From assembly GCF_000013225.1 (NCBI RefSeq), contig NC_007776.1:1-64000 (forward strand): a stretch of 64,000 nt of DNA. Reading direction: 5' to 3'. The translations under genes were made by a program, and so were the position numbers. The notes under the pieces are model-generated. The model searched no databases, had not been told where the DNA came from, and worked only from the letters and a program-made list of their open reading frames with translations. Below, one piece after another: positions 1 through 64,000 of the stretch; positions within the stretch are counted from its first letter, which is position 1; every line of letters starts with the position of its first letter. This stretch comes from Synechococcus sp. JA-2-3B'a(2-13). Its GTDB lineage: Bacteria > Cyanobacteriota > Cyanobacteriia > Thermostichales > Thermostichaceae.

Positions 1-54
1 TCCTGTCGAGGAAGCCGCCGCTGTTTCCTCTGGGCTTCTGCTGTGTCGCTCTGA

Positions 55-1467
55 GTGTGTGGTGTGGATATTTCCCTGGATCAGCTCTGGGATGAAGCCC
101 TGTGTCATCTGCAGGTGCAGCTCAGCCGCCCAACCTTTGAGGCTTGGATCAAAACGGCGCGGGCTGAATCGTTGGTGGACAACCGCCTCACCATCTGTAC
201 CCCCAGCGAATGGGCGCGGGGCTGGCTGCAAAAGCACTACGCCTCCACCATCACCGAGGTGGTGCAGCGGGTAGCCGGGATCCCTTTGCAGGTGGAGTTT
301 TCCGTTTCCCCCCACGCTTCTGTCGAGGCAGAACCCCCTTCAAGGGCGATTTCCCCAACATCGGGCAGAGCCGGCAGCTTACCTGCCTCCACCACCCTAG
401 GACTGGAAGTCGGCGGCAGCCTGCCCATGCGGGCGCCGGATCTCAACCCCAAGTATTCCTTCTCGCGGTTTGTGGTTGGCCCCAACAACCGCATGGCTCA
501 CGCTGCAGCTCTGGCTGTGGCCGACAAGCCTGGGCGCGCCTACAACCCCCTGTTTCTCTGCGGTGGGGTGGGTCTAGGCAAAACCCACCTGATGCAGGCC
601 ATTGGCCACTACCAGCTAGAGGCAAATCCACAGGCCAAAGTCTTTTACGTGTCCACCGAACGGTTTACCAACGATTTAATCGATGCCATCCGGCGAGACA
701 GCATGCAGTCTTTCCGGGAGCACTATCGGGATGTGGATATTTTATTGGTGGATGACGTTCAATTTATCGAAGGCAAAGAGTACACCCAAGAGGAGTTTTT
801 TCACACCTTTAATACGCTGCACGAGTCCGGCAAGCAGATTGTGCTGGCCGCCGACCGATCTCCTCATCTGATCCCGCGTCTGCAGGAGCGGCTTTGTTCT
901 CGTTTCTCCATGGGTTTGATTGCGGAAATTCAATCGCCGGATATCGAAACCCGCATGGCCATTCTCAAGAAGAAAGCCGAGTATGAGGGAATGAACTTGC
1001 CCGCCGACGTGATCGAGTACATTGCCACCACCTACACCAGCAACATCCGCGAGCTGGAAGGTGCCCTGATCCGCGCCGTCGCCTATGTTTCCATTTCTGG
1101 CTTGCCGATGAGCGTGGAGACGATTCAGCCCATCCTCAATCCCCCCAGCGAGCCGAAAGAGATCACCGCCGACATGATTACCGATGTGGTCTGTGAAGAA
1201 TTCGGCATCGACCGAGACAGTTTACTGGGATCCTCCCGCAAGCGCGACATCAGCCAAGCACGGCAAATTGCCATGTTCTTGATGCGCCACTACACCAACC
1301 TCAGCCTGCCCAAAATTGGCGACTACTTTGGGGGAAAAGATCACACCACCGTCCTCTATAGCTGTGAAAAGGTCAGTCAGCTACAGCGGCAAAGTCTGCA
1401 ATTTGAACGGCAACTGCAAAAATTGGTCGAGCGCTTGCGGGTGGTTGCCAACAGCCGGAGCAGCTAG
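55..1467 (+). CDS. dnaA: Chromosomal replication initiator DnaA
   Basis: DnaA binds DnaA boxes at oriC, oligomerises with ATP and melts the origin. The 470-residue protein has the four expected parts: an N-terminal helicase-interaction domain (about 1-75), a variable linker (about 80-130), an AAA+ core with Walker A GGVGLGKT at 170-177 and Walker B LLVDDVQF near 230, and a C-terminal DNA-binding domain with the signature [12 protein letters not shown]. The length is normal. Two GTG codons (55 and 64) can serve as start; there is no ATG in the right place. Upstream sequence is only 54 bases, so no origin can be judged here. Confidence 0.97.
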
Positions 1468-1585
1468 GCTTTCTGTTGTCGCTGGGCCGTCTTTGAGGTG
1501 TTGTTGCCGCGCTGTGGAGCACCTCCAGCCTTGCCCGTCTGCGTGGAGAATCCCTCGGAAAGCGGCTACAGTAGGGACGCGATGC

Positions 1586-2317
1586 ATGGGGTTGCAGGCG
1601 GTGAGACAGTCTGGCAAAGGGCTTCCCCTGGGTATGCTGCTCCTCTGGGCTGGACTGGTGCCTGGGTGGCCAGTTTGGGCCAATTCCACGCAAGCCAGCA
1701 TTCAGGATCCGGCGCCGGCCACGCTCTCAGCCGCTTTGGATTTGGGCTTGGATAGCCAACTTTTGGAAGGCAGCCCCGTGTTGCGCCGCTGGCTGCAAAA
1801 CCCGCCCCATCTCCTGGAAGAAATCCGCAACACCCCTGTCTTGCCCACGCGCTTGCAGGCCGGTTTTGAGTCCTCTTCGCACTGGCGAATCAGCCTACAA
1901 GACTTGCGTCTGGGAGATCGCCTCACCCTCAGCGGTGACTATCGCCAATCTTCCGAACATCCCGAAGTGCGCCAGTACGGGTCGGAAATGCGTTACTTTC
2001 TGGCCCCCATGGGATCCCGTTTTAATCTGGCGCCACAACTGGGGTATCGGGCTTTGGAACAAAAGAACCGCAGCCTCAGTGGAGTTAGCTATGGGGCTTT
2101 TGCTGTTTTGGCCTTGGCTCCGGGAGGTGTAGATTTGACCGGCAGCTACAGTTGGGTTGCCCCCCAGGAGCCGGAAGAAGGACAGGCCACCCTGGCGGAG
2201 CTCACTGCTGCCTACGCCATTAGCCCTTCCTTTCGTCTTTCTGCTCGCTATAGCCTGCGCAACTCGACCCTGGATCGGGAGTTTAGCTTTGGCGTTGGGC
2301 TGGAGTGGATCCCATAG
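1586..2317 (+). CDS. Conserved-type secreted protein, possible outer-membrane barrel, unknown function
   Basis: I do not recognise a named family. The ATG at 1586 gives 243 residues beginning with a clear signal peptide (LGMLLLWAGLVPGWPVWA, with likely cleavage after WA near residue 33). The mature part has alternating polar/hydrophobic segments such as HWRISLQDLRLGDRLTLSGDYR and ends SFGVGLEWIP, a C-terminus typical of membrane beta-strands. The reading frame stays open upstream into dnaA, but only the 1586 start places a signal peptide at the N-terminus. It is transcribed in the same direction as dnaA after a 118-base gap. Export is well supported; the barrel is an inference. Confidence 0.7.
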   Translation: MGLQAVRQSGKGLPLGMLLLWAGLVPGWPVWANSTQASIQDPAPATLSAALDLGLDSQLLEGSPVLRRWLQNPPHLLEEIRNTPVLPTRLQAGFESSSHWRISLQDLRLGDRLTLSGDYRQSSEHPEVRQYGSEMRYFLAPMGSRFNLAPQLGYRALEQKNRSLSGVSYGAFAVLALAPGGVDLTGSYSWVAPQEPEEGQATLAELTAAYAISPSFRLSARYSLRNSTLDREFSFGVGLEWIP

Positions 2318-2320
2318 AGT

Positions 2321-2362
2321 GCCCCCTCACTCCTAGTCTCTCTCTTGGTGGAAGAGGGGAGC
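2321..2362 (+). repeat. Dispersed C-rich/G-rich repeat, copy A
   Basis: A diverged copy of the short repeat that begins CCCTCACCCCCAGCCCC and ends in a G-rich run (AGAGGGGAG). It lies just after the stop codon of the secreted protein. Better copies are at 31523, 34647, 41905 and 53781. Confidence 0.55.
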
Positions 2363-2442
2363 CAGGGATCGGCATGACTTGGATTGGGGTAATGGCTCCG
2401 ACATCGACTCGATGGCCACTGCACAACTTAACCCGGCCAAGA

Positions 2443-3276
2443 TCAGAGGCGCACCGCCCGCACAAAGGCCACCCAACCCAAGCTGAGATAACGCTCCAAC
2501 TGCAGCCCCACCTGTTGAAGGTGCTCGCGCAACTGGGTTTCTGAGAAAAAATGAAGGCCGGTGGCTTCCAGCCATTGCTGCACCATCTGCCCCCATCCCT
2601 GTACCTGCTGGCTGTGCATCGAGACAAAGGCCCCTCCCGGTTTCAAGACGCGGGCAATTTCCCGCAAACAGGGATCCAAAGGCACTTCGTTCAAGGTCGC
2701 CCCACTGATCACCGCCCCAAAAGTTCCAGAGGCGAGGGGAAGCTGTTCGGCTCGGGCCCGCATCAGGCTGTAGTGCTGCCAGTGGGGCTGTGCCTGTTGA
2801 GCGGCTTCCGCCAATACCCCTGCCGCATTGTCCAGGCCGACCACCGTCCGCTGCGGATCCCTGGCCAGAATCAAGCGGCTCCAGTACCCCCCGGCAGTGC
2901 CCAAATCCAAGATGGGATCCCCCTCCCCCACCAACTCGGCCAGCAGTTGACTCTCCCGCTCGCTGCCAAAGCTCTCTCCCGTCAGCAGCGACAGAGCCCA
3001 GGGCCGCCAGAGGCGATCGTAGCCCCAGGCAAACCCAGGCAGATGGGCAATGGCTTGGGCCGGCGTGAGATGCAGGTCCGATGAGCTGCCGATAAAATCC
3101 ACAGCCCCAGAAGCGGTGATGGGGTAAATTTGGCCACAACTGGGACAATAAACCCGATCTGCCACGGATCCCTGCTCCCGCCCTGGTGCTTGGGTCAGCC
3201 CTTCCCGACCGCAGCTCAGGCAGCGATAAAGGTGAACCGGCAAAGCAGAGAGCGAAGAGAGCATGCGACAGCCCAA
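2443..3276 (-). CDS. SAM-dependent methyltransferase with N-terminal zinc ribbon
   Basis: The 277-residue protein begins with two Cys pairs (CLSCGR about residue 19 and CPSCG about residue 44) that should form a zinc ribbon. A class I methyltransferase fold follows: motif I ILDLGTAGGYW near 120, an acidic residue in VVGLDNA, and the post-motif ARVLKPGG near 210. This layout resembles 23S rRNA guanine methyltransferases of the RlmA type and generic type-11 methyltransferases, so the substrate is open. It lies downstream of ftsH on the same strand, 95 bases away. An internal Met at codon 5 is a possible alternative start. Confidence 0.82.
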   Translation of the reverse strand: MGCRMLSSLSALPVHLYRCLSCGREGLTQAPGREQGSVADRVYCPSCGQIYPITASGAVDFIGSSSDLHLTPAQAIAHLPGFAWGYDRLWRPWALSLLTGESFGSERESQLLAELVGEGDPILDLGTAGGYWSRLILARDPQRTVVGLDNAAGVLAEAAQQAQPHWQHYSLMRARAEQLPLASGTFGAVISGATLNEVPLDPCLREIARVLKPGGAFVSMHSQQVQGWGQMVQQWLEATGLHFFSETQLREHLQQVGLQLERYLSLGWVAFVRAVRL

Positions 3277-3371
3277 CGCAACCCAAAACTCGCGAGGAAA
3301 AGGGGGCAGCTGCCGGGATCCAGCCCCAACAACCCCCCCAGTTGTCTATCTGGCAATGGAGATGGGATCCC

Positions 3372-5294
3372 TTAGACCAGCTTTGGACTCCGTCCCGCTT
3401 CCGGGAATGGACTGGGTAGGCCGACCTTCTCCGGGATGGGCACATACTCTGAGACAATCGCCCGGAATTCGTCGCCATCCAGGGTTTCCCGTTCCACCAA
3501 GGTATCGGCCAATCGATCCAGCAGAGGGCGGTGCTCCAGCAAAATCTGCTTGGCTTTCTGGTAACAGCTCTCCAGGATCTGCCGCACCTGGCGGTCGATC
3601 TTGGCGGCCACATCCTCCGAGTACTCGACGCGGTTCATCCAGCCGCCGCCCAAGAATACCTCGTTGTTGGGGGGATCCAGCATCAAGGGCCCCAGCTCAG
3701 ACATGCCAAAGCGGGTCACCATCTGCCGCACCAGATTCGTGTTCTGCTGCAGGTCGTTGCTGGCTCCGGTGGTCACTTCCGAGTAGCCGAAGACGATCTC
3801 TTCGGCCGCCCGACCGCCAAAGCCCACCACCACCCGATCCAGCAGCCAAGCGCGGCTGTACATGCCGGAGTCGATCTGCTCCTCGTTGGGCAGTTGCTGG
3901 GCAAAGCCACCTGCGCCGCCGGAACGGGGGATGATGGTCACCTTGTTCAAGGGATCCGCGTGGGGCAAAAGTGTCATCAACAGGGCATGGCCACACTCGT
4001 GGTAGGCGATCAGGCGCTTGCTCTTGCCGTCCAGAAGCGGCGGCTTGGTCAGGCCGATGGTGATGCGGTCAATGGCGTCCTCAATGTCTTGGTTGGTGAT
4101 GGCCATGCGCTGACGGCGGGCCGCCAAAATGGCCGCTTCATTGAGCAGGTTGGCCAGATCCGCACCGGCAAAGCCAGGGGTACGGCGGGCAATCGCCTCT
4201 AGGCTGACCTCTTCCGCCAGCTTCTTGTTGCGGGCATGCACCCGCAAGATCTCGTAGCGCCCCTTAAAGCTAGGCCGATCCACCGTAATCTGGCGGTCGA
4301 AGCGGCCCGGACGCAAGAGAGCCGCATCCAACACATCAGGGCGGTTGGTGGCGGCAATCACGATAATGCCGGTGTTGCCCTCAAAGCCGTCCATCTCCGT
4401 GAGCAACTGGTTCAGGGTTTGCTCGCGTTCGTCGTTGCCACCGCCAATGCCGGCCCCCCGCTGCCGGCCCACCGCGTCAATCTCGTCGATGAAGACGATG
4501 CAGGGCGCATTCTCCTTGGCCTTCTTGAAGAGATCCCGTACGCGAGAGGCACCCACCCCGACAAACATTTCCACAAACTCAGAGCCGGACAGGCTAAAGA
4601 AAGGCACTCCTGCCTCGCCGGCAATGGCCTTGGCCAGAAGGGTTTTGCCCGTCCCCGGCGGCCCCACCAACAACACGCCTTTGGGGATCTTGGCCCCAAC
4701 AGCGGTGAAGCGCTCCGGCTTCTTCAAGAAGGTAACCACCTCTTGCAATTCTTCTTTGGCTTCTTCGATGCCGGCCACATCGTCGAACTTAACGCCGGTT
4801 TTGGCTTCCATCTGGAAGCGGGCCCGCGATTTGCCGAAGTTCATCGCCTGCCCAGGGCCGCCCGCTCCGCCACCGGCACGCCGCAGGAAAAAGAACAACC
4901 CCCCCAACAACAACAGCGGGATCACCAGGTTGCCCAGAAGCGCCCAAAAGGCGCTGCCATTGCGGGTGGGTACCACTGCCACTTCGATCCCCTGCTCGGT
5001 GAGGCGGTCCACCAGTTGCGGTACGGTGTTGGGCAGCAGGTTCACTCGGTAGCGGGTGGAATGCTGGGTCTGGGGATCCACAGCCGTAACTTCAGCTACC
5101 AGATTGTTGTCCGTGAGGCGCACATCCGTAACCCGCCCCTCCTCGACGTAGCGCAAAAAGCGATCGTAGGTGAGGGCCGAGGCCAAAGCTGCATGGGCGG
5201 GTGCAGGCTGCAGCACCAGGCCGGATCCCTGCCAGAGACAAAAGCCCAGCAGGAGGGCGATCAGCCAGCGCTGGGGAGATAGAGGCTTGTTCAT
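3372..5294 (-). CDS. ftsH: ATP-dependent zinc metalloprotease FtsH
   Basis: Membrane-anchored AAA+ protease; in cyanobacteria FtsH complexes degrade damaged membrane proteins, including photosystem II D1. The 640-residue protein has a first membrane segment at about 10-30, a lumenal/periplasmic part, a second membrane segment at about 117-137, Walker A GPPGTGKT at 211-218, Walker B IVFIDEID near 266, the second region of homology [20 protein letters not shown] at about 315-334, and the zinc motif HECGH at 432-436. The usual residue at the third position is Ala rather than Cys; both His and the Glu are kept. Cyanobacteria have several paralogs, so no number is assigned. Its 3' end contains a 15-base match to a short repeat found in IS elements (see 3385). 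Confidence 0.97.
3385..3399 (+). repeat. Short match to the TnpB-inserted repeat, at the ftsH 3' end
   Basis: GGACTCCGTCCCGCT occurs here (encoding ftsH residues near the C-terminal AGRSPKLV on the other strand), at 40302-40316 in an IS607 remnant, and inverted at 21390-21404 in IS607 copy 1. A 15-base exact match three times is unlikely by chance, but this copy lacks the rest of the repeat. Confidence 0.45.
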
Positions 5295-5430
5295 AGGGAA
5301 GAGAACGCTCGGTTATTAAAAGTCCTTTAACAAACTTAACCTGTCCCTCCTGGAAGGCACAACCCTACCCCCGCAAGGATGAGCTCCTGAGGGATCCCTG
5401 CCCCATCCGATGCCCGCCACAAGCCTGCAG

Positions 5431-6306
5431 TTAGGCCGAGCCGGGGGATCCCAGACCATCCAGCCCATAGACGCGCCGCCACATGGAGTCAGCCAGAGCA
5501 GCGGGCATGAGCCGCATCAGCCCCAACGCCACCTTACCCCCCGTGAAAGCGGTGTAGCGGTCGGAAGGGTGAGGATCGGTCATCGCCCTCAGGATCGGCT
5601 CCACCACCTTCTCCACCGGCCAGGCCATTTTGTTAAACGAGCTGGCCAGCTCGGCAGTCTTGTCCAAGATCGCTTTGTAGGGGCCATTGGGGTTGACAAC
5701 AGCGGCAAAGGTTTCTTCCGCCACGCGGCCAAACTCGGTGGCTACCGGCCCCGGCTCGATCAAGATGACCTTGATGCCGAAGGGGGCCACCTCCACCCGC
5801 AACGCATCGCTGAGGGCCTCCACAGCAAACTTGGTGGCGTTGTAAACGCCGCTGAAAGGCATCGACATCTGGCCGGCCACCGAGCTGAGGTTGAGGATGC
5901 GGCCACTGCCCCGTTCCCGCATTTGGGGCAAGAGGGCACGGGTGAGGGCGTGCAAGCCAAATACATTCACCTCAAACTGGCGCCGCATGGCCGCCACATC
6001 CACCTCTTCCACCGGCCCCATCTGGCCATAGCCGGCGTTGTTCACCAGGATATCCACCCGGCCAAAATGATCCAGAGCCTTTTGGGCCAGCGCCTCCACC
6101 TGGGCCGTATCGGCCATGTCGGTGGGCACCACCAGCGCCTCCGCCCCCCGACTTTCCACCAAGTCCTTGACGTTTCGCAGCAGCCCCTCCCGACGGGCCG
6201 CCAGCACCAAGCGAGCCCCTCGTTTGGCCGCCTCCAGAGCGACGGCTTCCCCAATTCCAGCAGAGGCGCCGGTAATCAGCACCACTTGATTGGCAAGTGA
6301 AGGCAT
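5431..6306 (-). CDS. Short-chain dehydrogenase/reductase
   Basis: Classical SDR oxidoreductase of 291 residues; substrate unknown. It has the N-terminal dinucleotide-binding motif TGASAGIG (about 11-18), an Asp of the DMADT segment that would bind the adenine ring, NNAGYG near 88, the catalytic Ser in LNLSSVAGQ, and the catalytic YNATK motif. The ATG at 6306 is chosen because the protein then starts MPSLANQVVLITGAS, the normal SDR beginning; the frame is open further upstream but without family similarity. It lies upstream of ftsH on the same strand with a 136-base gap. The 226 bases to the next gene are a divergent promoter region. Confidence 0.9.
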   Translation of the reverse strand: MPSLANQVVLITGASAGIGEAVALEAAKRGARLVLAARREGLLRNVKDLVESRGAEALVVPTDMADTAQVEALAQKALDHFGRVDILVNNAGYGQMGPVEEVDVAAMRRQFEVNVFGLHALTRALLPQMRERGSGRILNLSSVAGQMSMPFSGVYNATKFAVEALSDALRVEVAPFGIKVILIEPGPVATEFGRVAEETFAAVVNPNGPYKAILDKTAELASSFNKMAWPVEKVVEPILRAMTDPHPSDRYTAFTGGKVALGLMRLMPAALADSMWRRVYGLDGLGSPGSA

Positions 6307-6532
6307 GGTTTCTTTTATCCAAACTCTCCACCATCCTAGAAGAACGACCGGGATCCCTGGAGAGGGGCAGCTCCGTCTTCCGAACTTCTGGATTCGGCAT
6401 CCGCTATCATGGCTACATTGGGTAAACCCAGAAAACAGCCGGGACAAAGCCCGATAGACAGGTCTCTGCTTGGGCTGAAGTCCTATGGTGCTTTGATTTA
6501 AAGTAGAGAGTTGTGTATAGGGTGCAGCGACT

Positions 6533-7120
6533 GTGAAGTACTTCTGCAGGCGAGTTGGCCGAGGTCGATCTCTCTCCCCGGAAGAGCGTTGGGTTGTTAC
6601 TGAGGTTCGATTGGCTCAATTGCTCAGGGCAGCGGAAGCCAACTTGCGGGCCAATTCTGAGTTGCGCCAACAGCAGCAGGAGCAGCAAAAGCAACTGGAA
6701 GCCGAGCGCCGCCACAGCGAAGCCCTAAGAGACTCGACCGCCGATTTGCGCACCAGCGTGATGGAGCTGCGGGAAGGACAGGCCCTTTGGCAGAGCCATG
6801 TGGAAGAGCTGCGCTCTTGTCTGCGGGAGCTGCTCAAGGAACAAAGCGAACTGGTGCAGATTGTTGCCCAGCAGCAGCACATCCTGAAGGATTGTCAGGA
6901 AGTCATCCGCGCCATGCTGGAGCAAATGCGAGATGACCACCGAGACTTCCGCTCTGCCATCAGCATTTTGCTGGAGGAGCTGCACCAAACCGTGCGCTGT
7001 TTGGTTATCAGGTCAGGTGGCACCCTACCCAAGCCCGTTCGCCATCCCGAAGTGCCGGAGACGGATCCCGGCTCCCCGCCGACCGATTCGGCCTCGCCTG
7101 GGGAAGGCTCTTCGTCCTAG
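6533..7120 (+). CDS. Coiled-coil protein of unknown function
   Basis: 195 residues from a GTG start. Residues about 22-150 form a nearly unbroken Gln/Glu/Leu-rich coiled coil (for example ELRQQQQEQQKQLEAERRH). A short Pro/Ser/acidic tail rich in PETDPGSPP follows. No membrane segment, signal peptide or enzyme motif is seen. I do not recognise the family; a structural or scaffold role would be a guess. It ends 22 bases from the convergent topoisomerase gene. Confidence 0.65.
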   Translation: MKYFCRRVGRGRSLSPEERWVVTEVRLAQLLRAAEANLRANSELRQQQQEQQKQLEAERRHSEALRDSTADLRTSVMELREGQALWQSHVEELRSCLRELLKEQSELVQIVAQQQHILKDCQEVIRAMLEQMRDDHRDFRSAISILLEELHQTVRCLVIRSGGTLPKPVRHPEVPETDPGSPPTDSASPGEGSSS

Positions 7121-7142
7121 GGATCTTCTGCTCCCCCAAGAG

Positions 7143-9668
7143 CTATCCCACATCGCCTTCCGGCAGCCACTGCGGCCAGAACAGGCGCAACTCCCTGACC
7201 CGCTCCCCTTTGACCAGGAGGGATCCGCCCCCGGAGCGGCTTTGCAGCGGGATCTCGGCAGGAGAGAAGGAGTACACCTGTTCAGACTCCGTGATCACAT
7301 CCAGTTGCAGATGGGAAGGCCTCTCCAGCTCGGGGGGGAGACCCACCAAGCCCACCAGCACATCCCCTCGGTCGGAGAAGTGAAAGGCCGGCGCGCCCAC
7401 TTGACCCCGCTCCAAGATGGGGATCTCCTCCAGAGACAAGCGCTTCAGATAGCCCAACCGGCTGGCCAGAACCAGGATCCCTTGGGAGGGCACCAGCGCC
7501 ATACCAACTATTCGCTCGGTGCGCCCCAGGCGCAGGGCCGGCGATCCCATAGCCGCCCGACCCATCAGGGGAATCTGTTGGACATCCAGCCGCAGCACCC
7601 GTCCCCCTGAAGTAGCCAGGACGACGCTGTAGCCTTGGTGGTCGGGATCCCAAAGGGCTGCCCAGCCCAGCTCATCTCCCTCCTTTAGTTTGAGGACGGT
7701 GGATCCCCGTTGGGTGAGGCCCATTAGCTCTGCCAGGGCCAGCCGCTTGATCCGCCCCTGCCGGCTGAGCACCACCAAACTTGCCTTGCCCGGATCCGGA
7801 TCCAACGTGAAGGTGGCGACGATCGGCTCAGGGTTGGGGAGAAGGGTAACCAGAGGCACCCCCCGTGAGGACCCAGTGCTGAGGGGGATCCCTGCGATGG
7901 GCAGGGTGAAAGCTTTGCCGCCGGCGGTGAGCACCAAGATTTCCTGCTCCAGCGTGACGCATTCCAGGCCGACCAGCACATCTTCCCCCAGTTCCCGTTG
8001 CGCCGGGTTGCTGCGGGAGCGACGGCTAGGCAGAGGCAGGCGGCGCACATAGCCCTTGCGGGTGAATTGCAGCAAGAAGTGGGTCTCTTCCGTCTCTTCG
8101 CCGCTGGGGATTTGGGCCACTTCCGCTTCCAGCTCCGAGGCTGAGAGGATCTGGGTGCGCCGGGGATCCCCGAAGGTCTTTTTCAGGTGTCGCAGCTCTT
8201 TTTTCAAATAATTCAAGAGCTTGCGGCGGTCGCTGAGTAGCCCCTGCAGTTCTTCGATGCGGGTCTGCAACTGGGCGTGTTCCTGGTGCAGCCGTTCCCG
8301 CTCCAATCCCGTCAGGCGACGCAGAGGCATGGCCAAAATCGTCTCTGCCTGCTGGGGGGTACAGCCCAGGCGAGTTTGCAATTGGGCTTTGGCCGTGGTG
8401 CCATCGGGCGCTTGCCGCAGCAGCTCGATCACCCCCTCCAGATCCGCCAACGCCAGCAACATTCCTGCCACCTCTTCCGCCTTGCGCTGCACCTGCTGCA
8501 GTTCGGCACGGAACATCCGGTTGAGGGTGGCCTCGCGAAATTGCAAAAAGTGCTGCAGGATCTCTTTGAGGCTCAGCTGCCGCGGTTCCCCGTTCACCAA
8601 AGCCAGCAGGATGGCTCCAAAGTTGCTTTGCAAAGGGGTGAGCTTATACAACTGCTGCAAAACCGCCTGTGGGTTGGCCTCTCGCTTCAGCTCCACCACC
8701 ACGCGAATGCCGCTGCGATCCGACTCATCCCGCAGATCGGCGATGCCGCTGATGCGGTCTTGGTTGGCCAGCTCGGCCACTTTTTCGATCCAGGCGGCTT
8801 TGTTCACCTGATAGGGAAACTCGCTGATGACTAGAGCAGGCCGCCGGTGGCGTCCTTTGCCCGGCTGGATCTCCTCAAATCGGGCTACCCCCCGCAGGGT
8901 GATGGAACCGCGCCCGGTGAGGTAGGCTGCGCGGATCCCTTGGGTGTCTAAGATTTGGCCGCCGGTGGGAAAATCCGGCCCTGGGATCCACCGCAACAGT
9001 TCCTCAGGGCTGAGGTCGGGATGGTCGATCAAAGCCAACAGGCCATCCACCACTTCCCCCAGGTTGTGGGGTGGGATATTGGTGGCCATGCCCACGGCAA
9101 TGCCGGAAGAGCCGTTGAGCAGCAAAATGGGCAATCGGGCCGGGAGAACGGTGGGCTCCGCCTGGGATCCGTCGAAATTGGGCATGAAATCGACGATCTC
9201 TTCCGACACCTGCTCCAGAAGCGCTGTGTGGCTCAGCTCCGCCAGCCGGCACTCCGTGTAGCGCATAGCCGCCGGCGGGTCATCATCCACAGAGCCGAAG
9301 TTGCCGTGTCCCGCCACCAGGGGATAGCGGCTGGAAAAGTCTTGCACCATGCGCACCAGCGCGTCATAAACTGCCTGATCCCCGTGGGGGTGATATTTCC
9401 CCAGCACATCCCCCACCACCCGTGCGCATTTGCGGTAGGGGCGATCCGGCGTCAGGCCCAGCTCGTGCATGGCGTAGAGGATGCGGCGGTGTACCGGCTT
9501 GAGGCCATCCCGCACATCCGGCAAGGCCCGCCCCACGATCACGCTCATGGCGTATTCCAGGTAGGAGCGCTGCATCTCCCCCTGCAAATCGGTTACAATC
9601 ACCCGACCCAGACGGGATCCCCCACCCGAGCCAAATCCCAGTCCGTCGAGAGTCAGTTGCTGAGTCAT
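7143..9668 (-). CDS. Type IIA topoisomerase subunit A (GyrA/ParC family)
   Basis: DNA-cleaving subunit of gyrase or topoisomerase IV, 841 residues from the ATG at 9668. It has the winged-helix/QRDR region ([45 protein letters not shown]), the catalytic Tyr in [10 protein letters not shown], a coiled-coil tower and a C-terminal beta-propeller with repeated blade motifs. I do not see the GyrA box (QRRGGKG-like); in the expected place after GYVRRLPL the sequence reads [13 protein letters not shown]. Without that box the protein may be the ParC-like paralog rather than supercoiling GyrA. The frame extends 72 codons upstream, but that part has no family similarity. Confidence 0.93.
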
Positions 9669-9794
9669 GGCACAAAGGAGCGGAACGCTTTCCAGGTTAC
9701 TGTAGCCGTTTCTCTGGTTCTTGCGAGGTGGGATCCCACACTGACAGGGGCTGAGAGACTGGAAATGCTGCTCACTATCCATCGAGTTGTATCC

Positions 9795-10816
9795 ATGCGT
9801 TTCTCTGAAAGAGCTCAACCTTTGCTCGTTGTGGTATCGATCGGCGTGGGTCTGGCCCTCACAGGATGGCCAAACTCTGTCCAAATCTTAAGAGGCTGGG
9901 TACAACCTCTGTTGGCTTTGCTGCTTTATCTCACTTTCCTGGGCATTCCACTCGCATCTGGGGGAAAGGTTTTTTTCAGAAACTTGAGCAGGTTAATCGC
10001 GCTTCTAAAGCTGTATTGGCAGTGGCGTTGGCCAGTTTGTCGATCAACTTTCTGTGGACTCCGATTTTTGCCTGGGGATTGGGGGCTGTTTTTTTATCGG
10101 ATCTGCCAGATTTGTGGGTTGGCCTGCTCATGTTGATGGTAACTCCTTGTACGGATTGGTATTTGGTTTTTACAGGGATAGCGGGTGGAAATGTGGTTTT
10201 AGCAACGGCCCTGTTGCCTGTTAATTTGGTTCTGCAAGTTTTGCTTTTGCCAGTTTATCTTTTGCTTTTGGCAGGAGATTTAGTCGAATTAAATGTTGAA
10301 ATTTTATTGTCAGGCTTGTTTTGGATCCTTTTCTTGCCTTTGCTGGCAGCAGCACTCACACAATACTCCATTCGGCAAATCAAAACGGAACGTGGAGAGA
10401 GGGGATCCCTTGAAAGCTATCAAGACCGGATTAGCATCATGCAGATTGTGGCTTTGAATCTAGCGATAGTTTTTATTTTTGCCACTGAAGGAAGCATTCT
10501 CGCTGAGAATCCAGCCCTACTTTTCAAGCTTCTGCCTCCCATTCTGGTTTTTTTCGCCGTCAACTTCCTCTTGGCTTACCAGGTCAGCCGCTGGCTGGGT
10601 TTGGCTTATGAGGAGTGGGTCTGTTTGACCTGTACAACCTTGGCTCGCAATTCTCCGCTTGCTTTGGCCATTGCTGCTTCTGCTTTTCCGCAGCGTCCGT
10701 TGATCCTTCTGGCTTTGGTGATCGGCCCCCTGATCGAGCTGCCAGTTTTGACGATTGTTGCCCAGATGCTGTTGCAAATTCGACAGAAGAGATGCTGGAA
10801 GCAGGCTCGACGCTAG
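9795..10816 (+). pseudogene. Arsenite-resistance/bile-acid-symporter type transporter, frameshifted
   Basis: A polytopic membrane transporter split over two frames. The first part starts at ATG 9795 ([19 protein letters not shown]) and runs through two membrane segments to LASGGKVFF. The rest continues one frame back as QKLEQVNRASKAVLAVALASLS to the stop at 10814-10816, including VTPCTDWYLVFTGIAGGN, a stretch like that of ACR3/ArsB-type arsenic transporters (conserved Cys). The switch falls on a run of seven T at 9970-9976; eight T would restore one open frame of about 340 residues. Possible causes are a sequencing error, a real mutation, or polymerase slippage. The last four bases (CTAG) are shared with the stop codon of the convergent ABC-F gene. 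Confidence 0.82.
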
Positions 10817-12723
10817 TTGAGGTGGCGCTCGGCCAATTCTAGCCAACGGGCGGTCCCGGAGTCGATGGCGGCGGTTAAGTCTGCCAGTTTCTGGGCTAAC
10901 TTTTGCACTTCGCTGTAGCCGCTGGGAGGGTTGCGATAAAGGATCTGCTCAATTTCAGCTTTTTCTGCCTCCATCTGCGGAATTTGGCTTTCAAGCTGCT
11001 CATATTCCCGTTTTTCTTTGAAGGAGAGTTTTCTGCTTTGTGGGATCCTATCAAGCTCTTTTTCAGGCTGGGGAATGAGAGGGACAGACTCAGGGCGGGC
11101 GGATTTGATCTCACTCTCTTGGCGCTGCTTATGCTCCAGATAAACAGAATAGTTGCCAGGATATTGCCGGATTCGGCCGGATCCCTCAAAGGCGAAGATG
11201 CGATTCACGGTGCGATCCAAAAAATAGCGGTCATGAGACACCACGATCACACAACCATTGAATTCTTCCAGATAGTCTTCCAATACTGCCAAGGTTTGCA
11301 CATCCAGATCATTGGTGGGCTCATCCAAAATCAACACATTCGGCGCTTGCATCAACACCCTCAACAAAAACAAGCGGCGGCGCTCACCACCGGAAAGTTT
11401 GTGGAGTGGGGCATATTGTTGATTGGGGGGAAAGAGAAAGCGCTCCAACATTTGCGATGCGGTGATCGTCTCCCCATCGGCAGTTTTCACCAGCTCTGCC
11501 ACTTCTTTGAGGTACTCGATCACCCGTTGGTCGGGGTTGAGGCTGAGATCGTCAGAGTGTTGGTCGAAGTAGCCAATGTGGATGGTGGGGCCAATCTCCA
11601 CTCGGCCCGCATCTGGAGCCAATTTGCCGATGATGATATTCATCAAAGTCGATTTTCCCGCCCCATTGGGGCCAATAATGCCCACCCGATCATCGGGGGC
11701 AAAGGTATAGGTAAAGTCTTGAATGAGGAGTTGGTCGCCGTAGGATTTGTGGATCCCTTCTAGCTCGATCACCTTTTTGCCGATGCGACGCCCGGCGGTC
11801 GCAATATCCACTTGTCCCAGAGCTTGCTTGAATTCTTGATTTTGTAGGTCTTCGATGCGCTGTTTGCGGGCTTTTTGCTTGGTGCTGCGGGCTTTGGCGC
11901 CTCGTTTGAGCCATTCCAATTCCCGCCGTAAGAGATTGGCATACTTGCGTTGGGATCCCTTTTCGACCGCTTCAGCAGCCGCTTTTTTCTCCAGGTAGTA
12001 AGAGTAGTTGCCGCTGTAGGCATACAGATCGCCGCGATCAATTTCCAGAATGCGCTGGGTAACCCGATCCAAAAAATAGCGGTCGTGGGTGATCAGCAGC
12101 ACTGCCCCAGCAAAACGATTCAAATAATCTTGCAACCATTCCACCGATTCGGCATCCAAGTGGTTGGTGGGCTCATCCATCAGTAGAGCATCTGGCTCTG
12201 CCAAGAGGGCTGACGCAATGGCAATCCGCTTACGGTATCCCCCCGACAAATCGCCAACGCGGGCCTGAAAGTCTGCAATGCCCAAACGGCTGAGAATGGT
12301 TTTGGCCTGGGTTTCCAGATCCCAAGCGGATTCCACCTCGATACGCTCGCTAATACTGGCCAACTGGGATAACAGACTGGGATCCCCACCTTGATGGGCC
12401 AAGCGATGGGAAAGCTCCTCGTAGGCTCGGATCAGGCGCATTTTTTCTCCGGCAGCCGCAAACACCTGCTCCAGCACCGTATGCTCGGGATCCATCTCTG
12501 GCTGTTGGGGTAGGTAGATTATCCTCGCCCCAGAACTGACCCAGAGGTCGCCCCCATCGATGGGTTCTAGGCCAGCGATCATCTTGAGCAGTGTGGATTT
12601 TCCGGAACCGTTGGTGCCGATGATGCCGACTTTATCGCCTTCTTCTAGGCTGAAACTGGCATTCCTCAGGAGTTCCTTGATGCCAAAATCTTTGCGAACG
12701 GAGTTGAGGGTGAACAGGGCCAT
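10813..12723 (-). CDS. ABC-F ATPase (Uup/EttA-like ribosome-associated factor)
   Basis: Soluble duplicated ABC ATPase of 636 residues without membrane domains. Domain 1 has Walker A GTNGSGKST near 37, signature LSGGYRKR and Walker B ALLMDEPTNHLD; domain 2 has GPNGAGKST, LSGGERRR and VLILDEPTNDLD. The linker between them is rich in Lys/Arg (KRGAKARSTKQKARKQR), and a C-terminal coiled coil (about 545-630) is present, as in Uup. ABC-F proteins act on ribosomes or in DNA-structure-linked processes; the exact member cannot be set from sequence alone. The Met at 12723 begins MALFTLNSVRKDFG, a normal family start. Confidence 0.93.
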   Translation of the reverse strand: MALFTLNSVRKDFGIKELLRNASFSLEEGDKVGIIGTNGSGKSTLLKMIAGLEPIDGGDLWVSSGARIIYLPQQPEMDPEHTVLEQVFAAAGEKMRLIRAYEELSHRLAHQGGDPSLLSQLASISERIEVESAWDLETQAKTILSRLGIADFQARVGDLSGGYRKRIAIASALLAEPDALLMDEPTNHLDAESVEWLQDYLNRFAGAVLLITHDRYFLDRVTQRILEIDRGDLYAYSGNYSYYLEKKAAAEAVEKGSQRKYANLLRRELEWLKRGAKARSTKQKARKQRIEDLQNQEFKQALGQVDIATAGRRIGKKVIELEGIHKSYGDQLLIQDFTYTFAPDDRVGIIGPNGAGKSTLMNIIIGKLAPDAGRVEIGPTIHIGYFDQHSDDLSLNPDQRVIEYLKEVAELVKTADGETITASQMLERFLFPPNQQYAPLHKLSGGERRRLFLLRVLMQAPNVLILDEPTNDLDVQTLAVLEDYLEEFNGCVIVVSHDRYFLDRTVNRIFAFEGSGRIRQYPGNYSVYLEHKQRQESEIKSARPESVPLIPQPEKELDRIPQSRKLSFKEKREYEQLESQIPQMEAEKAEIEQILYRNPPSGYSEVQKLAQKLADLTAAIDSGTARWLELAERHLN

Positions 12724-12810
12724 GGGGGATCAGGATGCTGGGATCTGCAGGATAGGTCTGCAACGATGATACTGTCCGGCTCGATCCTGACTGTCGCAGG
12801 ACAACAAAAA

Positions 12811-12837
12811 GGGATCCCCGATCGAGAAGGGATCCCA
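12811..12837 (-). terminator. Terminator of the PhnD gene made from two GGGATCCC copies
   Basis: On the minus strand, 26 bases after the PhnD stop, GGGATCCC (12830-12837) and a second GGGATCCC (12811-12818) are separated by 11 bases and followed by TTTTTG. Because the octamer is its own reverse complement, the two copies can pair with each other as a stem. Confidence 0.65.
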
Positions 12838-12863
12838 TAAGTGAAAGATCTGCTGGAGAGGAT

Positions 12864-13868
12864 TTAGAGCTTGTACTCCACGCCGCTGGCTTTATCAATA
12901 GTGCGGATCACTTCCCAATACTCTTTGTAAGTGATGGTAATGAACTGCTCCCCACCACTCTTGCCAAACTCTTCCGCTAGCTTGGTGCCTTCCCACTTAA
13001 AGGTGAAGAAAGCCTCTTTCACTTTTTCCGCCACTTCTGGGTGGAGGTTGTAGACAACTCCATAGGCTGTGGTGGGGAAAGTTTGAGATTTGTAGATGGT
13101 GCGAATTTTGCTGGGATCAATCGTGCCCCGCTTGGCCATGCGGGTCATCACGGAGTTGGCAATAGCCGCCGCCTCGTAGTCACCGTTAAACACACCCAAG
13201 ATAGAGTTCTCGTGGTTGCCTGAGAAGACAGTTTGGTAGTCAACCCCGGGCTCCATGCCAAATTCCCCTTTCAGCAGCGCCGAAGGAGCCTTAAAGCCAG
13301 AGTTGGAGGTTTCGCTAGTGAAAGCCAATTGCCGACCGCGCAGATCTTCGATGGATTGGATATCGCTATCGGCAGGAACGATGATCTCCATTTCGTAGCC
13401 GAAGCTGCCATCCAAGCTGGCCATCATAGCAAAAGGACGGAAGCCCACCGCATTCACCGCCAAAGGGACAGAGCCGGTGTTAAAGCCGGTCACATGCAGA
13501 CGGCCCGCCCGCATCGCTTCCAACTGAGCAGCATTGGACTGCACTGGGAAGTATTCCACCTTCTTGCCGGTTAACTCTGCCAAGTGATCGAGAAACTCAG
13601 CCCAAACGTTCTTGTAAACTGAGGGATCCTCAACGGGGGTGTAGGCAAAGATCAGGGTATCCGGATTGATCCACTCGTTCGGATCTTCCGGCACATCGGC
13701 AATCAAATCGCCATCGCGGTCGCAGAAGCGCACATCCATCTCCGGCGGACGGGGGCAATCTTTGGCCTGGGCATGCACCAGTCCAGACAGGGCTACAGAA
13801 GCACCGGCCACGGTGGCAACTAGCCCCACGAGCAAAGAGCGACGGCCTGCCAAGAAAGTTTTCATCAT
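12864..13868 (-). CDS. phnD: PhnD-type phosphate/phosphonate ABC transporter binding protein
   Basis: Periplasmic solute-binding protein, 334 residues, with a signal peptide (VGLVATVAGASVALSGLVHAQA, cleavage near 35). The mature part follows the PhnD/PtxB pattern: DTLIFAYTPVEDPSVYKNVWAEFLDHLAELTGKKVEYF, then AMRAGRLHVTGFNTGSVPLAVN, LRGRQLAFTSETSNSGFKAPSALL and GVFNGDYEAAAIANSVMTRM. It should bind a phosphorus oxyanion (phosphonate, phosphite or phosphate). No PhnC or PhnE gene is next to it, so partners must lie elsewhere. A Pho-box-like array at 13936-13965 suggests induction in phosphate starvation. A Met-Met start leaves one codon of doubt. Confidence 0.88.
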   Translation of the reverse strand: MMKTFLAGRRSLLVGLVATVAGASVALSGLVHAQAKDCPRPPEMDVRFCDRDGDLIADVPEDPNEWINPDTLIFAYTPVEDPSVYKNVWAEFLDHLAELTGKKVEYFPVQSNAAQLEAMRAGRLHVTGFNTGSVPLAVNAVGFRPFAMMASLDGSFGYEMEIIVPADSDIQSIEDLRGRQLAFTSETSNSGFKAPSALLKGEFGMEPGVDYQTVFSGNHENSILGVFNGDYEAAAIANSVMTRMAKRGTIDPSKIRTIYKSQTFPTTAYGVVYNLHPEVAEKVKEAFFTFKWEGTKLAEEFGKSGGEQFITITYKEYWEVIRTIDKASGVEYKL

Positions 13869-13935
13869 AGTGTCTATTGACTCCTCAATGAGGGCTCAGT
13901 GTTTCTTCAAGGAACAGATAGAAAATAGCAGGCTA

Positions 13936-13965
13936 GAGTTAACTTTTTGTTAAGCGAAGATTCAG
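13936..13965 (-). promoter_or_regulatory. Pho box upstream of phnD
   Basis: On the minus strand three 8-base repeats with 3-base spacers: CTGAATCT-TCG-CTTAACAA-AAA-GTTAACTC. This matches the cyanobacterial PhoB/SphR box (repeats of CTTAACCT type every 11 bases). It ends about 68 bases before the phnD start, leaving room for a -10 (TATTTT is seen about a turn downstream). Confidence 0.72.
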
Positions 13966-14051
13966 AAAAGGTAATCTCCACTCAAAATCCGCAGAATTTC
14001 AGAGAGGGATCCCAGTGATTGCTACTGATACGCTGGGTTTACCCGTAGAAC

Positions 14052-14774
14052 TCACTCCCAGGCCCGAATGGCCGAAATGGCCACCAGCAAGCTACCAAAA
14101 CCGACAACACCCGCCAAAAATGCCCCAAAGTGCCCTTCGGTTTCGGGTAGCTCGTGCTTCAGCACTTGAAAGATTAAAACCCCCGCTACAAAGGCAATGC
14201 TGGCGGCTAAGGCTATCTCCGGCAAAATGGCCCTTTGCCCCATCAGCCAACCGACAAAAAGGGATCCGATCAACAGCCAACGCCCTTGGTGCTGAAATAA
14301 GTGGGGATGATGCTCAAATAGATCTTTACAGACGATGCTGAGGTGGATAGCCAAAGCGATGGTCAGCAACAGGCAACTGAGCCATTCTTGCACCGTGTGT
14401 CTTAGCAAATAACCCAGAATTACGCTGTAGAGCGTAAAGAAACCAATGTGAACGGAAAATATCCTTGGATGCAGCAATGCCTCTTGCTTGGAAGATTGGG
14501 CCAGCCCCTCCAACCCATATACCGTAACAATGCCCAGCAACATGAGCAGATGAATGTGTTCAATCAAATAGCCCAACACAGGCACTTCTAGGGGCATCAA
14601 GTGTTGTTGCAGCTCCGTCACTTCCGCCAAAAAAGCCGTGAACACATAGGCCAGAGAAATCCCTCCACCCAGAGAGAGCCAGTAGCGCTGCGGAATGTTG
14701 TGCAGGAGTTGCTGTAGCCGCCGGGTGAAGAAGATCACCCCAATCAAGGTCAGCAGAAGGAGTAGGCTGAACAT
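14052..14774 (-). CDS. Polytopic membrane protein, ZIP-transporter-like
   Basis: 240 residues with about seven hydrophobic segments covering nearly the whole chain (MFSLLLLLTLIGVIFF at the start, FLAGVVGFGSLLVAISAI at the end). His/Glu-rich turns include LIEHIHLLM, CKDLFEHHPHLF and LKHELPETEGHFGAF. The last resembles the metal-binding HE-P-E segment of ZIP-type metal transporters, but the order of helices is not a clear match, so a metal-transport role is tentative. It stands alone between the Pho-regulated phnD and a divergent phosphohexomutase. Confidence 0.7.
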   Translation of the reverse strand: MFSLLLLLTLIGVIFFTRRLQQLLHNIPQRYWLSLGGGISLAYVFTAFLAEVTELQQHLMPLEVPVLGYLIEHIHLLMLLGIVTVYGLEGLAQSSKQEALLHPRIFSVHIGFFTLYSVILGYLLRHTVQEWLSCLLLTIALAIHLSIVCKDLFEHHPHLFQHQGRWLLIGSLFVGWLMGQRAILPEIALAASIAFVAGVLIFQVLKHELPETEGHFGAFLAGVVGFGSLLVAISAIRAWE

Positions 14775-15044
14775 CTTGGCACCACAACTTGCAGAACTGT
14801 ACCCACGTAAATACGCGGAGGAACTCCCTCGCAGATACCTTGGGCCGTCAGGCTGGGAGCTGGATTGATGAACCCTGCAAGAGAAACTCCTCTCTTATTA
14901 CCCCCGCTCCAGCTGAGAATGCAGCCCATTTTGCCTGAGAGTGGGCTGAGAAACCGCAGATCAACCGCTTTTTCGTCCTCCTTGAAACCATTGACCTTGG
15001 CATCATGCTATGAGTTGATGCGACGGGATCCGATACATCAAGCC

Positions 15045-16448
15045 ATGCCCACCCCCCCTATTCACTTTGGCACCGACGGCTGGCGAGCCGTGATTGCCGA
15101 TGCCTTTACTTTCCAAAACTTGGCCCTTGCCGCCCAGGCCAGCGCCCAAGTGTTGGCCCGCACCTACCCCGGCGAAGGGATCCTGGTCGGCTACGACAAC
15201 CGCTTTCTTTCGGAACGCTTTGCCGCCCACGTTGCTGAGGTGGTGGCCCGCCTGGGGATCCCAGTTTACCTCTCCACCTGTGTGGCCCCAACGCCGGCCT
15301 TTAGCTGGGGTGCCAAGGAGCGGGGCTGCCACGGCGCTTTGGTGATCACCGCCAGCCACAACCCCCCCCACTATTCCGGCCTCAAGGTCAAGGGGGGATT
15401 TGGCGGATCCGTGCCACCGGAAGTCACTGCCGCCATCGAGCAGGATATGCGCCACCTGCAACCTCTGGGATCCCACAAGGCCCCCATTCACGCCTGGGAT
15501 CCCTGGCCTGGCTACCTGGCCCAGCTCAGCCGCTTTGTGGATCTGGAAAAGCTCAAAGGATCCCCGGCCAAGATTTGGGTGGATGTCATGTTTGGCTCTG
15601 GCGCTGGCGGCCTCAAGCGCCTCTTGGGGGAGAAGGTGATTGAATTGCAGGCGCATCGGGATCCCTTGTTTGGGGGATTTCCCCCCGAGCCCTTGCCCCA
15701 AAACCTGCAGGCTTCTGCTCAGATCATCGCGGCGGATCCCGCCCCCTTGAAAATGGGTTTGGTCTTTGATGGAGATGCCGACCGCATTGCCGCCCTGGAT
15801 GGGCAGGGCCATTTCCTCAGCCCGCAGATCCTGATCCCCATCTTGATCGACCACCTGGCCGGGCGACGCGGCTTGCGGGGCGAGATTGTCAAAACCATCA
15901 GCGGCTCCGAACTGTTTGTTAAAGTTGCACAGCACTATGGCCTACCGGTTACGGAAATGCCGGTGGGCTTTAAGTACATCGCCGAGCGCATGATGAGCAC
16001 AGAGGTGCTCTTGGGTGGAGAGGAATCGGGCGGCATCGGCTACTTGGGCCACATTCCCGAGCGGGATGCCCTGCTTTCGGCCCTGTATCTCATCGAAGCG
16101 GTTACGGAAACCGGCCAAGATCTCAGCACCATCTACCGGGCTTTGCAGGAACGGGAAGGGTTCACCTCTGTTTACCTGCGCCGCGATCTCCACCTCGCCG
16201 ATCAAAATCAACAAACTGAGTTATTCAAACGGCTACAGATGGATCCCCCGGCTGAGATTTTGGGGCAGAAGGTGATCAAACATTTCGACAAAGATGGCCA
16301 CAAATTCACCCTCGCCGACGGCAGTTGGGTGATGATTCGCGGCAGCGGCACCGAGCCTTTGCTGCGGCTGTACTCGGAAGCCAAAACCCCGGAAGAAGTG
16401 AATCGCCTGCTGGATTGGGCAGCCGGCTTGAACAGCACAACAGCTTAA
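15045..16448 (+). CDS. Phosphoglucomutase/phosphomannomutase family enzyme
   Basis: Alpha-D-phosphohexomutase, interconverting hexose 1- and 6-phosphates for glycogen or nucleotide-sugar synthesis. The 467-residue protein has the phosphoserine loop TASHNPP (Ser104), the Mg-binding loop DGDAD (242-246), the sugar-binding loop GEESGG and the phosphate-binding loop RGSGTEP. The ATG at 15045 is chosen because the family starts just before FGTDGWRA; the frame remains open 60 codons upstream, without similarity. Whether glucose or mannose phosphate is preferred cannot be told. Confidence 0.92.
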   Translation: MPTPPIHFGTDGWRAVIADAFTFQNLALAAQASAQVLARTYPGEGILVGYDNRFLSERFAAHVAEVVARLGIPVYLSTCVAPTPAFSWGAKERGCHGALVITASHNPPHYSGLKVKGGFGGSVPPEVTAAIEQDMRHLQPLGSHKAPIHAWDPWPGYLAQLSRFVDLEKLKGSPAKIWVDVMFGSGAGGLKRLLGEKVIELQAHRDPLFGGFPPEPLPQNLQASAQIIAADPAPLKMGLVFDGDADRIAALDGQGHFLSPQILIPILIDHLAGRRGLRGEIVKTISGSELFVKVAQHYGLPVTEMPVGFKYIAERMMSTEVLLGGEESGGIGYLGHIPERDALLSALYLIEAVTETGQDLSTIYRALQEREGFTSVYLRRDLHLADQNQQTELFKRLQMDPPAEILGQKVIKHFDKDGHKFTLADGSWVMIRGSGTEPLLRLYSEAKTPEEVNRLLDWAAGLNSTTA

Positions 16449-16509
16449 TATCCCAGATAATCTTTTGCGCAAAGCTGGATCCCTTTGACTCTTGAGTGCA
16501 GAGACTGAG

Positions 16510-16532
16510 AGGCTGCCAAACTGCGGCAGCCT
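16510..16532. terminator. Hairpin after the phosphohexomutase gene
   Basis: AGGCTGCC and GGCAGCCT form a perfect 8-bp stem with a 7-base loop in the 194-base gap between two convergent genes. There is no U tract, so it may be a weak terminator or only an mRNA-end stem. Confidence 0.4.
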
Positions 16533-16642
16533 ACAGGGTTGGCCTCTCCCCCCAAGCTCTGCTGAGCAGCATAGGAATGCTCACAGCTTGACCCATCTGC
16601 CTCACTTTTACTTGGGTCAAGGGTAAGAACTCTACTTAAAAG

Positions 16643-17275
16643 TTACGGTGTAAAAGTTACCATAACTGTACCAGAAGTCGCTGGCGGCGCGCCATTGCTC
16701 AAGAGAGTAACAGGTGGATTGGTGTAGGTTCCAGGCGTGGGCATCATAGCTGCTTGCTTGACCGATACAGAAACCACGCAGGAGGCGCCTGCGGCTAGGC
16801 TTCCGCCCGTGAGAGAAATCGCGGTCGTACCAGCAGTTGCTGTCAGCGTGCCACCGCAGGTGTTTGAGGTAACTGCTGGAGTCGTAATTTGTAACCCTGA
16901 AGCCGGAACGTTGGGCAAAATGTCGATGAAACTGAGGCCGGTTATGGGAACAGTTGCAGTGTTCGTAATTGTGAAGACAACAGTTACGACGTTGCCGTTT
17001 GTAGTCGGGTTAGGAACAAACTGCTTAGTGAACGTTGGAGCAGCCAAGGGGCCTGGGGGCAAGCCAATAATGCTAGGAGAGGGATTGGGAGTGGGCAGGG
17101 GCGGGGTGGATGGCAGCCCTACCCCCGTTCCTCCGGGTTCTGTGTTTGGGTTTTGCACAGGGATGATTGGCCCTGGCAGCGAGCTGATTGGATTCCTCTC
17201 TTTAGTTTGTTGACAAGCTGTTAGCAAGCCCAAGCACAAGCAAGCCAAAACCCCAGCTACTTTTCCCGTTTTCAT
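16643..17275 (-). CDS. Predicted lipoprotein with a DUF11-like repeat domain
   Basis: From the ATG at 17275 the protein is 210 residues with a lipoprotein signal (VLACLCLGLLTAC, lipid-modified Cys). A Pro-rich spacer (about 30-75) is followed by one Ig-like/DUF11-type domain: TFTKQFVPNPTTNGNVVTVVFTITNTA, then SFIDILP and VTSNTCGGTLTA. Such domains normally occur in large surface proteins, so a small single-domain lipoprotein is unusual. It follows a second lipoprotein gene on the same strand by about 50 bases and may be co-transcribed. Function unknown. Confidence 0.78.
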   Translation of the reverse strand: MKTGKVAGVLACLCLGLLTACQQTKERNPISSLPGPIIPVQNPNTEPGGTGVGLPSTPPLPTPNPSPSIIGLPPGPLAAPTFTKQFVPNPTTNGNVVTVVFTITNTATVPITGLSFIDILPNVPASGLQITTPAVTSNTCGGTLTATAGTTAISLTGGSLAAGASCVVSVSVKQAAMMPTPGTYTNPPVTLLSNGAPPATSGTVMVTFTP

Positions 17276-17326
17276 TCCCTCATCCTCCTGCCATTCAACT
17301 CTCTCGTGGCACAAACCCAAACAGCC

Positions 17327-17938
17327 TTACTCAGCTCCAGCTTGGGTGGCTTGGGCGTCCGCTTCCAGCCTCAGAGCTTGACCAAATGAATCTCGAATGA
17401 CCACGATTACCAAAACCCTTTCTCCCGCAGCAACGTTGGTGTTGTAGGCGGCTAGATCCGCCGGGAAGGTGAAGCCGTTGGTAAGCGTGATCCCGTTGAT
17501 TCGGTCGTCGTAGCTATTGCCTCTGCCTATCAGCGTATTTCTAAACTGCTCGATTGCCGTCGGCAAAAAGATGCTGGTAATATCCGTGCCGCGACTGATG
17601 TTAAAAAACTGAACCTCTACGCTCCTGATCACTCCTGGAGCAAGTAAGCCTCTCAGAGTGATGGTTACGAAAGCGGATTCCACTGATGAAAGATTGAACT
17701 CCCCATCTGGCAACAGACTAGGCGGATCCGGTAGGTCGAGCTGGATGGGCGGTGGGGTGATGGGGGCAATCGTAGGGGCAACGGCCACAGGAGGAGGCGT
17801 GGCACCGCTAGAAGCCAGTAGAGGCGGCACCCCGCTGGTGGTCTCGCTACTGCAGCCGGTAATCAGCGCAACCGAAGCACAGGTTGCCCAAAGAGAGAGG
17901 CCGCCACGGCCAAGGGCTGAGCCAAAACGTCGTCTCAT
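17327..17938 (-). CDS. Predicted lipoprotein, unknown function
   Basis: 203 residues from ATG 17938, with a lipobox ALITGC after a hydrophobic stretch. A low-complexity Pro/Ala/Ile segment (APTIAPITPPPIQLDLPDPP) leads into a probably folded part (about 70-195) with strands such as FVTITLRGLLAPGVIRSVEVQFF and RVLVIVVIRDSFGQALRLEA. No family is recognised. It precedes the DUF11-like lipoprotein and is divergent from a third lipoprotein at 18261, suggesting a small envelope-associated cluster. Confidence 0.72.
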   Translation of the reverse strand: MRRRFGSALGRGGLSLWATCASVALITGCSSETTSGVPPLLASSGATPPPVAVAPTIAPITPPPIQLDLPDPPSLLPDGEFNLSSVESAFVTITLRGLLAPGVIRSVEVQFFNISRGTDITSIFLPTAIEQFRNTLIGRGNSYDDRINGITLTNGFTFPADLAAYNTNVAAGERVLVIVVIRDSFGQALRLEADAQATQAGAE

Positions 17939-18260
17939 CGAAAAATCTCCACTCACTCACACCACAGCAAACGTCTTAGGCAGCGTCCAGCGGGGATCCA
18001 CGGAGCTTGCTCAAGTCTTATGCATCTGCACAATTTCAAGGGGGATGCCTGCTGTTAGTTCTACTGCATCCTAGAGCGTTGTCAAGCGAGCGGCAGAGCA
18101 AATGCAAGAAATTGTTCTGGAAATGGCCCATCCCCTAGATATGGGGTATCATAGCCTCGAGCAGGGGCGGCCAGCTTACCTGTAGCGTTAGGGGTTGGGT
18201 GCCTTCTCCCCATTTTGTGTGTGGATTTGCCCAGATTTAAGGTGTGTGAGGAAGTGCCAT
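17939..18260. other. Divergent intergenic region between two lipoprotein genes
   Basis: 322 bases without a convincing gene. Both flanking genes read outward, so it should hold their promoters. I see no recognisable operator, only one HIP-type GGATCC near 17996. Confidence 0.6.
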
Positions 18261-19631
18261 ATGAACTTCAAAGGTCGCTCGTTGGCGGTTTTGTGTGGAG
18301 TCTTGCTGCTAGGCGGCTGCGGAGAAGTTAATGAGTCTCCGACCTTGCCTGGGCCCGTCCAGGTGGATCCGGCTGCCTTTGTCTCGGCCCAAGAGTATCG
18401 CTTTACCCCCGGCTCGGTGCTGGAGACCACCAGCCTGCGGCTGGACTATGTCAATCCGAGGTTTGACAACGGGATCCCTGTGCGCACCAACCCCCTCCAA
18501 GGCAGCGGTGAAGCTCGCATCGCCAATGTTGAAGCCCGCATCTTGCCTGTGAACGAGATCCCAGCCACTGAGCTGACGATTGACTCAACTCTTCGCTCCA
18601 GCACCCTGGCCATCCAAATTGGGCGAACCACACCGCTGGTGAATATCACTGCCTTTGGACCCAACGACGGCAGGCTATCTACGCAATTCAATATCGCCGG
18701 GCTGGTTGCAATTTCGACCCTCCCCAACGACCAGCGCATTCGGGTGAACACCACCTTCAGGGCTATCCGAGATGACCGCACTGTTTTAACGCTCACCGTG
18801 CGCCGCATTTTGGTGAGTAGAAATGGTAATCAAGTCGTCCTGGAGGGAGATTCTTCCCTGATTGTCCCCACTGTGGGTGTATTGTTTGAAAACGGTGGCC
18901 CTGGCCCCGGTGGTGAGATTTTGGCGCCTGGCTCCTTTGTCAACCCTCCTCCACCCCAAGGTCCTGTAGTCGCTATTCTCCAAACAGGCAGTTTCTCCGC
19001 GAGCTTTGTGGTGCGGCAGCGGGGGGTTGCGGGCGATGGCACTCCTGAGGATGCCTTGGCTCTCTTTGCCCGCCTGAACTTCCGGCCCAACCAGGCGGAG
19101 ATTGTCTATCGCCCTGCCCAGGTGGGTACGCAGTCGGTACTGTTCGCTCCGGATCCGACTCGACCGAACATCTTGCCCAATCAGTTGGTTCGCATCCGCC
19201 GCCTGTTGAACGGTCGTGTTCAAGCGGAGTTTGATCCGGCCAACGTCAGCACAGTCCTCAACTTTGTGCAGGTCAGCCCGCCGCCAAATGCTCCTACAGC
19301 CTTTGATTACTTTTTCTCATTACGAACTGAAAGGGAAGAAGGCGGGGGTACTCCAGTTGTTTTGCAGGGCATCGTGCCTGCAACGGGGGATTTCCTCTTC
19401 CGCACCTTGGCCGGAGCACAGTTATCAGGGCCGTTTAACCGGCTTGATATTGGTGGGGGAACACAAAGAGGAAATCTGAACCTTGTCTTCGATTCAACGA
19501 CCTCTGCTGAGCGCATTTCCGGCCAGTGGTTTTTGGAACAGCAATTCCCTACTAACACTCTTACTCCAGACCCAACTGGAACTATCTTAATCATCCGTGG
19601 GTTCTTTGAGGGAACTGAGGTACGCCTGTAG
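18261..19631 (+). CDS. Large predicted lipoprotein, unknown function
   Basis: 456 residues from ATG 18261 with a strong lipobox (LLLGGC). The mature protein is almost entirely predicted strand with many Asn/Gly turns and repeated patterns such as TLAIQIGRTTPLVNITAFGPNDGR, TLTVRRILVSRNGNQVVLEG and RGNLNLVFDSTTSAERISGQW, suggesting a beta-sandwich or beta-solenoid envelope protein. No catalytic motif is seen and I do not recognise a family. A terminator-like hairpin follows at 19652. A start 22 codons upstream is possible but would bury the signal peptide. Confidence 0.75.
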   Translation: MNFKGRSLAVLCGVLLLGGCGEVNESPTLPGPVQVDPAAFVSAQEYRFTPGSVLETTSLRLDYVNPRFDNGIPVRTNPLQGSGEARIANVEARILPVNEIPATELTIDSTLRSSTLAIQIGRTTPLVNITAFGPNDGRLSTQFNIAGLVAISTLPNDQRIRVNTTFRAIRDDRTVLTLTVRRILVSRNGNQVVLEGDSSLIVPTVGVLFENGGPGPGGEILAPGSFVNPPPPQGPVVAILQTGSFSASFVVRQRGVAGDGTPEDALALFARLNFRPNQAEIVYRPAQVGTQSVLFAPDPTRPNILPNQLVRIRRLLNGRVQAEFDPANVSTVLNFVQVSPPPNAPTAFDYFFSLRTEREEGGGTPVVLQGIVPATGDFLFRTLAGAQLSGPFNRLDIGGGTQRGNLNLVFDSTTSAERISGQWFLEQQFPTNTLTPDPTGTILIIRGFFEGTEVRL

Positions 19632-19651
19632 CCCAGGCAAACCGTCTGATC

Positions 19652-19673
19652 CCAGAGCAGGGATCCGCTCTGG
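19652..19673 (+). terminator. Terminator-like hairpin after the large lipoprotein gene
   Basis: CCAGAGC and GCTCTGG pair around a loop containing GGATCC, followed within ten bases by TTTT. It lies between two convergent genes and is centred 25-45 bases after the lipoprotein stop. Confidence 0.6.
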
Positions 19674-19690
19674 CTTGGCCTTTTCGTCGG

Positions 19691-21247
19691 TCAGAGCTTG
19701 GGTAGATCGCTGAGCACCACCTGTGCGCAGTTGTGGCCAGGGATCCCGGTCACTCCGCCTCCTGGGTGCGCCCCTGAGCCGCAGAGGTAAAGGCCGGGGA
19801 TGGGGGATCGATAGTCGGCTAGGCCGGAGATGGGCCGCAGGTTGTAGCTTTGATCCGGCGTCATTTCCCCGTGAAAAATGCTGCCCCCCACAAGGCCGAA
19901 GCGGGCCTCCAGATCCACGGGCGACAACATCTGCCGTGCGATCACGGCGTTTTTAATGTTGGGGGCAAATTGGGCAATTTTGTCGATTACCCGATCGGCA
20001 AATTCCTCCCGTAGGCCATCGTTCCAGTCTCGCCCTTTGGGTTGGTAAGGCACAAACTGGCAGAAGCAGGAGAGAATGTGCTTGCCTGGGGGAGCCATCG
20101 TCGGGTCGGTGGGGGATTGGCTGTAGATCTCGATAAACGGATCCCGGGAAGGGATCCCGTATTTGCAATCATCCCAAGCCCGCTCCAGATAGGCCACCGA
20201 GGGAGCAATGTCTACCGTGGCGGAACTGACAACTTCTGGGGGCACTTCAGCAGGGGCTGCTGTGTAGCGAGGCAATTCTTCCAAGGCCAAGTTGAGCTTG
20301 TACACCGGGCCTGAGGTGCGGTAGTGCCGTTCTAGTCGGTCGCGCAAGTCTGGGGGCAAAGAGGAGCAGAGTCGCAAAAAGGTGATTTGGGGATGGGCAT
20401 TGGAGAGAACCGCCCGCGCCCGCACGGTTTCCCCCGATTCGAGGACGACTCCAGTGGCCTGCCCACTCTCCATCAAGATCTCCGCCACTGGAGCAGACGT
20501 GCGGATCTCCACCCCTAAGTCCAGAGCTGCCTTGGCCATCGCTTGGGTAATGGATCCCATCCCACCGCGCACATAGCCCCAGACCCCACGCGAGCCAATG
20601 GCCCGACCTACCGCATGGACCAGCCAGATGTAGGGCGTACCCGGAGTCATCGGCCCGGCAGAGGTGCCGATCAAAGATTGAGGAGCCATCGCCGCCTTGA
20701 CTTGCTCCGACTCGAAGAATTCATCCAGGAGATCAGTGGTCGAGAGGAGCATGATGCGGCGGAAATCGTCTTCATAGCCAGCAGCTGCAAAGCGATCCGC
20801 CAGTTGGCCCAGTGAAATCGGCGGCTGCATTAAGGTTGGCTCCACCACCTCGTTCACCCGATCCCAAAACTCCTCCCAGCGGTCGTAGGCTTCCGCATCT
20901 TTGCGGGAAAACTTGGCAATTTCCGCTTTGCTCTTGGCGCGGTTATCGGCATACAGGAAGAGGTGCTGCCCATCCGGGAAAGGCATGAAGTAGGAAGGTT
21001 GCTTGGCATAGACCTCAAAGCCATAGTCCGGCAGGCGCAAATCGCGAATGATCTCCGGTCGCAGCAAACTACAGGAATAGGAAGCCACCGACACGCGAAA
21101 GCCCGGGTGAATTTCTTCTGTAATGGCAGCACCACCAACGGTGTGATAGCGCTCCAGCACCATCACTTTTTGCCCCGCTTTGGCCAAATAGCAAGCGCTC
21201 ACCAGCCCGTTATGCCCGGCCCCAATCACCACCGCGTCGTAGCTCAT
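19691..21247 (-). CDS. FAD-dependent phytoene-dehydrogenase-like oxidoreductase (PYROXD2/CrtO group)
   Basis: 518 residues from ATG 21247. The N-terminal Rossmann motif VVIGAGHNGLVSACYLAKAG is followed by LERYHTVGGAA, and the C-terminal FAD motif reads GLYLCGSGAHPGGGVTGIPGHN, as in phytoene-desaturase-type flavoproteins. In cyanobacteria this superfamily includes the CrtO beta-carotene ketolase, but the PYROXD2-like members of unknown substrate fit at least as well, so I give no symbol. IS607 copy 1 ends only 37 bases before the start codon on the same strand; its insertion may have replaced the native promoter. Confidence 0.87.
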   Translation of the reverse strand: MSYDAVVIGAGHNGLVSACYLAKAGQKVMVLERYHTVGGAAITEEIHPGFRVSVASYSCSLLRPEIIRDLRLPDYGFEVYAKQPSYFMPFPDGQHLFLYADNRAKSKAEIAKFSRKDAEAYDRWEEFWDRVNEVVEPTLMQPPISLGQLADRFAAAGYEDDFRRIMLLSTTDLLDEFFESEQVKAAMAPQSLIGTSAGPMTPGTPYIWLVHAVGRAIGSRGVWGYVRGGMGSITQAMAKAALDLGVEIRTSAPVAEILMESGQATGVVLESGETVRARAVLSNAHPQITFLRLCSSLPPDLRDRLERHYRTSGPVYKLNLALEELPRYTAAPAEVPPEVVSSATVDIAPSVAYLERAWDDCKYGIPSRDPFIEIYSQSPTDPTMAPPGKHILSCFCQFVPYQPKGRDWNDGLREEFADRVIDKIAQFAPNIKNAVIARQMLSPVDLEARFGLVGGSIFHGEMTPDQSYNLRPISGLADYRSPIPGLYLCGSGAHPGGGVTGIPGHNCAQVVLSDLPKL

Positions 21248-21293
21248 CGACAATCCTTTTGCAAATGCTTCCCCACCCACAATACTGATACAT

Positions 21294-22574
21294 TTACGCT
21301 GAACACTGCTGAGCATTACTGCTCAACGGTGAAGCGATAGCATTCTGCCCGTTTCCGTTGTCGCTACGCGACGCTAACGCGACCGCGTCAGCGGGACGGA
21401 GTCCGAACAGAAAGGCGGTATCCCGCAAAGCTCTGAGCATAACACCCAGAGCGCCTTGCCAATCTCGTGGTAGCCTATGGTTGCACTTTGGGCATCTAAA
21501 CACCTTTGCGCCACCCAACTTGGTGTGGATGTGCCCGCACTTAGTACAGGTTTTACTGGTGTACGCCTCCGATACTTCCACGACGACCACGTTTTTCTTT
21601 TTGGCTTGGAACTTCAGGAACTGCTTGAACCGATAGTGCGCCCAGGTGAGCATCGCCCCCGCCGTCTTGCTACCAAACTTCCTCCCCGCCTTGGCAACCA
21701 TCTTGGCTGACTCGAAAGTGGGGAGGAATATCAATCGGTAGTTATCCGTTAGGAACGCCGCTACCTTGCGATGGCACTCGTCCACCAAGTTCCTGATTCT
21801 CTCCCGCAGACGAAATGCCGCTTGCCGCATTCGCCTACGCTTGGGTCTCGGTGCTTTACTCAGCCTAGACTGCAGATCGTCTAGGTGGTAGCACAGCCGA
21901 ACGATTCTGCCAAAGTCTCCCTTGGCGATATCTACAAAGCCCGCCCCATCAAACCCTGTAAGGAAGCTTCTTACTCCAGGATCAAGTGCGATCACCCCCC
22001 TTGCTAACGAACACTGCTCGTTCACGGGCTCGGGGAAGATGGCATACCATCTATCTTTCACCCGCATTAGCTTAGTCCCATAGGCACACTTTTGCGGCAC
22101 CGCTTCTGACGCCGTAAACGACAAACCCTTCGTGAGCTTCGGATACCACCTGCCCTGACTGAAATTACTGTTGTTGAACTGCAAGGTGTGGGTCTTATCC
22201 CTCACACTGCGAAACCGAGCTTCCTTGCTTTGGCGAAACGCTTGCCATGCCTCCATGACGGCGTTCTGCTTAATGTGGCAGGGGGCTTCCTTCACCCACT
22301 GCGGCAAGTCCGATTGCAGGATAATATTCCGCAGCTTTTCTGGGGTTTTAGTAGTGCCATGCTGACGCTGATAGGCAATCGCTTGGTTGTAGCAGTACCG
22401 GCACGCCGCTTGCCACCGCTTCCAAACTTTAGCCAGCGCTGGCTCCGGATAAATCCGTATCTTTCTCGATTGCAGCCCGATATTTTCTGAGTCCGTAGAG
22501 CCGATTGCTGAAGCAGTGCAGGATGGCGAGGATATCCTCAACCAGTTCCTGTTGGGGAGAAAAGTGATCGTCAT
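21294..22574 (-). CDS. tnpB: TnpB RNA-guided nuclease of IS607 copy 1
   Basis: RuvC-type nuclease, ancestor group of Cas12. RuvC motifs are visible: LDPGVRSF (Asp), FLPTFESAK (Glu) and PRDWQGA (Asp). A four-Cys zinc finger (CTKCGHIHTK...FRCPKC) lies before the last motif. All catalytic positions seem present. Similarity to TnpB starts near SRKIRIYPEPALAKVWKRW; the start codon is uncertain (ATG 22574, or a later TTG near 22541), in both cases inside tnpA. It differs from copy 2 by a 16-residue insertion (LRPADAVALASRSDNG type) near the C-terminus. The 3' end of the gene should also encode the guide RNA scaffold. Confidence 0.85.
   Translation of the reverse strand: MTITFLPNRNWLRISSPSCTASAIGSTDSENIGLQSRKIRIYPEPALAKVWKRWQAACRYCYNQAIAYQRQHGTTKTPEKLRNIILQSDLPQWVKEAPCHIKQNAVMEAWQAFRQSKEARFRSVRDKTHTLQFNNSNFSQGRWYPKLTKGLSFTASEAVPQKCAYGTKLMRVKDRWYAIFPEPVNEQCSLARGVIALDPGVRSFLTGFDGAGFVDIAKGDFGRIVRLCYHLDDLQSRLSKAPRPKRRRMRQAAFRLRERIRNLVDECHRKVAAFLTDNYRLIFLPTFESAKMVAKAGRKFGSKTAGAMLTWAHYRFKQFLKFQAKKKNVVVVEVSEAYTSKTCTKCGHIHTKLGGAKVFRCPKCNHRLPRDWQGALGVMLRALRDTAFLFGLRPADAVALASRSDNGNGQNAIASPLSSNAQQCSA
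21310..21325 (-). ncRNA. Conserved hairpin in the IS607 right end (putative omega-RNA scaffold), copy 1
   Basis: TGAGCA-GTAA-TGCTCA (minus strand) near the 3' end of tnpB. The same place in the remnant at 40354 has a different sequence with the same pairing. The conserved right end continues to 21284; any guide would be read from the flank below 21284. Confidence 0.5.
21357..21404 (-). repeat. 48-base palindromic repeat inserted in frame in tnpB copy 1
   Basis: Present here and absent from copy 2, where flanking bases join directly (TTC|GGA). It begins GGACTCCGTCCCGCTGACGC and contains two small hairpins (GACGCG-GT-CGCGTTA and GTCGC-GTA-GCGAC). Being 48 bases it keeps the frame. Relatives are at 40302 (IS607 remnant) and 52906 (unrelated TnpB). 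Confidence 0.75.
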
Positions 22575-23022
22575 CGAGAACCAAGATTTCGCACCCGTAT
22601 TGGCGGCAGTACCACTCAACGAACTCAAATCCAAACCGGCAGAGTCGATCCCGGTGAGCGACCACAATTGTTCCGACATCTCCCGCACGAACTCGTTCCA
22701 ATAAGGCAAGGAACTTTGGTCTTTTGAAGTTGAGACCGCCGCCAACCTCTCCGACCACTTCGGCTCCAGGATAGAGGTTAACCAGTCTTGCAATCTGTCG
22801 CTCCAAGTCTGACTTCTGCCCTCGACTGCTGACTCGGGCATACAAAACGACTCGCTTGGCCTTTCTGGGCGCTTTGATGTAGCTGTCGAGGTCATACCTT
22901 CTCGCTCTACCAGACGGCGTACGTACTGCATTGATCCAACCTTTCTGTTCCCATCGCCTCAAAGTGTGGAGACACACCCCAAAATAATCCGCCGCCTCTC
23001 TCGGTTTCACATACCTAGCCAT
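22429..23022 (-). CDS. tnpA: IS607-family serine recombinase TnpA, copy 1
   Basis: Transposase of 197 residues. It starts with a MerR-type helix-turn-helix (MARYVKPREAADYFGVCLHTLRRWEQKGW), followed by a serine-recombinase domain: YARVSSRGQKSDLERQ (catalytic Ser in the RVSS motif), VVGEVGGGLNFKRPKFLALL and VAHRDRLCRFGFE. The order HTH-then-catalytic domain is typical of IS607. It overlaps the 5' part of tnpB in another frame, suggesting coupled translation. Near-identical to the copy at 31635. Confidence 0.95.
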   Translation of the reverse strand: MARYVKPREAADYFGVCLHTLRRWEQKGWINAVRTPSGRARRYDLDSYIKAPRKAKRVVLYARVSSRGQKSDLERQIARLVNLYPGAEVVGEVGGGLNFKRPKFLALLERVRAGDVGTIVVAHRDRLCRFGFEFVEWYCRQYGCEILVLDDDHFSPQQELVEDILAILHCFSNRLYGLRKYRAAIEKDTDLSGASAG

Positions 23023-23138
23023 ACCAAGCAGCCATACTGAACATACTGTACATTATTTTCAGTATAGTCCAGCGTATCATTGAATAGAGTCATGCTCCTG
23101 CCAGCCAAGATTCGATCTGCCGGCAAGGGATCCCTGCC

Positions 23139-23720
23139 TTAACCGATGGAAAAAACCTGATCCAGACTCAACTCTCCAGCCCGGATCCCTGGGATCCCAA
23201 CTTTCTCCTCGGGGGTGTAAGCCTCTCTTTTCTGGTAAACTCCCGACCCTGTTGGCAAGCTGTACGTCTCTAGGCAGTTCTCTTGCAAGTTCAAGATCCA
23301 GTAGTTGGGGATCCCGGCTTTGGCGTAGAGTCCGAGTTTGACTTCCCGATCATAGGTAAGGGAAGAATCAGCCACTTCGATGATGAGATAGATGTCTTCG
23401 GGCTGAGGATGCCGAGAGCGGTACTCATCCTGCTGAAAGCGCACAATGGCAAAGTCGGGCTCTGGCTCGTGATTGGGGGGCAGTTGCACCGGATCCTGGG
23501 TGCGCACAATAGCTTGCTCCTGCACAAGGCCCACCAACAGTCGGTACAGGCGGCTACAGTAGGCGGCGTGCCTCTCCCCTTTCGTCATCTTTTGAACCAG
23601 GAGCCCGTCAATCAGCTCCAACTGATTGGGCTCTTCAATCTGTCCAGACTCAATCAGCCGATGAAACTCCTCAAAGGTATATCGCCTGATATAGGGATCC
23701 AATCGGGCGGCTAGAGTCAT
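23139..23720 (-). CDS. Uma2-family putative restriction-fold endonuclease (DUF820)
   Basis: 193 residues, typical of the large cyanobacterial Uma2 family: TFEEFHRLIESG, LELIDGLLVQKM, then the PD-(D/E)XK core PEPDFAIV ... IYLIIEVADSS and DREVKLGLYAKAGIPNYWILNL. The family fold is that of restriction endonucleases, but no cellular role is established. It lies downstream of the psaAB terminator and just before IS607 copy 1, all on the minus strand. Confidence 0.88.
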   Translation of the reverse strand: MTLAARLDPYIRRYTFEEFHRLIESGQIEEPNQLELIDGLLVQKMTKGERHAAYCSRLYRLLVGLVQEQAIVRTQDPVQLPPNHEPEPDFAIVRFQQDEYRSRHPQPEDIYLIIEVADSSLTYDREVKLGLYAKAGIPNYWILNLQENCLETYSLPTGSGVYQKREAYTPEEKVGIPGIRAGELSLDQVFSIG

Positions 23721-23770
23721 CGACCAAACTCATCAGACCCTAAACTTCATATCACCACTCTACCAACTCA

Positions 23771-23806
23771 CAAAAAAGGGATCCCTGGACCAGCCGAGGG
23801 ATCCCT
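23771..23806 (-). terminator. psaAB terminator made from two GGGATCCC copies
   Basis: On the minus strand, 21 bases after the psaB stop: AGGGATCCCT (23797-23806), a 10-base loop, AGGGATCCCT (23777-23786), then TTTTTT. A 10-bp perfect stem with a U tract is a classical intrinsic terminator. Confidence 0.8.
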
Positions 23807-23827
23807 ATTCAGCAGGTTATGGGCTTG

Positions 23828-26062
23828 CTACCCCGACTGAGAGGCTGTCGAGGCGATAACAAAGGCCGCATAGGTCAACACGTAACCCACCGTGAAGTGA
23901 GCCAGACCCACCAGACGACCTTGGACAATCGACATGGCCACCGGCTTGTCTTTCCAGCGGATCAGCTTGGCCAAGGGAGTGCGCTCATGCGCCCACACCA
24001 AGGTCTCGATCAGCTCTTGCCAGTAGCCGCGCCAGGAGATCAAGAACATGAACCCCGTCGCCCAGACCAAGTGGCCAAACAGGAACATCCAGGCCCAAAC
24101 CGCCAGGTTATTCATCCCGTAGGGGTTGTAGCCGTTGATCAACTGAGCAGAGTTGGCCCAGAGGTAATCCCGCAGCCAGCCCATCAGGTAAGTGGAGTTC
24201 TCGTTGAACTGGGCAGTGTTGCCGCTCCAAACCCCAAGCTGCTTCCAGTGCCAGTAGAAGGTAACCCAGCCGATGGTGTTCAGCATCCAGAACATGGCCA
24301 GGTAGAAGGCATCCCAGGCGGAGATGTCGCAGGTGCCGCCTCGACCCGGGCCGTCGCAGGGGAAGCTGTAGCCAAAGTCCTTCTTGTCCGGCATCAGCTT
24401 AGAGCCGCGGGCATCCAACGCCCCCTTGACCAAGATCAAGGTGGTGGTGTGCAAGCCCAGCGCAATGGCGTGGTGCACCAGGAAGTCACCCGGGCCAATG
24501 GGCAGGAACAGGGATCCATTGGGATCGTTGATGGCCTGCAGCCAGCCCGGCAGCCACACGTTGCCGTAGTTGGGCCAAGCGGTAGAAGCAAGGCTGTCGG
24601 GGTTGGACAACAACACATCCATGCCGTAGATCATCTTGCCGTGAGAGGCCTGGATGAACTGGGCGAACACCGGCTCGATCAAGATCTGCTTCTCGGGCGT
24701 GCCAAAGGCCTGCATGACGTCGTTGTGGACGTACAGCCCCAGCGTGTGGAAGCCCAAGAACAGCGATACCCAACTGAGGTGGGAGATGATCGCTTCTTTG
24801 TGATCCAGCACCCGCGCCAGCACGTTGTTCTTGTTGGCCTCAGGATCGTAGTCCCGCACCAGGAAGATGGCCCCGTGGGCAAACGCCCCCACCATCAAGA
24901 AGCCAGCAATGTACTGGTGATGGGTGTAGAGAGCCGCCTCCGTGGTGTGATCCATGGACATGAACACGTAGGGGTTAAGGGCGTACATGTGCTGCGCCAC
25001 CAGCGAGGTCACCACCCCCAGACAGGCCAAGGCCAGAGCCAACTGGAAGTGCAGGGAGTTGTTGACCGTGTCGTAGAGACCTTTGTGGCCTTCTCCCAGC
25101 AGGCCTCCGAAGGGAGTGCCCTTGGGGGGGTTGTGGGCGCCAAGGATCTCCCGGATGCTATGGCCAATGCCCCAGTTGGTGCGGTACATGTGGCCGGCCA
25201 CGATGAAGATCACCGCGATGGCCAGGTGGTGGTGGGCCATGTCCGTCAGCCACAGAGACTGGGTGTTGGGGTTAAAGCCACCCAAGAAAGTGAGGATGGC
25301 CGTGCCCGCCCCTTCTGCCGTGCCCCAGACATGGTTGGCCGTGTCCGGGTTTTGGGCGTAGACCCCCCAGTTGAGGGTAAAGAAGGGCTTCAGACCTGCC
25401 GGGTGGGGCAGAGTGGTAAGGAAGTTGTCCCAGCCTACGTGCTGCCCGCGGGACTCGGGGATGGCGACGTGTACCAGGTGACCAGTCCAAGCCAGGGAAC
25501 TGACCCCAAACAAGCCGGCCAGGTGGTGGTTGAGACGGGCTTCAGCGTTCTTGAACCAGCTCAGGCTAGGCCGGAAGCGGGGCTGCAGGTGCAGCCAGCC
25601 GGCAAACAGAAACACCGCCGCCAACAACAACAGGCCAATGGCACCGGCGTAGAGATCGCCGTTGGTGCGCAGGCCAATGGTGTTGAACCAGTAGTACAGG
25701 CCAGAGTAGGCCGCGTTGACGGGGCCGCCGCCCCCCGGTTGGGTAAAGGCTTCCACCGCTGCCTTGCCAAAGTGGGGATCCCAGATGGCGTGGGCGATGG
25801 GGGTGACACCCGTGGGGTTGGCTACCCATTGCTCATAGTTGCCTTGCCAAGCAATGTGGAAGACGTTGCCGGAGGCCCACAGGAAGATGATTGCCAGATG
25901 GCCAAAGTGGGTGGCGAACAGCTTTTGGTAAAGCCGCTCCTCCGTCATGCCATCGTGGGTCTCGAAGTCGTGGGCGGTGGCAATGCCATACCACAGCCGA
26001 CGCGTGGTGGGATCGCTGGCCAGGTCTTGGCTGAATTGGGGAAAACGAGTTGCAGTTGTCAT
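23828..26062 (-). CDS. psaB: Photosystem I P700 apoprotein A2
   Basis: One of the two large subunits of the photosystem I heterodimer in the thylakoid membrane, carrying P700, antenna chlorophylls and half of the Fx 4Fe-4S ligands. The 744-residue protein has eleven membrane helices, numerous His ligands (for example [22 protein letters not shown]) and the Fx loop [12 protein letters not shown] with two Cys. Length is normal. It follows psaA by 21 bases with a good ribosome site (AAGGAGG), so the two are an operon. A strong terminator follows. Confidence 0.99.
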
Positions 26063-26083
26063 GATTCTCTCTTCCTCCTTGCC

Positions 26084-28354
26084 TTAGCCGAGTGCGCCGA
26101 ACCGTGCCAGGAAGAACGCCCAGGTGGTGACGATCCCTCCCAACAGGTAGTGGGCCACACCGACCGCCCGACCCTGAATGATGCTCAGAGCGCGGGGTTG
26201 AATGGCCGGAGCGACTTTTAGCTTGTTGTGGGCCCAAACGATGGACTCAATCAGCTCCTGCCAGTAGCCGCGACCGCTGAACAGGAACATCAGGCTGAAG
26301 GCCCAGACAAAGTGAGCGCCCAAGAAGAGCAGCCCATAAGCCGACAGAGCCGAGCCGTAGGAGTTGATCACCTGCACCGATTGCGCCCACAGGAAGTCCC
26401 GCAACCAGCCGTTGATGTTAATGGCGCTGGCCGCAAAGTTGCCGCCGGTGATGTGCTCAATCGTGCCATCGGCGTTGACGGTGCCCCAGATGTCGCTCTG
26501 CATCTTCCAACTGAAGTGGAAGATCACGATGGAGATGCAGTTGTACATCCAGAACAGCCCCAGGAACACGTGATCCCAGCCGGAGACCTGGCAGGTGCCG
26601 CCGCGGCCCGGGCCATCGCAGGGGAAGCGGAAGCCCAATTTGCCTTTGTCCGGGATCAACCGGGAAGAGCGGGCAAACAACACCCCCTTGAGCAGGATCA
26701 GCACCGTAATGTGGATGGTCATGGCGTGGATGTGGTGCACCATGAAGTCCGCCGTGCCCAGCACCATGGGCATCATGGACACCTTGCCACCCACAGCCAC
26801 CACGTCGCCACCAAAGATGGGGCTAACCGAGGCGCCCACATAGGGAGCGGTGCTGGCAATGGCCGAAGTGTGCAGCGACTGGATCCACTGGGCAAAGATG
26901 GGCTGCAGTTGGATGCCGGTGTCCGAGAACATGTCCTGCGGACGACCCAGGGCCTGCATGGTGTCGTTGTGGACGTAGAAGCCAAAGGCGTGGAAGCCCA
27001 AGAACAGACACACCCAGTTGAGGTGGCTGATGATGGCGTCGCGGTGGCGCAATACCCGATCCAACACGTTGTTGCGGTTCACCGCCGGGTCGTAGTCCCG
27101 CACCATGTAAATGGCCCCGTGGGCAGCACCCCCCACCACGAAGAAGCCGCCTATCCACATGTGGTGGGTAAACAGGGAGATCTGGGTGGCGTAGTCGATG
27201 CCCATGTAGGGGTAGGGGTTCATGGCGTACATGTGCTGCGCCACGATGATGCTCAGGGATCCCACCATGGCCAGGTTGATGGCCAGCTGGGCATGCCAAG
27301 AGGTGGTGAGCACTTCGTAGAGGCCCTTGTGGCCTTCGCCGGTGAAGGGGCCCTTGTGGGCTTCCAGGATCTCTTTAATGGAGTGGCCAATGCCCCAGTT
27401 GGTGCGGTACATGTGCCCGGCCACGATGAAGAGCACGGCAATGGCCAAGTGGTGGTGGGCTTGGTCGGTCAGCCAGAGGGCACCGTTCTGCGGATCCAGG
27501 CCACCCTTGAAGGTGAGAAACTCCGCGTACTTGCCCCAATCCAAGGTAAAGAAGGGCACCACCCCGCTGAAGATGCCCCAATCCACGCTGGGGAACATCT
27601 CCTTCATCAAGGCGGGCTTGAGGATGAACTCGTGGGGCAAAGGCACCTGGTCAGCCGGCACGCCCGCATCCAACATCTTGTTGATGGGAATGGCCACGTG
27701 GATTTGGTGACCGGCCCAGGCCAAAGAACCCAGCCCCAGCAGGCCCGCCAGGTGGTGGTTGAGCATCGATTCCACATTTTGGAACCACTCCAGCTTGGGA
27801 GCCCGCTTGTGGTAGTGGAACCAGCCGGCAAACAGGCACAACCCGGCCATCACCAAGCCACCGATGGCGGTGCAGAGGAGTTGAAACTCATTGGTGATGC
27901 CGGCAGCTCGCCAGAGGTGAAACAGACCGGAAGTAATGCGGATCCCTTCGAAGCCGCCGCCCACATCCCCATTCAGGATCTCTTGGCCGAAGATGGGCCA
28001 GACCACTTGGGCGCTGGGCTTGATGTTGATCGGATCCGCCAGCCAAGCGGAATAGTTGGAGAACTGAGCTCCGTGGTAGTACATGCCGCTCAGCCAGACG
28101 AAAACCACTGCCAAGTGGCCGAAGTGAGCGGAAAAGATCTTACGAGAGACGTCTTCTAAGTCGCTGGTGTGACTGTCGAAGTCATGAGCAAGAGCATGGA
28201 GGTTCCAGATCCAGGTCGTGGTCTTGGGGCCACGGGATAGGCTGCGATCGAAGTGGCCCGGCTTAGCCCATTTCTCAAATGAGGTGGGAACCGGATCCAC
28301 ATCAACCGACACCTTGACCTTCGGCTCTCGCTCCTTTGGCGTAGTTGTCATCAA
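26084..28354 (-). CDS. psaA: Photosystem I P700 apoprotein A1
   Basis: Partner of PsaB. 756 residues, eleven helices, P700/antenna His ligands ([22 protein letters not shown]) and the Fx-binding loop [12 protein letters not shown]. The N-terminus [18 protein letters not shown] is typical; the first or second Met may be used. First gene of psaAB, with a separate upstream promoter region of 324 bases shared with divergent ureC. Confidence 0.99.
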
Positions 28355-28678
28355 GAACTCCTCTCTTGCGACAAGGAACGAAGCATCCCTACCCCTTGGC
28401 AGAAGATTCCCCCAGGGCAGGACTTACCTGGCATTATAGGTCAGGGTTTGTGAGCCCTCAGTTGCTTCACAATAATTAAACGAGGGATCCCTTGTCCCAT
28501 CGAGGTCGGAGTCGATTGGCAATTGTTTTTTCGATCATAGATGTAAATATATGTAACGAATTTTCAGTCGACCCAATGGGTTCTAATGAAGGGTTGAAAC
28601 CAGACAACAAGCAGCAAGGGATCCCCTGGGTGGGGATGTGTGGTAAAACCCTGGCAGCCCTTTTGCAGATACCACCCT
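28355..28678. other. Divergent psaA / ureC intergenic region
   Basis: 324 bases without a gene. On the minus strand a TATAAT (28433-28438) lies about 80 bases before psaA and is the best -10 candidate; no good -35 is seen. Toward ureC an AT-rich stretch (about 28518-28568) is likely promoter DNA. No NtcA site was found for ureC. Confidence 0.5.
28433..28438 (-). promoter_or_regulatory. Candidate -10 element of psaA
   Basis: TATAAT on the minus strand, giving a leader of roughly 70 bases before psaA. The -35 is weak, as is common in cyanobacterial photosystem genes, so this rests on the -10 alone. Confidence 0.4.
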
Positions 28679-30397
<1,719 letters not shown>

Positions 30398-30460
30398 TTT
30401 GGGTGTTCTAATTTGGGAGAGTTTGAGAGCTCTATTGAGCGTTTGATCGGTAACCCAAGC

Positions 30461-31567
30461 ATGGGCCACCTTGTTCTCCGCCACCTCAGCAAGCGCTTCC
30501 ACAAGGGAGGGATCCCTGTCCTCAGGGATTTGTCTTTGAGTGTGGAGGCAGGGGAGATCTTCGCCCTGCTGGGGCCGTCGGGCTGCGGCAAGTCCACCAC
30601 CCTCAATCTCATCGCCGGCCTGCTGGAGCCGGATCCCTTGCCCTATCCGGGGGAAATCTGGCTGGACGGGATCCCCCTCAACCCTCTGCCGCCGGAACGG
30701 CGCGGCGTGACTTTGCTGTCCCAACACAGCCGCCTGTTTCCCCACCTGAGCGTGGGGGAGAATGTCGCTTTTGGCCTGAAAATGCGGGGCATTCCCCGGA
30801 CAGAGCGGGAGGCTGCCGCCTTGCGCATGCTGGAGCGGGTACAATTGGCCGGGTTTGCTCAGCGTCGGCCCAGTCAGCTTTCTGGCGGACAAGCGCAGCG
30901 GGTGGCCCTGGCGCGGGCTTTGGTGATTCGGCCCAAGGTGCTGCTGTTGGATGAACCTTTATCGGCCCTGGATGCCAACCTGCGCCAAGAGATGCAGGCT
31001 CTCATCCTGGAGCTGCAGGCGGAAACAGGGGTGACGACGGTGCTGGTTACCCACGATCAAGCAGAAGCCACAGCCATGGCCCAACGCATCGGCCTGATGT
31101 TTGAGGGGCAGCTACACCAGGTGGGATCCCCTGTGGAGTTCTATCAGCAGCCGCGCTCCGAGCGCATTGCCCGCTTTTTTGGCGGGGTCAATTTTTTCGA
31201 TGCGCAGGCGGAGGGTCACCAACTTCGCCTCAACGACGGGATCCTCTTGAAAAGCGACGCGCCACTCCAAGGTCAGGTGCGGCTGACGGTGCGCCCGGAA
31301 CAGGTGCAGGTGCTTCCCCAGCCGCCCGGCTTGGCCGACAATGTTTTCTTGGCCCAGGTGATGGCGGAACGCTTTGCGGGCACCCAGCGACGGCTGACCT
31401 TGCAAGCCCCTTGGGGCAGTCTGCAGGCTTGGGTGGCTCCCCACCAAGTGTTTGCGCCGGGGCAGACGGTGTGGATCCATTTGCCGCCAGAGGCTCTGTG
31501 GCCTGTGGGGGTTGGCGGGGATCCCTCACCCCCAGCCCTTTTCCCAAAGGAAGAGGGGAGAGCATGA
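30461..31567 (+). CDS. ABC transporter ATPase (PotA/YnjD-like import type)
   Basis: 368 residues from ATG 30461: Walker A LGPSGCGKST near 37, Q-loop LLSQHSRLFPHLS, signature LSGGQAQR, Walker B LLLDEPLSALD, switch His in LVTHDQ, then a C-terminal TOBE-type domain (QVRLTVRPEQVQVL). This is the ATPase of a binding-protein-dependent importer. The last about 15 residues (DPSPPALFPKEEGRA) are encoded by a dispersed repeat, and the TGA stop lies a few bases inside IS607 copy 2, so the native C-terminus has been altered. The probable binding protein (33375) is on the other side of the IS. No permease gene is seen here. Confidence 0.9.
   Translation: MGHLVLRHLSKRFHKGGIPVLRDLSLSVEAGEIFALLGPSGCGKSTTLNLIAGLLEPDPLPYPGEIWLDGIPLNPLPPERRGVTLLSQHSRLFPHLSVGENVAFGLKMRGIPRTEREAAALRMLERVQLAGFAQRRPSQLSGGQAQRVALARALVIRPKVLLLDEPLSALDANLRQEMQALILELQAETGVTTVLVTHDQAEATAMAQRIGLMFEGQLHQVGSPVEFYQQPRSERIARFFGGVNFFDAQAEGHQLRLNDGILLKSDAPLQGQVRLTVRPEQVQVLPQPPGLADNVFLAQVMAERFAGTQRRLTLQAPWGSLQAWVAPHQVFAPGQTVWIHLPPEALWPVGVGGDPSPPALFPKEEGRA
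31523..31560 (+). repeat. Dispersed C-rich/G-rich repeat, copy B
   Basis: CCCTCACCCCCAGCCC, a short A/T-containing centre, then AAGAGGGGAG. It encodes the C-terminus of the ABC ATPase and directly abuts the left end of IS607 copy 2. Confidence 0.75.
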
Positions 31568-31634
31568 CTCTAGTCAATGATATGCTGGACTATACTGGAA
31601 ATAACGTATAGTATGTTCAGCGTGGCTGCTTAGT

Positions 31635-32228
31635 ATGGCTAGGTATGTGAAACCGAGAGAAGCGGCGGACTATTTCGGGGTATGTCTCCACACTTTGAGG
31701 CGATGGGAACAGAAAGGTTGGATCAAGGCAATACGCACACCATCCGGTAGGGCGAGAAGGTATGACCTCGACAGCTACATCAAAACGCCAAGAAAAGTCA
31801 AACGAGTCGTTTTGTACGCCCGAGTCAGCAGTCGAGGGCAGAAACCAGACTTGGAGAGACAGATTGCAAGACTGGTTAACCTCTATCCTGGAGCCGAAGT
31901 GGTCGGAGAGGTTGGCGGCGGTCTCGACTTCAAAAGACCAAAGTTCCTTGCCTTATTGGAACGAGTTCGTGCGGGAGATGTCGGAACAATTGTGGTCGCT
32001 CATCGGGATCGACTCTGCCGGTTTGGATTTGAGTTCGTTGAGTGGTACTGCCGTCAATACGGCTGCGAAATCTTGGTTCTCGATGACGACCACCTTTCTC
32101 CCCAACAGGAACTGGTTGAGGATATCCTCACCATCCTGCACTGCTTCAGCAGTCGGCTCTACGGACTCAGAAAATACCGGGCTGCAATCGAGAAAGATAC
32201 GGATTTATCCGGAGCCAGCGCTGGCTAA
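31635..32228 (+). CDS. tnpA: IS607-family serine recombinase TnpA, copy 2
   Basis: 197 residues, a few substitutions from copy 1. MerR-type HTH at 1-40, serine recombinase domain with YARVSSRGQKPDLERQ and VAHRDRLCRFGFE. No disrupted motif, so it may be active. Confidence 0.95.
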   Translation: MARYVKPREAADYFGVCLHTLRRWEQKGWIKAIRTPSGRARRYDLDSYIKTPRKVKRVVLYARVSSRGQKPDLERQIARLVNLYPGAEVVGEVGGGLDFKRPKFLALLERVRAGDVGTIVVAHRDRLCRFGFEFVEWYCRQYGCEILVLDDDHLSPQQELVEDILTILHCFSSRLYGLRKYRAAIEKDTDLSGASAG

Positions 32229-33315
32229 GGTTTGGAAGCGTTGGCAAGCGGCGTGCCGGTACTGCTACAACCAAGCGATTGCCTATCAGCGTCAGCATGG
32301 TGTTCCAAGAACGGCCAGAAAGCTGCGGGACATCATCCTGCGCTCCGACCTGCCCCAGTGGGTAAAGGACGCCCCCTGCCACATCAAGCAGAACGCGGTC
32401 GTCGAGGCGTGGTTGGCGTTTCGCCGAAGCAAAGACGCGAGGTTTCGCAGTGTGCGGGACAGGTCGCATACGCTGCAATTCAACGCCGGCAACTTTCGCA
32501 ATGGGACGTGGTATCCGAAACTCACCCGAGGTTTGGCGTTCCGTGCATCCGAGGAGATGCCCAGAGAATGGGCACGTGGAACTGAGCTAATGCGGGTGAA
32601 AGACAGATGGTATGCCATCTTTCCTGAGCCCGTGAACGAGCAGTGTTCGTTAGCAAAGGGGGTGGTTGCGCTTGACCCTGGGGTAAGAAGCTTCCTTACA
32701 GGGTTTGATGGGGCAGGTTTTGTAAATATTGCCAAGGGGGACTTTGGTAGAATCGCTCGGCTGTGCTACCACCTAGACGATCTGCAATCTAGGCTGAGCA
32801 AAGCACCGAGACTCAAACGTAGGCGAATGCGGCAAGCGGCGTTTCGTCTGCGGGAGAGAATCAGGAACTTGGTGGACGAGTGCCATCGCAAGGTAGCGGC
32901 GTTCCTAACGGATAACTACCGATTGATATTCCTCCCCACTTTCGAGTCAGCCAAGATGGTTGCCAAGGCAGGGAGGAAGTTTGGTAGCAAGACAGCAAGG
33001 GCGATGCTCACCTGGGCGCACTATCGGTTCCAGCAGTTCCTGAAGTTTCAAGCCAAAAAGAAAAACGTGGTCGTCGTGGAAGTATCGGAAGCGTACACCA
33101 GCAAAACCTGTACCAAGTGCGGGCACATCCACACCAAGTTGGGTGGCGCAAAGGTGTTTAGATGCCCAAAGTGCAGCCATAGGCTACCACGAGATTGGCA
33201 AGGCGCTCTGGGTGTTATGCTCAGAGCTTTGCGGGATACCGCCTTTCTGTTCGGAAATGGACAGAATGCTATCGCTTCACCGTTGAGCAGTAATGCTCAG
33301 CAGTGTTCAGCGTAA
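32083..33315 (+). CDS. tnpB: TnpB RNA-guided nuclease of IS607 copy 2
   Basis: About 410 residues, start uncertain within tnpA (ATG 32083 taken to match copy 1). RuvC motifs LDPGVRSF, FLPTFESAK and PRDWQGA and the zinc finger CTKCGHIHTK...FRCPKC are intact. It lacks the 16-residue insertion of copy 1, reading FLFGNGQNAIASP. The region encoding about residues 80-170 differs much more from copy 1 (for example GVPRTARKLRD against GTTKTPEKLRN) than the rest, suggesting recombination with another relative. Confidence 0.85.
   Translation: MTTTFLPNRNWLRISSPSCTASAVGSTDSENTGLQSRKIRIYPEPALAKVWKRWQAACRYCYNQAIAYQRQHGVPRTARKLRDIILRSDLPQWVKDAPCHIKQNAVVEAWLAFRRSKDARFRSVRDRSHTLQFNAGNFRNGTWYPKLTRGLAFRASEEMPREWARGTELMRVKDRWYAIFPEPVNEQCSLAKGVVALDPGVRSFLTGFDGAGFVNIAKGDFGRIARLCYHLDDLQSRLSKAPRLKRRRMRQAAFRLRERIRNLVDECHRKVAAFLTDNYRLIFLPTFESAKMVAKAGRKFGSKTARAMLTWAHYRFQQFLKFQAKKKNVVVVEVSEAYTSKTCTKCGHIHTKLGGAKVFRCPKCSHRLPRDWQGALGVMLRALRDTAFLFGNGQNAIASPLSSNAQQCSA
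33284..33299 (+). ncRNA. Conserved hairpin in the IS607 right end (putative omega-RNA scaffold), copy 2
   Basis: TGAGCA-GTAA-TGCTCA, identical to copy 1, 26 bases before the element end. The flank after 33325 would supply a guide. Confidence 0.5.
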
Positions 33316-33374
33316 ATGTATCAGTTTAAGTTGAATCTGGAACCTGAAAGTTTGATGGGGATGGTGGCAAGGCT

Positions 33375-34634
33375 ATGCAACCCAAAAGCGTTTTCTGGAA
33401 GCGGCGGCAGGTGTTGGCTGGTCTGGGATCCCTGGGGGCTTGGGCGTTGAGTCAAGGCTCTCCGTTTGCCCAGAACACCTCCCAGAACATGGTGGATCTG
33501 GGATCCTTGAGCTGGGCGGATATTCTGGAGCGGGCGCGGGGCAGCTCTGTCAACTGGGCCATGTGGAGCGGCAGCGAGGCCATCAATGGCTTCGTGGATG
33601 GCTGGGTGAGAAGCCAGTTGCAGGAGCGTTATGGCATTCGCTTGAACCGGATCCCGCTCACGGATACCGTTGAAGCAGTCAACAAGGTGATTGGGGAGGT
33701 ACAGGCCGGGCTGCGCAGCGGCGGCAGCATCGATCTCATCTGGATCAATGGCAACAACTTCCGCACCCTCAAGCAGGGGAATTTGCTCTACGGCCCCTTT
33801 GCTGAGAAATTGCCCAGCTTGACCTTCTATGATCCCGCCGATATTGCAACGGATTTTGGCCTGCCCACCGAGGGCTATTCTGCACCCTACACCGGCAACT
33901 ACTTTTTAATGGCCTATGATGCCGAACGGGTACCCAATCCCCCCCAGAGCCACGCCGAACTGTTGGCTTGGGCAGAGGCCAATCCAGGGCGATTTACCTA
34001 CGTGGCCCCGCCGGATTTTCATGGCAGCCGCTTTTTGTTGAGCGCCTTCTACGGCGTGACCGGGGGCTATGCTCAATACAGCGGGCCGGACTTCGATGCC
34101 GATCTCTGGGCGCGACAATCCCCTGCCCTGGTGGAATACCTGAGAAAGCTGGATCCCTTCCTGTGGAGACAGGGCCAAACCTACCCGCCCACCTTTGCCC
34201 GCCTGGCGGAGCTTTTTGCCAACGGCGAAGTGTGGCTCATCCCCACCTTTATCGATCAGGTGATCTTGCGCAAGGGCAACGGCCAATTTCCCCCCAGCAC
34301 CACCCCCTATGGGATCCCGGGCACCAGCTTGATCGATCCCTCGTTCACGGCCATTCCCATCAATGCGGCCAATCCTTGGGGGGCAATGGTCCTGGCAGAG
34401 GTCTTGGCCAGCCCGGAGGGGCAGCTGGAAAAGTTCAAGCCGGAGGTCTGGGGGGATCTGCCGCTCATCGATGTCAGCCGGTTGTCTGCCGACTACCAAA
34501 CAGCTTTTGCCCAGCTGGAGGCTGCTGCCGGGATCCCCATTCAAGAGGCCATTGCCGGGGCAGTGCCCATCGTGAACTCCGAATACACGGTGCAACTGGA
34601 GGCCCTCTGGCAGCAACAAGTCTTGCCGGGATAG
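33375..34634 (+). CDS. ABC transporter substrate-binding protein (YnjB-like)
   Basis: 419 residues. The N-terminus has a twin-Arg pattern (WKRRQVLAGLGSLGAWALSQG), so it is probably exported by Tat. The mature part resembles the YnjB group of extracellular solute-binding proteins: DLIWINGNNFRTLKQGNLLYGPFAEKLP, NYFLMAYDAERV and GEVWLIPTFIDQ. The ligand is unknown. With the ATPase at 30461 it probably formed one import system, now split by IS607 copy 2; the permease is missing from this locus. The stop is 3 bases from the stop of the convergent histidine kinase. Confidence 0.85.
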   Translation: MQPKSVFWKRRQVLAGLGSLGAWALSQGSPFAQNTSQNMVDLGSLSWADILERARGSSVNWAMWSGSEAINGFVDGWVRSQLQERYGIRLNRIPLTDTVEAVNKVIGEVQAGLRSGGSIDLIWINGNNFRTLKQGNLLYGPFAEKLPSLTFYDPADIATDFGLPTEGYSAPYTGNYFLMAYDAERVPNPPQSHAELLAWAEANPGRFTYVAPPDFHGSRFLLSAFYGVTGGYAQYSGPDFDADLWARQSPALVEYLRKLDPFLWRQGQTYPPTFARLAELFANGEVWLIPTFIDQVILRKGNGQFPPSTTPYGIPGTSLIDPSFTAIPINAANPWGAMVLAEVLASPEGQLEKFKPEVWGDLPLIDVSRLSADYQTAFAQLEAAAGIPIQEAIAGAVPIVNSEYTVQLEALWQQQVLPG

Positions 34635-34637
34635 GGG

Positions 34638-37600
34638 TCAGGTATGCCCCTCACCCCCAGCCTCTTTCCAAAAGGGGAGGTCTTCTGACATTGGGGGTGG
34701 GCCGGGCAATGGCGGAGCAGGATCCTCACCTTGGGGCAACCAAACTTGGAAATGCGTCCATCCATCCGAGCTGTTGACGGAGATATTCCCCCCCATATGC
34801 TCCACCAGTTGCTTCACCAAAGCCAGCCCCAGGCCGGTGCCGCCGTGCTTCCAGCGATCCGATTGCGGGATCCGGTAAAACTTTTCAAAGATGCGGGGCA
34901 GCTCTGCTGTTGGGATCTCGCTGCTGTTGCTGCAGACGAAGAGGATCCCCTCTCCTTCTGAGACAGCCCGCAGGTGGATGGATCCCTCGGGGGCCGTGTA
35001 CTTGATGGCGTTGTGCAGCAGCTCGCGCAGAATGCGCCCCAAGCAGGTGGGGTCGGCCCAAAGCGAGGGGATCCCTGCCTCCAGGTGCAGTTGCAGGTGT
35101 TGATGTTTGGCTTGGGCCAAAGGCTGAGCCCCGGCCAGCAAATCTTGTAAATACCGCGGCAGAAAAATATTCTCTGGTTGCAGCAGATACGTCCCGGCTC
35201 CCAGCCGTCGCATATCCAGCAGGTCGTTGATGAGCTCGATTTGCCGGTTGCACTCTTTCAGGGCAATGGTGAAGTAGTGCCGCTGTTTCTCGGGGTTATC
35301 GCGGGTCATTTGCAGCATTTGCAAGGCCATGCGCACATTGGTCATGGGGGTGCGCAGCTCGTGCGAGACGGTGCTGAGGAAATCATCCTTCAGCAAATTC
35401 AGCCGCTCCAATTCCTTCACCTGCGCTTGGGCTGCTTGGTACAGACGGGCTTGGCGAATGGCCAGGGCACACAAGTTGGCCACCTGATAGGCCAGTTGAA
35501 TCTCGTCTTCGGAAAACTCTTGCTCCGGCAGCCGCTCCAACAGCAAAGCTCCCAGCCGCTTCTCTTTGTCCCAAAGGGTGCAGACCAGCAGCCGCACCCA
35601 GCGTCCTTCCTTCCGACAACAGCAGTGGATTTTCCATTTCTGCTGTGAGGAAGAATGGGACTGCAGCAGGCGCAAGAACTCCGGGTCGCTGGCGTAGTCT
35701 GGCCCATGCAAGGGATCCGCCCCGCCATCTTGAGCCACGTCAGAAGAGAGAGAGGGGGAGTAGCAGTAGCCAGGGATCCAGGTTGACCCATCTTCTAAAA
35801 GCAGCAGGACTTGGCAGCAGGTTAGGCCTAGTGCCTCGGCAAGGGCTCTGACCACTTCTTCAAGAATTTCCCCCTCGTTTAGGCTGACCACCATCCGGCT
35901 GCTGATGGCGCGCAGCACCCCCTCAAAATGCAAGGCCTGCTGCAGCTTGGCCGTGCGCAGCTCCACCTGGGCTTCCAGCTCCCGGTTGAGGGCTTGCAAC
36001 TGTTGTTCTGCCCGCTTTTGCTCGGTGATCTCCCGCCCCACCGACAGGATCTCCACCAAGCGGCCTTGGCTGTCGAAAATGCCCCGATCCACCCAGCTAA
36101 TCCAGCGGGACTGGCCGTTTTCTCCGGGATACTCCCGCTCGCTGCAGTAGAAAGGATGCTCAGGCGTGAGAGCAGCAAAAGCTTGCAACACCTTAGCCTG
36201 CTCTTCTTCCGGCAGCCGATCCCGCCAAGGTTGGCCCACCACCTCCTCTGCCCGCCGACCGAAGAAGCGCAAATAGGCAGGATTGACATAGGTGATGCAG
36301 GTATCGGGCCGAAAGCGACAAATGAGCTCCGTCTGCTGTTCCACCACGGCGCGGTATTCTTGCTGCTGCTGCCAGAGACGATCCAGCAGGGCCTGCTGAG
36401 CTGCTGCCGCCTGCTGCCAGGCTTTGGTTAGCGTCTGCACCTCCTGGATGGGGCCGGGATCCAAAGGAGGCCAGGGCTGGAAACCGCTGTGTATAAATTG
36501 CTCGGCTACTTGGGTGAGGCGGCGCAGGGGACGCAAGAGGGCTTCGCCGAGGAGGATCCCTGTCCCCAGCATGCTCAGCAATAGCCCACCCCCCAGCAGC
36601 GCAGCCTGTTGGGCGCTCCGACGGACTTCGGCCAGAAGGGTTGCCTCTGGGATCCCATGCACAAAATAAAAGCCCAGCCTCCCTTCACTCTGAACGGACT
36701 CCACCTCCACCCAGTAAGGGATCCCTCCGACCTTGAGGCGCAGCGAATCTTGGGAAGAGGCCGTCCCCCAGGAGCCCACCTGCTCTTGCACGGCCACCAG
36801 CAGCGGGTGGGGAGCAGGCCCCGCCGTACTGGCCACCACTTGCCCCTCTTCGTCCAGCAGAAAGCTCACCCCCACAGCAGAGCTGCCTTGTACTCGTTCC
36901 AGAAAAGCCTGAAGCTGCTGAATGGACAGGGAAGCCAATAAGCTGCCGTAAACCCGCCCCCCCGAGTCGGTCAGGGATAGGGACGTCAGGATCAGCCGCT
37001 CTGGATCCTGGGCAGGAAGCTCCGCAAAAAATCGGGTTACCACCCAAGTGTCGCGGATCCCTTCCGACTGCAGGAGCTGGGGAAACCAGAACAACCGCCT
37101 CAAATCCACAAAGCCTAACTGCCTCCTCAGGCCAGTGGGATCCCCTGTCTCTGGATCCCGTTGGCAGCCCTGGACGGATCCTGGCAGCAGGCTGGGGGTG
37201 TGGTAAGTCCAAATCGACCCATCGGCGTGACGGCGGGCGGTAACAAATCCCCCCTGAGCAGAGACAAAGCCGATATAGCTGAGCTCAGGAAATGGCTGCA
37301 ACTGGCGGGCAAAGTGAGCTTCCAGCACCTCTAGATCGGCTGGGCTGGGGGTCGTCAAATCGGGCAGCAGCCCCCCCCTCACTGCCCCTTGATTGAGGGC
37401 ATTGATCTGAAGGGGAATTTGCAAATATCTGGCGAGGTGCTCTTCGGTGCGGTCGGTAACTTCCCGCCTCAGTTGCTCCGTCAAGCGCAGCGCCAGGTGT
37501 CGCCCGCCCTGCCAGGAGAGATAGGCCACTCCCCCCACTCCCCCTGCTACTGAGAGCACTAGGGGCAGCAGCAACGCCACCCGCAAAGGAATGGAGCGGA

Positions 37601-37658
37601 AAGGCCAACGGGATCGCACTTCAGAAGAACCAGAGAAAAACAGCATGGGATCCCTCAC
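34638..37658 (-). CDS. Multidomain membrane sensor histidine kinase
   Basis: 1006 residues. Membrane segments at about 22-46 and 350-372 flank a large extracytoplasmic sensor region (cache-like). A HAMP-like linker (about 375-400), a PAS/PAC domain (about 435-548, ending EILSVGREITEQKRAE), a GAF-like domain (about 590-745), then HisKA with His766 (FLSTVSHELRTPM) and HATPase_c (N-box LLHNAIKYT near 881, G-box GGTGLGLALVKQL near 939) follow. No receiver domain or response regulator is adjacent. The last about 25 residues after HFQVWLPQ are encoded largely by a dispersed repeat. It follows an ABC permease by 6 bases on the same strand. Confidence 0.93.
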   Translation of the reverse strand: MRDPMLFFSGSSEVRSRWPFRSIPLRVALLLPLVLSVAGGVGGVAYLSWQGGRHLALRLTEQLRREVTDRTEEHLARYLQIPLQINALNQGAVRGGLLPDLTTPSPADLEVLEAHFARQLQPFPELSYIGFVSAQGGFVTARRHADGSIWTYHTPSLLPGSVQGCQRDPETGDPTGLRRQLGFVDLRRLFWFPQLLQSEGIRDTWVVTRFFAELPAQDPERLILTSLSLTDSGGRVYGSLLASLSIQQLQAFLERVQGSSAVGVSFLLDEEGQVVASTAGPAPHPLLVAVQEQVGSWGTASSQDSLRLKVGGIPYWVEVESVQSEGRLGFYFVHGIPEATLLAEVRRSAQQAALLGGGLLLSMLGTGILLGEALLRPLRRLTQVAEQFIHSGFQPWPPLDPGPIQEVQTLTKAWQQAAAAQQALLDRLWQQQQEYRAVVEQQTELICRFRPDTCITYVNPAYLRFFGRRAEEVVGQPWRDRLPEEEQAKVLQAFAALTPEHPFYCSEREYPGENGQSRWISWVDRGIFDSQGRLVEILSVGREITEQKRAEQQLQALNRELEAQVELRTAKLQQALHFEGVLRAISSRMVVSLNEGEILEEVVRALAEALGLTCCQVLLLLEDGSTWIPGYCYSPSLSSDVAQDGGADPLHGPDYASDPEFLRLLQSHSSSQQKWKIHCCCRKEGRWVRLLVCTLWDKEKRLGALLLERLPEQEFSEDEIQLAYQVANLCALAIRQARLYQAAQAQVKELERLNLLKDDFLSTVSHELRTPMTNVRMALQMLQMTRDNPEKQRHYFTIALKECNRQIELINDLLDMRRLGAGTYLLQPENIFLPRYLQDLLAGAQPLAQAKHQHLQLHLEAGIPSLWADPTCLGRILRELLHNAIKYTAPEGSIHLRAVSEGEGILFVCSNSSEIPTAELPRIFEKFYRIPQSDRWKHGGTGLGLALVKQLVEHMGGNISVNSSDGWTHFQVWLPQGEDPAPPLPGPPPMSEDLPFWKEAGGEGHT
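34647..34680 (+). repeat. Dispersed C-rich/G-rich repeat, copy C
   Basis: CCCCTCACCCCCAGCC followed by a centre and AAAAGGGGAGG. On the minus strand it encodes the C-terminal tail of the histidine kinase (LPFWKEAGGEGHT). Confidence 0.75.
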
Positions 37659-37664
37659 AGAACC

Positions 37665-38336
37665 TCAGGCTTGGGGAGGTTCCAAAGCCCGCTGCAGAGT
37701 GCCAAGGCCGATCTCGGCCGCAATAGCCAGAAGGGCCACTGGAACCGCCCCCACCAGCAAGATGGCGTTGTCGTAGAGGGCAAACCCTAGGGTAATGAAA
37801 GTACCCAGCCCTCCTGCGCCGATAAACGCTGCCAGAGTAGCACTGGCAATCACCTCAATGGTAGCCGTTTTAACACCGGCCAAGATCACCGGCAAGGCCA
37901 AAGGGATCTCCACGTGCCGCAGTACCTGGCCAGGAGTCATGCCCATGCTCAGGGCAGCTTCCCGTAGGGCCGGCTCAAGGCTGCGGAAGGCCACATCCGT
38001 GCTGATCAGAATGGGGGGCAAAGCCAGGAGGGTTAGCGCGACGACTGCCGAACGGAAGCTGAGGCCGAAATAGGGGATGGCCAAAAACAAAATGGCCAAA
38101 CTGGGGATCACCCGCAGGCTGCTGAACGCATTGATCACCACCAGAGAAAGCATCTGGGAGCGGGAGCTGAAAAAGCCCAGCGGCAAACCCAACAGCAGCC
38201 CCATTCCCAAAGGCACCGCCACCAGTTGCAGGTGTTGGACGAAAGCTTGAAACAGCATGTCGCTGTGGTTCTGGGCGTAGGCCAGGGAGCGGGCCAAAAG
38301 GCTCATCAAAGGTGCGCAGATGACCGAGGGATCCAA
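37665..38336 (-). CDS. ABC transporter permease, osmoprotectant (OpuCB/ProW) type
   Basis: 223 residues with about five to six membrane helices. It has a permease EAA-loop (EAALSMGMTPGQVLRHVEIPLALPVILAGVK) and the ATIEVIASATLAAFIGAGGLG motif typical of betaine/choline/carnitine permeases. Met at codon 11 (MSLLARSLAY) is a possible start. No ATPase or binding protein is adjacent; the downstream partner is the histidine kinase, only 6 bases away, which suggests co-transcription of a transport subunit with a sensor. Confidence 0.88.
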   Translation of the reverse strand: MDPSVICAPLMSLLARSLAYAQNHSDMLFQAFVQHLQLVAVPLGMGLLLGLPLGFFSSRSQMLSLVVINAFSSLRVIPSLAILFLAIPYFGLSFRSAVVALTLLALPPILISTDVAFRSLEPALREAALSMGMTPGQVLRHVEIPLALPVILAGVKTATIEVIASATLAAFIGAGGLGTFITLGFALYDNAILLVGAVPVALLAIAAEIGLGTLQRALEPPQA

Positions 38337-38531
38337 GACAAGCCCCAGTGTAGCGCCGGCAGGCGATCTTGACAGTGCGGAATAGTGCAGAGCGGGGATT
38401 TAGCACCAATCAGGGAGATGGGGTCACTCCAATTTCGGTCTCCGACCTGCTAACGCGGTGCAATCAACCTCAACTTTCTCCCAAGGATTAGAACCCACAG
38501 CGCCGCCTGCCGACAAAAATAACCATCTGTT

Positions 38532-39323
38532 TCACTGCCCATCTGAGTTGCCATCTCTATCCTGCTGATCTTTCTCAATCTTGTCTGGATCCCTGTTTGG
38601 GGGGTGGTTGGCTTCTCGCTCTTGCAAACGGCGGATTTGGGAGCGCACCTGCAGAGCAATCTGTAAAGCAGCCTCCAGGATTCGCCCCTGTTCGCTGGCC
38701 TGCTCGCTCACCTGCAGAGCTGTCAAAGCTGCCAAGTTATCGCCGAAGAACTCGCTCTGCTGCTCGATCAGGTCTTCGTTTTGCCGCAAGATCCGTTCGG
38801 TTTTCAAGGCGCGAATGAGATCGGCCCGGGTCAGCTTCAGGGCTTCGATCACCTCAGCCCTCTGGGCCAGCTTCACCTCGGGGTTGCCCGCTTCCACCAA
38901 CTGGTCGTTGACGTGGATGGCCTGGATGATTCGGTTGTAGCGATCCACTTCCCCCAGCAAGTTCAACAGCAGCGGCATGCGACGGCTGCGGAAAATCCAA
39001 TAGGCTTGGCCCAGAGCGGCAATAGCCGCCAGGATCCCCCATTCCACCAGCCAAGTGCCCCAAGTGGCCTGTAGGCCAGGGATCCAAATCCGCCCCACCA
39101 GGGTAAGTAGGGATCCCCCTGTCCAGAAGGTCAAGAAACGCAAGAACAAGTCCAGCGTCACCAGCAAGCGTAGGAGATCCCAGAAAGCGGAGAACTGGCG
39201 CAGACGGTCTTTAAAACGACGAACGGGCCGAGGCCGATACAACCAAGCCACCGGCACTTGAGAGAGGCTTTGAACTTGAGCTGGGGAGATGATCAGCTCT
39301 TGTAAGTCCCGCTGCATCGCCAT
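38532..39323 (-). CDS. Membrane protein with C-terminal coiled coil, unknown function
   Basis: 263 residues. Two or three hydrophobic segments lie in the first half (LLRLLVTLDLFLRFLTFWTGGSLLTLVG; WLVEWGILAAIAALGQAYWIF). A long amphipathic helical part (about 125-235) and a charged hydrophilic tail (NHPPNRDPDKIEKDQQDRDGN) follow. I do not recognise a family. It is alone, on the same strand as but 195 bases from the permease gene. Confidence 0.7.
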   Translation of the reverse strand: MAMQRDLQELIISPAQVQSLSQVPVAWLYRPRPVRRFKDRLRQFSAFWDLLRLLVTLDLFLRFLTFWTGGSLLTLVGRIWIPGLQATWGTWLVEWGILAAIAALGQAYWIFRSRRMPLLLNLLGEVDRYNRIIQAIHVNDQLVEAGNPEVKLAQRAEVIEALKLTRADLIRALKTERILRQNEDLIEQQSEFFGDNLAALTALQVSEQASEQGRILEAALQIALQVRSQIRRLQEREANHPPNRDPDKIEKDQQDRDGNSDGQ

Positions 39324-39537
39324 TTGCTCTGCTGAGGCTGGGAAGTTTTCCCATTGTACTTGCGACCTTGAGCAGCTTGGGCTTGCTCAGGGATCCCTTC
39401 CAGAAGGGAAGCTGCCTGGCCAAGTCTCGATAGAATGGGGTTCGCTGGGCTGTTTGCGTCTTCACGCCCTCGTGCTCACGTTGTAGGGCAACAGTGAGAC
39501 ACAAGACAGCTCGTCAAACGCAAAGGAGAAGAGCAGG

Positions 39538-40023
39538 GTGACCAGCCAATTGCGCCAACTGAAGGCCCATCTCGCTGAACCGGAAAACTTTGCCCCCTAC
39601 GGACAGGTCATTTGCCCCACTCCCGATCACAAACCCTTCGACAGTCAAGATGCTCAGTTGTTCTTGAATCAAGGGCAGCCCCGCTTTTACATCATGCGCT
39701 TGCCTCGCCGCGGCCTCAAGTTTACTCAGATCACCCACCACATCCGCTGCACCCAGTGCCTGGGATCCCTCAATGGCAAGGAGTGGTTTATTGGTGTTGC
39801 ACCCCCTGCCGATGAGCTGCACGTGGATCAGATTCAAGCCTTTCGGGTGCCTGGGGATCGCTTTATCAAACTGGAGATGGGTACCTGGCATGCCGGCCCC
39901 TATTTTGACCACGAAGAGTTCATCGATTTCTACAACTTGGAGCTGGCCGACACCAACATCACCGATCACGAAACCATAAACTTACTCCAAACCTACAACC
40001 TGGAGTTCCAGATCACCCCCTGA
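39538..40023 (+). CDS. allA: Ureidoglycolate lyase family protein
   Basis: 161 residues from a GTG start with a GGAG ribosome site 12 bases upstream. It has the family pattern LAEPENFAPYGQVI, FYIMRLPRRGLKFTQITHH, QCLGSLNGKEWFIGVAPP and FRVPGDRFIKLEMGTWHAGPYF. The enzyme splits ureidoglycolate into glyoxylate and urea in purine (allantoin) breakdown; the urea could feed the urease whose alpha subunit is at 28679. No other allantoin gene is nearby, so the physiological substrate is inferred from family only. Confidence 0.88.
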   Translation: MTSQLRQLKAHLAEPENFAPYGQVICPTPDHKPFDSQDAQLFLNQGQPRFYIMRLPRRGLKFTQITHHIRCTQCLGSLNGKEWFIGVAPPADELHVDQIQAFRVPGDRFIKLEMGTWHAGPYFDHEEFIDFYNLELADTNITDHETINLLQTYNLEFQITP

Positions 40024-40301
40024 CAAGCTTTTGGGGATCCCTTATCAATCGGGCAAAAAGCAGCATTGATCACAGCAATCTTTCGCTTGAGCGCAAGAAG
40101 AGCATGCCTCTAACCCCCAAAACCCTGAACTTTGCTGAATTTACTGAGCTTTAGGCGGTTTGGCAAAAGTCATTGAGAGGGATATAGTAGACCAAGTTTC
40201 CCCCTGATCCTTGAGTCCACCGCAACGGTTGCCGGGAAGTGAAGGGGGAAAGCGCTCGGGGGGTATTCCTCAGGGCTTTGCGGGATACCGCCTTCCTGTT
40301 T

Positions 40302-40321
40302 GGACTCCGTCCCGCTGACGC
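40302..40321 (+). repeat. Partial copy of the TnpB-inserted repeat in the IS607 remnant
   Basis: The first about 20 bases (GGACTCCGTCCCGCTGACGC) of the 48-base repeat of copy 1, at the same place in tnpB. The remnant here is 24 bases longer than copy 2, again a multiple of three. Confidence 0.65.
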
Positions 40322-40353
40322 GAACAGAGATAGGCAGGATGCGATCGCTTCTT

Positions 40354-40372
40354 TCCTGAACCATGTTCAGGA
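40354..40372 (+). ncRNA. Right-end hairpin of the IS607 remnant with compensatory changes
   Basis: TCCTGAAC-CAT-GTTCAGGA, an 8-bp perfect stem at the position where copies 1 and 2 have TGAGCA-GTAA-TGCTCA. The sequence differs on both arms while pairing is kept. Confidence 0.55.
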
Positions 40373-40596
40373 GAGTTCAGCGTGAATGTATCAGTTGTGG
40401 GGATCCGTACTCCACTATGGGTGGAGAGAAAAAGTGGGCTTGGATCCCAGTCCTAGTGGATGTAGCCGACTTGGGTGAGCGTTCCTTGACTTGGGCTTAA
40501 GTTATACCCTTGTCGCCATGGATCTTGGTGCTGTAACCCACCTGGCCAGGTGATAGAACAGGATCAAACCCAGCAGCATTTGGGAGGTTTGTTGTC

Positions 40597-40743
40597 ATGG
40601 CTACGTTGCAACCCAAAGTGACCCACCAGCTTTTGGCGGCCTTAGCCCTGTTTGCCTGTCTGGGCTTGTTGCCTGCTTGTGGCGAGAGCAGCAGCAGCAC
40701 CGTCAGCCCCCCCAGCATCACCCCCACCCCCACCGGCTCATAA
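40597..40743 (+). CDS. Small predicted lipoprotein, 48 residues
   Basis: ATG 40597 with a GGAGG ribosome site (about 40582) opens a frame of 48 residues: a charged start, a hydrophobic stretch ALALFACLGLLPAC ending in a lipobox Cys, then a Ser/Thr/Pro tail (SSSSTVSPPSITPTPTGS). It would be a lipid anchor with a short unfolded tail. The next gene, also a lipoprotein, begins 17 bases later, so the two are probably co-translated. No family is recognised. Confidence 0.7.
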   Translation: MATLQPKVTHQLLAALALFACLGLLPACGESSSSTVSPPSITPTPTGS

Positions 40744-40759
40744 TTCGGCTGGTTTTTGC

Positions 40760-41899
40760 ATGCCCTTGCAGCGGTTGCCCAAGTTGGTTCAGCTTTGGGC
40801 TTTGAGGATCGTGGGGATCTTTTGTCTTTGTCTGCTGGCGGCCTGTGGAGGATCCCCTACCTCGATGGAGCCACCGCGGGCAGGGGAAGTGCCGATTGCC
40901 AGCTTCCTGTGCCGGTTGGATCGCCAGACCCGCAGCTTCACGGGGCCTATTTACGCCGAACAGCCCCAGGTTGCCACCTGCAACCCCGGTCGCCTTACGC
41001 CTGCAGCAGCCCAAAAGATGATGGATCGGCTGAATTTTCTACGGCTGTTGCACCAGTTACCGCCGGTGAAGCTCAATCCTCAGTTCCTAGAAGCCGCCCA
41101 GCAAGCGGCCTTGATGCAGGTAGCCAATGGTACTCTCAGCCACCAGCCGCCCCCTTCTTGGCGCTGCTTTACCCCTGCTGGGGAGGCGGGATCCCGCTTC
41201 AGCAACCTGGCGGTTGGGCCCATCCTAGAGCTGAACGGCCCCGATCCAGGCCGGGTGTTGGCGCGGCAGGTGGACATCTATTTTGCCGAGCCAGGTCGAG
41301 AAAACTTTGTGGATGTGGGGCATCGCCGCTGGAACCTGTATCCTCAGTACGCCCAGGGGGCCTACGGCATTGTCTTTGACCCACGGGCTGGACGGGTGAC
41401 CCAGGCCAACGCCAACTGGATCTTCGGTTTTGACGAGTCGGTGCCAGATCCAGAGTTCATCGCCTTCCCGGAGAAAGACGGCTACCTCTACCGCCTAGAA
41501 GGGTTTTCCGGCCAGCCCCTGTCTGCCTACCGCTGGTCTTTCTCGGTGCCCAGCCGTGGCGGCAAGGCTGATCTCAGCCAAGCCCAAGTCCGCATCACCG
41601 ATGCCCTCAGCGGCGAGCCGGTGCCTGTTGGAGATCTCCGCGTGGGGGATCCCGCCTTTGGCCTGGAAACTTTGACCTACTCCGTGGGTTCGATCCAGCC
41701 CAATCGCAACTACACCTTTGAAATTAGCGGCATTCGCCTCAACGGTGGCCCCCCCCGCAGTTACCGCTACACCACCGCTCTCTACGACTGCGATCCCCAA
41801 ACTTCCCAACGGCCCGCACCCCTCACCGAAGGGCTGGGGATCCCGCCCCGTCTGCTCTGGCAGAGGGAGCCTTTCAACTCTTTCAACCCTCTCAACTAG
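40760..41899 (+). CDS. CAP/SCP-domain lipoprotein
   Basis: 379 residues from ATG 40760, with a lipoprotein signal (IVGIFCLCLLAAC). Residues about 80-220 look like a CAP (SCP/PR-1) domain: LNFLRLLHQLPPVKLNPQFLEAAQQAALMQVANGTLSHQPP and VGHRRWNLYPQYAQGAYGIV. The remainder is beta-rich and ends after a Pro-rich stretch. CAP proteins are secreted with varied roles; no specific activity can be named. The start is chosen for the signal peptide. A dispersed repeat follows the stop. Confidence 0.82.
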   Translation: MPLQRLPKLVQLWALRIVGIFCLCLLAACGGSPTSMEPPRAGEVPIASFLCRLDRQTRSFTGPIYAEQPQVATCNPGRLTPAAAQKMMDRLNFLRLLHQLPPVKLNPQFLEAAQQAALMQVANGTLSHQPPPSWRCFTPAGEAGSRFSNLAVGPILELNGPDPGRVLARQVDIYFAEPGRENFVDVGHRRWNLYPQYAQGAYGIVFDPRAGRVTQANANWIFGFDESVPDPEFIAFPEKDGYLYRLEGFSGQPLSAYRWSFSVPSRGGKADLSQAQVRITDALSGEPVPVGDLRVGDPAFGLETLTYSVGSIQPNRNYTFEISGIRLNGGPPRSYRYTTALYDCDPQTSQRPAPLTEGLGIPPRLLWQREPFNSFNPLN

Positions 41900-41904
41900 C
41901 TTTT

Positions 41905-41941
41905 CCTCACCCCCAGCCCCTTTCCCAAAGGGGAGAGAGGA
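41905..41941 (+). repeat. Dispersed C-rich/G-rich repeat, copy D
   Basis: CCTCACCCCCAGCCCC then CCCCTTT-CCC-AAAGGGG (a 7-bp hairpin) and GAGAGAGG. It is the best preserved copy and lies between the CAP lipoprotein and the nirA promoter, where it could act as a terminator. Confidence 0.75.
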
Positions 41942-41969
41942 GTCTGCTGCTCCTGGAAGCTTGACTTTA

Positions 41970-41982
41970 TGCATAAAGCGCA
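41970..41982 (+). promoter_or_regulatory. LysR-type site upstream of the NtcA site (possible NtcB box)
   Basis: TGCATAAAGCGCA is a T-N11-A element with TGC/GCA arms; a second TGCATAA is at about 42002. NtcB, a LysR-type nitrite-responsive activator, binds upstream of NtcA at nirA operons in other cyanobacteria. The match is suggestive only. Confidence 0.35.
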
Positions 41983-42020
41983 ATTCGAGAATGACAAAAC
42001 TGCATAACCTGTTACAGAGT

Positions 42021-42063
42021 GTAACTGCCAATACCAAAGTTAACAGTTCGTCATCGCTAGAGT
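42021..42063 (+). promoter_or_regulatory. NtcA-activated promoter of the nirA operon
   Basis: A perfect NtcA site GTA-N8-TAC (42021-42034) is followed after 23 bases by TAGAGT (42058-42063), matching the TAN3T -10. This is the canonical class II NtcA promoter. Transcription would start near 42070, about 20 bases before nirA. Confidence 0.88.
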
Positions 42064-42091
42064 AGCCAGTGTTCACCCCACAGCAGCGATC

Positions 42092-43639
42092 ATGGCGAAC
42101 CAATTTGAACGCCTCAAAAGCGAAAAGGATGGGCTGGCGGTCAAGGCCGAGCTGGAGGCGTTTGCCCGGATGGGTTGGGAGAACATTCCTGAAGACGACC
42201 GGGATCACCGCCTCAAGTGGCTGGGGATCTTCTTTCGCAAGCGCACCCCAGGTCAGTTCATGCTGCGGCTGCGCCTGCCCAATGGGATCCTAACCAGCGG
42301 CCAAATGCGGATGTTGGGCGCAATCATCCACCCCTATGGAGAACAGGGCGTAGCCGACATCACCACCCGGCAGAACCTGCAACTGCGGGGCATCCCCATC
42401 GAGGAAATGCCCCAGATCCTGGGCTACCTGAAAGAGGTAGGCCTGACCAGCATCCAGTCGGGCATGGACAACGTGCGCAACATCACGGGATCCCCTCTGG
42501 CCGGTATTGACCCGGACGAGCTGATCGATGTGCGCGGTCTCACCCGCAAGGTGCAGGACATGATCACCAACAACGGCGAGGGCAACCCTTCCTTCAGCAA
42601 CCTGCCGCGCAAGTTCAACATCGCCATCTGCGGTTGTCGCGACAACTCCGTGCATGCGGAGATCAACGACCTGGCCTTTGTGCCCGCCTTCAAAAATGGC
42701 CGCCTGGGCTTCAACGTCCTGGTGGGCGGCTTTTTCTCGGCTCGCCGCTGCGCCGAGGCAATTGGCCTAGATGTCTGGGTGGATCCCCGCGATGTGGTTC
42801 CTCTGTGCGAGGCGGTGCTGCTGGTCTACCGGGATCACGGCCTGCGGGCCAACCGGCAAAAGGCGCGGTTGATGTGGCTCATTGACGAGTGGGGCCTAGA
42901 GAAGTTCCGGGCGGCTGTGGAGCGCCAGACTGGCCACCCTCTGCTCAGGGCAGCGGAAAAAGATGAGGTGGTCTGGCACAAGCGGGATCTGCTGGGGGTG
43001 CATGCCCAGAAGCAGCCGGGCCTCAACTTTGTCGGCCTGCACGTGCCTGTGGGGCGGCTCAACGCCCTGGAGATGATGGAGCTGGCCCGCTTGGCGGAGG
43101 TGTACGGCTCCGGGGAGCTGCGGCTGACGGTGGAGCAGAACGTGCTCATCCCCAATGTGCCCGACTCCCGAGTGGCCCCGCTCCTCAAAGAGCCGCTCTT
43201 GAAGAAGTTCTCCCCCAACCCAGGGCCCTTGCAGCGGGGGTTGGTGTCCTGTACGGGCAACCAGTTCTGCAACTTTGCCCTTATCGAGACCAAAAACCGG
43301 GCTGTGGCCTTGATGGAGGAGCTGGAGGCGGAGCTGGAGATCCCCCAAACGGTGCGCATCCACTGGACGGGCTGCCCCAACTCCTGCGGCCAACCCCAAG
43401 TAGCCGATATCGGCCTTATGGGCACCACTGCTCGCAAGGACGGCAGGGTGGTGGAGGCCGTGGACATCTACATGGGGGGAGAGGTGGGCAAAGACGCCAA
43501 GCTGGGCGAATGCGTGCGCAAAGGGATCCCTTGCGAAGACCTCAAGCCGGTCTTGGTGGAGTTGCTCAGGGAGCACTTTGGGGCCAGGCCGCGTCAGCAT
43601 CCGTCCGCCGCCCAGGCTTCTGTTTTGGTAACCCGCTAG
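42092..43639 (+). CDS. nirA: Ferredoxin-nitrite reductase
   Basis: Reduces nitrite to ammonium with six electrons from ferredoxin. The 515-residue protein has the two half-domains of siroheme reductases and the [4Fe-4S]-siroheme ligand set CTGNQFCNF ... GCPNSCGQ in its last quarter. It starts MANQFERLKSEKDGLAVK, as in cyanobacterial NirA; no C-terminal ferredoxin-like extension is present. First gene of the nitrate operon, directly behind an NtcA promoter; nrtA follows after 61 bases. Confidence 0.97.
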   Translation: MANQFERLKSEKDGLAVKAELEAFARMGWENIPEDDRDHRLKWLGIFFRKRTPGQFMLRLRLPNGILTSGQMRMLGAIIHPYGEQGVADITTRQNLQLRGIPIEEMPQILGYLKEVGLTSIQSGMDNVRNITGSPLAGIDPDELIDVRGLTRKVQDMITNNGEGNPSFSNLPRKFNIAICGCRDNSVHAEINDLAFVPAFKNGRLGFNVLVGGFFSARRCAEAIGLDVWVDPRDVVPLCEAVLLVYRDHGLRANRQKARLMWLIDEWGLEKFRAAVERQTGHPLLRAAEKDEVVWHKRDLLGVHAQKQPGLNFVGLHVPVGRLNALEMMELARLAEVYGSGELRLTVEQNVLIPNVPDSRVAPLLKEPLLKKFSPNPGPLQRGLVSCTGNQFCNFALIETKNRAVALMEELEAELEIPQTVRIHWTGCPNSCGQPQVADIGLMGTTARKDGRVVEAVDIYMGGEVGKDAKLGECVRKGIPCEDLKPVLVELLREHFGARPRQHPSAAQASVLVTR

Positions 43640-43700
43640 CGGTTCTGTTGCCGTCCTGAAAGTTTTTCTTTCTTCGTCGTTGTAAATCTTGGAGGTTTCG

Positions 43701-45023
43701 ATGTCTAAGCTGTTCAGCACTTCCTCTCCCGTCTCCCGTCGGCAATTTTTGGCCGGGGTGGCTGCTCTCACGGCTGGGGCGGCCACGGCTGGGATCCCGC
43801 GCGCCCAATCGCAATCCTTGGGCAAAGGCTACTGGGTGGCGCAGGCCGATACTCCCGAAACCACCAGCGCCAAGCTGGGGTTCATCGCTCTAACCGACGC
43901 GGCCCCCCTGATCATCGCCAAAGAGAAGGGGTTTTTCGACAAGTACGGCATGAAAGATGTGGAGGTGGTCAAGCAGGCCTCTTGGGGCACCACCCGCGAC
44001 AACTTGGTGCTGGGATCCGCCGCCGGCGGCATCGATGGGGCACACATCCTCACCCCCATGCCCTACCTCATCACCACCGGCAAAGTTACCGATGGCAAGC
44101 CGGTGCCTATGTACATTTTGGCCCGTCTCAATCTGGACGGTCAGGGCATTAGCATTTCCAACCAATATCGGGATTTGCAAATCGGCCTGGATAGTTCCCC
44201 CCTCAAGGCCAAGTTTGCCGAGGTCCGAGCTGCCGGCGGGGATCCCAAATGTGCAATGACCTTCCCTGGTGGCACCCACGACGTGTGGATGCGCTACTGG
44301 CTGGCCGCAGGCGGGATCGATCCCACTAGCGACGTCTCCATCATTGTGGTGCCGCCGCCGCAGATGGTGGCCAATATGAAATCCAGAACCATGGAAGCCT
44401 TCTGTGTGGGCGAGCCTTGGAATGCCCAGCTGGTGAACCAAAAAGAGGGGTATAGTGCCCTCACCACCGGCGAGCTGTGGAACGGCCACCCGGAAAAGGC
44501 CTTTGCCCTGCGGGCCGACTGGGTGGATGCGCACCCGAAAGCCACCCTTGCCCTGTTGAAAGCGGTGCTGGAAGCCCAGATCTGGTGCGACCAGATGGAA
44601 AACAAAGAGGAGATGTGTCGCATCATCGGCGACCGCCGCTGGCTGGGGGTTCCCGTGACCGATATCTTGGGCCGTTCTCGGGGCACTTTTGACTACGGCA
44701 CCGGCAAGGTCGTTGAAAACAGCCCCCACCTGATGAAGTTCTGGCAGAACTACGCTTCCTACCCCTTCAAGAGCCACGATCTCTGGTTCTTGACCGAAAA
44801 CATTCGCTGGGGTTACCTACCTGCCGACACCGATACCAAAGCCTTGGTGGAGCGGGTGAATCGGGAAGAACTCTGGCGGGAAGCTGCCAAAGCCATTGGC
44901 CAGGAGGCGGCCATTCCCCCCAGCCCTTCCCGAGGAGTGGAAACCTTCTTCGACGGGGTGCAGTTCGATCCCGAAAATCCTGCCGCCTACCTGGAGAAAT
45001 TGGCGATTAAGAAGCTGGCCTAA
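43701..45023 (+). CDS. nrtA: Nitrate/nitrite ABC transporter binding protein
   Basis: Membrane-attached periplasmic nitrate-binding protein, 440 residues. The start MSKLFSTSSPVSRRQFLAGVAALTAGAATAG is a twin-Arg signal. The mature part follows NrtA: KLGFIALTDAAPLIIAKEKGFFDKYGMKDVEVVKQASWGTTRDN, GAHILTPMPYLITTG, PGGTHDVWMRYWLAAGGIDP and FCVGEPWNAQLV. ATG 43701 has a GGAGG site 7 bases upstream. Second gene of the operon. Confidence 0.97.
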   Translation: MSKLFSTSSPVSRRQFLAGVAALTAGAATAGIPRAQSQSLGKGYWVAQADTPETTSAKLGFIALTDAAPLIIAKEKGFFDKYGMKDVEVVKQASWGTTRDNLVLGSAAGGIDGAHILTPMPYLITTGKVTDGKPVPMYILARLNLDGQGISISNQYRDLQIGLDSSPLKAKFAEVRAAGGDPKCAMTFPGGTHDVWMRYWLAAGGIDPTSDVSIIVVPPPQMVANMKSRTMEAFCVGEPWNAQLVNQKEGYSALTTGELWNGHPEKAFALRADWVDAHPKATLALLKAVLEAQIWCDQMENKEEMCRIIGDRRWLGVPVTDILGRSRGTFDYGTGKVVENSPHLMKFWQNYASYPFKSHDLWFLTENIRWGYLPADTDTKALVERVNREELWREAAKAIGQEAAIPPSPSRGVETFFDGVQFDPENPAAYLEKLAIKKLA

Positions 45024-45168
45024 TTTCCCAACTTTCCCCAGCAAGTTAGCTGCAAACCCTCTGTCCAGGAGAGAAGGGATCCCCGAATCCCCACAAAGAG
45101 TGTTCAACTGAAACCCCTTCTCTCTTGGGATCCTCTTAAGTTGACTTCAACCTTACTCCCAGCAAGCC

Positions 45169-46128
45169 ATGAGGATTTTCCACTCTGCCCTACAGTTGGG
45201 CTACCACCTCTTTCGGATCCTGCTTCCCCTACTGGTTGGCCTAGGCCACTGGCTGCTGAAAACCGGCCAAGGTTCTGTTCTTCAGTCCAGTACCGGAATC
45301 GGTTCCCCCGCCAGTTCTGCACCTTCTTCTGCTTGGCGGCAAAGAGTCCAAATCCACAAAGCGCTGCGTCGCATTCTGTTGCCCGCTACGGCCATTTTGC
45401 TCGTCCTGATTCTCTGGCAAATCATTTACAGCCGCCCCGGAGCCAACTTGCCCACCCCTCTCCAGGTTTGGCAGGACACCTGGGATCCCCTCATTAAAGA
45501 TCCCTTTTTTGACTATGGCGGCAATGCCAAAGGGCTGTTCTGGCAAATTTGGGCCAGCTTGCGGCGGGTGTTCATTGGGTTTGCCCTGGCCGGCTTGGTG
45601 GGGGTTGTGGGCGGCATGATCATCGGGGTCAATCGCTGGCTGTACGAGGCTTTGGATCCCATTTTTCAGGTGCTGCGCACGGTGCCGCCTTTGGCCTGGC
45701 TGCCGATTTCTTTGGCTGCCTTTCGAGATGCCAACCCTTCCGCCATTTTCGTAATCTTCATTACGGCCCTCTGGCCCATTTTGATCAACACCGTTGTCGG
45801 CGTACAGCAGATCCCACAGGACTACCGCAACGTGGCCAGAATTGTGCGCATGTCCGGCTGGAAGTACTTTTTCAAAATCGTTTTCCCGGCAACTGTGCCC
45901 TATATTTTTACCGGCTTGCGCATTGGGGTGGGCTTGTCTTGGCTGGCCATTGTGGCAGCGGAAATGTTGATTGGCGGTGTGGGCATCGGGTTCTTCATCT
46001 GGGATGCCTGGAATAGCTCCCGCATCAGCGAAATCATTCTGGCTTTGATCTATGTCGGGATGGTGGGTCTTCTGCTGGATCGGATCACGGCTTGGATTGG
46101 CTCGCTGGTGGTGGCTGAGGATCGCTAA
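45169..46128 (+). CDS. nrtB: Nitrate ABC transporter permease
   Basis: Inner-membrane channel subunit of NrtABCD, 319 residues. The N-terminal about 65 residues are variable; a membrane domain follows (LLPATAILLVLILWQIIY; RVFIGFALAGLVGVVGGMIIGVN) with a permease loop (DYRNVARIVRMSGWKYFFKIVFPATVPYIFTGLRIGVGLSW). It follows nrtA by 145 bases and precedes nrtC by 72 bases; I saw no terminator between them. Confidence 0.95.
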   Translation: MRIFHSALQLGYHLFRILLPLLVGLGHWLLKTGQGSVLQSSTGIGSPASSAPSSAWRQRVQIHKALRRILLPATAILLVLILWQIIYSRPGANLPTPLQVWQDTWDPLIKDPFFDYGGNAKGLFWQIWASLRRVFIGFALAGLVGVVGGMIIGVNRWLYEALDPIFQVLRTVPPLAWLPISLAAFRDANPSAIFVIFITALWPILINTVVGVQQIPQDYRNVARIVRMSGWKYFFKIVFPATVPYIFTGLRIGVGLSWLAIVAAEMLIGGVGIGFFIWDAWNSSRISEIILALIYVGMVGLLLDRITAWIGSLVVAEDR

Positions 46129-46200
46129 ATGAGCTTGGCCGAGTTTTAGATTGGTTGCTGACAATTTCTCCATGCTCTCAGAAATCATCTCAGGGGAATC

Positions 46201-48192
46201 ATGAAGACTCAGCCTTACATTGAAGTGGATCATGTCGACAAGGAATTTCTCCTCGACAACGGAGAGGTCTATCCTGTCCTGAAAGACATCCACCTGGAGA
46301 TCCAAAAGGGGGAATTTGTCTCGTTGATCGGCCACTCCGGCTGTGGCAAATCGACCCTGCTCAACATCATCGCCGGCCTGGAAAAGCCTTCCCGCGGAGG
46401 CATTCTCCTGGAGGGCCGACAGGTTACAGATCCCGGCCCAGATCGCATGGTGGTGTTTCAGAACTATTCCCTGCTGCCCTGGCTGACCGTGCGGGAGAAC
46501 GTTGCCCTGGCTGTGGACGAGGTGCTGGGATCCCTTCCCAAAGCAGAGCGAAGCCGGATTGTGGAAGAGCACATCCGCCAGGTGGGGTTGCAGGGGGCAG
46601 CCGACAAGCGACCGGCCCATCTGTCAGGAGGGATGAAACAGCGGGTAGCCATTGCCCGGGCTTTGGCCATCCGTCCGCGGGTGCTGCTGTTGGATGAGCC
46701 CTTTGGCGCTCTGGATGCCTTGACGCGCGGCAACCTGCAGGAGCAACTGATGGAGATTGCCCAGGCGGAGCAGCTCACCTGTGTCATGGTTACCCACGAT
46801 GTGGATGAGGCGCTGCTGCTTTCGGATCGGGTGGTAATGATGACCAATGGCCCGGAGGCCCGCATTGGCCAGATTTTGCGGATCCCTTTTCCTCGACCCC
46901 GCCATCGTTTGGAAGTGGTGCGTCACCCCGACTACTACAGCCTGCGGGGAGAGATGATCTACTTTCTCAACCAGCAAAAGCGGGCTCGCCAAAAAACGCC
47001 TGTTCGCGTGGCCATTGCCAAACACGGCCTGGAGAAGGTCAATTTGGAGATTGGCTTTGTGCCCCTCAACGACTGCGCGCCTCTGGTGGTGGCGCAGGAA
47101 AAAGGCCTGTTTCAAAAGCATGGCCTGGAGCAGGTCACCCTGGTGCGGGAGCCAGGCTGGAAGACCATCTGGGAAGGGATCCGCTCCGGTCGGCTGGATG
47201 CGGCCATGGTGGTGGCCGGGATCCCGTTGGCTTCCACCTTGGGAGTAGGGGGAGTTCCGGTGCCTTTGGTAACCGCCTTAACCCTCTCCCGTGGCGGCAA
47301 CGCCATTACCTTTGGGCGCAGACTTTTGGAGCGAGGCGTTCAAAGCCTGGCGGATTTTCGCCAATACCTCAACCACACCCCCGACACAGTCCACACCCTG
47401 GGAGTGGTTCATCCGGCTTCCATGCAAAACTTCCTGTTGCGGCACTGGCTGGCCGGTGGGGGGGTGGATCCGGATCGGGACGTTACGTTGACGGTGATCC
47501 CACCCCCGCAGATGGTGGCCCACCTCAAGGCCGGCAACATCGATGGCTACTGCGTGGGCGAGCCCTGGAACTCCCGCGCCGTGCGGGAACAGTTGGGATT
47601 TATCGTCACCACCACTCTCGAAATCTTGCCCAGCCACATTGAAAAAGTGCTGACAGTGCGCCAGGATTGGGCGCAAAACTACCCCCGTACCCATGTAGCT
47701 CTGGTCAAGGCACTACTGGAGGCTTGTCACTACTGCGATCAGCCGCAGCACCGTTCTGAGATCTTGGAGTGGCTGGCTCAGCCCCAGTATGTGGGCGTGG
47801 CCCTGGAGGATCTGCAGCCGGGGTGGACGGGTATTCTGCAGCGGGGAATTGCCGATGAATCCCAAGCCCTCACCGGTTTTCACCAGTTTGCCAACGGGCG
47901 CAACACCTGTCCGGAAAGATTGGAACACCTCTGGATCCTGACGCAGATGGCTCGCTGGGGACTCTGCGCTTTTCCCCGCAATTGGGTTTCGGTTCTCGAC
48001 CAAGTTCTGGACAGCGAAACCTACGCCCTAGCCGCCAGAGAACTGGGCCTTCCGGATCGGGCCCACGACCGCGGAGCTTTACTCTTTGGCGATGGATCCC
48101 GCTTTGACGGAGAGGATCCCGTTGCTTACCTGGAGTCGGTGGCCATCCGGCAGGATCTGAAGCTGCAGGAGTACCAGCTCAGCGAAGTTTAG
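46201..48192 (+). CDS. nrtC: Nitrate ABC transporter ATPase fused to a NrtA-like domain
   Basis: 663 residues. N-terminal ABC ATPase with Walker A GHSGCGKS (44-51), signature HLSGGMKQR, Walker B LLLDEPFGALD and switch MVTHDVDEA. After a linker near 255-280 a NrtA-like domain follows (VNLEIGFVPLNDCAPLVVAQEKGLFQKHGLEQVTLVREPGW; VGEPWN). In other cyanobacteria this domain mediates inhibition of uptake by ammonium. Length and layout are normal for NrtC. Confidence 0.97.
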   Translation: MKTQPYIEVDHVDKEFLLDNGEVYPVLKDIHLEIQKGEFVSLIGHSGCGKSTLLNIIAGLEKPSRGGILLEGRQVTDPGPDRMVVFQNYSLLPWLTVRENVALAVDEVLGSLPKAERSRIVEEHIRQVGLQGAADKRPAHLSGGMKQRVAIARALAIRPRVLLLDEPFGALDALTRGNLQEQLMEIAQAEQLTCVMVTHDVDEALLLSDRVVMMTNGPEARIGQILRIPFPRPRHRLEVVRHPDYYSLRGEMIYFLNQQKRARQKTPVRVAIAKHGLEKVNLEIGFVPLNDCAPLVVAQEKGLFQKHGLEQVTLVREPGWKTIWEGIRSGRLDAAMVVAGIPLASTLGVGGVPVPLVTALTLSRGGNAITFGRRLLERGVQSLADFRQYLNHTPDTVHTLGVVHPASMQNFLLRHWLAGGGVDPDRDVTLTVIPPPQMVAHLKAGNIDGYCVGEPWNSRAVREQLGFIVTTTLEILPSHIEKVLTVRQDWAQNYPRTHVALVKALLEACHYCDQPQHRSEILEWLAQPQYVGVALEDLQPGWTGILQRGIADESQALTGFHQFANGRNTCPERLEHLWILTQMARWGLCAFPRNWVSVLDQVLDSETYALAARELGLPDRAHDRGALLFGDGSRFDGEDPVAYLESVAIRQDLKLQEYQLSEV

Positions 48193-48227
48193 CTTTTGTT
48201 ACCTTAAACTCTCGATTGGAAAACACC

Positions 48228-49073
48228 ATGATGACCAGTTCTCGCCTATCTTCCTCACCGCTATCTTCTGCATCTCCGGTTGCAGGACTGCCCCTTCTTT
48301 GTCTTCAGAATGTGGGCAAGACCTACTTCACCTCAGCAGGGCCCTTCGTTGCGCTGGAAAATATCAATCTGGAAGTGGCCGCCGGTGAGTTTGTTTGCAT
48401 TATCGGCCACTCGGGTTGTGGCAAATCCACCTTGATCAACATGGTGGCGGGTTTTTCGACTCCCACTTCGGGATCCATCGCCCTCAAGGGCCAGCCCATC
48501 ACCTCCCCAGGGCCAGATCGGATGATGGTGTTTCAACATTATTCCCTTTTGCCCTGGCTGACTGCCTTTGAAAATATTTATCTGGTGGTGGATCAGGTTT
48601 ACCCAAACAAATCCCGGCGGGAGAAAAGGGAAATCGTTGAAGAACACCTAGAATTGGTAGGTTTAGCAGAGGCAGCCCACAAGCGGCCCAAGCAGCTTTC
48701 TGGAGGCATGAAGCAAAGGGTAGCCATTGCCCGTGCTCTTGCCGTTCGTCCGCAAGTTTTGCTCTTGGATGAGCCTTTTGGGGCCTTGGATGCCATTACC
48801 AAGGAAGATCTACAAGATGAGCTGCTGGCCATTTGGCGGGATCACCGCTGCACAGTTTTGATGATTACCCACGACATCGACGAGGCTCTCTACTTGTCAG
48901 ACCGTGTGGTGATGATGACCAACGGCCCCGCTGCCCATATTGGTGAGATCTTGACCATTCCCTTTGAGCGACCGCGCATCCGCTCCCGCATTATGGAAAT
49001 GCCTGAGTTCTACGAATTGCGTAACCGCGCCCTTGACTTCCTCTATCGCCGCTTTGCCCATGGAGGGGATTGA
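48228..49073 (+). CDS. nrtD: Nitrate ABC transporter ATPase
   Basis: Second, single-domain ATPase of the transporter, 281 residues from ATG 48228 (a TTG four codons upstream is possible). Walker A GHSGCGKST, QHYSLLPWL Q-loop, signature QLSGGMKQR, Walker B LLLDEPFGALD and MITHDIDEA. It pairs with NrtC on the NrtB dimer. The nitrate reductase gene follows, separated by a broken Uma2 gene. Confidence 0.96.
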   Translation: MMTSSRLSSSPLSSASPVAGLPLLCLQNVGKTYFTSAGPFVALENINLEVAAGEFVCIIGHSGCGKSTLINMVAGFSTPTSGSIALKGQPITSPGPDRMMVFQHYSLLPWLTAFENIYLVVDQVYPNKSRREKREIVEEHLELVGLAEAAHKRPKQLSGGMKQRVAIARALAVRPQVLLLDEPFGALDAITKEDLQDELLAIWRDHRCTVLMITHDIDEALYLSDRVVMMTNGPAAHIGEILTIPFERPRIRSRIMEMPEFYELRNRALDFLYRRFAHGGD

Positions 49074-49106
49074 GCTAGGGTTCAAAATACTTGGAGAGGG
49101 AAGTTG

Positions 49107-49687
49107 ATGGCCGCTGCTCCGGTTCAGGTAGTTCCAACCGATCTCCCAATGGAGGAGCGGGTCTTGCCCTGCCCAAAACCCTTGCCGACTGTCTGGCCAA
49201 CCCAGTTGCTCCAACCAAATGGGTAGATGGCTACATTGTGGAGAAAGTGGGGCAAACCTTAGGGCATGCAAAGATCCAAACCCGACTTCTCTTCCGTTGG
49301 CTCGGTTATGTTGAATGTCTGCCATTGGGGGGTATGGTTTTGGTGAAGGCTCCCTGCCAAACGACAGGCAAAGTCAGAAGACCTGATGTTGCCTACCTGT
49401 CTCCAGATTTAATCCAGCAATTTGGAGAGGATATTGCCACTTTGCCGCAGAGCTATCCCCTCACCGGAGAGATCCTCTCCCCAACCGACTCTGGAGAGGA
49501 CATTTTCTTGAAAGCCCAGGAGTATCTCAGCTCCGGTGCGCTGGAAGTCTGGCTGGTTTTTCCCAAAAGCAAATTTATTTTTATCCAGACTCAGGATCGC
49601 CACCTTTGGCTAACCGAACAAGAGACTGCCAAAAGCCAGGTTGTATTGCCCGGATTTGAGATCCAAGTGGCCGATCTCCTCGGCTGA
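49107..49687 (+). pseudogene. Uma2-family (DUF820) gene with a frameshift near its start
   Basis: ATG 49107, with ribosome site GGAGAGGG, gives MAAAPVQVVPTDLPMEERVLPCPK; the family sequence then continues one frame back as TLADCLANPVAPTKWVDGYIVEK to the stop. The switch falls on AAAA at 49175-49178; a fifth A would restore one frame. An alternative reading from a TTG at 49091 covers the second frame but lacks a good N-terminus. The core (RRPDVAYLSPDL; EVWLVFPKSKFIFIQ) is intact. It sits between nrtD and narB, an unusual place for this family. Confidence 0.7.
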
Positions 49688-49761
49688 GAGATCCTTAACC
49701 TGATGGCCTATCGGGATCCAAAATGCAAGACACTTATCCATCCTGACAGGGATCCCCACTC

Positions 49762-51909
49762 ATGGTGACCGCGATGGAGCCGGAAAAAGCCGTCATCAAA
49801 ACCCTATGTCCCTACTGCGGCGTAGGGTGTGGATTGGAAGCGGTTTCGACAGCCTCAGGTGGCTGGAAAATAAGAGGCGACCGGGAGCATCCTTCCAGCT
49901 TGGGGATGGTCTGTGTAAAGGGGGCTACGGTTCTGGAGGCAGTTGGTCGAGATCGGCTGCTCTATCCCCTGTTTCGGGAGAGCTTGGGCCAGCCCTTTCG
50001 TCGCATTTCTTGGGATCAGGCTTTTGAGGAGATGGTTTCTCGGCTGCGCTGCCTCAAAGACAACCCTCACTCCATGGCTATGTATGGATCGGGGCAGTTG
50101 CTCACTGAAGACTATTACGTTGCTCAAAAGCTCATTAAGGGCTGCCTGGGCACCAACAATTTCGACACCAACTCGCGCCTGTGCATGTCCTCAGCCGTCT
50201 CGGCCTACACCCAATCCCTGGGATCCGATGGCCCCCCCTGCTGCTACGAGGATCTCGATCTCTGCAATCTGGCTTTTCTGGTGGGCACCAACACCGCCGA
50301 GTGCCATCCCATTCTTTTTAATCGCTTGAAGAAGCGGCACAAGCCCGGATCCCCCCTCAAAATGGTGGTCGTGGATCCCCGGCGCACTCAGACAGCAGAA
50401 GCTGCCGATCTCCACTTAAAAATTCGCCCCGGTACGGATATCGATCTTTTCAATGGGATTGCCCATTTGTTGTTAAAGTGGGGATCCATTGCTGCTGATT
50501 TTATCGAGGGCTGCACCCAAGGTTTTGCTGAATATGCAGCTTTGCTGGCCGATTATGAACCGCAGATTGTGGCCCAGCGCTGCGGAATTGCCACCGAGGA
50601 TTTGATCGAAGCAGCCAAGCTTTGGCAGGGATCCCAAAGGGTTCTCTCCCTTTGGTCGATGGGCCTAAACCAGTCCAGTGAGGGCACCGCCAAGATCACC
50701 AGCTTAATCAACCTGCATCTCCTGACCGGGCAAATTGGCCGACCGGGGACGGGCCCCTTTTCCTTGACCGGCCAGCCCAATGCCATGGGCGGTCGAGAGG
50801 CAGGGGGGTTATCCCATCTGCTGCCGGGATATCGGCTGGTGAGCCAGCCCCAGCATCGGGCAGAGGTGGAGCAGGCTTGGGGTTTGCCCGGCGGCTCCAT
50901 CTCCCCCCACCCAGGACTGAGGGCCACCGAGATGATTGCCGCTCTGGAGACGGGATCCCTGCAGTTCTTCTGGATTGTGGCCACTAATCCTTTGGTGAGC
51001 TTTCCGGATCTGGAACGGGTCAAAAAAGCCCTGAAAAAGTCTCCCTTTACTGTTTATCAAGAGGCTTATTACCCTACAGAAACGGCAGAATATGCCCATT
51101 TGCTTTTGCCTGCCTGTCAGTGGAGCGAGAAAACCGGGGTGATGACCAACTCCGAGCGCAGGGTTACCCTTTGTCAAGCCTTTCGAGATCCCCCTGGCGA
51201 AGCCCGACCCGATTGGGAGATCTTTGCTGAAGTGGGGCGCAGGTTGGGCTTTGAAGCGCAATTTTCCTTCCAAACCGCGGCAGAGGTTTATGCAGAATTT
51301 GCCGCCCTTACCGCAAATCGCCTCTGCGATCACTCCGGCCTCAGCCATGCCCTTTTGGCAGAACGAGGCCCTCAGCAATGGCCTTATCCCAAAGAAAGAA
51401 CCTCGGCCCCTAAGTCCACTCGCCTCTACACAGATTGGCGTTTCCCGACCCCCGATGGCCGCGCCCGCTTTATCCCCCACCATTCCCGTGGCCTAGCAGA
51501 GCCGCCGGATCCCCAGTTTCCCTACGTATTAACCACGGGCAGGCTTTACGGCCATTGGCACACCCAAACCCGCACCGGCAGGATTGAAAAAATCAAGCAA
51601 ATGCACCCCCAACCCTTTATTGAAATCCATCCTCGCGATGCGGAAAAGCTGGGCATCCAAGATGGAGATTGGGTTCAAGTGCGTTCTGCCCGCGGGCGGG
51701 CCTATTTCCCGGCCAAGATAACTGCCAACATCGCCCCTGGAACAGTGTTTGTGCCCATGCACTGGGGATCCCTCTGGGCAGAACAAGCCGAGTGTAATGC
51801 CCTTACCCATGACATCAGTTGTCCCGATTCCGGCCAGCCGGAATTAAAAGCCTGTGCCGTTGCTCTTGAGAAAGCCGACCCACCGCTCAAGCAATCCCCT
51901 CAACTCTAG
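49762..51909 (+). CDS. narB: Ferredoxin-nitrate reductase
   Basis: Molybdenum bis-MGD enzyme that reduces nitrate to nitrite with ferredoxin. 715 residues: the [4Fe-4S] Cys are 16, 19, 23 and 51 (CPYCGVGC ... MVCVKG), Mo-pterin binding segments follow ([62 protein letters not shown]), and the C-terminal pterin domain contains [17 protein letters not shown]. Met5 is an alternative start. narM follows after 24 bases. Confidence 0.97.
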
Positions 51910-51933
51910 ATTTGGTTCCTAATCGAGGTTCCC

Positions 51934-52434
51934 ATGACTCTGTTTCAGTTTGAGCAAGATTTTGCCGACTCTCTGCGATGCATCCCCATGACCTTGCGCC
52001 TAAAGCTGGATTTGTGCGGGATCAAGCTCAAGCTCCATCAATGGGCCAAGTTTTCCTTAGAAGAGCGGCGGAAGTGTGTTGATTGGCCCTCTGAATCTCC
52101 ACAGGATCTAGAAGAACTCCGCAACCATCTGCGCCATTTGGTTCGCTCCATCTGCCACGAAGAGGCGCAAGAGATTCCCATTGATCCCCAGCCTGAATGG
52201 CAAAATCCCAACCAGATCCCAATGGCTGTCCAACAAAAAGCTCAAGACCTGGGGATCCGGCTTGCCCTCGATTTCTGGAGAAACTTGCACGATATCCAGA
52301 GATTTGCCTTGCTGAAGTTGAGCCGATCCCATCACGAAAACAAAAATTTCTTGCCCGCTCTGCGAGAGTTTGGCCTGAAGATGGCGAGGGATGGTGATTG
52401 CAGTTACTGTAAACTACCCGGCTCCGACCGCTAA
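51934..52434 (+). CDS. narM: Nitrate-reductase-associated protein NarM
   Basis: 166 residues of the NarM family, small cytoplasmic proteins encoded next to cyanobacterial narB and needed for nitrate reductase activity. Typical stretches are FQFEQDFADSLRCIPMTLRLKLDLCGIKLKLHQWAKFSLEERRKCVD and VRSICHEEAQ. The last codons (about PGSDR) and the stop lie inside a hairpin belonging to the neighbouring TnpB element, so the native C-terminus has probably been replaced. The stop overlaps the tnpB stop on the other strand. Confidence 0.88.
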   Translation: MTLFQFEQDFADSLRCIPMTLRLKLDLCGIKLKLHQWAKFSLEERRKCVDWPSESPQDLEELRNHLRHLVRSICHEEAQEIPIDPQPEWQNPNQIPMAVQQKAQDLGIRLALDFWRNLHDIQRFALLKLSRSHHENKNFLPALREFGLKMARDGDCSYCKLPGSDR

Positions 52435-52446
52435 GCGATACGGAGC
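52421..52446 (-). repeat. Right-end hairpin of the TnpB-only element, inside the narM end
   Basis: GCTCCG (52421-52426) pairs with CGGAGC (52441-52446) around 14 bases that contain both stop codons. A second hairpin, GGGCT-N6-AGCCC, follows at 52447-52462. Such hairpins mark IS200/IS605 right ends. Confidence 0.5.
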
Positions 52447-53669
52447 GGGCTTTCAGTAGCCCTGAGCCTGTTCTGCTCTACCAGAGAACAAAACAAGCCC
52501 GGACCTCTAGGCTGGTTTACGACAGCCCCCAAGAGCGCAATTACGTTTGCACCATTCAAATCCGCATCCCCTTCCCATCCACAGTGCCCACACTTGAACG
52601 ACTTACCACTGCGATAGGATTGCGCAGGGTCGGGATGGATGTGCAAACACCGGTGGCAGGTCTGCGACGTGTAGGCAGGCGGAACAAGAATCAGAGCAAC
52701 CCCCGCACGCAGAGCCTTGTATTCCAGAAACTGCCTCAGTTGGTAGAACGCCCAACTGTTGGCCCTGCGCCTTTCGGTTTTGCTGCGTGGCTGTTGATTG
52801 ACCCTTTCCCGGATCCCTGTCAGGTCTTCCAGAGCGATAGCGCTGTTGGTAGCTTTTGCCCTAGAGACAATAGCTTTGGAGATGCGATGATTGACCCACG
52901 TTTTTGCTACGCAACGCTGACGCGACTGAAAGCGTCTCTCCTTGCCAGACAGCCGTTGCAACAGTTCTCTGCATCTGCGCCGCGAACTGCGTGTGCCCTT
53001 ACTGGCTTTGCGTTGGAGTGCCGCCCTCAGCTTGGAGTAGTGGTCGCGGACTCTGTTCAACTGCTGTCCATTCCAGTTGTCCCCCTCTGACGTATGAGCA
53101 ATATCCGTCCTTCCCAAGTCCACCCCGATCACCTTGTCGGTATCTTGTTGCTTGGGTGGTTTTTTCTCTACGCAAATCTGGATGTAGTAGGAGCCATCCT
53201 TCCGCTGGACCAGGGTGGCAGATTTGGGGTTGGAACCAGCCAGCATCCCACGCTGGTAGTTGCCAATGGCCAGTTCAAAGCGTTCTCTCCCTTCCACCGT
53301 GGTCAGCGACACCGTCCAGTCTTTTTGACGGAACGAGAAGATGCGTGCGTCGTAGGTAACAAAGCCGCTCTTAAACTCCTTGACGGGACGCTTTTTCTGC
53401 TTAGCCACTTTGCGGGAACCCGCTACCCGTCTGCACACCTGTTGAGCCAAGTTACTGGACAAGCCGAACCGGGCTCGAATCTCGTAGTAGCAAAGGGATT
53501 GCAGTTTGACCGCGTTGACGATCTTCTCCGGCGTGTTCTGGTTGACCCAGTTCAAGGCTTGGCCAAAAGCCTCCATCGTCGCGTCCAATTTGGCGGCTTG
53601 CGACTGGGCTACCTTGAGCTTACAGGATATGGTCAGGACTTGGCTCATAAGTTCATTGTACTTCATCAA
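52431..53669 (-). CDS. tnpB: TnpB of an IS200/IS605-type element without TnpA
   Basis: 412 residues, unrelated in detail to the IS607 TnpB. RuvC motifs: GVDLGRTDIA (Asp), IALEDLTGIRER (Glu) and DADLNGANVI (Asp). The zinc finger is CHRCLHIHP...FKCGHC. Catalytic residues look intact. A transposase gene is absent on both sides. Between GKERRFQ and TWVNHRISK an extra segment SRQRCVAK is encoded by a short repeat (52906-52926). Its 3' end overlaps the narM stop codon, so any guide RNA would run antisense into narM. Confidence 0.9.
   Translation of the reverse strand: MMKYNELMSQVLTISCKLKVAQSQAAKLDATMEAFGQALNWVNQNTPEKIVNAVKLQSLCYYEIRARFGLSSNLAQQVCRRVAGSRKVAKQKKRPVKEFKSGFVTYDARIFSFRQKDWTVSLTTVEGRERFELAIGNYQRGMLAGSNPKSATLVQRKDGSYYIQICVEKKPPKQQDTDKVIGVDLGRTDIAHTSEGDNWNGQQLNRVRDHYSKLRAALQRKASKGTRSSRRRCRELLQRLSGKERRFQSRQRCVAKTWVNHRISKAIVSRAKATNSAIALEDLTGIRERVNQQPRSKTERRRANSWAFYQLRQFLEYKALRAGVALILVPPAYTSQTCHRCLHIHPDPAQSYRSGKSFKCGHCGWEGDADLNGANVIALLGAVVNQPRGPGLFCSLVEQNRLRATESPLRIA
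52906..52926 (+). repeat. Copy of the palindromic repeat inside the IS200/IS605 tnpB
   Basis: GCTACGCAACGCTGACGCG and two more bases match the inner part of the repeat at 21357-21404 in about 19 of 21 positions. It encodes residues SRQRCVA that interrupt an otherwise conserved TnpB segment. Confidence 0.6.
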
Positions 53670-54108
53670 AGCGCATTCCTCCCGACACCGACCCTACGGG
53701 TACAGTGCGGGGCTCCTGCGATTTCTAGCTGAATCTATTTGAGAGAGATAGTCTTCTCTGCCATGCGCTGCCCCAGACGAACACCCCCAACCCCTCTTCC
53801 ACCCTGGGAGAGGAAATGCCTGCTCTAGGGGATCCGGGTCCGCAACAGTTCAAGTGGGCTAATGGGGGATCCCCCTCGAGAGGGGAGAGACTCAGCTCAG
53901 CAATATCCGTGCCTAGTCAAAGCAGAGGGCTATTGTTAAGGAATCTAAAGTAAAGTTGAGCTTTTGATATCACTGTTGCCGTCTTGTTACCGAAAGCGCT
54001 ATCGTCTAAGCATCAAAGCTTTTTTCAAAGCTGCTTTATGGGCCCTGGAGGAGCGACCCCTCTGGGGCTTCTTCCATCCGGCTGCAGCTGAGAGGGCAAG
54101 GGATGGCT
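53670..54108. other. Intergenic region between TnpB element and purD
   Basis: 439 bases without a convincing gene. It holds the presumed left end of the TnpB element, a diverged dispersed repeat (53781-53817), and a GGGGGATCCCCCTC palindrome near 53866 followed by AGAGGGGAGAG. On the purD strand AGCTTT-GAAA-AAAGCT (about 54014-54032) may be a weak terminator. Confidence 0.5.
53781..53817 (+). repeat. Dispersed C-rich/G-rich repeat, copy E
   Basis: ACACCCCCAACCCCTCTTCC, a short centre and GGGAGAGGAAA: a diverged member of the family at 31523, 34647 and 41905. Confidence 0.55.
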
Positions 54109-55404
54109 TTATGGGGTAGGGATCACTCCTCGGCGGACGGCAGGCCCCAGGGCGTGGCTGCCGATGTCAGAACGATAGTAGGCCTTGGGAAACTGCACTT
54201 GCTCCACAGCTGCGTAGGCTTGGCGCAGGGCCTCGGATAGGGTTGCCCCTTGGCCGGTAAGACAGAGAACGCGCCCGCCATCGCTCAGGAGCTGCTTGCC
54301 TGCCTGGCGGGTACCCGCATGAAACACCAACGCCCCCGTGGTGGCAGCTGCATCCAAGCCGGAGACGGGGATCCCTCGCTCGTAGGCATCGGGATAGCCT
54401 GGGGCTGCCATCACCACGCAGGCGGCATAGCCGGGTTTCCATTTGAGCTGGATTTGGGCCAGCCGTCCTTCTATACAGGCCAGCAGCACCTCGTCCAAAG
54501 GGTTTTCCAGCAAGGGCAGGAGGACTTGAGCCTCTGGATCCCCAAAGCGGCAGTTGTACTCCAACACGTAGGGATCCCCACTGGGCGTGATCATCAAACC
54601 GGCATAGATCACCCCCTGGTAGCGGATGCCCCGCCGTTGCAAAGCCTCCAGGGTGGGATCCAGGATCTGGGCTTGGATGCGGGCCAACAGTTCTGGAGTT
54701 ACCAGGTGATCCGCAGGGGCATGAGCTCCCATACCGCCGGTGTTGGGGCCAGTATCGCCCTCGCCAAGGCGCTTGTAGTCCTGGGCAGGTGGCAGCGGCA
54801 CACAGATCTGGCCATCGGTTAGAGCCAAAACCGACACCTCCTGGCCGGGGATAAACTCCTCGATCAGCACCTGATCGCCCGGCTTGGCCAGGGCTGCTTC
54901 CAGGGCTTGCACGGCTTCTTCCCGGTTTTGGGCAACGGTTACCCCCTTGCCGGCAGCCAGTCCATCTTTTTTGATGACCACTGGGAAACTCTGGGAGTCG
55001 AGATAGGCCACAGCGGCAGATAGCTCAGCAAAGCCGGTAGCGCGAGCAGTCGGGATCCCCGCCTCTTGCATCAATTGCTTAGCCCAGAGTTTGCTTCCTT
55101 CCAGTTGGGCAGCGGCGCGGCTAGGCCCGAAAATGGGCAACCCTGCTGCCTGGAAGGCGTCCACGATCCCCTGCACCAAGGGCAGCTCTGGCCCTACCAC
55201 CGTCAGGCGGATCCCTTGTACGGTAGCAAACCGCACCAGGCCTTCAATGTCGGTAGCCGCCAAAGCCACGGATTGACAGCGGGGCAGCTGCTGCATGCCG
55301 CCGTTGCCGGGGGCACAGTAGATCCGAGTAACCTGGGGAGACTGCAACAGCTTCCAGGCCAGAGCGTGTTCTCGCCCCCCAGATCCGATGACCAGAGCCT
55401 GCAT
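54109..55404 (-). CDS. purD: Phosphoribosylamine-glycine ligase
   Basis: Second step of purine synthesis: phosphoribosylamine + glycine + ATP gives GAR. 431 residues, a normal length, starting MQALVIGSGGREHALAWKL. The ATP-grasp domain shows FPVVIKKDGLAAGKGVTVAQ and EEFIPGQEVSVLALTDG, then the signature RFGDPEAQVLLPLL. Alone on the minus strand, 100 bases from the glycosyltransferase gene. Confidence 0.97.
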   Translation of the reverse strand: MQALVIGSGGREHALAWKLLQSPQVTRIYCAPGNGGMQQLPRCQSVALAATDIEGLVRFATVQGIRLTVVGPELPLVQGIVDAFQAAGLPIFGPSRAAAQLEGSKLWAKQLMQEAGIPTARATGFAELSAAVAYLDSQSFPVVIKKDGLAAGKGVTVAQNREEAVQALEAALAKPGDQVLIEEFIPGQEVSVLALTDGQICVPLPPAQDYKRLGEGDTGPNTGGMGAHAPADHLVTPELLARIQAQILDPTLEALQRRGIRYQGVIYAGLMITPSGDPYVLEYNCRFGDPEAQVLLPLLENPLDEVLLACIEGRLAQIQLKWKPGYAACVVMAAPGYPDAYERGIPVSGLDAAATTGALVFHAGTRQAGKQLLSDGGRVLCLTGQGATLSEALRQAYAAVEQVQFPKAYYRSDIGSHALGPAVRRGVIPTP

Positions 55405-55506
55405 GGTGTGCTATTCCGCTGTTTCTAAACCCAGCTTGCCTGTTTTCCGAACATCCCCCATTAGACCATGTTCTTGTACCATTTCTGGGGTGTTGGCGCA
55501 CTCCGG

Positions 55507-56682
55507 TCAGTGGACGGCGAGAGAACGGCCCCGCCAAGTCCAGTTGCGGCCGGTGGTGGTGCGGATGGCCGAAGCCAAGATGATGGCCGCTGTCGCCCAA
55601 CCCCCCACTGCCGTTAGCCACCAGTAGCAGAGGGGCAGATGCGCCCAATGCCGGAGCAGAAGCCGGATGGCCAATTGGGCCAGGATCCCTGCAAAGCTGG
55701 CCAACAGCACCTCCAGGGATCCCGTAGCCCCAGCCAGGATCAGCCCCAACCAGGGCAAGCTGCAGATCCCCAAGACCGTACCCATTGCCAACACCGCCAA
55801 GGCCCAGTTGCGCTCCAGGCCCAGGAACCAGTTTTTGGTCCACCCTTCCCAAAGGGCAGCCCCGTTGGCATACATGCGGCTGCGCACCCGCGGCCCTCCC
55901 AGGCAAATTTGCAGGCCCAACCCCTGGGCTTTGATCCGTTGCCCCAGGGCCACATCCTCGATCACCACATCGGCCACTCCGGCATGCCCGCCAACTTGCT
56001 CGTAGGCAGAGCGGCGAAACAGCAGGAAGGGACCAAAGGCAAAGGCTTTGGGGTTGTCGGGATCGTTGACGGCGGCAAAGTTGTAACCCACCGCCAGGAT
56101 GGTCATCATGATGGGTTGCACCAGCCACTCCGCCAGGCAACCGCACACCAATTGCGGCCCTACACTCACCAAGCCGCTGCCGCTTGCCAGCAAATGTCCT
56201 AAGGCCGCTTCAATGGCACCGGATCCCAGCCGCACGTCGCAATCCAGAAACAGCAAGTAGTCGGCTTCTACGCGGGCGACGGCTTGGGCACAGGCCCAGT
56301 TTTTGCCCACCCACCTTTGGCCTTTGGGACGGGGATCCCCCTTGAGCAGGTGTAGGCGCGGATCTTGCCGTTCGGCAGCCAGGGCTTGGGCCAGCTCCCA
56401 GGTGGCATCCGTGGATTCATCGTCCACCAACCACACCTGTAAAGGGGCAGAGGTGCTGTCCAGAATGCTGCTCAGGCAGCCCACCACGTTCTCGGCCTCG
56501 TTGTAGGCGGGCACGATCACCGCCAGCCGCTCCATCCCGGCCGCGATTTCCCCTGCCTGTTCCGCCGGGGGATCCCTCAGCCAGGGGGAAGCCCGCAACG
56601 CTCGCCTCAGTTGCAGAGCCACCAGGGCAATCGCCAAAGCTGTTAAGGACAATACCCCCGTTAGGATTTCTCGGATCCCCAC
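55507..56682 (-). CDS. Membrane glycosyltransferase family 2 (CruG/HpnB-like)
   Basis: 391 residues. N-terminal membrane anchor (LTGVLSLTALAIALVAL), a GT-A catalytic domain with VIVPAYNEAENV, VDDESTDATWE, the metal site FLDCDVRL and VIEDVALGQRIKAQG, and three to four C-terminal membrane segments. The layout fits HpnB/CruG-like enzymes; CruG glycosylates myxol-type carotenoids in cyanobacteria. The acceptor here cannot be proved from sequence, so no symbol is given. Confidence 0.85.
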   Translation of the reverse strand: MGIREILTGVLSLTALAIALVALQLRRALRASPWLRDPPAEQAGEIAAGMERLAVIVPAYNEAENVVGCLSSILDSTSAPLQVWLVDDESTDATWELAQALAAERQDPRLHLLKGDPRPKGQRWVGKNWACAQAVARVEADYLLFLDCDVRLGSGAIEAALGHLLASGSGLVSVGPQLVCGCLAEWLVQPIMMTILAVGYNFAAVNDPDNPKAFAFGPFLLFRRSAYEQVGGHAGVADVVIEDVALGQRIKAQGLGLQICLGGPRVRSRMYANGAALWEGWTKNWFLGLERNWALAVLAMGTVLGICSLPWLGLILAGATGSLEVLLASFAGILAQLAIRLLLRHWAHLPLCYWWLTAVGGWATAAIILASAIRTTTGRNWTWRGRSLAVH

Positions 56683-56765
56683 TCCTGCTTCCCTCGTTGT
56701 TTAGATGTGCTCAGGAACAGATTCCCACCTCTAATGCTCTAGCTCTGGGATGGCCCAATGATTTT

Positions 56766-58055
56766 CTAGGCAGACAAAACCCCTTCTACGATATCGCCAT
56801 AGGGCCGGGGAAAGATTAGCCAGACCTGGCGCTGGGTTTCCACCAAGGCACGCACCAAAGGGGAAAGATGGGCAATTTCTTCATAGCCACGCTCGGTTTT
56901 GAGCTGGATCCCTTGGTCATAAAAGCTATAGCCCTGGACATGGGCAGAGCGGATGCCCAAATAGCTTTCAGGATCCAGCCCATCCCGCAGCATTTTGGCC
57001 TGCACAGCAGCCACCAGGGTTTGGCGTTGTTCCTCAGACAACTGGGTAATGTTGCGGGCCTTGAACAAATCCCGCTCCAAGTAGCGCCGCGACAGATCCG
57101 CCAAGATGGGATCCTTCCCCGACATGGCCCAGAGGCGCATGGGGTAGCTGAAGATGATATCGTCGGCAGCCAAGTAGAGGGGGAGCGGCAACTCGAAGGG
57201 ATCCCCTTTTTGAGCCGCCAGCGAGGCCCAGCACCAAGCGCTGAGGATGGGATCCAGCTCAATCTCCCCCCTTTGCAAGAGAACCTGCGCCCGTTTGAAC
57301 AGCCGATCCAAGATGAAGCGGGCGCACAAGCTTTTGGGATGTTGGTACACCTGGGTGTACATGAAATAGCGCACCACCAGGTAGTGCTCGATGGCCCCCA
57401 GGCCTTTGCGGGCGGGGATGGACAGGGATCCCGTCTCCGGGTCATAATCCAGCACCGTTAGGATGCGATCCAAGTCCAGGTGGCCGTATTGGGCACCCGT
57501 GAGCAGGCTATCCCGCATCAGGTAATCGAAGCGGTCGCAGTCCAGTTGGCTGGAGATGAGTTGCCCCACCAGCGGCAGGGGAAACTGCTTCTGCAGCACT
57601 TGCTGCATCTGGGCCGGCAGTTGGGAATCAAACTCCGCCAGCAGCGTCCTCACCTGGGGATCCTCCCGGAGAATGCGGGCCGTCCAAACCTCGTGCCGGC
57701 AGCCGAAGATCTCTTCCCCGGCATGGCTAAAAGGGGCATGGCCAATGTCGTGCAGCAGAGCCGAGGCCAAGGTTACCGCCCGATAGGGACGCAGCTCCGG
57801 GTGACGATGGGCCAATTTGTCGAACAGCCGCCGCGTTACCTGCAGCACCCCCACCGAATGGGTAAAGCGGGATCCCTCTGCCCCATGGAAGGTAAAAAAG
57901 GCCGTGTCCAACTGGCGGATGCGGCGCAGCCGCTGAAAGGCCGGCGTATCGATCAGGCGAATGAGCAGAGCCTCAACCGCGTCCCCTCCATTCAGGCTGA
58001 TGGCGCCATGCAGGGGATCGTGGTAGGTGCGGGACTTGCAAAACCGTAGCGGCAT
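56766..58055 (-). CDS. HD-domain phosphohydrolase (SAMHD1/dGTPase-like)
   Basis: 429 residues from ATG 58055 (MPLRFCKSRTYHDPLHGAISL). The HD metal site is complete: RFTHSVGVLQ, LLHDIGHAPFSHAGE and later SSQLDCDRFDYLMRDS. Members remove triphosphate from dNTPs or act on related phosphoesters. The C-terminal helical region is of the usual length. A Met seven codons upstream is also possible. The gene is divergent from the SGNH hydrolase, with only 88 bases between the starts. Confidence 0.9.
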   Translation of the reverse strand: MPLRFCKSRTYHDPLHGAISLNGGDAVEALLIRLIDTPAFQRLRRIRQLDTAFFTFHGAEGSRFTHSVGVLQVTRRLFDKLAHRHPELRPYRAVTLASALLHDIGHAPFSHAGEEIFGCRHEVWTARILREDPQVRTLLAEFDSQLPAQMQQVLQKQFPLPLVGQLISSQLDCDRFDYLMRDSLLTGAQYGHLDLDRILTVLDYDPETGSLSIPARKGLGAIEHYLVVRYFMYTQVYQHPKSLCARFILDRLFKRAQVLLQRGEIELDPILSAWCWASLAAQKGDPFELPLPLYLAADDIIFSYPMRLWAMSGKDPILADLSRRYLERDLFKARNITQLSEEQRQTLVAAVQAKMLRDGLDPESYLGIRSAHVQGYSFYDQGIQLKTERGYEEIAHLSPLVRALVETQRQVWLIFPRPYGDIVEGVLSA

Positions 58056-58143
58056 ACTCCCACCATACCTCGCCAATTTTGGGATCCTTGGCTAGCCTGT
58101 CTGGGGGTGCTTCCCGCCTCGCCCTATCTATGCCCGCTTTCCC

Positions 58144-59217
58144 ATGCCTCTCTCTGCAAAGGATGCCAGCACCCGAACCCCAGAAAACTCGACTCCAAGA
58201 CAACAAGACAGCTGGGTGTTCCTCCTCTCCCTGCTGATTTTGATACTCAGTTTGGGGCTAACCGCCTGCTCTGCCAGTTCTGGATCCCCTGTTGTGCCCA
58301 GCCCACCCACCCTCACCCGCTACGTTGCCCTGGGAGCCAGCGATGCCGTTGGCTACAACGCCTCCATTTCCTGTGATGGCCCAGCCAACGCCGCCGGCAC
58401 TCGACCCCAGCGCTCAGAGCCCCTGGACTGCCCCAATGGAACGGGCTATGTGCCCCGCCTGGCTCGCTTGCTGCCCGGCCCAGTGGAGCTTATCAACCTG
58501 GGCCGTTCGGGAGCGGTGCTCAGCCCCGCCATGCAAGCCCTGAGGCAGGGGATCCCGGCCAATTTGCTGCAGGATCAAGTGCCGCGCCTTCCCCCCGATG
58601 CCACCCTGATCACCATTTGGGTGGGCGGAAACGATACCAACGCCATCGCTCTGGCGGCGGCTCAACGGGCTCTCCGAGGTGAGGATCCCTTGCCCTTCGT
58701 CGATCAACAGATCCGACAATTCGCCGCCGATTACCAAACCCTGCTGCAGGCGGTGCGTGCCCGCGCCCCTCAAGCTCGCCTGGCGGTGGCTAACCTGCCC
58801 AACTTCGCCCTGATTCCTCTGGGTCAGCAGCAACCCAGCAGCGTGCGCCAACTGCTCTCCCTGATCTCGGTTGGCCTCACGCAACGGGCCATCAACCCCT
58901 TAAGCCAACAGGGGATCCCAGTGGTGGACTTGCTCTGCGATCCCCGCTCCTACCGGCGCGAGTCCTTCTTTCCCGGCCCGCTGGCCGACGGGTTTCACCC
59001 CAACGACCGGGGCTACGCCGATTTGGCCGATGCCTTCTTAAGCGCCTTTCGGCAACCGATCCCTCCCCAAACCCGCTGCCCTCCCTTTAGCGAGGTGGGA
59101 TCCCTGCAATGGGATGCGGCGGCAGAGTCCGCCCTCCGCAGTTTTCTCACGGATGAATACAAGCCGGCACAATGGGAAGGATCCCTGCGCTCGGCAAGGG
59201 ATCCCAAAGGCGCTTAG
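58144..59217 (+). CDS. SGNH/GDSL-type hydrolase lipoprotein
   Basis: 357 residues with a hydrophobic signal ending in a lipobox (LILSLGLTAC). SGNH blocks: the nucleophile Ser in YVALGASDAVG, Gly in NLGRSGAV, Asn in WVGGNDTNA and Asp-His in LADGFHPNDRG. It should be an extracytoplasmic esterase or lipase; the substrate is unknown. GASD replaces the usual GDS, which occurs in the family. It ends 29 bases from the convergent RNase J gene. Confidence 0.87.
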   Translation: MPLSAKDASTRTPENSTPRQQDSWVFLLSLLILILSLGLTACSASSGSPVVPSPPTLTRYVALGASDAVGYNASISCDGPANAAGTRPQRSEPLDCPNGTGYVPRLARLLPGPVELINLGRSGAVLSPAMQALRQGIPANLLQDQVPRLPPDATLITIWVGGNDTNAIALAAAQRALRGEDPLPFVDQQIRQFAADYQTLLQAVRARAPQARLAVANLPNFALIPLGQQQPSSVRQLLSLISVGLTQRAINPLSQQGIPVVDLLCDPRSYRRESFFPGPLADGFHPNDRGYADLADAFLSAFRQPIPPQTRCPPFSEVGSLQWDAAAESALRSFLTDEYKPAQWEGSLRSARDPKGA

Positions 59218-59246
59218 ACGATCCAGCCACGGAGAACGGGCCAGTT

Positions 59247-61082
59247 TTAGGAAGCAGCTACCGCTGCCGAGGAACGCCGCCGCCGGCCCAGAGCACCCGC
59301 TACCGGCTCCGGTTGGGTTTCCACACCCAAAGAAGACACAGACTCCTCTTCAGGGGATTGCACAAAAACCGCCACCGTGGGCCTGCCGGGCAATTGTTCT
59401 CGCAAGAAACGGCGCACCACCCGCTCCACTTCGCCCTTAAGGCCGGCCCAGTCGATGTCCAGGCTGCCCCGCTCCAGCGAGCGAGCAAATTGGGGCCACG
59501 CTTGCCGAAGGGTGTTCTCCAGAAGGGGTTTCAGGTCGGATCCCTTGAGTTGGTTCCCTTCCCCCGCCAAGCCAAAGGTTTGCACCTGCGGGGTGCAGAG
59601 CAACTGGCCGCTGCCGTCCAGGCTGATCACCACCGTCACCATGCCATCTTTGGCGATCTGCTGCCGCTCCTGCAGCATCTCATCCATCACCACTCCATCG
59701 TGGGAAGCGGCGATCATCTGCAGGCCAGAGGGGACGCGGCCCGTGATGGCAATGCGCTCCCGGTTCACCTCCACCACATCGCCGTTGTCGATGATTACAA
59801 TGTTTTCCCGCGGGATCCCCATGCTCATGGCGGTTTCGGCGTGCTTGACCAGCATGCGGTATTCCCCGTGGGTGGGAACGAAGAACTTGGGGCGGGTCAG
59901 GGCAATCATCAGCTTCTGGTCTTCCTGGCAGCCGTGGCCGGAAACGTGCAGGCCCTTGTCTTTGCCGTAAATGACATTGGCTCCCAGCTCCATCAGCTTG
60001 TCGATGACCCGCGAGACCGCGATGGTGTTGCCAGGGATCGGGTTGGCCGACCACACCACCGTGTCGCCTGGCTTGATTTGCAACTGCGGGTGCTCGCCGT
60101 TGGCAATGCGGGTGAGAGCAGCTAGAGGTTCTCCCTGGGATCCGGTGGTGAGGATGATCACCCGGTCATCCGGCAGGCTGTTGATCACATGCATCGGCTG
60201 CAGCGTCTCGTCCTTGCAGCGGATGTAGCCCAAACGCCGCGCGTGAGCCACCACATTCAGCATGGAGCGGCCCAGCAGAGACACCACCCGACCCTGCTGT
60301 TCGGCGATCTGCAGCACCAAGTTGAGACGATGCACCGAAGAAGCAAAGGTAGTGATGATCACCCGCCCTTTGGCTCCGGCAATGGCCTTGGTGAGACCGG
60401 GCACCACTGAGGCTTCAGAGGGGGTGAACCCCGGCACTTCAGCGTTGGTGGAGTCGCTGATCAGGCAGAGCACTCCCTTTTCCCCATGTTCGGCCAACCG
60501 CTGCAGGTCGAAGTACTCCCCATCCACGGGGGTATGGTCGATCTTAAAGTCGCCGGTCTGAATAATGACGCCCACAGGCGTGTGCAGAGCCACCGTAAAG
60601 CTATCGGCAAAAGAGTGGGTGTTGCGAATGAATTCGGCAAAAAAGTGCTTACTCAAGGGAACGATTTCACGGGGGCCAACAGGACGCAGCTCTGTGCGGT
60701 TGAGCAGGCCCACCTCCCGCAGTTTCTCTTCCAGCAGCGCCAGCGCCAATCTGGGGCCGTAGATGACCGGAATATCGAACTCCCGCAGGTGATACGGGAT
60801 GCCACCGATGTGATCTTCGTGGCCGTGGGTAACCACCATCCCCCGCACTTTGTCGCGGTTTTGCTTGATGTAGGTCATGTCCGGCAGCACGATGTTCACG
60901 CCGTGCATGCTCTCATCGGGAAAAGCCAAACCGGCATCCAAGAGGATAATGTCGTCCTCGTAGCGGAAGGCCCATGTGTTTTTGCCGATCTCCCGCTCGC
61001 CGCCCAGCGGAATCATCTGAACGGAAGAGGTGGATTGTGGGATCACAGAACGAGAAGCAACTGAAGAACGTGGTGTTGGCAT
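59247..61082 (-). CDS. rnj: Ribonuclease J
   Basis: Metallo-beta-lactamase/beta-CASP ribonuclease with endo- and 5'-exonuclease activity in mRNA turnover. 611 residues: GGEREIGKNTW near 27, the metal motif THGHEDHIGG near 92, ISDSTNAEVPG, the beta-CASP segment, and a C-terminal domain after about 450. The tail from about 580 is Gly/Arg/Ser-rich (GRRRRSSAAVAAS). The gene lies downstream of dapA, an order common in cyanobacteria, with 219 bases between. Confidence 0.96.
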   Translation of the reverse strand: MPTPRSSVASRSVIPQSTSSVQMIPLGGEREIGKNTWAFRYEDDIILLDAGLAFPDESMHGVNIVLPDMTYIKQNRDKVRGMVVTHGHEDHIGGIPYHLREFDIPVIYGPRLALALLEEKLREVGLLNRTELRPVGPREIVPLSKHFFAEFIRNTHSFADSFTVALHTPVGVIIQTGDFKIDHTPVDGEYFDLQRLAEHGEKGVLCLISDSTNAEVPGFTPSEASVVPGLTKAIAGAKGRVIITTFASSVHRLNLVLQIAEQQGRVVSLLGRSMLNVVAHARRLGYIRCKDETLQPMHVINSLPDDRVIILTTGSQGEPLAALTRIANGEHPQLQIKPGDTVVWSANPIPGNTIAVSRVIDKLMELGANVIYGKDKGLHVSGHGCQEDQKLMIALTRPKFFVPTHGEYRMLVKHAETAMSMGIPRENIVIIDNGDVVEVNRERIAITGRVPSGLQMIAASHDGVVMDEMLQERQQIAKDGMVTVVISLDGSGQLLCTPQVQTFGLAGEGNQLKGSDLKPLLENTLRQAWPQFARSLERGSLDIDWAGLKGEVERVVRRFLREQLPGRPTVAVFVQSPEEESVSSLGVETQPEPVAGALGRRRRSSAAVAAS

Positions 61083-61301
61083 ATGGGTTTAGATCCTCAA
61101 CAGTAAAAAAACAAAAACAGAAATAGGCACAAGCTATCCCCGACAAAGTTGTGGGCGAAAGCCGCAACTCATCCATTTCCCAGGCCGGGGAAGAGCTTTT
61201 CAGGGAAAAAGCTACCTACCCACAGGTCAAACGCCACAAAAGAGCCCCTTGCAAACCCCTGAAAACCGTGGTCATGGCAGAAGCAAAGTCTAAAAATGCA
61301 A

Positions 61302-62246
61302 TCATGAAACTTTTGTCGCCATTTGTTCGGATCCCTTCGATTCAGCCAGTAGGCCCATCTCTTCAAGCACCTGTCGCAAAACCTGCAGAGAACTGGGCTG
61401 TAGAGGCGCTAGGGGAAGGCGCGCCCGACCCACTCGCCAACCCTGCATCTCCAATGCGGCCTTAATCGGAACTGGGTTGGTCTCGATGAATAAAACCTTG
61501 AACAACGGAAACAGGCGCAGGTGGTGGGCCAAAGCTTGATCGTGTTGCCCCCTGATGTAGCTCTGGATCAGCTCCTGCAACTGCAACCCAACCAGGTGGC
61601 TGGCTACACTGACCACCCCGCTCCCCCCCAAAGATAGGAGCGGCAACGTCAGAGAGTCATCCCCTGAATAGATGGCGAAACGCGAGGGAGTGAGTCGCCG
61701 AATTTCCGAAGCTACATCCATCATACCACTGGCTTCTTTGATGGCGACAACCGTTTCCAATTCTGCTAATTGGGCTACAGTCTCCGGCTGTAAACTGGCC
61801 CCTGTCCGACTGGGAATGTTGTAGAGCAAGATGGGCAGGTCACTGGCTTGGGCGATGGCCTTGAAGTGCTCATAAAGGCCGGCCTGGGTAGGCTTGTTGT
61901 AGTAGGGCACCACCTGCAGAGAGCCATCCAAACCGAGTTGAGCGGCCTTTTTTGTGGCTTCAATGGCCTCACGGGTGGAGTTGGATCCCGTCCCGGCGAT
62001 CACCTTAGCCCGACCGGCTACGGCATCTCGCACCACGCGGAACAGCTCATACTCCTCTTGCCAGGTTAGGGTGGGAGATTCGCCTGTGGTGCCACAGACC
62101 ACCAAGCCGTCACTGCCGTGGGTTGCCAAGTAATCGGCCAAACGAGCGGCCTCATCGTAGTTAAGCTCCCCCTCATCAGTAAAGGGGGTAACCATGGCCG
62201 TCAGCACTCGACCGAAGTTCACCGATTGCTTCTCCCCATCAACCAC
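61302..62246 (-). CDS. dapA: 4-hydroxy-tetrahydrodipicolinate synthase
   Basis: First committed step of lysine/diaminopimelate synthesis: pyruvate + aspartate semialdehyde. 314 residues, TIM-barrel: [30 protein letters not shown], the catalytic Tyr in [10 protein letters not shown] and the Schiff-base Lys in VVAIKEASG. Normal length with a short extra C-terminus. Upstream of rnj on the same strand. Confidence 0.97.
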
Positions 62247-62497
62247 ACCAATCCAACAATCGACCGGGCGACCCAGATGAGACCAGTTTGTTTTTCCATC
62301 ATACCTGCCTTTGCGTTAGGGATCCCGCTTGCCTGCCCTGCCAAGGCCCAGTTTGTGCCTCACCCGGTTGCCACAGGCTGGATAAAAGGGAGATAACAAA
62401 GAAGACAGACCGTTTGAACACGGAATGTATAGCCATTTGCCAATCCTGCCCCTACCTTTGGGGGGAGCAGCCTTTCTACCGACACTTGAGGATCCCT

Positions 62498-63124
62498 ATG
62501 GACGCCCTAACTGCCCTGAAAGAGCGCATTTCCGCCGACAAATTGGATCCCAGCCGCCGTTTATCGGAAGCGGAGATCCGAGAGCTGGTGGCTTATGCTA
62601 CGGAAGCTCCTTCTTCCTTCAACATTCAGCACTGGCGGTTTGTTGCGGTCACCGACCCGGAAGACAAAGAGCGCCTCAAATCTCTGGCCTACAACCAACA
62701 GAAGGTGGCGGATGCATCGGTGGTGTTTATCATCCTGGGGGATCTGCGGGGGTATGAGAAACTGCCTGAAATTGTGCAAAGAAGCGTTGCTGCCGGGATC
62801 CTCCCCCCCGAAAAAGCGGAAGGCTGGGTGAACATGGCCCAGGCAACCTATCTCCACAATCCCACCTTGGCGCGGGATGAAGCGATTCGCTCTGGGGCGA
62901 TGGCTGCCATGGCGCTGATGATCGCGGCTCAGGCCAAGGGTTTGGTGAGCGGGCCGATGATCGGCTTTGATCCGGAAGGGGTAAAGCGGGAGTTCGGCAT
63001 TGCCGACCGCTACGTGCCGGTGATGCTGCTGGCGGTTGGATATGCGGCAGCGGGTAACCTGCCGCGCAAGCCTCGCTTGGGGGTGGATGAAGTTCTGGCC
63101 TTTGGGCGAGGGCGGGAGTTTTAG
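62498..63124 (+). CDS. Nitroreductase-family flavoprotein
   Basis: 208 residues from ATG 62498 ([16 protein letters not shown]). FMN-binding pattern: [18 protein letters not shown] near the N-terminus, then [33 protein letters not shown] and [12 protein letters not shown]. These NAD(P)H-dependent enzymes reduce quinones, nitro compounds or similar; the physiological substrate is unknown. Divergent from dapA. It ends about 50 bases from convergent trpD. Confidence 0.9.
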
Positions 63125-63175
63125 CCCTAGGCTCAGGTGGGATCCCTGTCGCCCTCTCCTGGGCTCCTACCGGCA

Positions 63176-64000
63176 TCAAGCCTTGAGAAAATGAACCAGC
63201 TGTTGCAAGCGATCCCAAGCGGCACCCCTGGCGAGAATCTCGCGAGCTTGGGCGATCCCGGCTCTCCAATCGGGGGCCACTCCGGCCACCTGCAGGGCCA
63301 AAGCAGCATTCAAGGCCACCACATCCTGCTGGGCAGGCGTCCCGGATCCCTGGAGAACTTGGGTGAGGATGGCGGCATTTTCCGCCACATCCCCCCCCTT
63401 GAGAGCTTGGGTGGGTGCCAGGGTTAGCTCGTAATCTGCAGGGTTCAAGACTTCCGTCCGTACCAGCCCACCGGACAGGATGCCCAGATCGGTGGGTTGA
63501 TCCAGACCGGCCTCGTCGAGACCTTCGCGGCTGTGCAACACAATGGCCCCTTCCCGTCCCAACAGGCGCAGGGCCTCTGCCATTACCGGCACCAGCTCCT
63601 GGGCGTAAACCCCGATCACCTGGCGGTTGGGATAGAGGGGGTTGACCAAGGGCCCCAACAGGTTGAAAATGGTGCGAACCTTGAGGGCCCGCCGATAGGG
63701 GATCACCGCCCGCATGGCCGGGTGCCACTGGGGAGCAAACAAAAAGGTGATGCCCACTTCCGCCACAGCCGCCCGCACCCGCTCTGGCTCAGCCCCCAAG
63801 TTCACCCCCAGGGCCTCCAGCACATCCGCCGAGCCGACCTTGCCAGAGGCGGAACGGTTGCCATGTTTGACCACCGGGATCCCGGCTGCACTGACCACAA
63901 AGGCCACCGCCGTGGAAATGTTAAAAGTGCCGGCCCCATCGCCGCCGGTGCCACAGGTATCCACCAGGAGAGACAAGTCCAGCGGGGATCCCAGCGAAGC
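63176..64000 (-). CDS. trpD: Anthranilate phosphoribosyltransferase, N-terminus outside the window
   Basis: Transfers phosphoribose to anthranilate in tryptophan synthesis. The visible 275 or so residues include the PRPP loop [17 protein letters not shown], the [21 protein letters not shown] segment, and NLLGPLVNP. The frame runs off the right end of the window; about 70-80 residues should lie beyond it. The C-terminal length is normal. Confidence 0.95.

What the first reader, a model, noticed from the sequence alone, without database searches (positions are those of the whole stretch)
21357..21404. Short palindromic repeat inserted in frame in TnpB genes of two different families
A 48-base, double-hairpin repeat is present in IS607 copy 1, absent from copy 2 at a clean junction, partly present in the remnant, and its core recurs at 52906-52926 inside the unrelated IS200/IS605 TnpB, where it also preserves the frame. 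A 15-base piece is at the ftsH 3' end. This looks like a small non-autonomous repeat that spreads and inserts into mobile-element genes without breaking them.
Basis: partly seen in the sequence, partly recalled or inferred. Interest (0 to 1): 0.65.

Follow-up and report, generated by a model that had tools for sequence, protein, structure and literature searches.

The report
24-base double-hairpin repeat, inserts in-frame
A 24-base DNA module that folds into two tiny hairpins has been copied several hundred times in this hot-spring cyanobacterium, and because it is exactly eight codons long it can sit inside working genes without breaking them; it closely resembles a cyanobacterial small repeat reported in 2008, and how it moves is still unknown.

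Summary
The 48-mer at 21357-21404 is two 24-nt modules in opposite orientation, each a variable-stem hairpin (GGAC-TCC-GTCC, TCGC-TAC-GCGA and others) followed by CGC-TNNC-GCG. One sub-pattern alone occurs 305 times in the 3.05-Mb genome (reversed control 0). It is abundant in all six genomes of the genus and occurs sporadically across Cyanobacteria. Against the closest relative, the indel spectrum over 136.6 kb has 18 events of exactly 24 nt and none of 22, 23 or 25 nt. Three sites are clean gains against outgroups; no target-site duplication is seen. Stem covariation is strong. Units lie in conserved genes (aspartate kinase, trpE, ABC transporter, ftsH tail) and intergenic DNA, so mobile-element genes are not a special target. 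Copies in IS607-type miniature elements also spread by hitch-hiking. Frame preservation follows from 24 = 8 codons. New here: units in genes sit mainly in one of six frames (own genome 21/38, including a separate sample), read as RVSGTES-like peptides without stops, a sign of protein-level selection. By architecture and length this is the SDR5-type small dispersed repeat of cyanobacteria, or a close relative. The mobilising mechanism is not shown.

The parts
21357..21404 (.). 48-nt insert in IS607 copy 1 relative to copy 2: two 24-nt modules in opposite orientation
   Evidence: junction TTTCC|GAACAG in copy 2; covariance-model hits on both strands
21360..21383 (+). 24-nt module A, GTCGCTACGCGACGCTAACGCGAC (stem TCGC/GCGA + CGC-TAAC-GCG), inserted between bases 3 and 4 of module B
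   Evidence: compare the one-unit copies TTTCCATT|CGCG
21384..21404 (-). module B core, reverse complement GGACTCCGTCCCGCTGACGCG (stem GGAC/GTCC + CGC-TGAC-GCG); its remaining three bases are 21357-21359
21294..22931 (-). IS607-type TnpB ORF holding the 48-nt insert as 16 codons near its C-terminus (GLRPADAVALASRSDN), behind the conserved TnpB domain
   Evidence: PF07282; NF040570
22429..23022 (-). IS607 serine-recombinase transposase of copy 1
   Evidence: NF033518 197 bits
31560..33325 (+). IS607 copy 2, without a unit (empty site near 33252-33255)
40246..40396 (+). remnant of an IS607-type miniature element, subfamily 2
40300..40324 (+). one unit in the remnant
52902..52926 (+). unit (stem TTGC/GCAA) inside the IS200/IS605-type TnpB, read as an 8-aa insert near aa 250; absent from paralogues at genome positions 102791, 241631 and 345782
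52431..53669 (-). TnpB ORF with the unit at 52902-52926
3383..3407 (+). unit forming the 3' end of ftsH (codes the C-terminal tail)
38435..38459 (+). sixth unit in the window (stem GGTC/GACC), not in an ORF of 150 aa or more

Best explanation
The feature is a family of 24-nt small dispersed repeats of the cyanobacterial SDR5 type. Each unit is two adjacent hairpins: a stem of free sequence but conserved complementarity closing a T-C/A-C loop, then CGC-TNNC-GCG, with one or two bases on each side. A copy enters a new site as a clean 24-nt addition with no target duplication and only a weak T preference on one side (shown as a pattern; the act itself is inferred). Since 24 is eight codons, a unit inside a gene adds eight residues. 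Selection then removes harmful orientations and frames (inferred from the bias), so surviving intragenic copies sit mainly in the frame reading R-V-S-G-T-E-S. Units that land in IS607 or IS605 elements are multiplied with them; units also insert into or beside each other (48-mer, 24-nt tandems). The mobilising step is unknown. My preferred guess, held at about 0.3, is single-strand copying of the folded unit by a Y1/HUH transposase acting in trans; repair-type template copying of hairpins is nearly as likely. The stated confidence covers the nature and behaviour of the repeat, not this guess.
For: Abundance: 305 matches, control 0; 37-305 copies in all six genomes of the genus, almost none of this subtype outside it. 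Exact size: 18 indels of 24 nt, 0 of 22/23/25, in 136,611 aligned bases against the closest relative; 8-aa gaps at six positions among TnpB paralogues; MITE copies nearly identical except for the 24 nt. Polarity: 209507 and 263411 filled only in this genome, 322655 only in the relative, with outgroups empty. Structure: 64 of 78 candidates chosen without regard to the stem have perfect stems, in seven sequence types; 0 of 10,000 re-pairings reach the observed mean. Frame selection: 14/22 and, in a separate 400-kb sample, 7/16 intragenic units in one frame (6/11 at the stricter cut, p = 0.005), no stops in any. No duplication at 11 of 18 sites, 1 nt at 5. Same module across Cyanobacteria only: all 72 stretches with an exact TTGC-subtype unit among 84,980 species genomes. 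PMC4390886 states that SDR5 inserts precisely within HIP1; PMC2884548 calls SDRs about 20 bp and possibly mobile.
Against: The defining paper (Elhai 2008) is not in the library, so the SDR5 sequence could not be compared. Insertion sites here show no HIP1 and no GGGATCCC. The closest relative is a metagenome-assembled genome. Only three gains are cleanly polarised, and some presence/absence, including the IS607 MITE with TCCA at both ends, could be precise loss. The Y1 guess is weak: this genome has one intact Y1 gene and it is an IS200-type TnpA. Single units do not fold better than shuffles as DNA.
Confidence: 0.8

Rival explanations
1. Descent only: the repeat is an old part of TnpB genes, and copy 2 and other 'empty' copies lost it by deletion or gene conversion.
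For: In the IS607 MITE the 24 nt are flanked by TCCA on both sides, so a precise slippage loss is conceivable; filled and empty forms exist in both subfamilies at the same site.
Against: Exact 24-nt presence/absence in ordinary genes and intergenic DNA; three gains polarised by outgroups; six different positions in one TnpB family.
Confidence: 0.05
2. It is a REP/REPIN, spread by a REP-associated tyrosine transposase (RAYT).
For: Short palindromic units, inverted pairs (48-mer), no target duplication; units lie close to the 3' end of several Y1 genes in the genus.
Against: No RAYT here: the only intact Y1 protein fits IS200 TnpA (136 bits) and REP_Tyr_transpos only weakly (30 bits, cut-off 80). 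Many units lie inside genes, whereas REPs are extragenic; tandem same-strand arrays are commoner than inverted pairs.
Confidence: 0.07
3. Units spread by template switching or repair copying of short hairpins (no dedicated enzyme), with 24 nt set by the folded unit.
For: No target duplication, weak target preference, tandem and nested units at 23-25 nt spacing, compensated stem changes.
Against: Such events would be expected to give ragged lengths; the spectrum is exact at 24.
Confidence: 0.25
4. The units are kept because they do something (RNA processing, mRNA stability, protein linkers) rather than as selfish DNA.
For: Stem complementarity is conserved across seven stem types; one protein frame is preferred.
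Against: Positions differ between close relatives; copies share no common context; several sit in IS genes, and one ORF with five units carries a stop.
Confidence: 0.12

Closest known systems
SDR5 small dispersed repeat (Elhai et al. 2008, Genome Res 18:1484; mentioned in PMC4390886)
   Same: Cyanobacterial; about 24-nt unit (size of SDR5 from memory); precise insertion; in two other cyanobacteria here (L226, L228) near-identical modules are flanked by HIP1 (GCGATCGC) halves, as PMC4390886 states for SDR5
Rickettsia palindromic elements, RPE (reviewed in PMC2229807)
   Same: Palindromic repeat present between genes and inside conserved genes in frame, tolerated by the protein
   Different: RPEs are 105-146 bp with a long stem-loop; this is 24 bp with two small hairpins
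REP / REPIN with RAYT (PMC3116915)
   Same: Short palindromic repeats, sometimes in inverted pairs, high copy number
   Different: No RAYT found; many copies inside genes; different structure
IS607-derived MITEs of the same genome (about 285 nt)
   Same: Non-autonomous, high copy number; some carry the unit
   Different: Ten times longer, with IS607 ends; the unit has no relation to those ends

Membership tests
SDR5-type small dispersed repeats | unit of about 24 nt, dispersed in high copy number in a cyanobacterial genome | tested here: met
SDR5-type small dispersed repeats | mobility shown by filled and empty orthologous sites | tested here: met
SDR5-type small dispersed repeats | insertion between the 3rd and 4th base of HIP1 (PMC4390886) | tested here: not met
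   18 sites in this genus show no HIP1 or GGGATCCC, only a weak T on one side; this genome has almost no HIP1; a HIP1-like context is seen at L226 and L228 in other cyanobacteria
SDR5-type small dispersed repeats | sequence identity with the published SDR5 consensus | not testable with these tools
   paper not held
REP / REPIN | RAYT transposase in the genome | tested here: not met
REP / REPIN | extragenic location | tested here: not met
   in-frame units in conserved genes
REP / REPIN | conserved GTAG or CGTC tag beside the hairpin | not tested
   not looked for systematically; none is evident in the consensus
Rickettsia palindromic elements | 105-146 bp length | tested here: not met
   24 nt
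Rickettsia palindromic elements | in-frame presence in conserved genes | tested here: met
MITE | terminal inverted repeats matching an autonomous element, target-site duplication | tested here: not met
   no duplication at 11 of 18 sites, 1 nt at 5; unit unlike the ends of IS607 or IS605

The most novel reading that the evidence does not exclude
The module has been shaped to live inside proteins: its length, its stop-free main frame and its hydrophilic peptide (R-V-S-G-T-E-S, or RASGAEH, RGSGPEA for other stems) make it a selfish DNA that travels as an in-frame octapeptide, mobilised by a so far unknown enzyme or replication-linked process that adds exactly 24 nt without duplicating the target.
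Probability: 0.2. Interest if true: 0.75.

Novelty: new member of a known kind. Interest (0 to 1): 0.5.

Why it matters
Units of 24 nt are among the smallest mobile DNAs claimed, and how they move has stayed open. Here they are numerous, recent and polymorphic between well-sampled hot-spring strains; their length is exact, stems covary, and intragenic copies show protein-level selection in one frame. That makes two questions directly testable: what inserts exactly 24 nt, and how often short selfish DNA adds octapeptides to working enzymes.

Tried and rejected
Treating the 48-mer as one element: rejected, it is two opposed units. RAYT as mobiliser: no RAYT found. IS200 TnpA element ends as the source of the unit: those ends do not resemble the unit, although units sit near several tnpA 3' ends. 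Target duplication: not found. GGGATCCC, the local HIP analogue, as target: not seen at the sites. Stability of single folded units as evidence: unremarkable, so only covariation is used. Virus or plasmid carriage: no exact GGAC-type unit in viral contigs, no plasmid match to the IS607 end. Rfam: no family covers the unit in the window. Coding status rests on a home-made codon model, not a curated annotation; it is blind to atypical IS genes, which it scores as non-coding.

Full report
Setting. The window is bases 1-64000 of a single 3,046,682-bp contig. Length, GGGATCCC richness (PMC4390886) and a sister genome of 2,932,766 bp point to thermophilic Synechococcus B' and A (JA-2-3B'a and JA-3-3Ab); those two names are my inference from size. 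The closest relative, G004, matches by its contig lengths the MAG Synechococcus sp. M44_DOE_062.

What the 48-mer is. IS607 copy 1 (21284-23097) and copy 2 (31560-33325) are 91% identical over 1696 nt, and copy 2 lacks exactly the 48 nt 21357-21404. A one-unit form exists in many IS607-type miniature copies. Aligned, these give 0, 1 and 2 units, each step 24 nt: GTTTCCAAACAG; GTTTCCATT-CGCGTTAGCGGGACGGAGTCC-AAACAG; and copy 1, in which GTCGCTACGCGACGCTAACGCGAC stands between TT and CGCG. The two modules of copy 1 are the same family in opposite orientation.

Family definition. In one orientation the unit reads A-[stem4]-T(C/A)C-[stem4']-CGC-TNNC-GCG-A-N. Candidates selected without regard to the stem fall into seven perfectly paired stem types (GGAC/GTCC, GGCC/GGCC, GTGC/GCAC, TTGC/GCAA, TCGC/GCGA, GGTC/GACC, GCGC/GCGC), 64 of 78 perfect; among the 21 distinct stem combinations the mean number of pairs is 2.95 against 1.80 after re-pairing, never reached in 10,000 trials. 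The pair counts agree but come from an alignment chosen for pairing, so I rely.

Copy number. The commonest sub-pattern has 305 matches (147 and 158 on the two strands) and none for the reversed control. A covariance model gives about 95 hits at E < 0.03 in 464 kb, so several hundred per genome. All six genomes of the genus carry the sub-pattern (37 to 305 copies); outside it is nearly absent. The model finds related units in 38 of 291 genomes of the phylum, mostly in one family. Exact copies of the TTGC subtype among 84,980 species genomes fall only in Cyanobacteria (72 stretches: Anabaena, Dolichospermum, Okeania, Tychonema and others).

Mobility. Over 136,611 bases aligned to G004 the indel-length table has 18 events at 24 nt, none at 22, 23 or 25, and one at 48. 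All 18 contain or touch a unit, a few of them weakly. Where outgroups were available the unit is a clean gain: 209507 (G004 and G003 empty), 263411 (G004 and G001 empty), 322655 (own, G005 and G002 empty). There is no duplication at 11 sites and 1 nt at 5; a T precedes the insert at 11 of 18 sites (p = 0.00025), and no HIP1 or GGGATCCC is seen.

Inside genes. In the TnpB family of 52431-53669, copies in this genome differ by 8-aa inserts at six positions (aa 36, 76, 100, 150, about 250, 352). The window's insert near aa 250 is absent from the copies at 102791, 241631 and 345782. One copy carries five inserts, one of them with a stop. Units also lie in the aspartate kinase (ACT domains), an anthranilate synthase component I (near the boundary of its two domains), an acyl-CoA synthetase/GNAT fusion (two units), an ABC transporter ATPase and the FtsH tail. 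Among units whose two flanks both score as coding in one frame, 25 of 42 in own plus G004 sequence sit in the same one of six frames. After removing neighbours: 14/22 (own 464 kb, p = 1e-6), 10/21 (G004, p = 0.001), and in a separate 400-kb own-genome sample 7/16 (p = 0.01) or 6/11 at the stricter cut (p = 0.005). None contains a stop. The own and G004 sets share some orthologous sites and are not independent; the 400-kb set is separate sequence but includes a few copies of the same TnpB families. The preferred frame reads R-V-S-G-T-E-S or its stem variants. I take this as selection on the protein; an insertion bias by codon phase is hard to imagine.

Hitch-hiking. A roughly 285-nt IS607-derived MITE exists with and without the unit, otherwise 99-100% identical, each form in many copies in this genome and in G001. 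Copy number in IS elements is therefore mostly the work of the host element. At this one site loss cannot be excluded, since TCCA flanks the unit on both sides.

Mechanism. Shown: exact 24-nt gains without duplication, conserved pairing, tandem units at 24 nt (10 cases) and inverted neighbours at 23 or 25 nt (4 cases). Not shown: any enzyme. This genome has one intact Y1 transposase, an IS200-type TnpA, and no RAYT. Units cluster at the 3' side of several Y1 genes in the genus, which may be chance or tolerance. Y1 acting in trans (about 0.3) and hairpin-templated repair (about 0.25) are the leading guesses; the rest is unknown.

Known or new. PMC4390886 reports that the repeat module SDR5 inserts precisely within HIP1, and PMC2884548 describes SDRs as about 20 bp and possibly mobile. 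In L226 and L228 the module stands between HIP1 halves, which fits. I therefore file it as a new member of that kind, with the family assignment untested at sequence level because the 2008 paper is not held. The frame bias, the stem series and the exact indel peak are, as far as I could search, not described for this genus; the search covered open-licence papers only.

Noticed in passing
L099:925-1209 (genome 324925-325209) and about 35 further copies: IS607-derived MITE of about 285 nt, 99-100% identical within this genome and in G001 (JA-3-3Ab by size), although orthologous DNA of the two genomes is only about 80% identical: recent transfer or very recent amplification.
   Followed up: partly
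window 28830-29129 (-): Strong Rfam match (110 bits) to RF02514, 5' ureB sRNA, unexpected in a cyanobacterium; context not examined.
   Followed up: no
L005:1402-2706: One TnpB ORF with five separate 8-aa unit insertions, one carrying a stop: a heavily loaded pseudogene.
   Followed up: partly
L095:17090-17158 and L101:6951-7019 (genome 261090-261158, 370951-371019): Tandem arrays of one to three GGCC-type units in another TnpB between its zinc finger and last catalytic motif, with copy number differing between element copies.
   Followed up: partly
L182:1427-1474, L185:1424-1481, L190:1391-1486, L203:1424-1447: Units sit right behind the 3' end of Y1 (IS200-type) transposase genes in several genomes of the genus.
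   Followed up: partly
genome 319.4-325.3 kb (L098-L099): About 15 units within 6 kb and many 24-nt differences from the relative: a hot spot or a region under weak selection.
   Followed up: no
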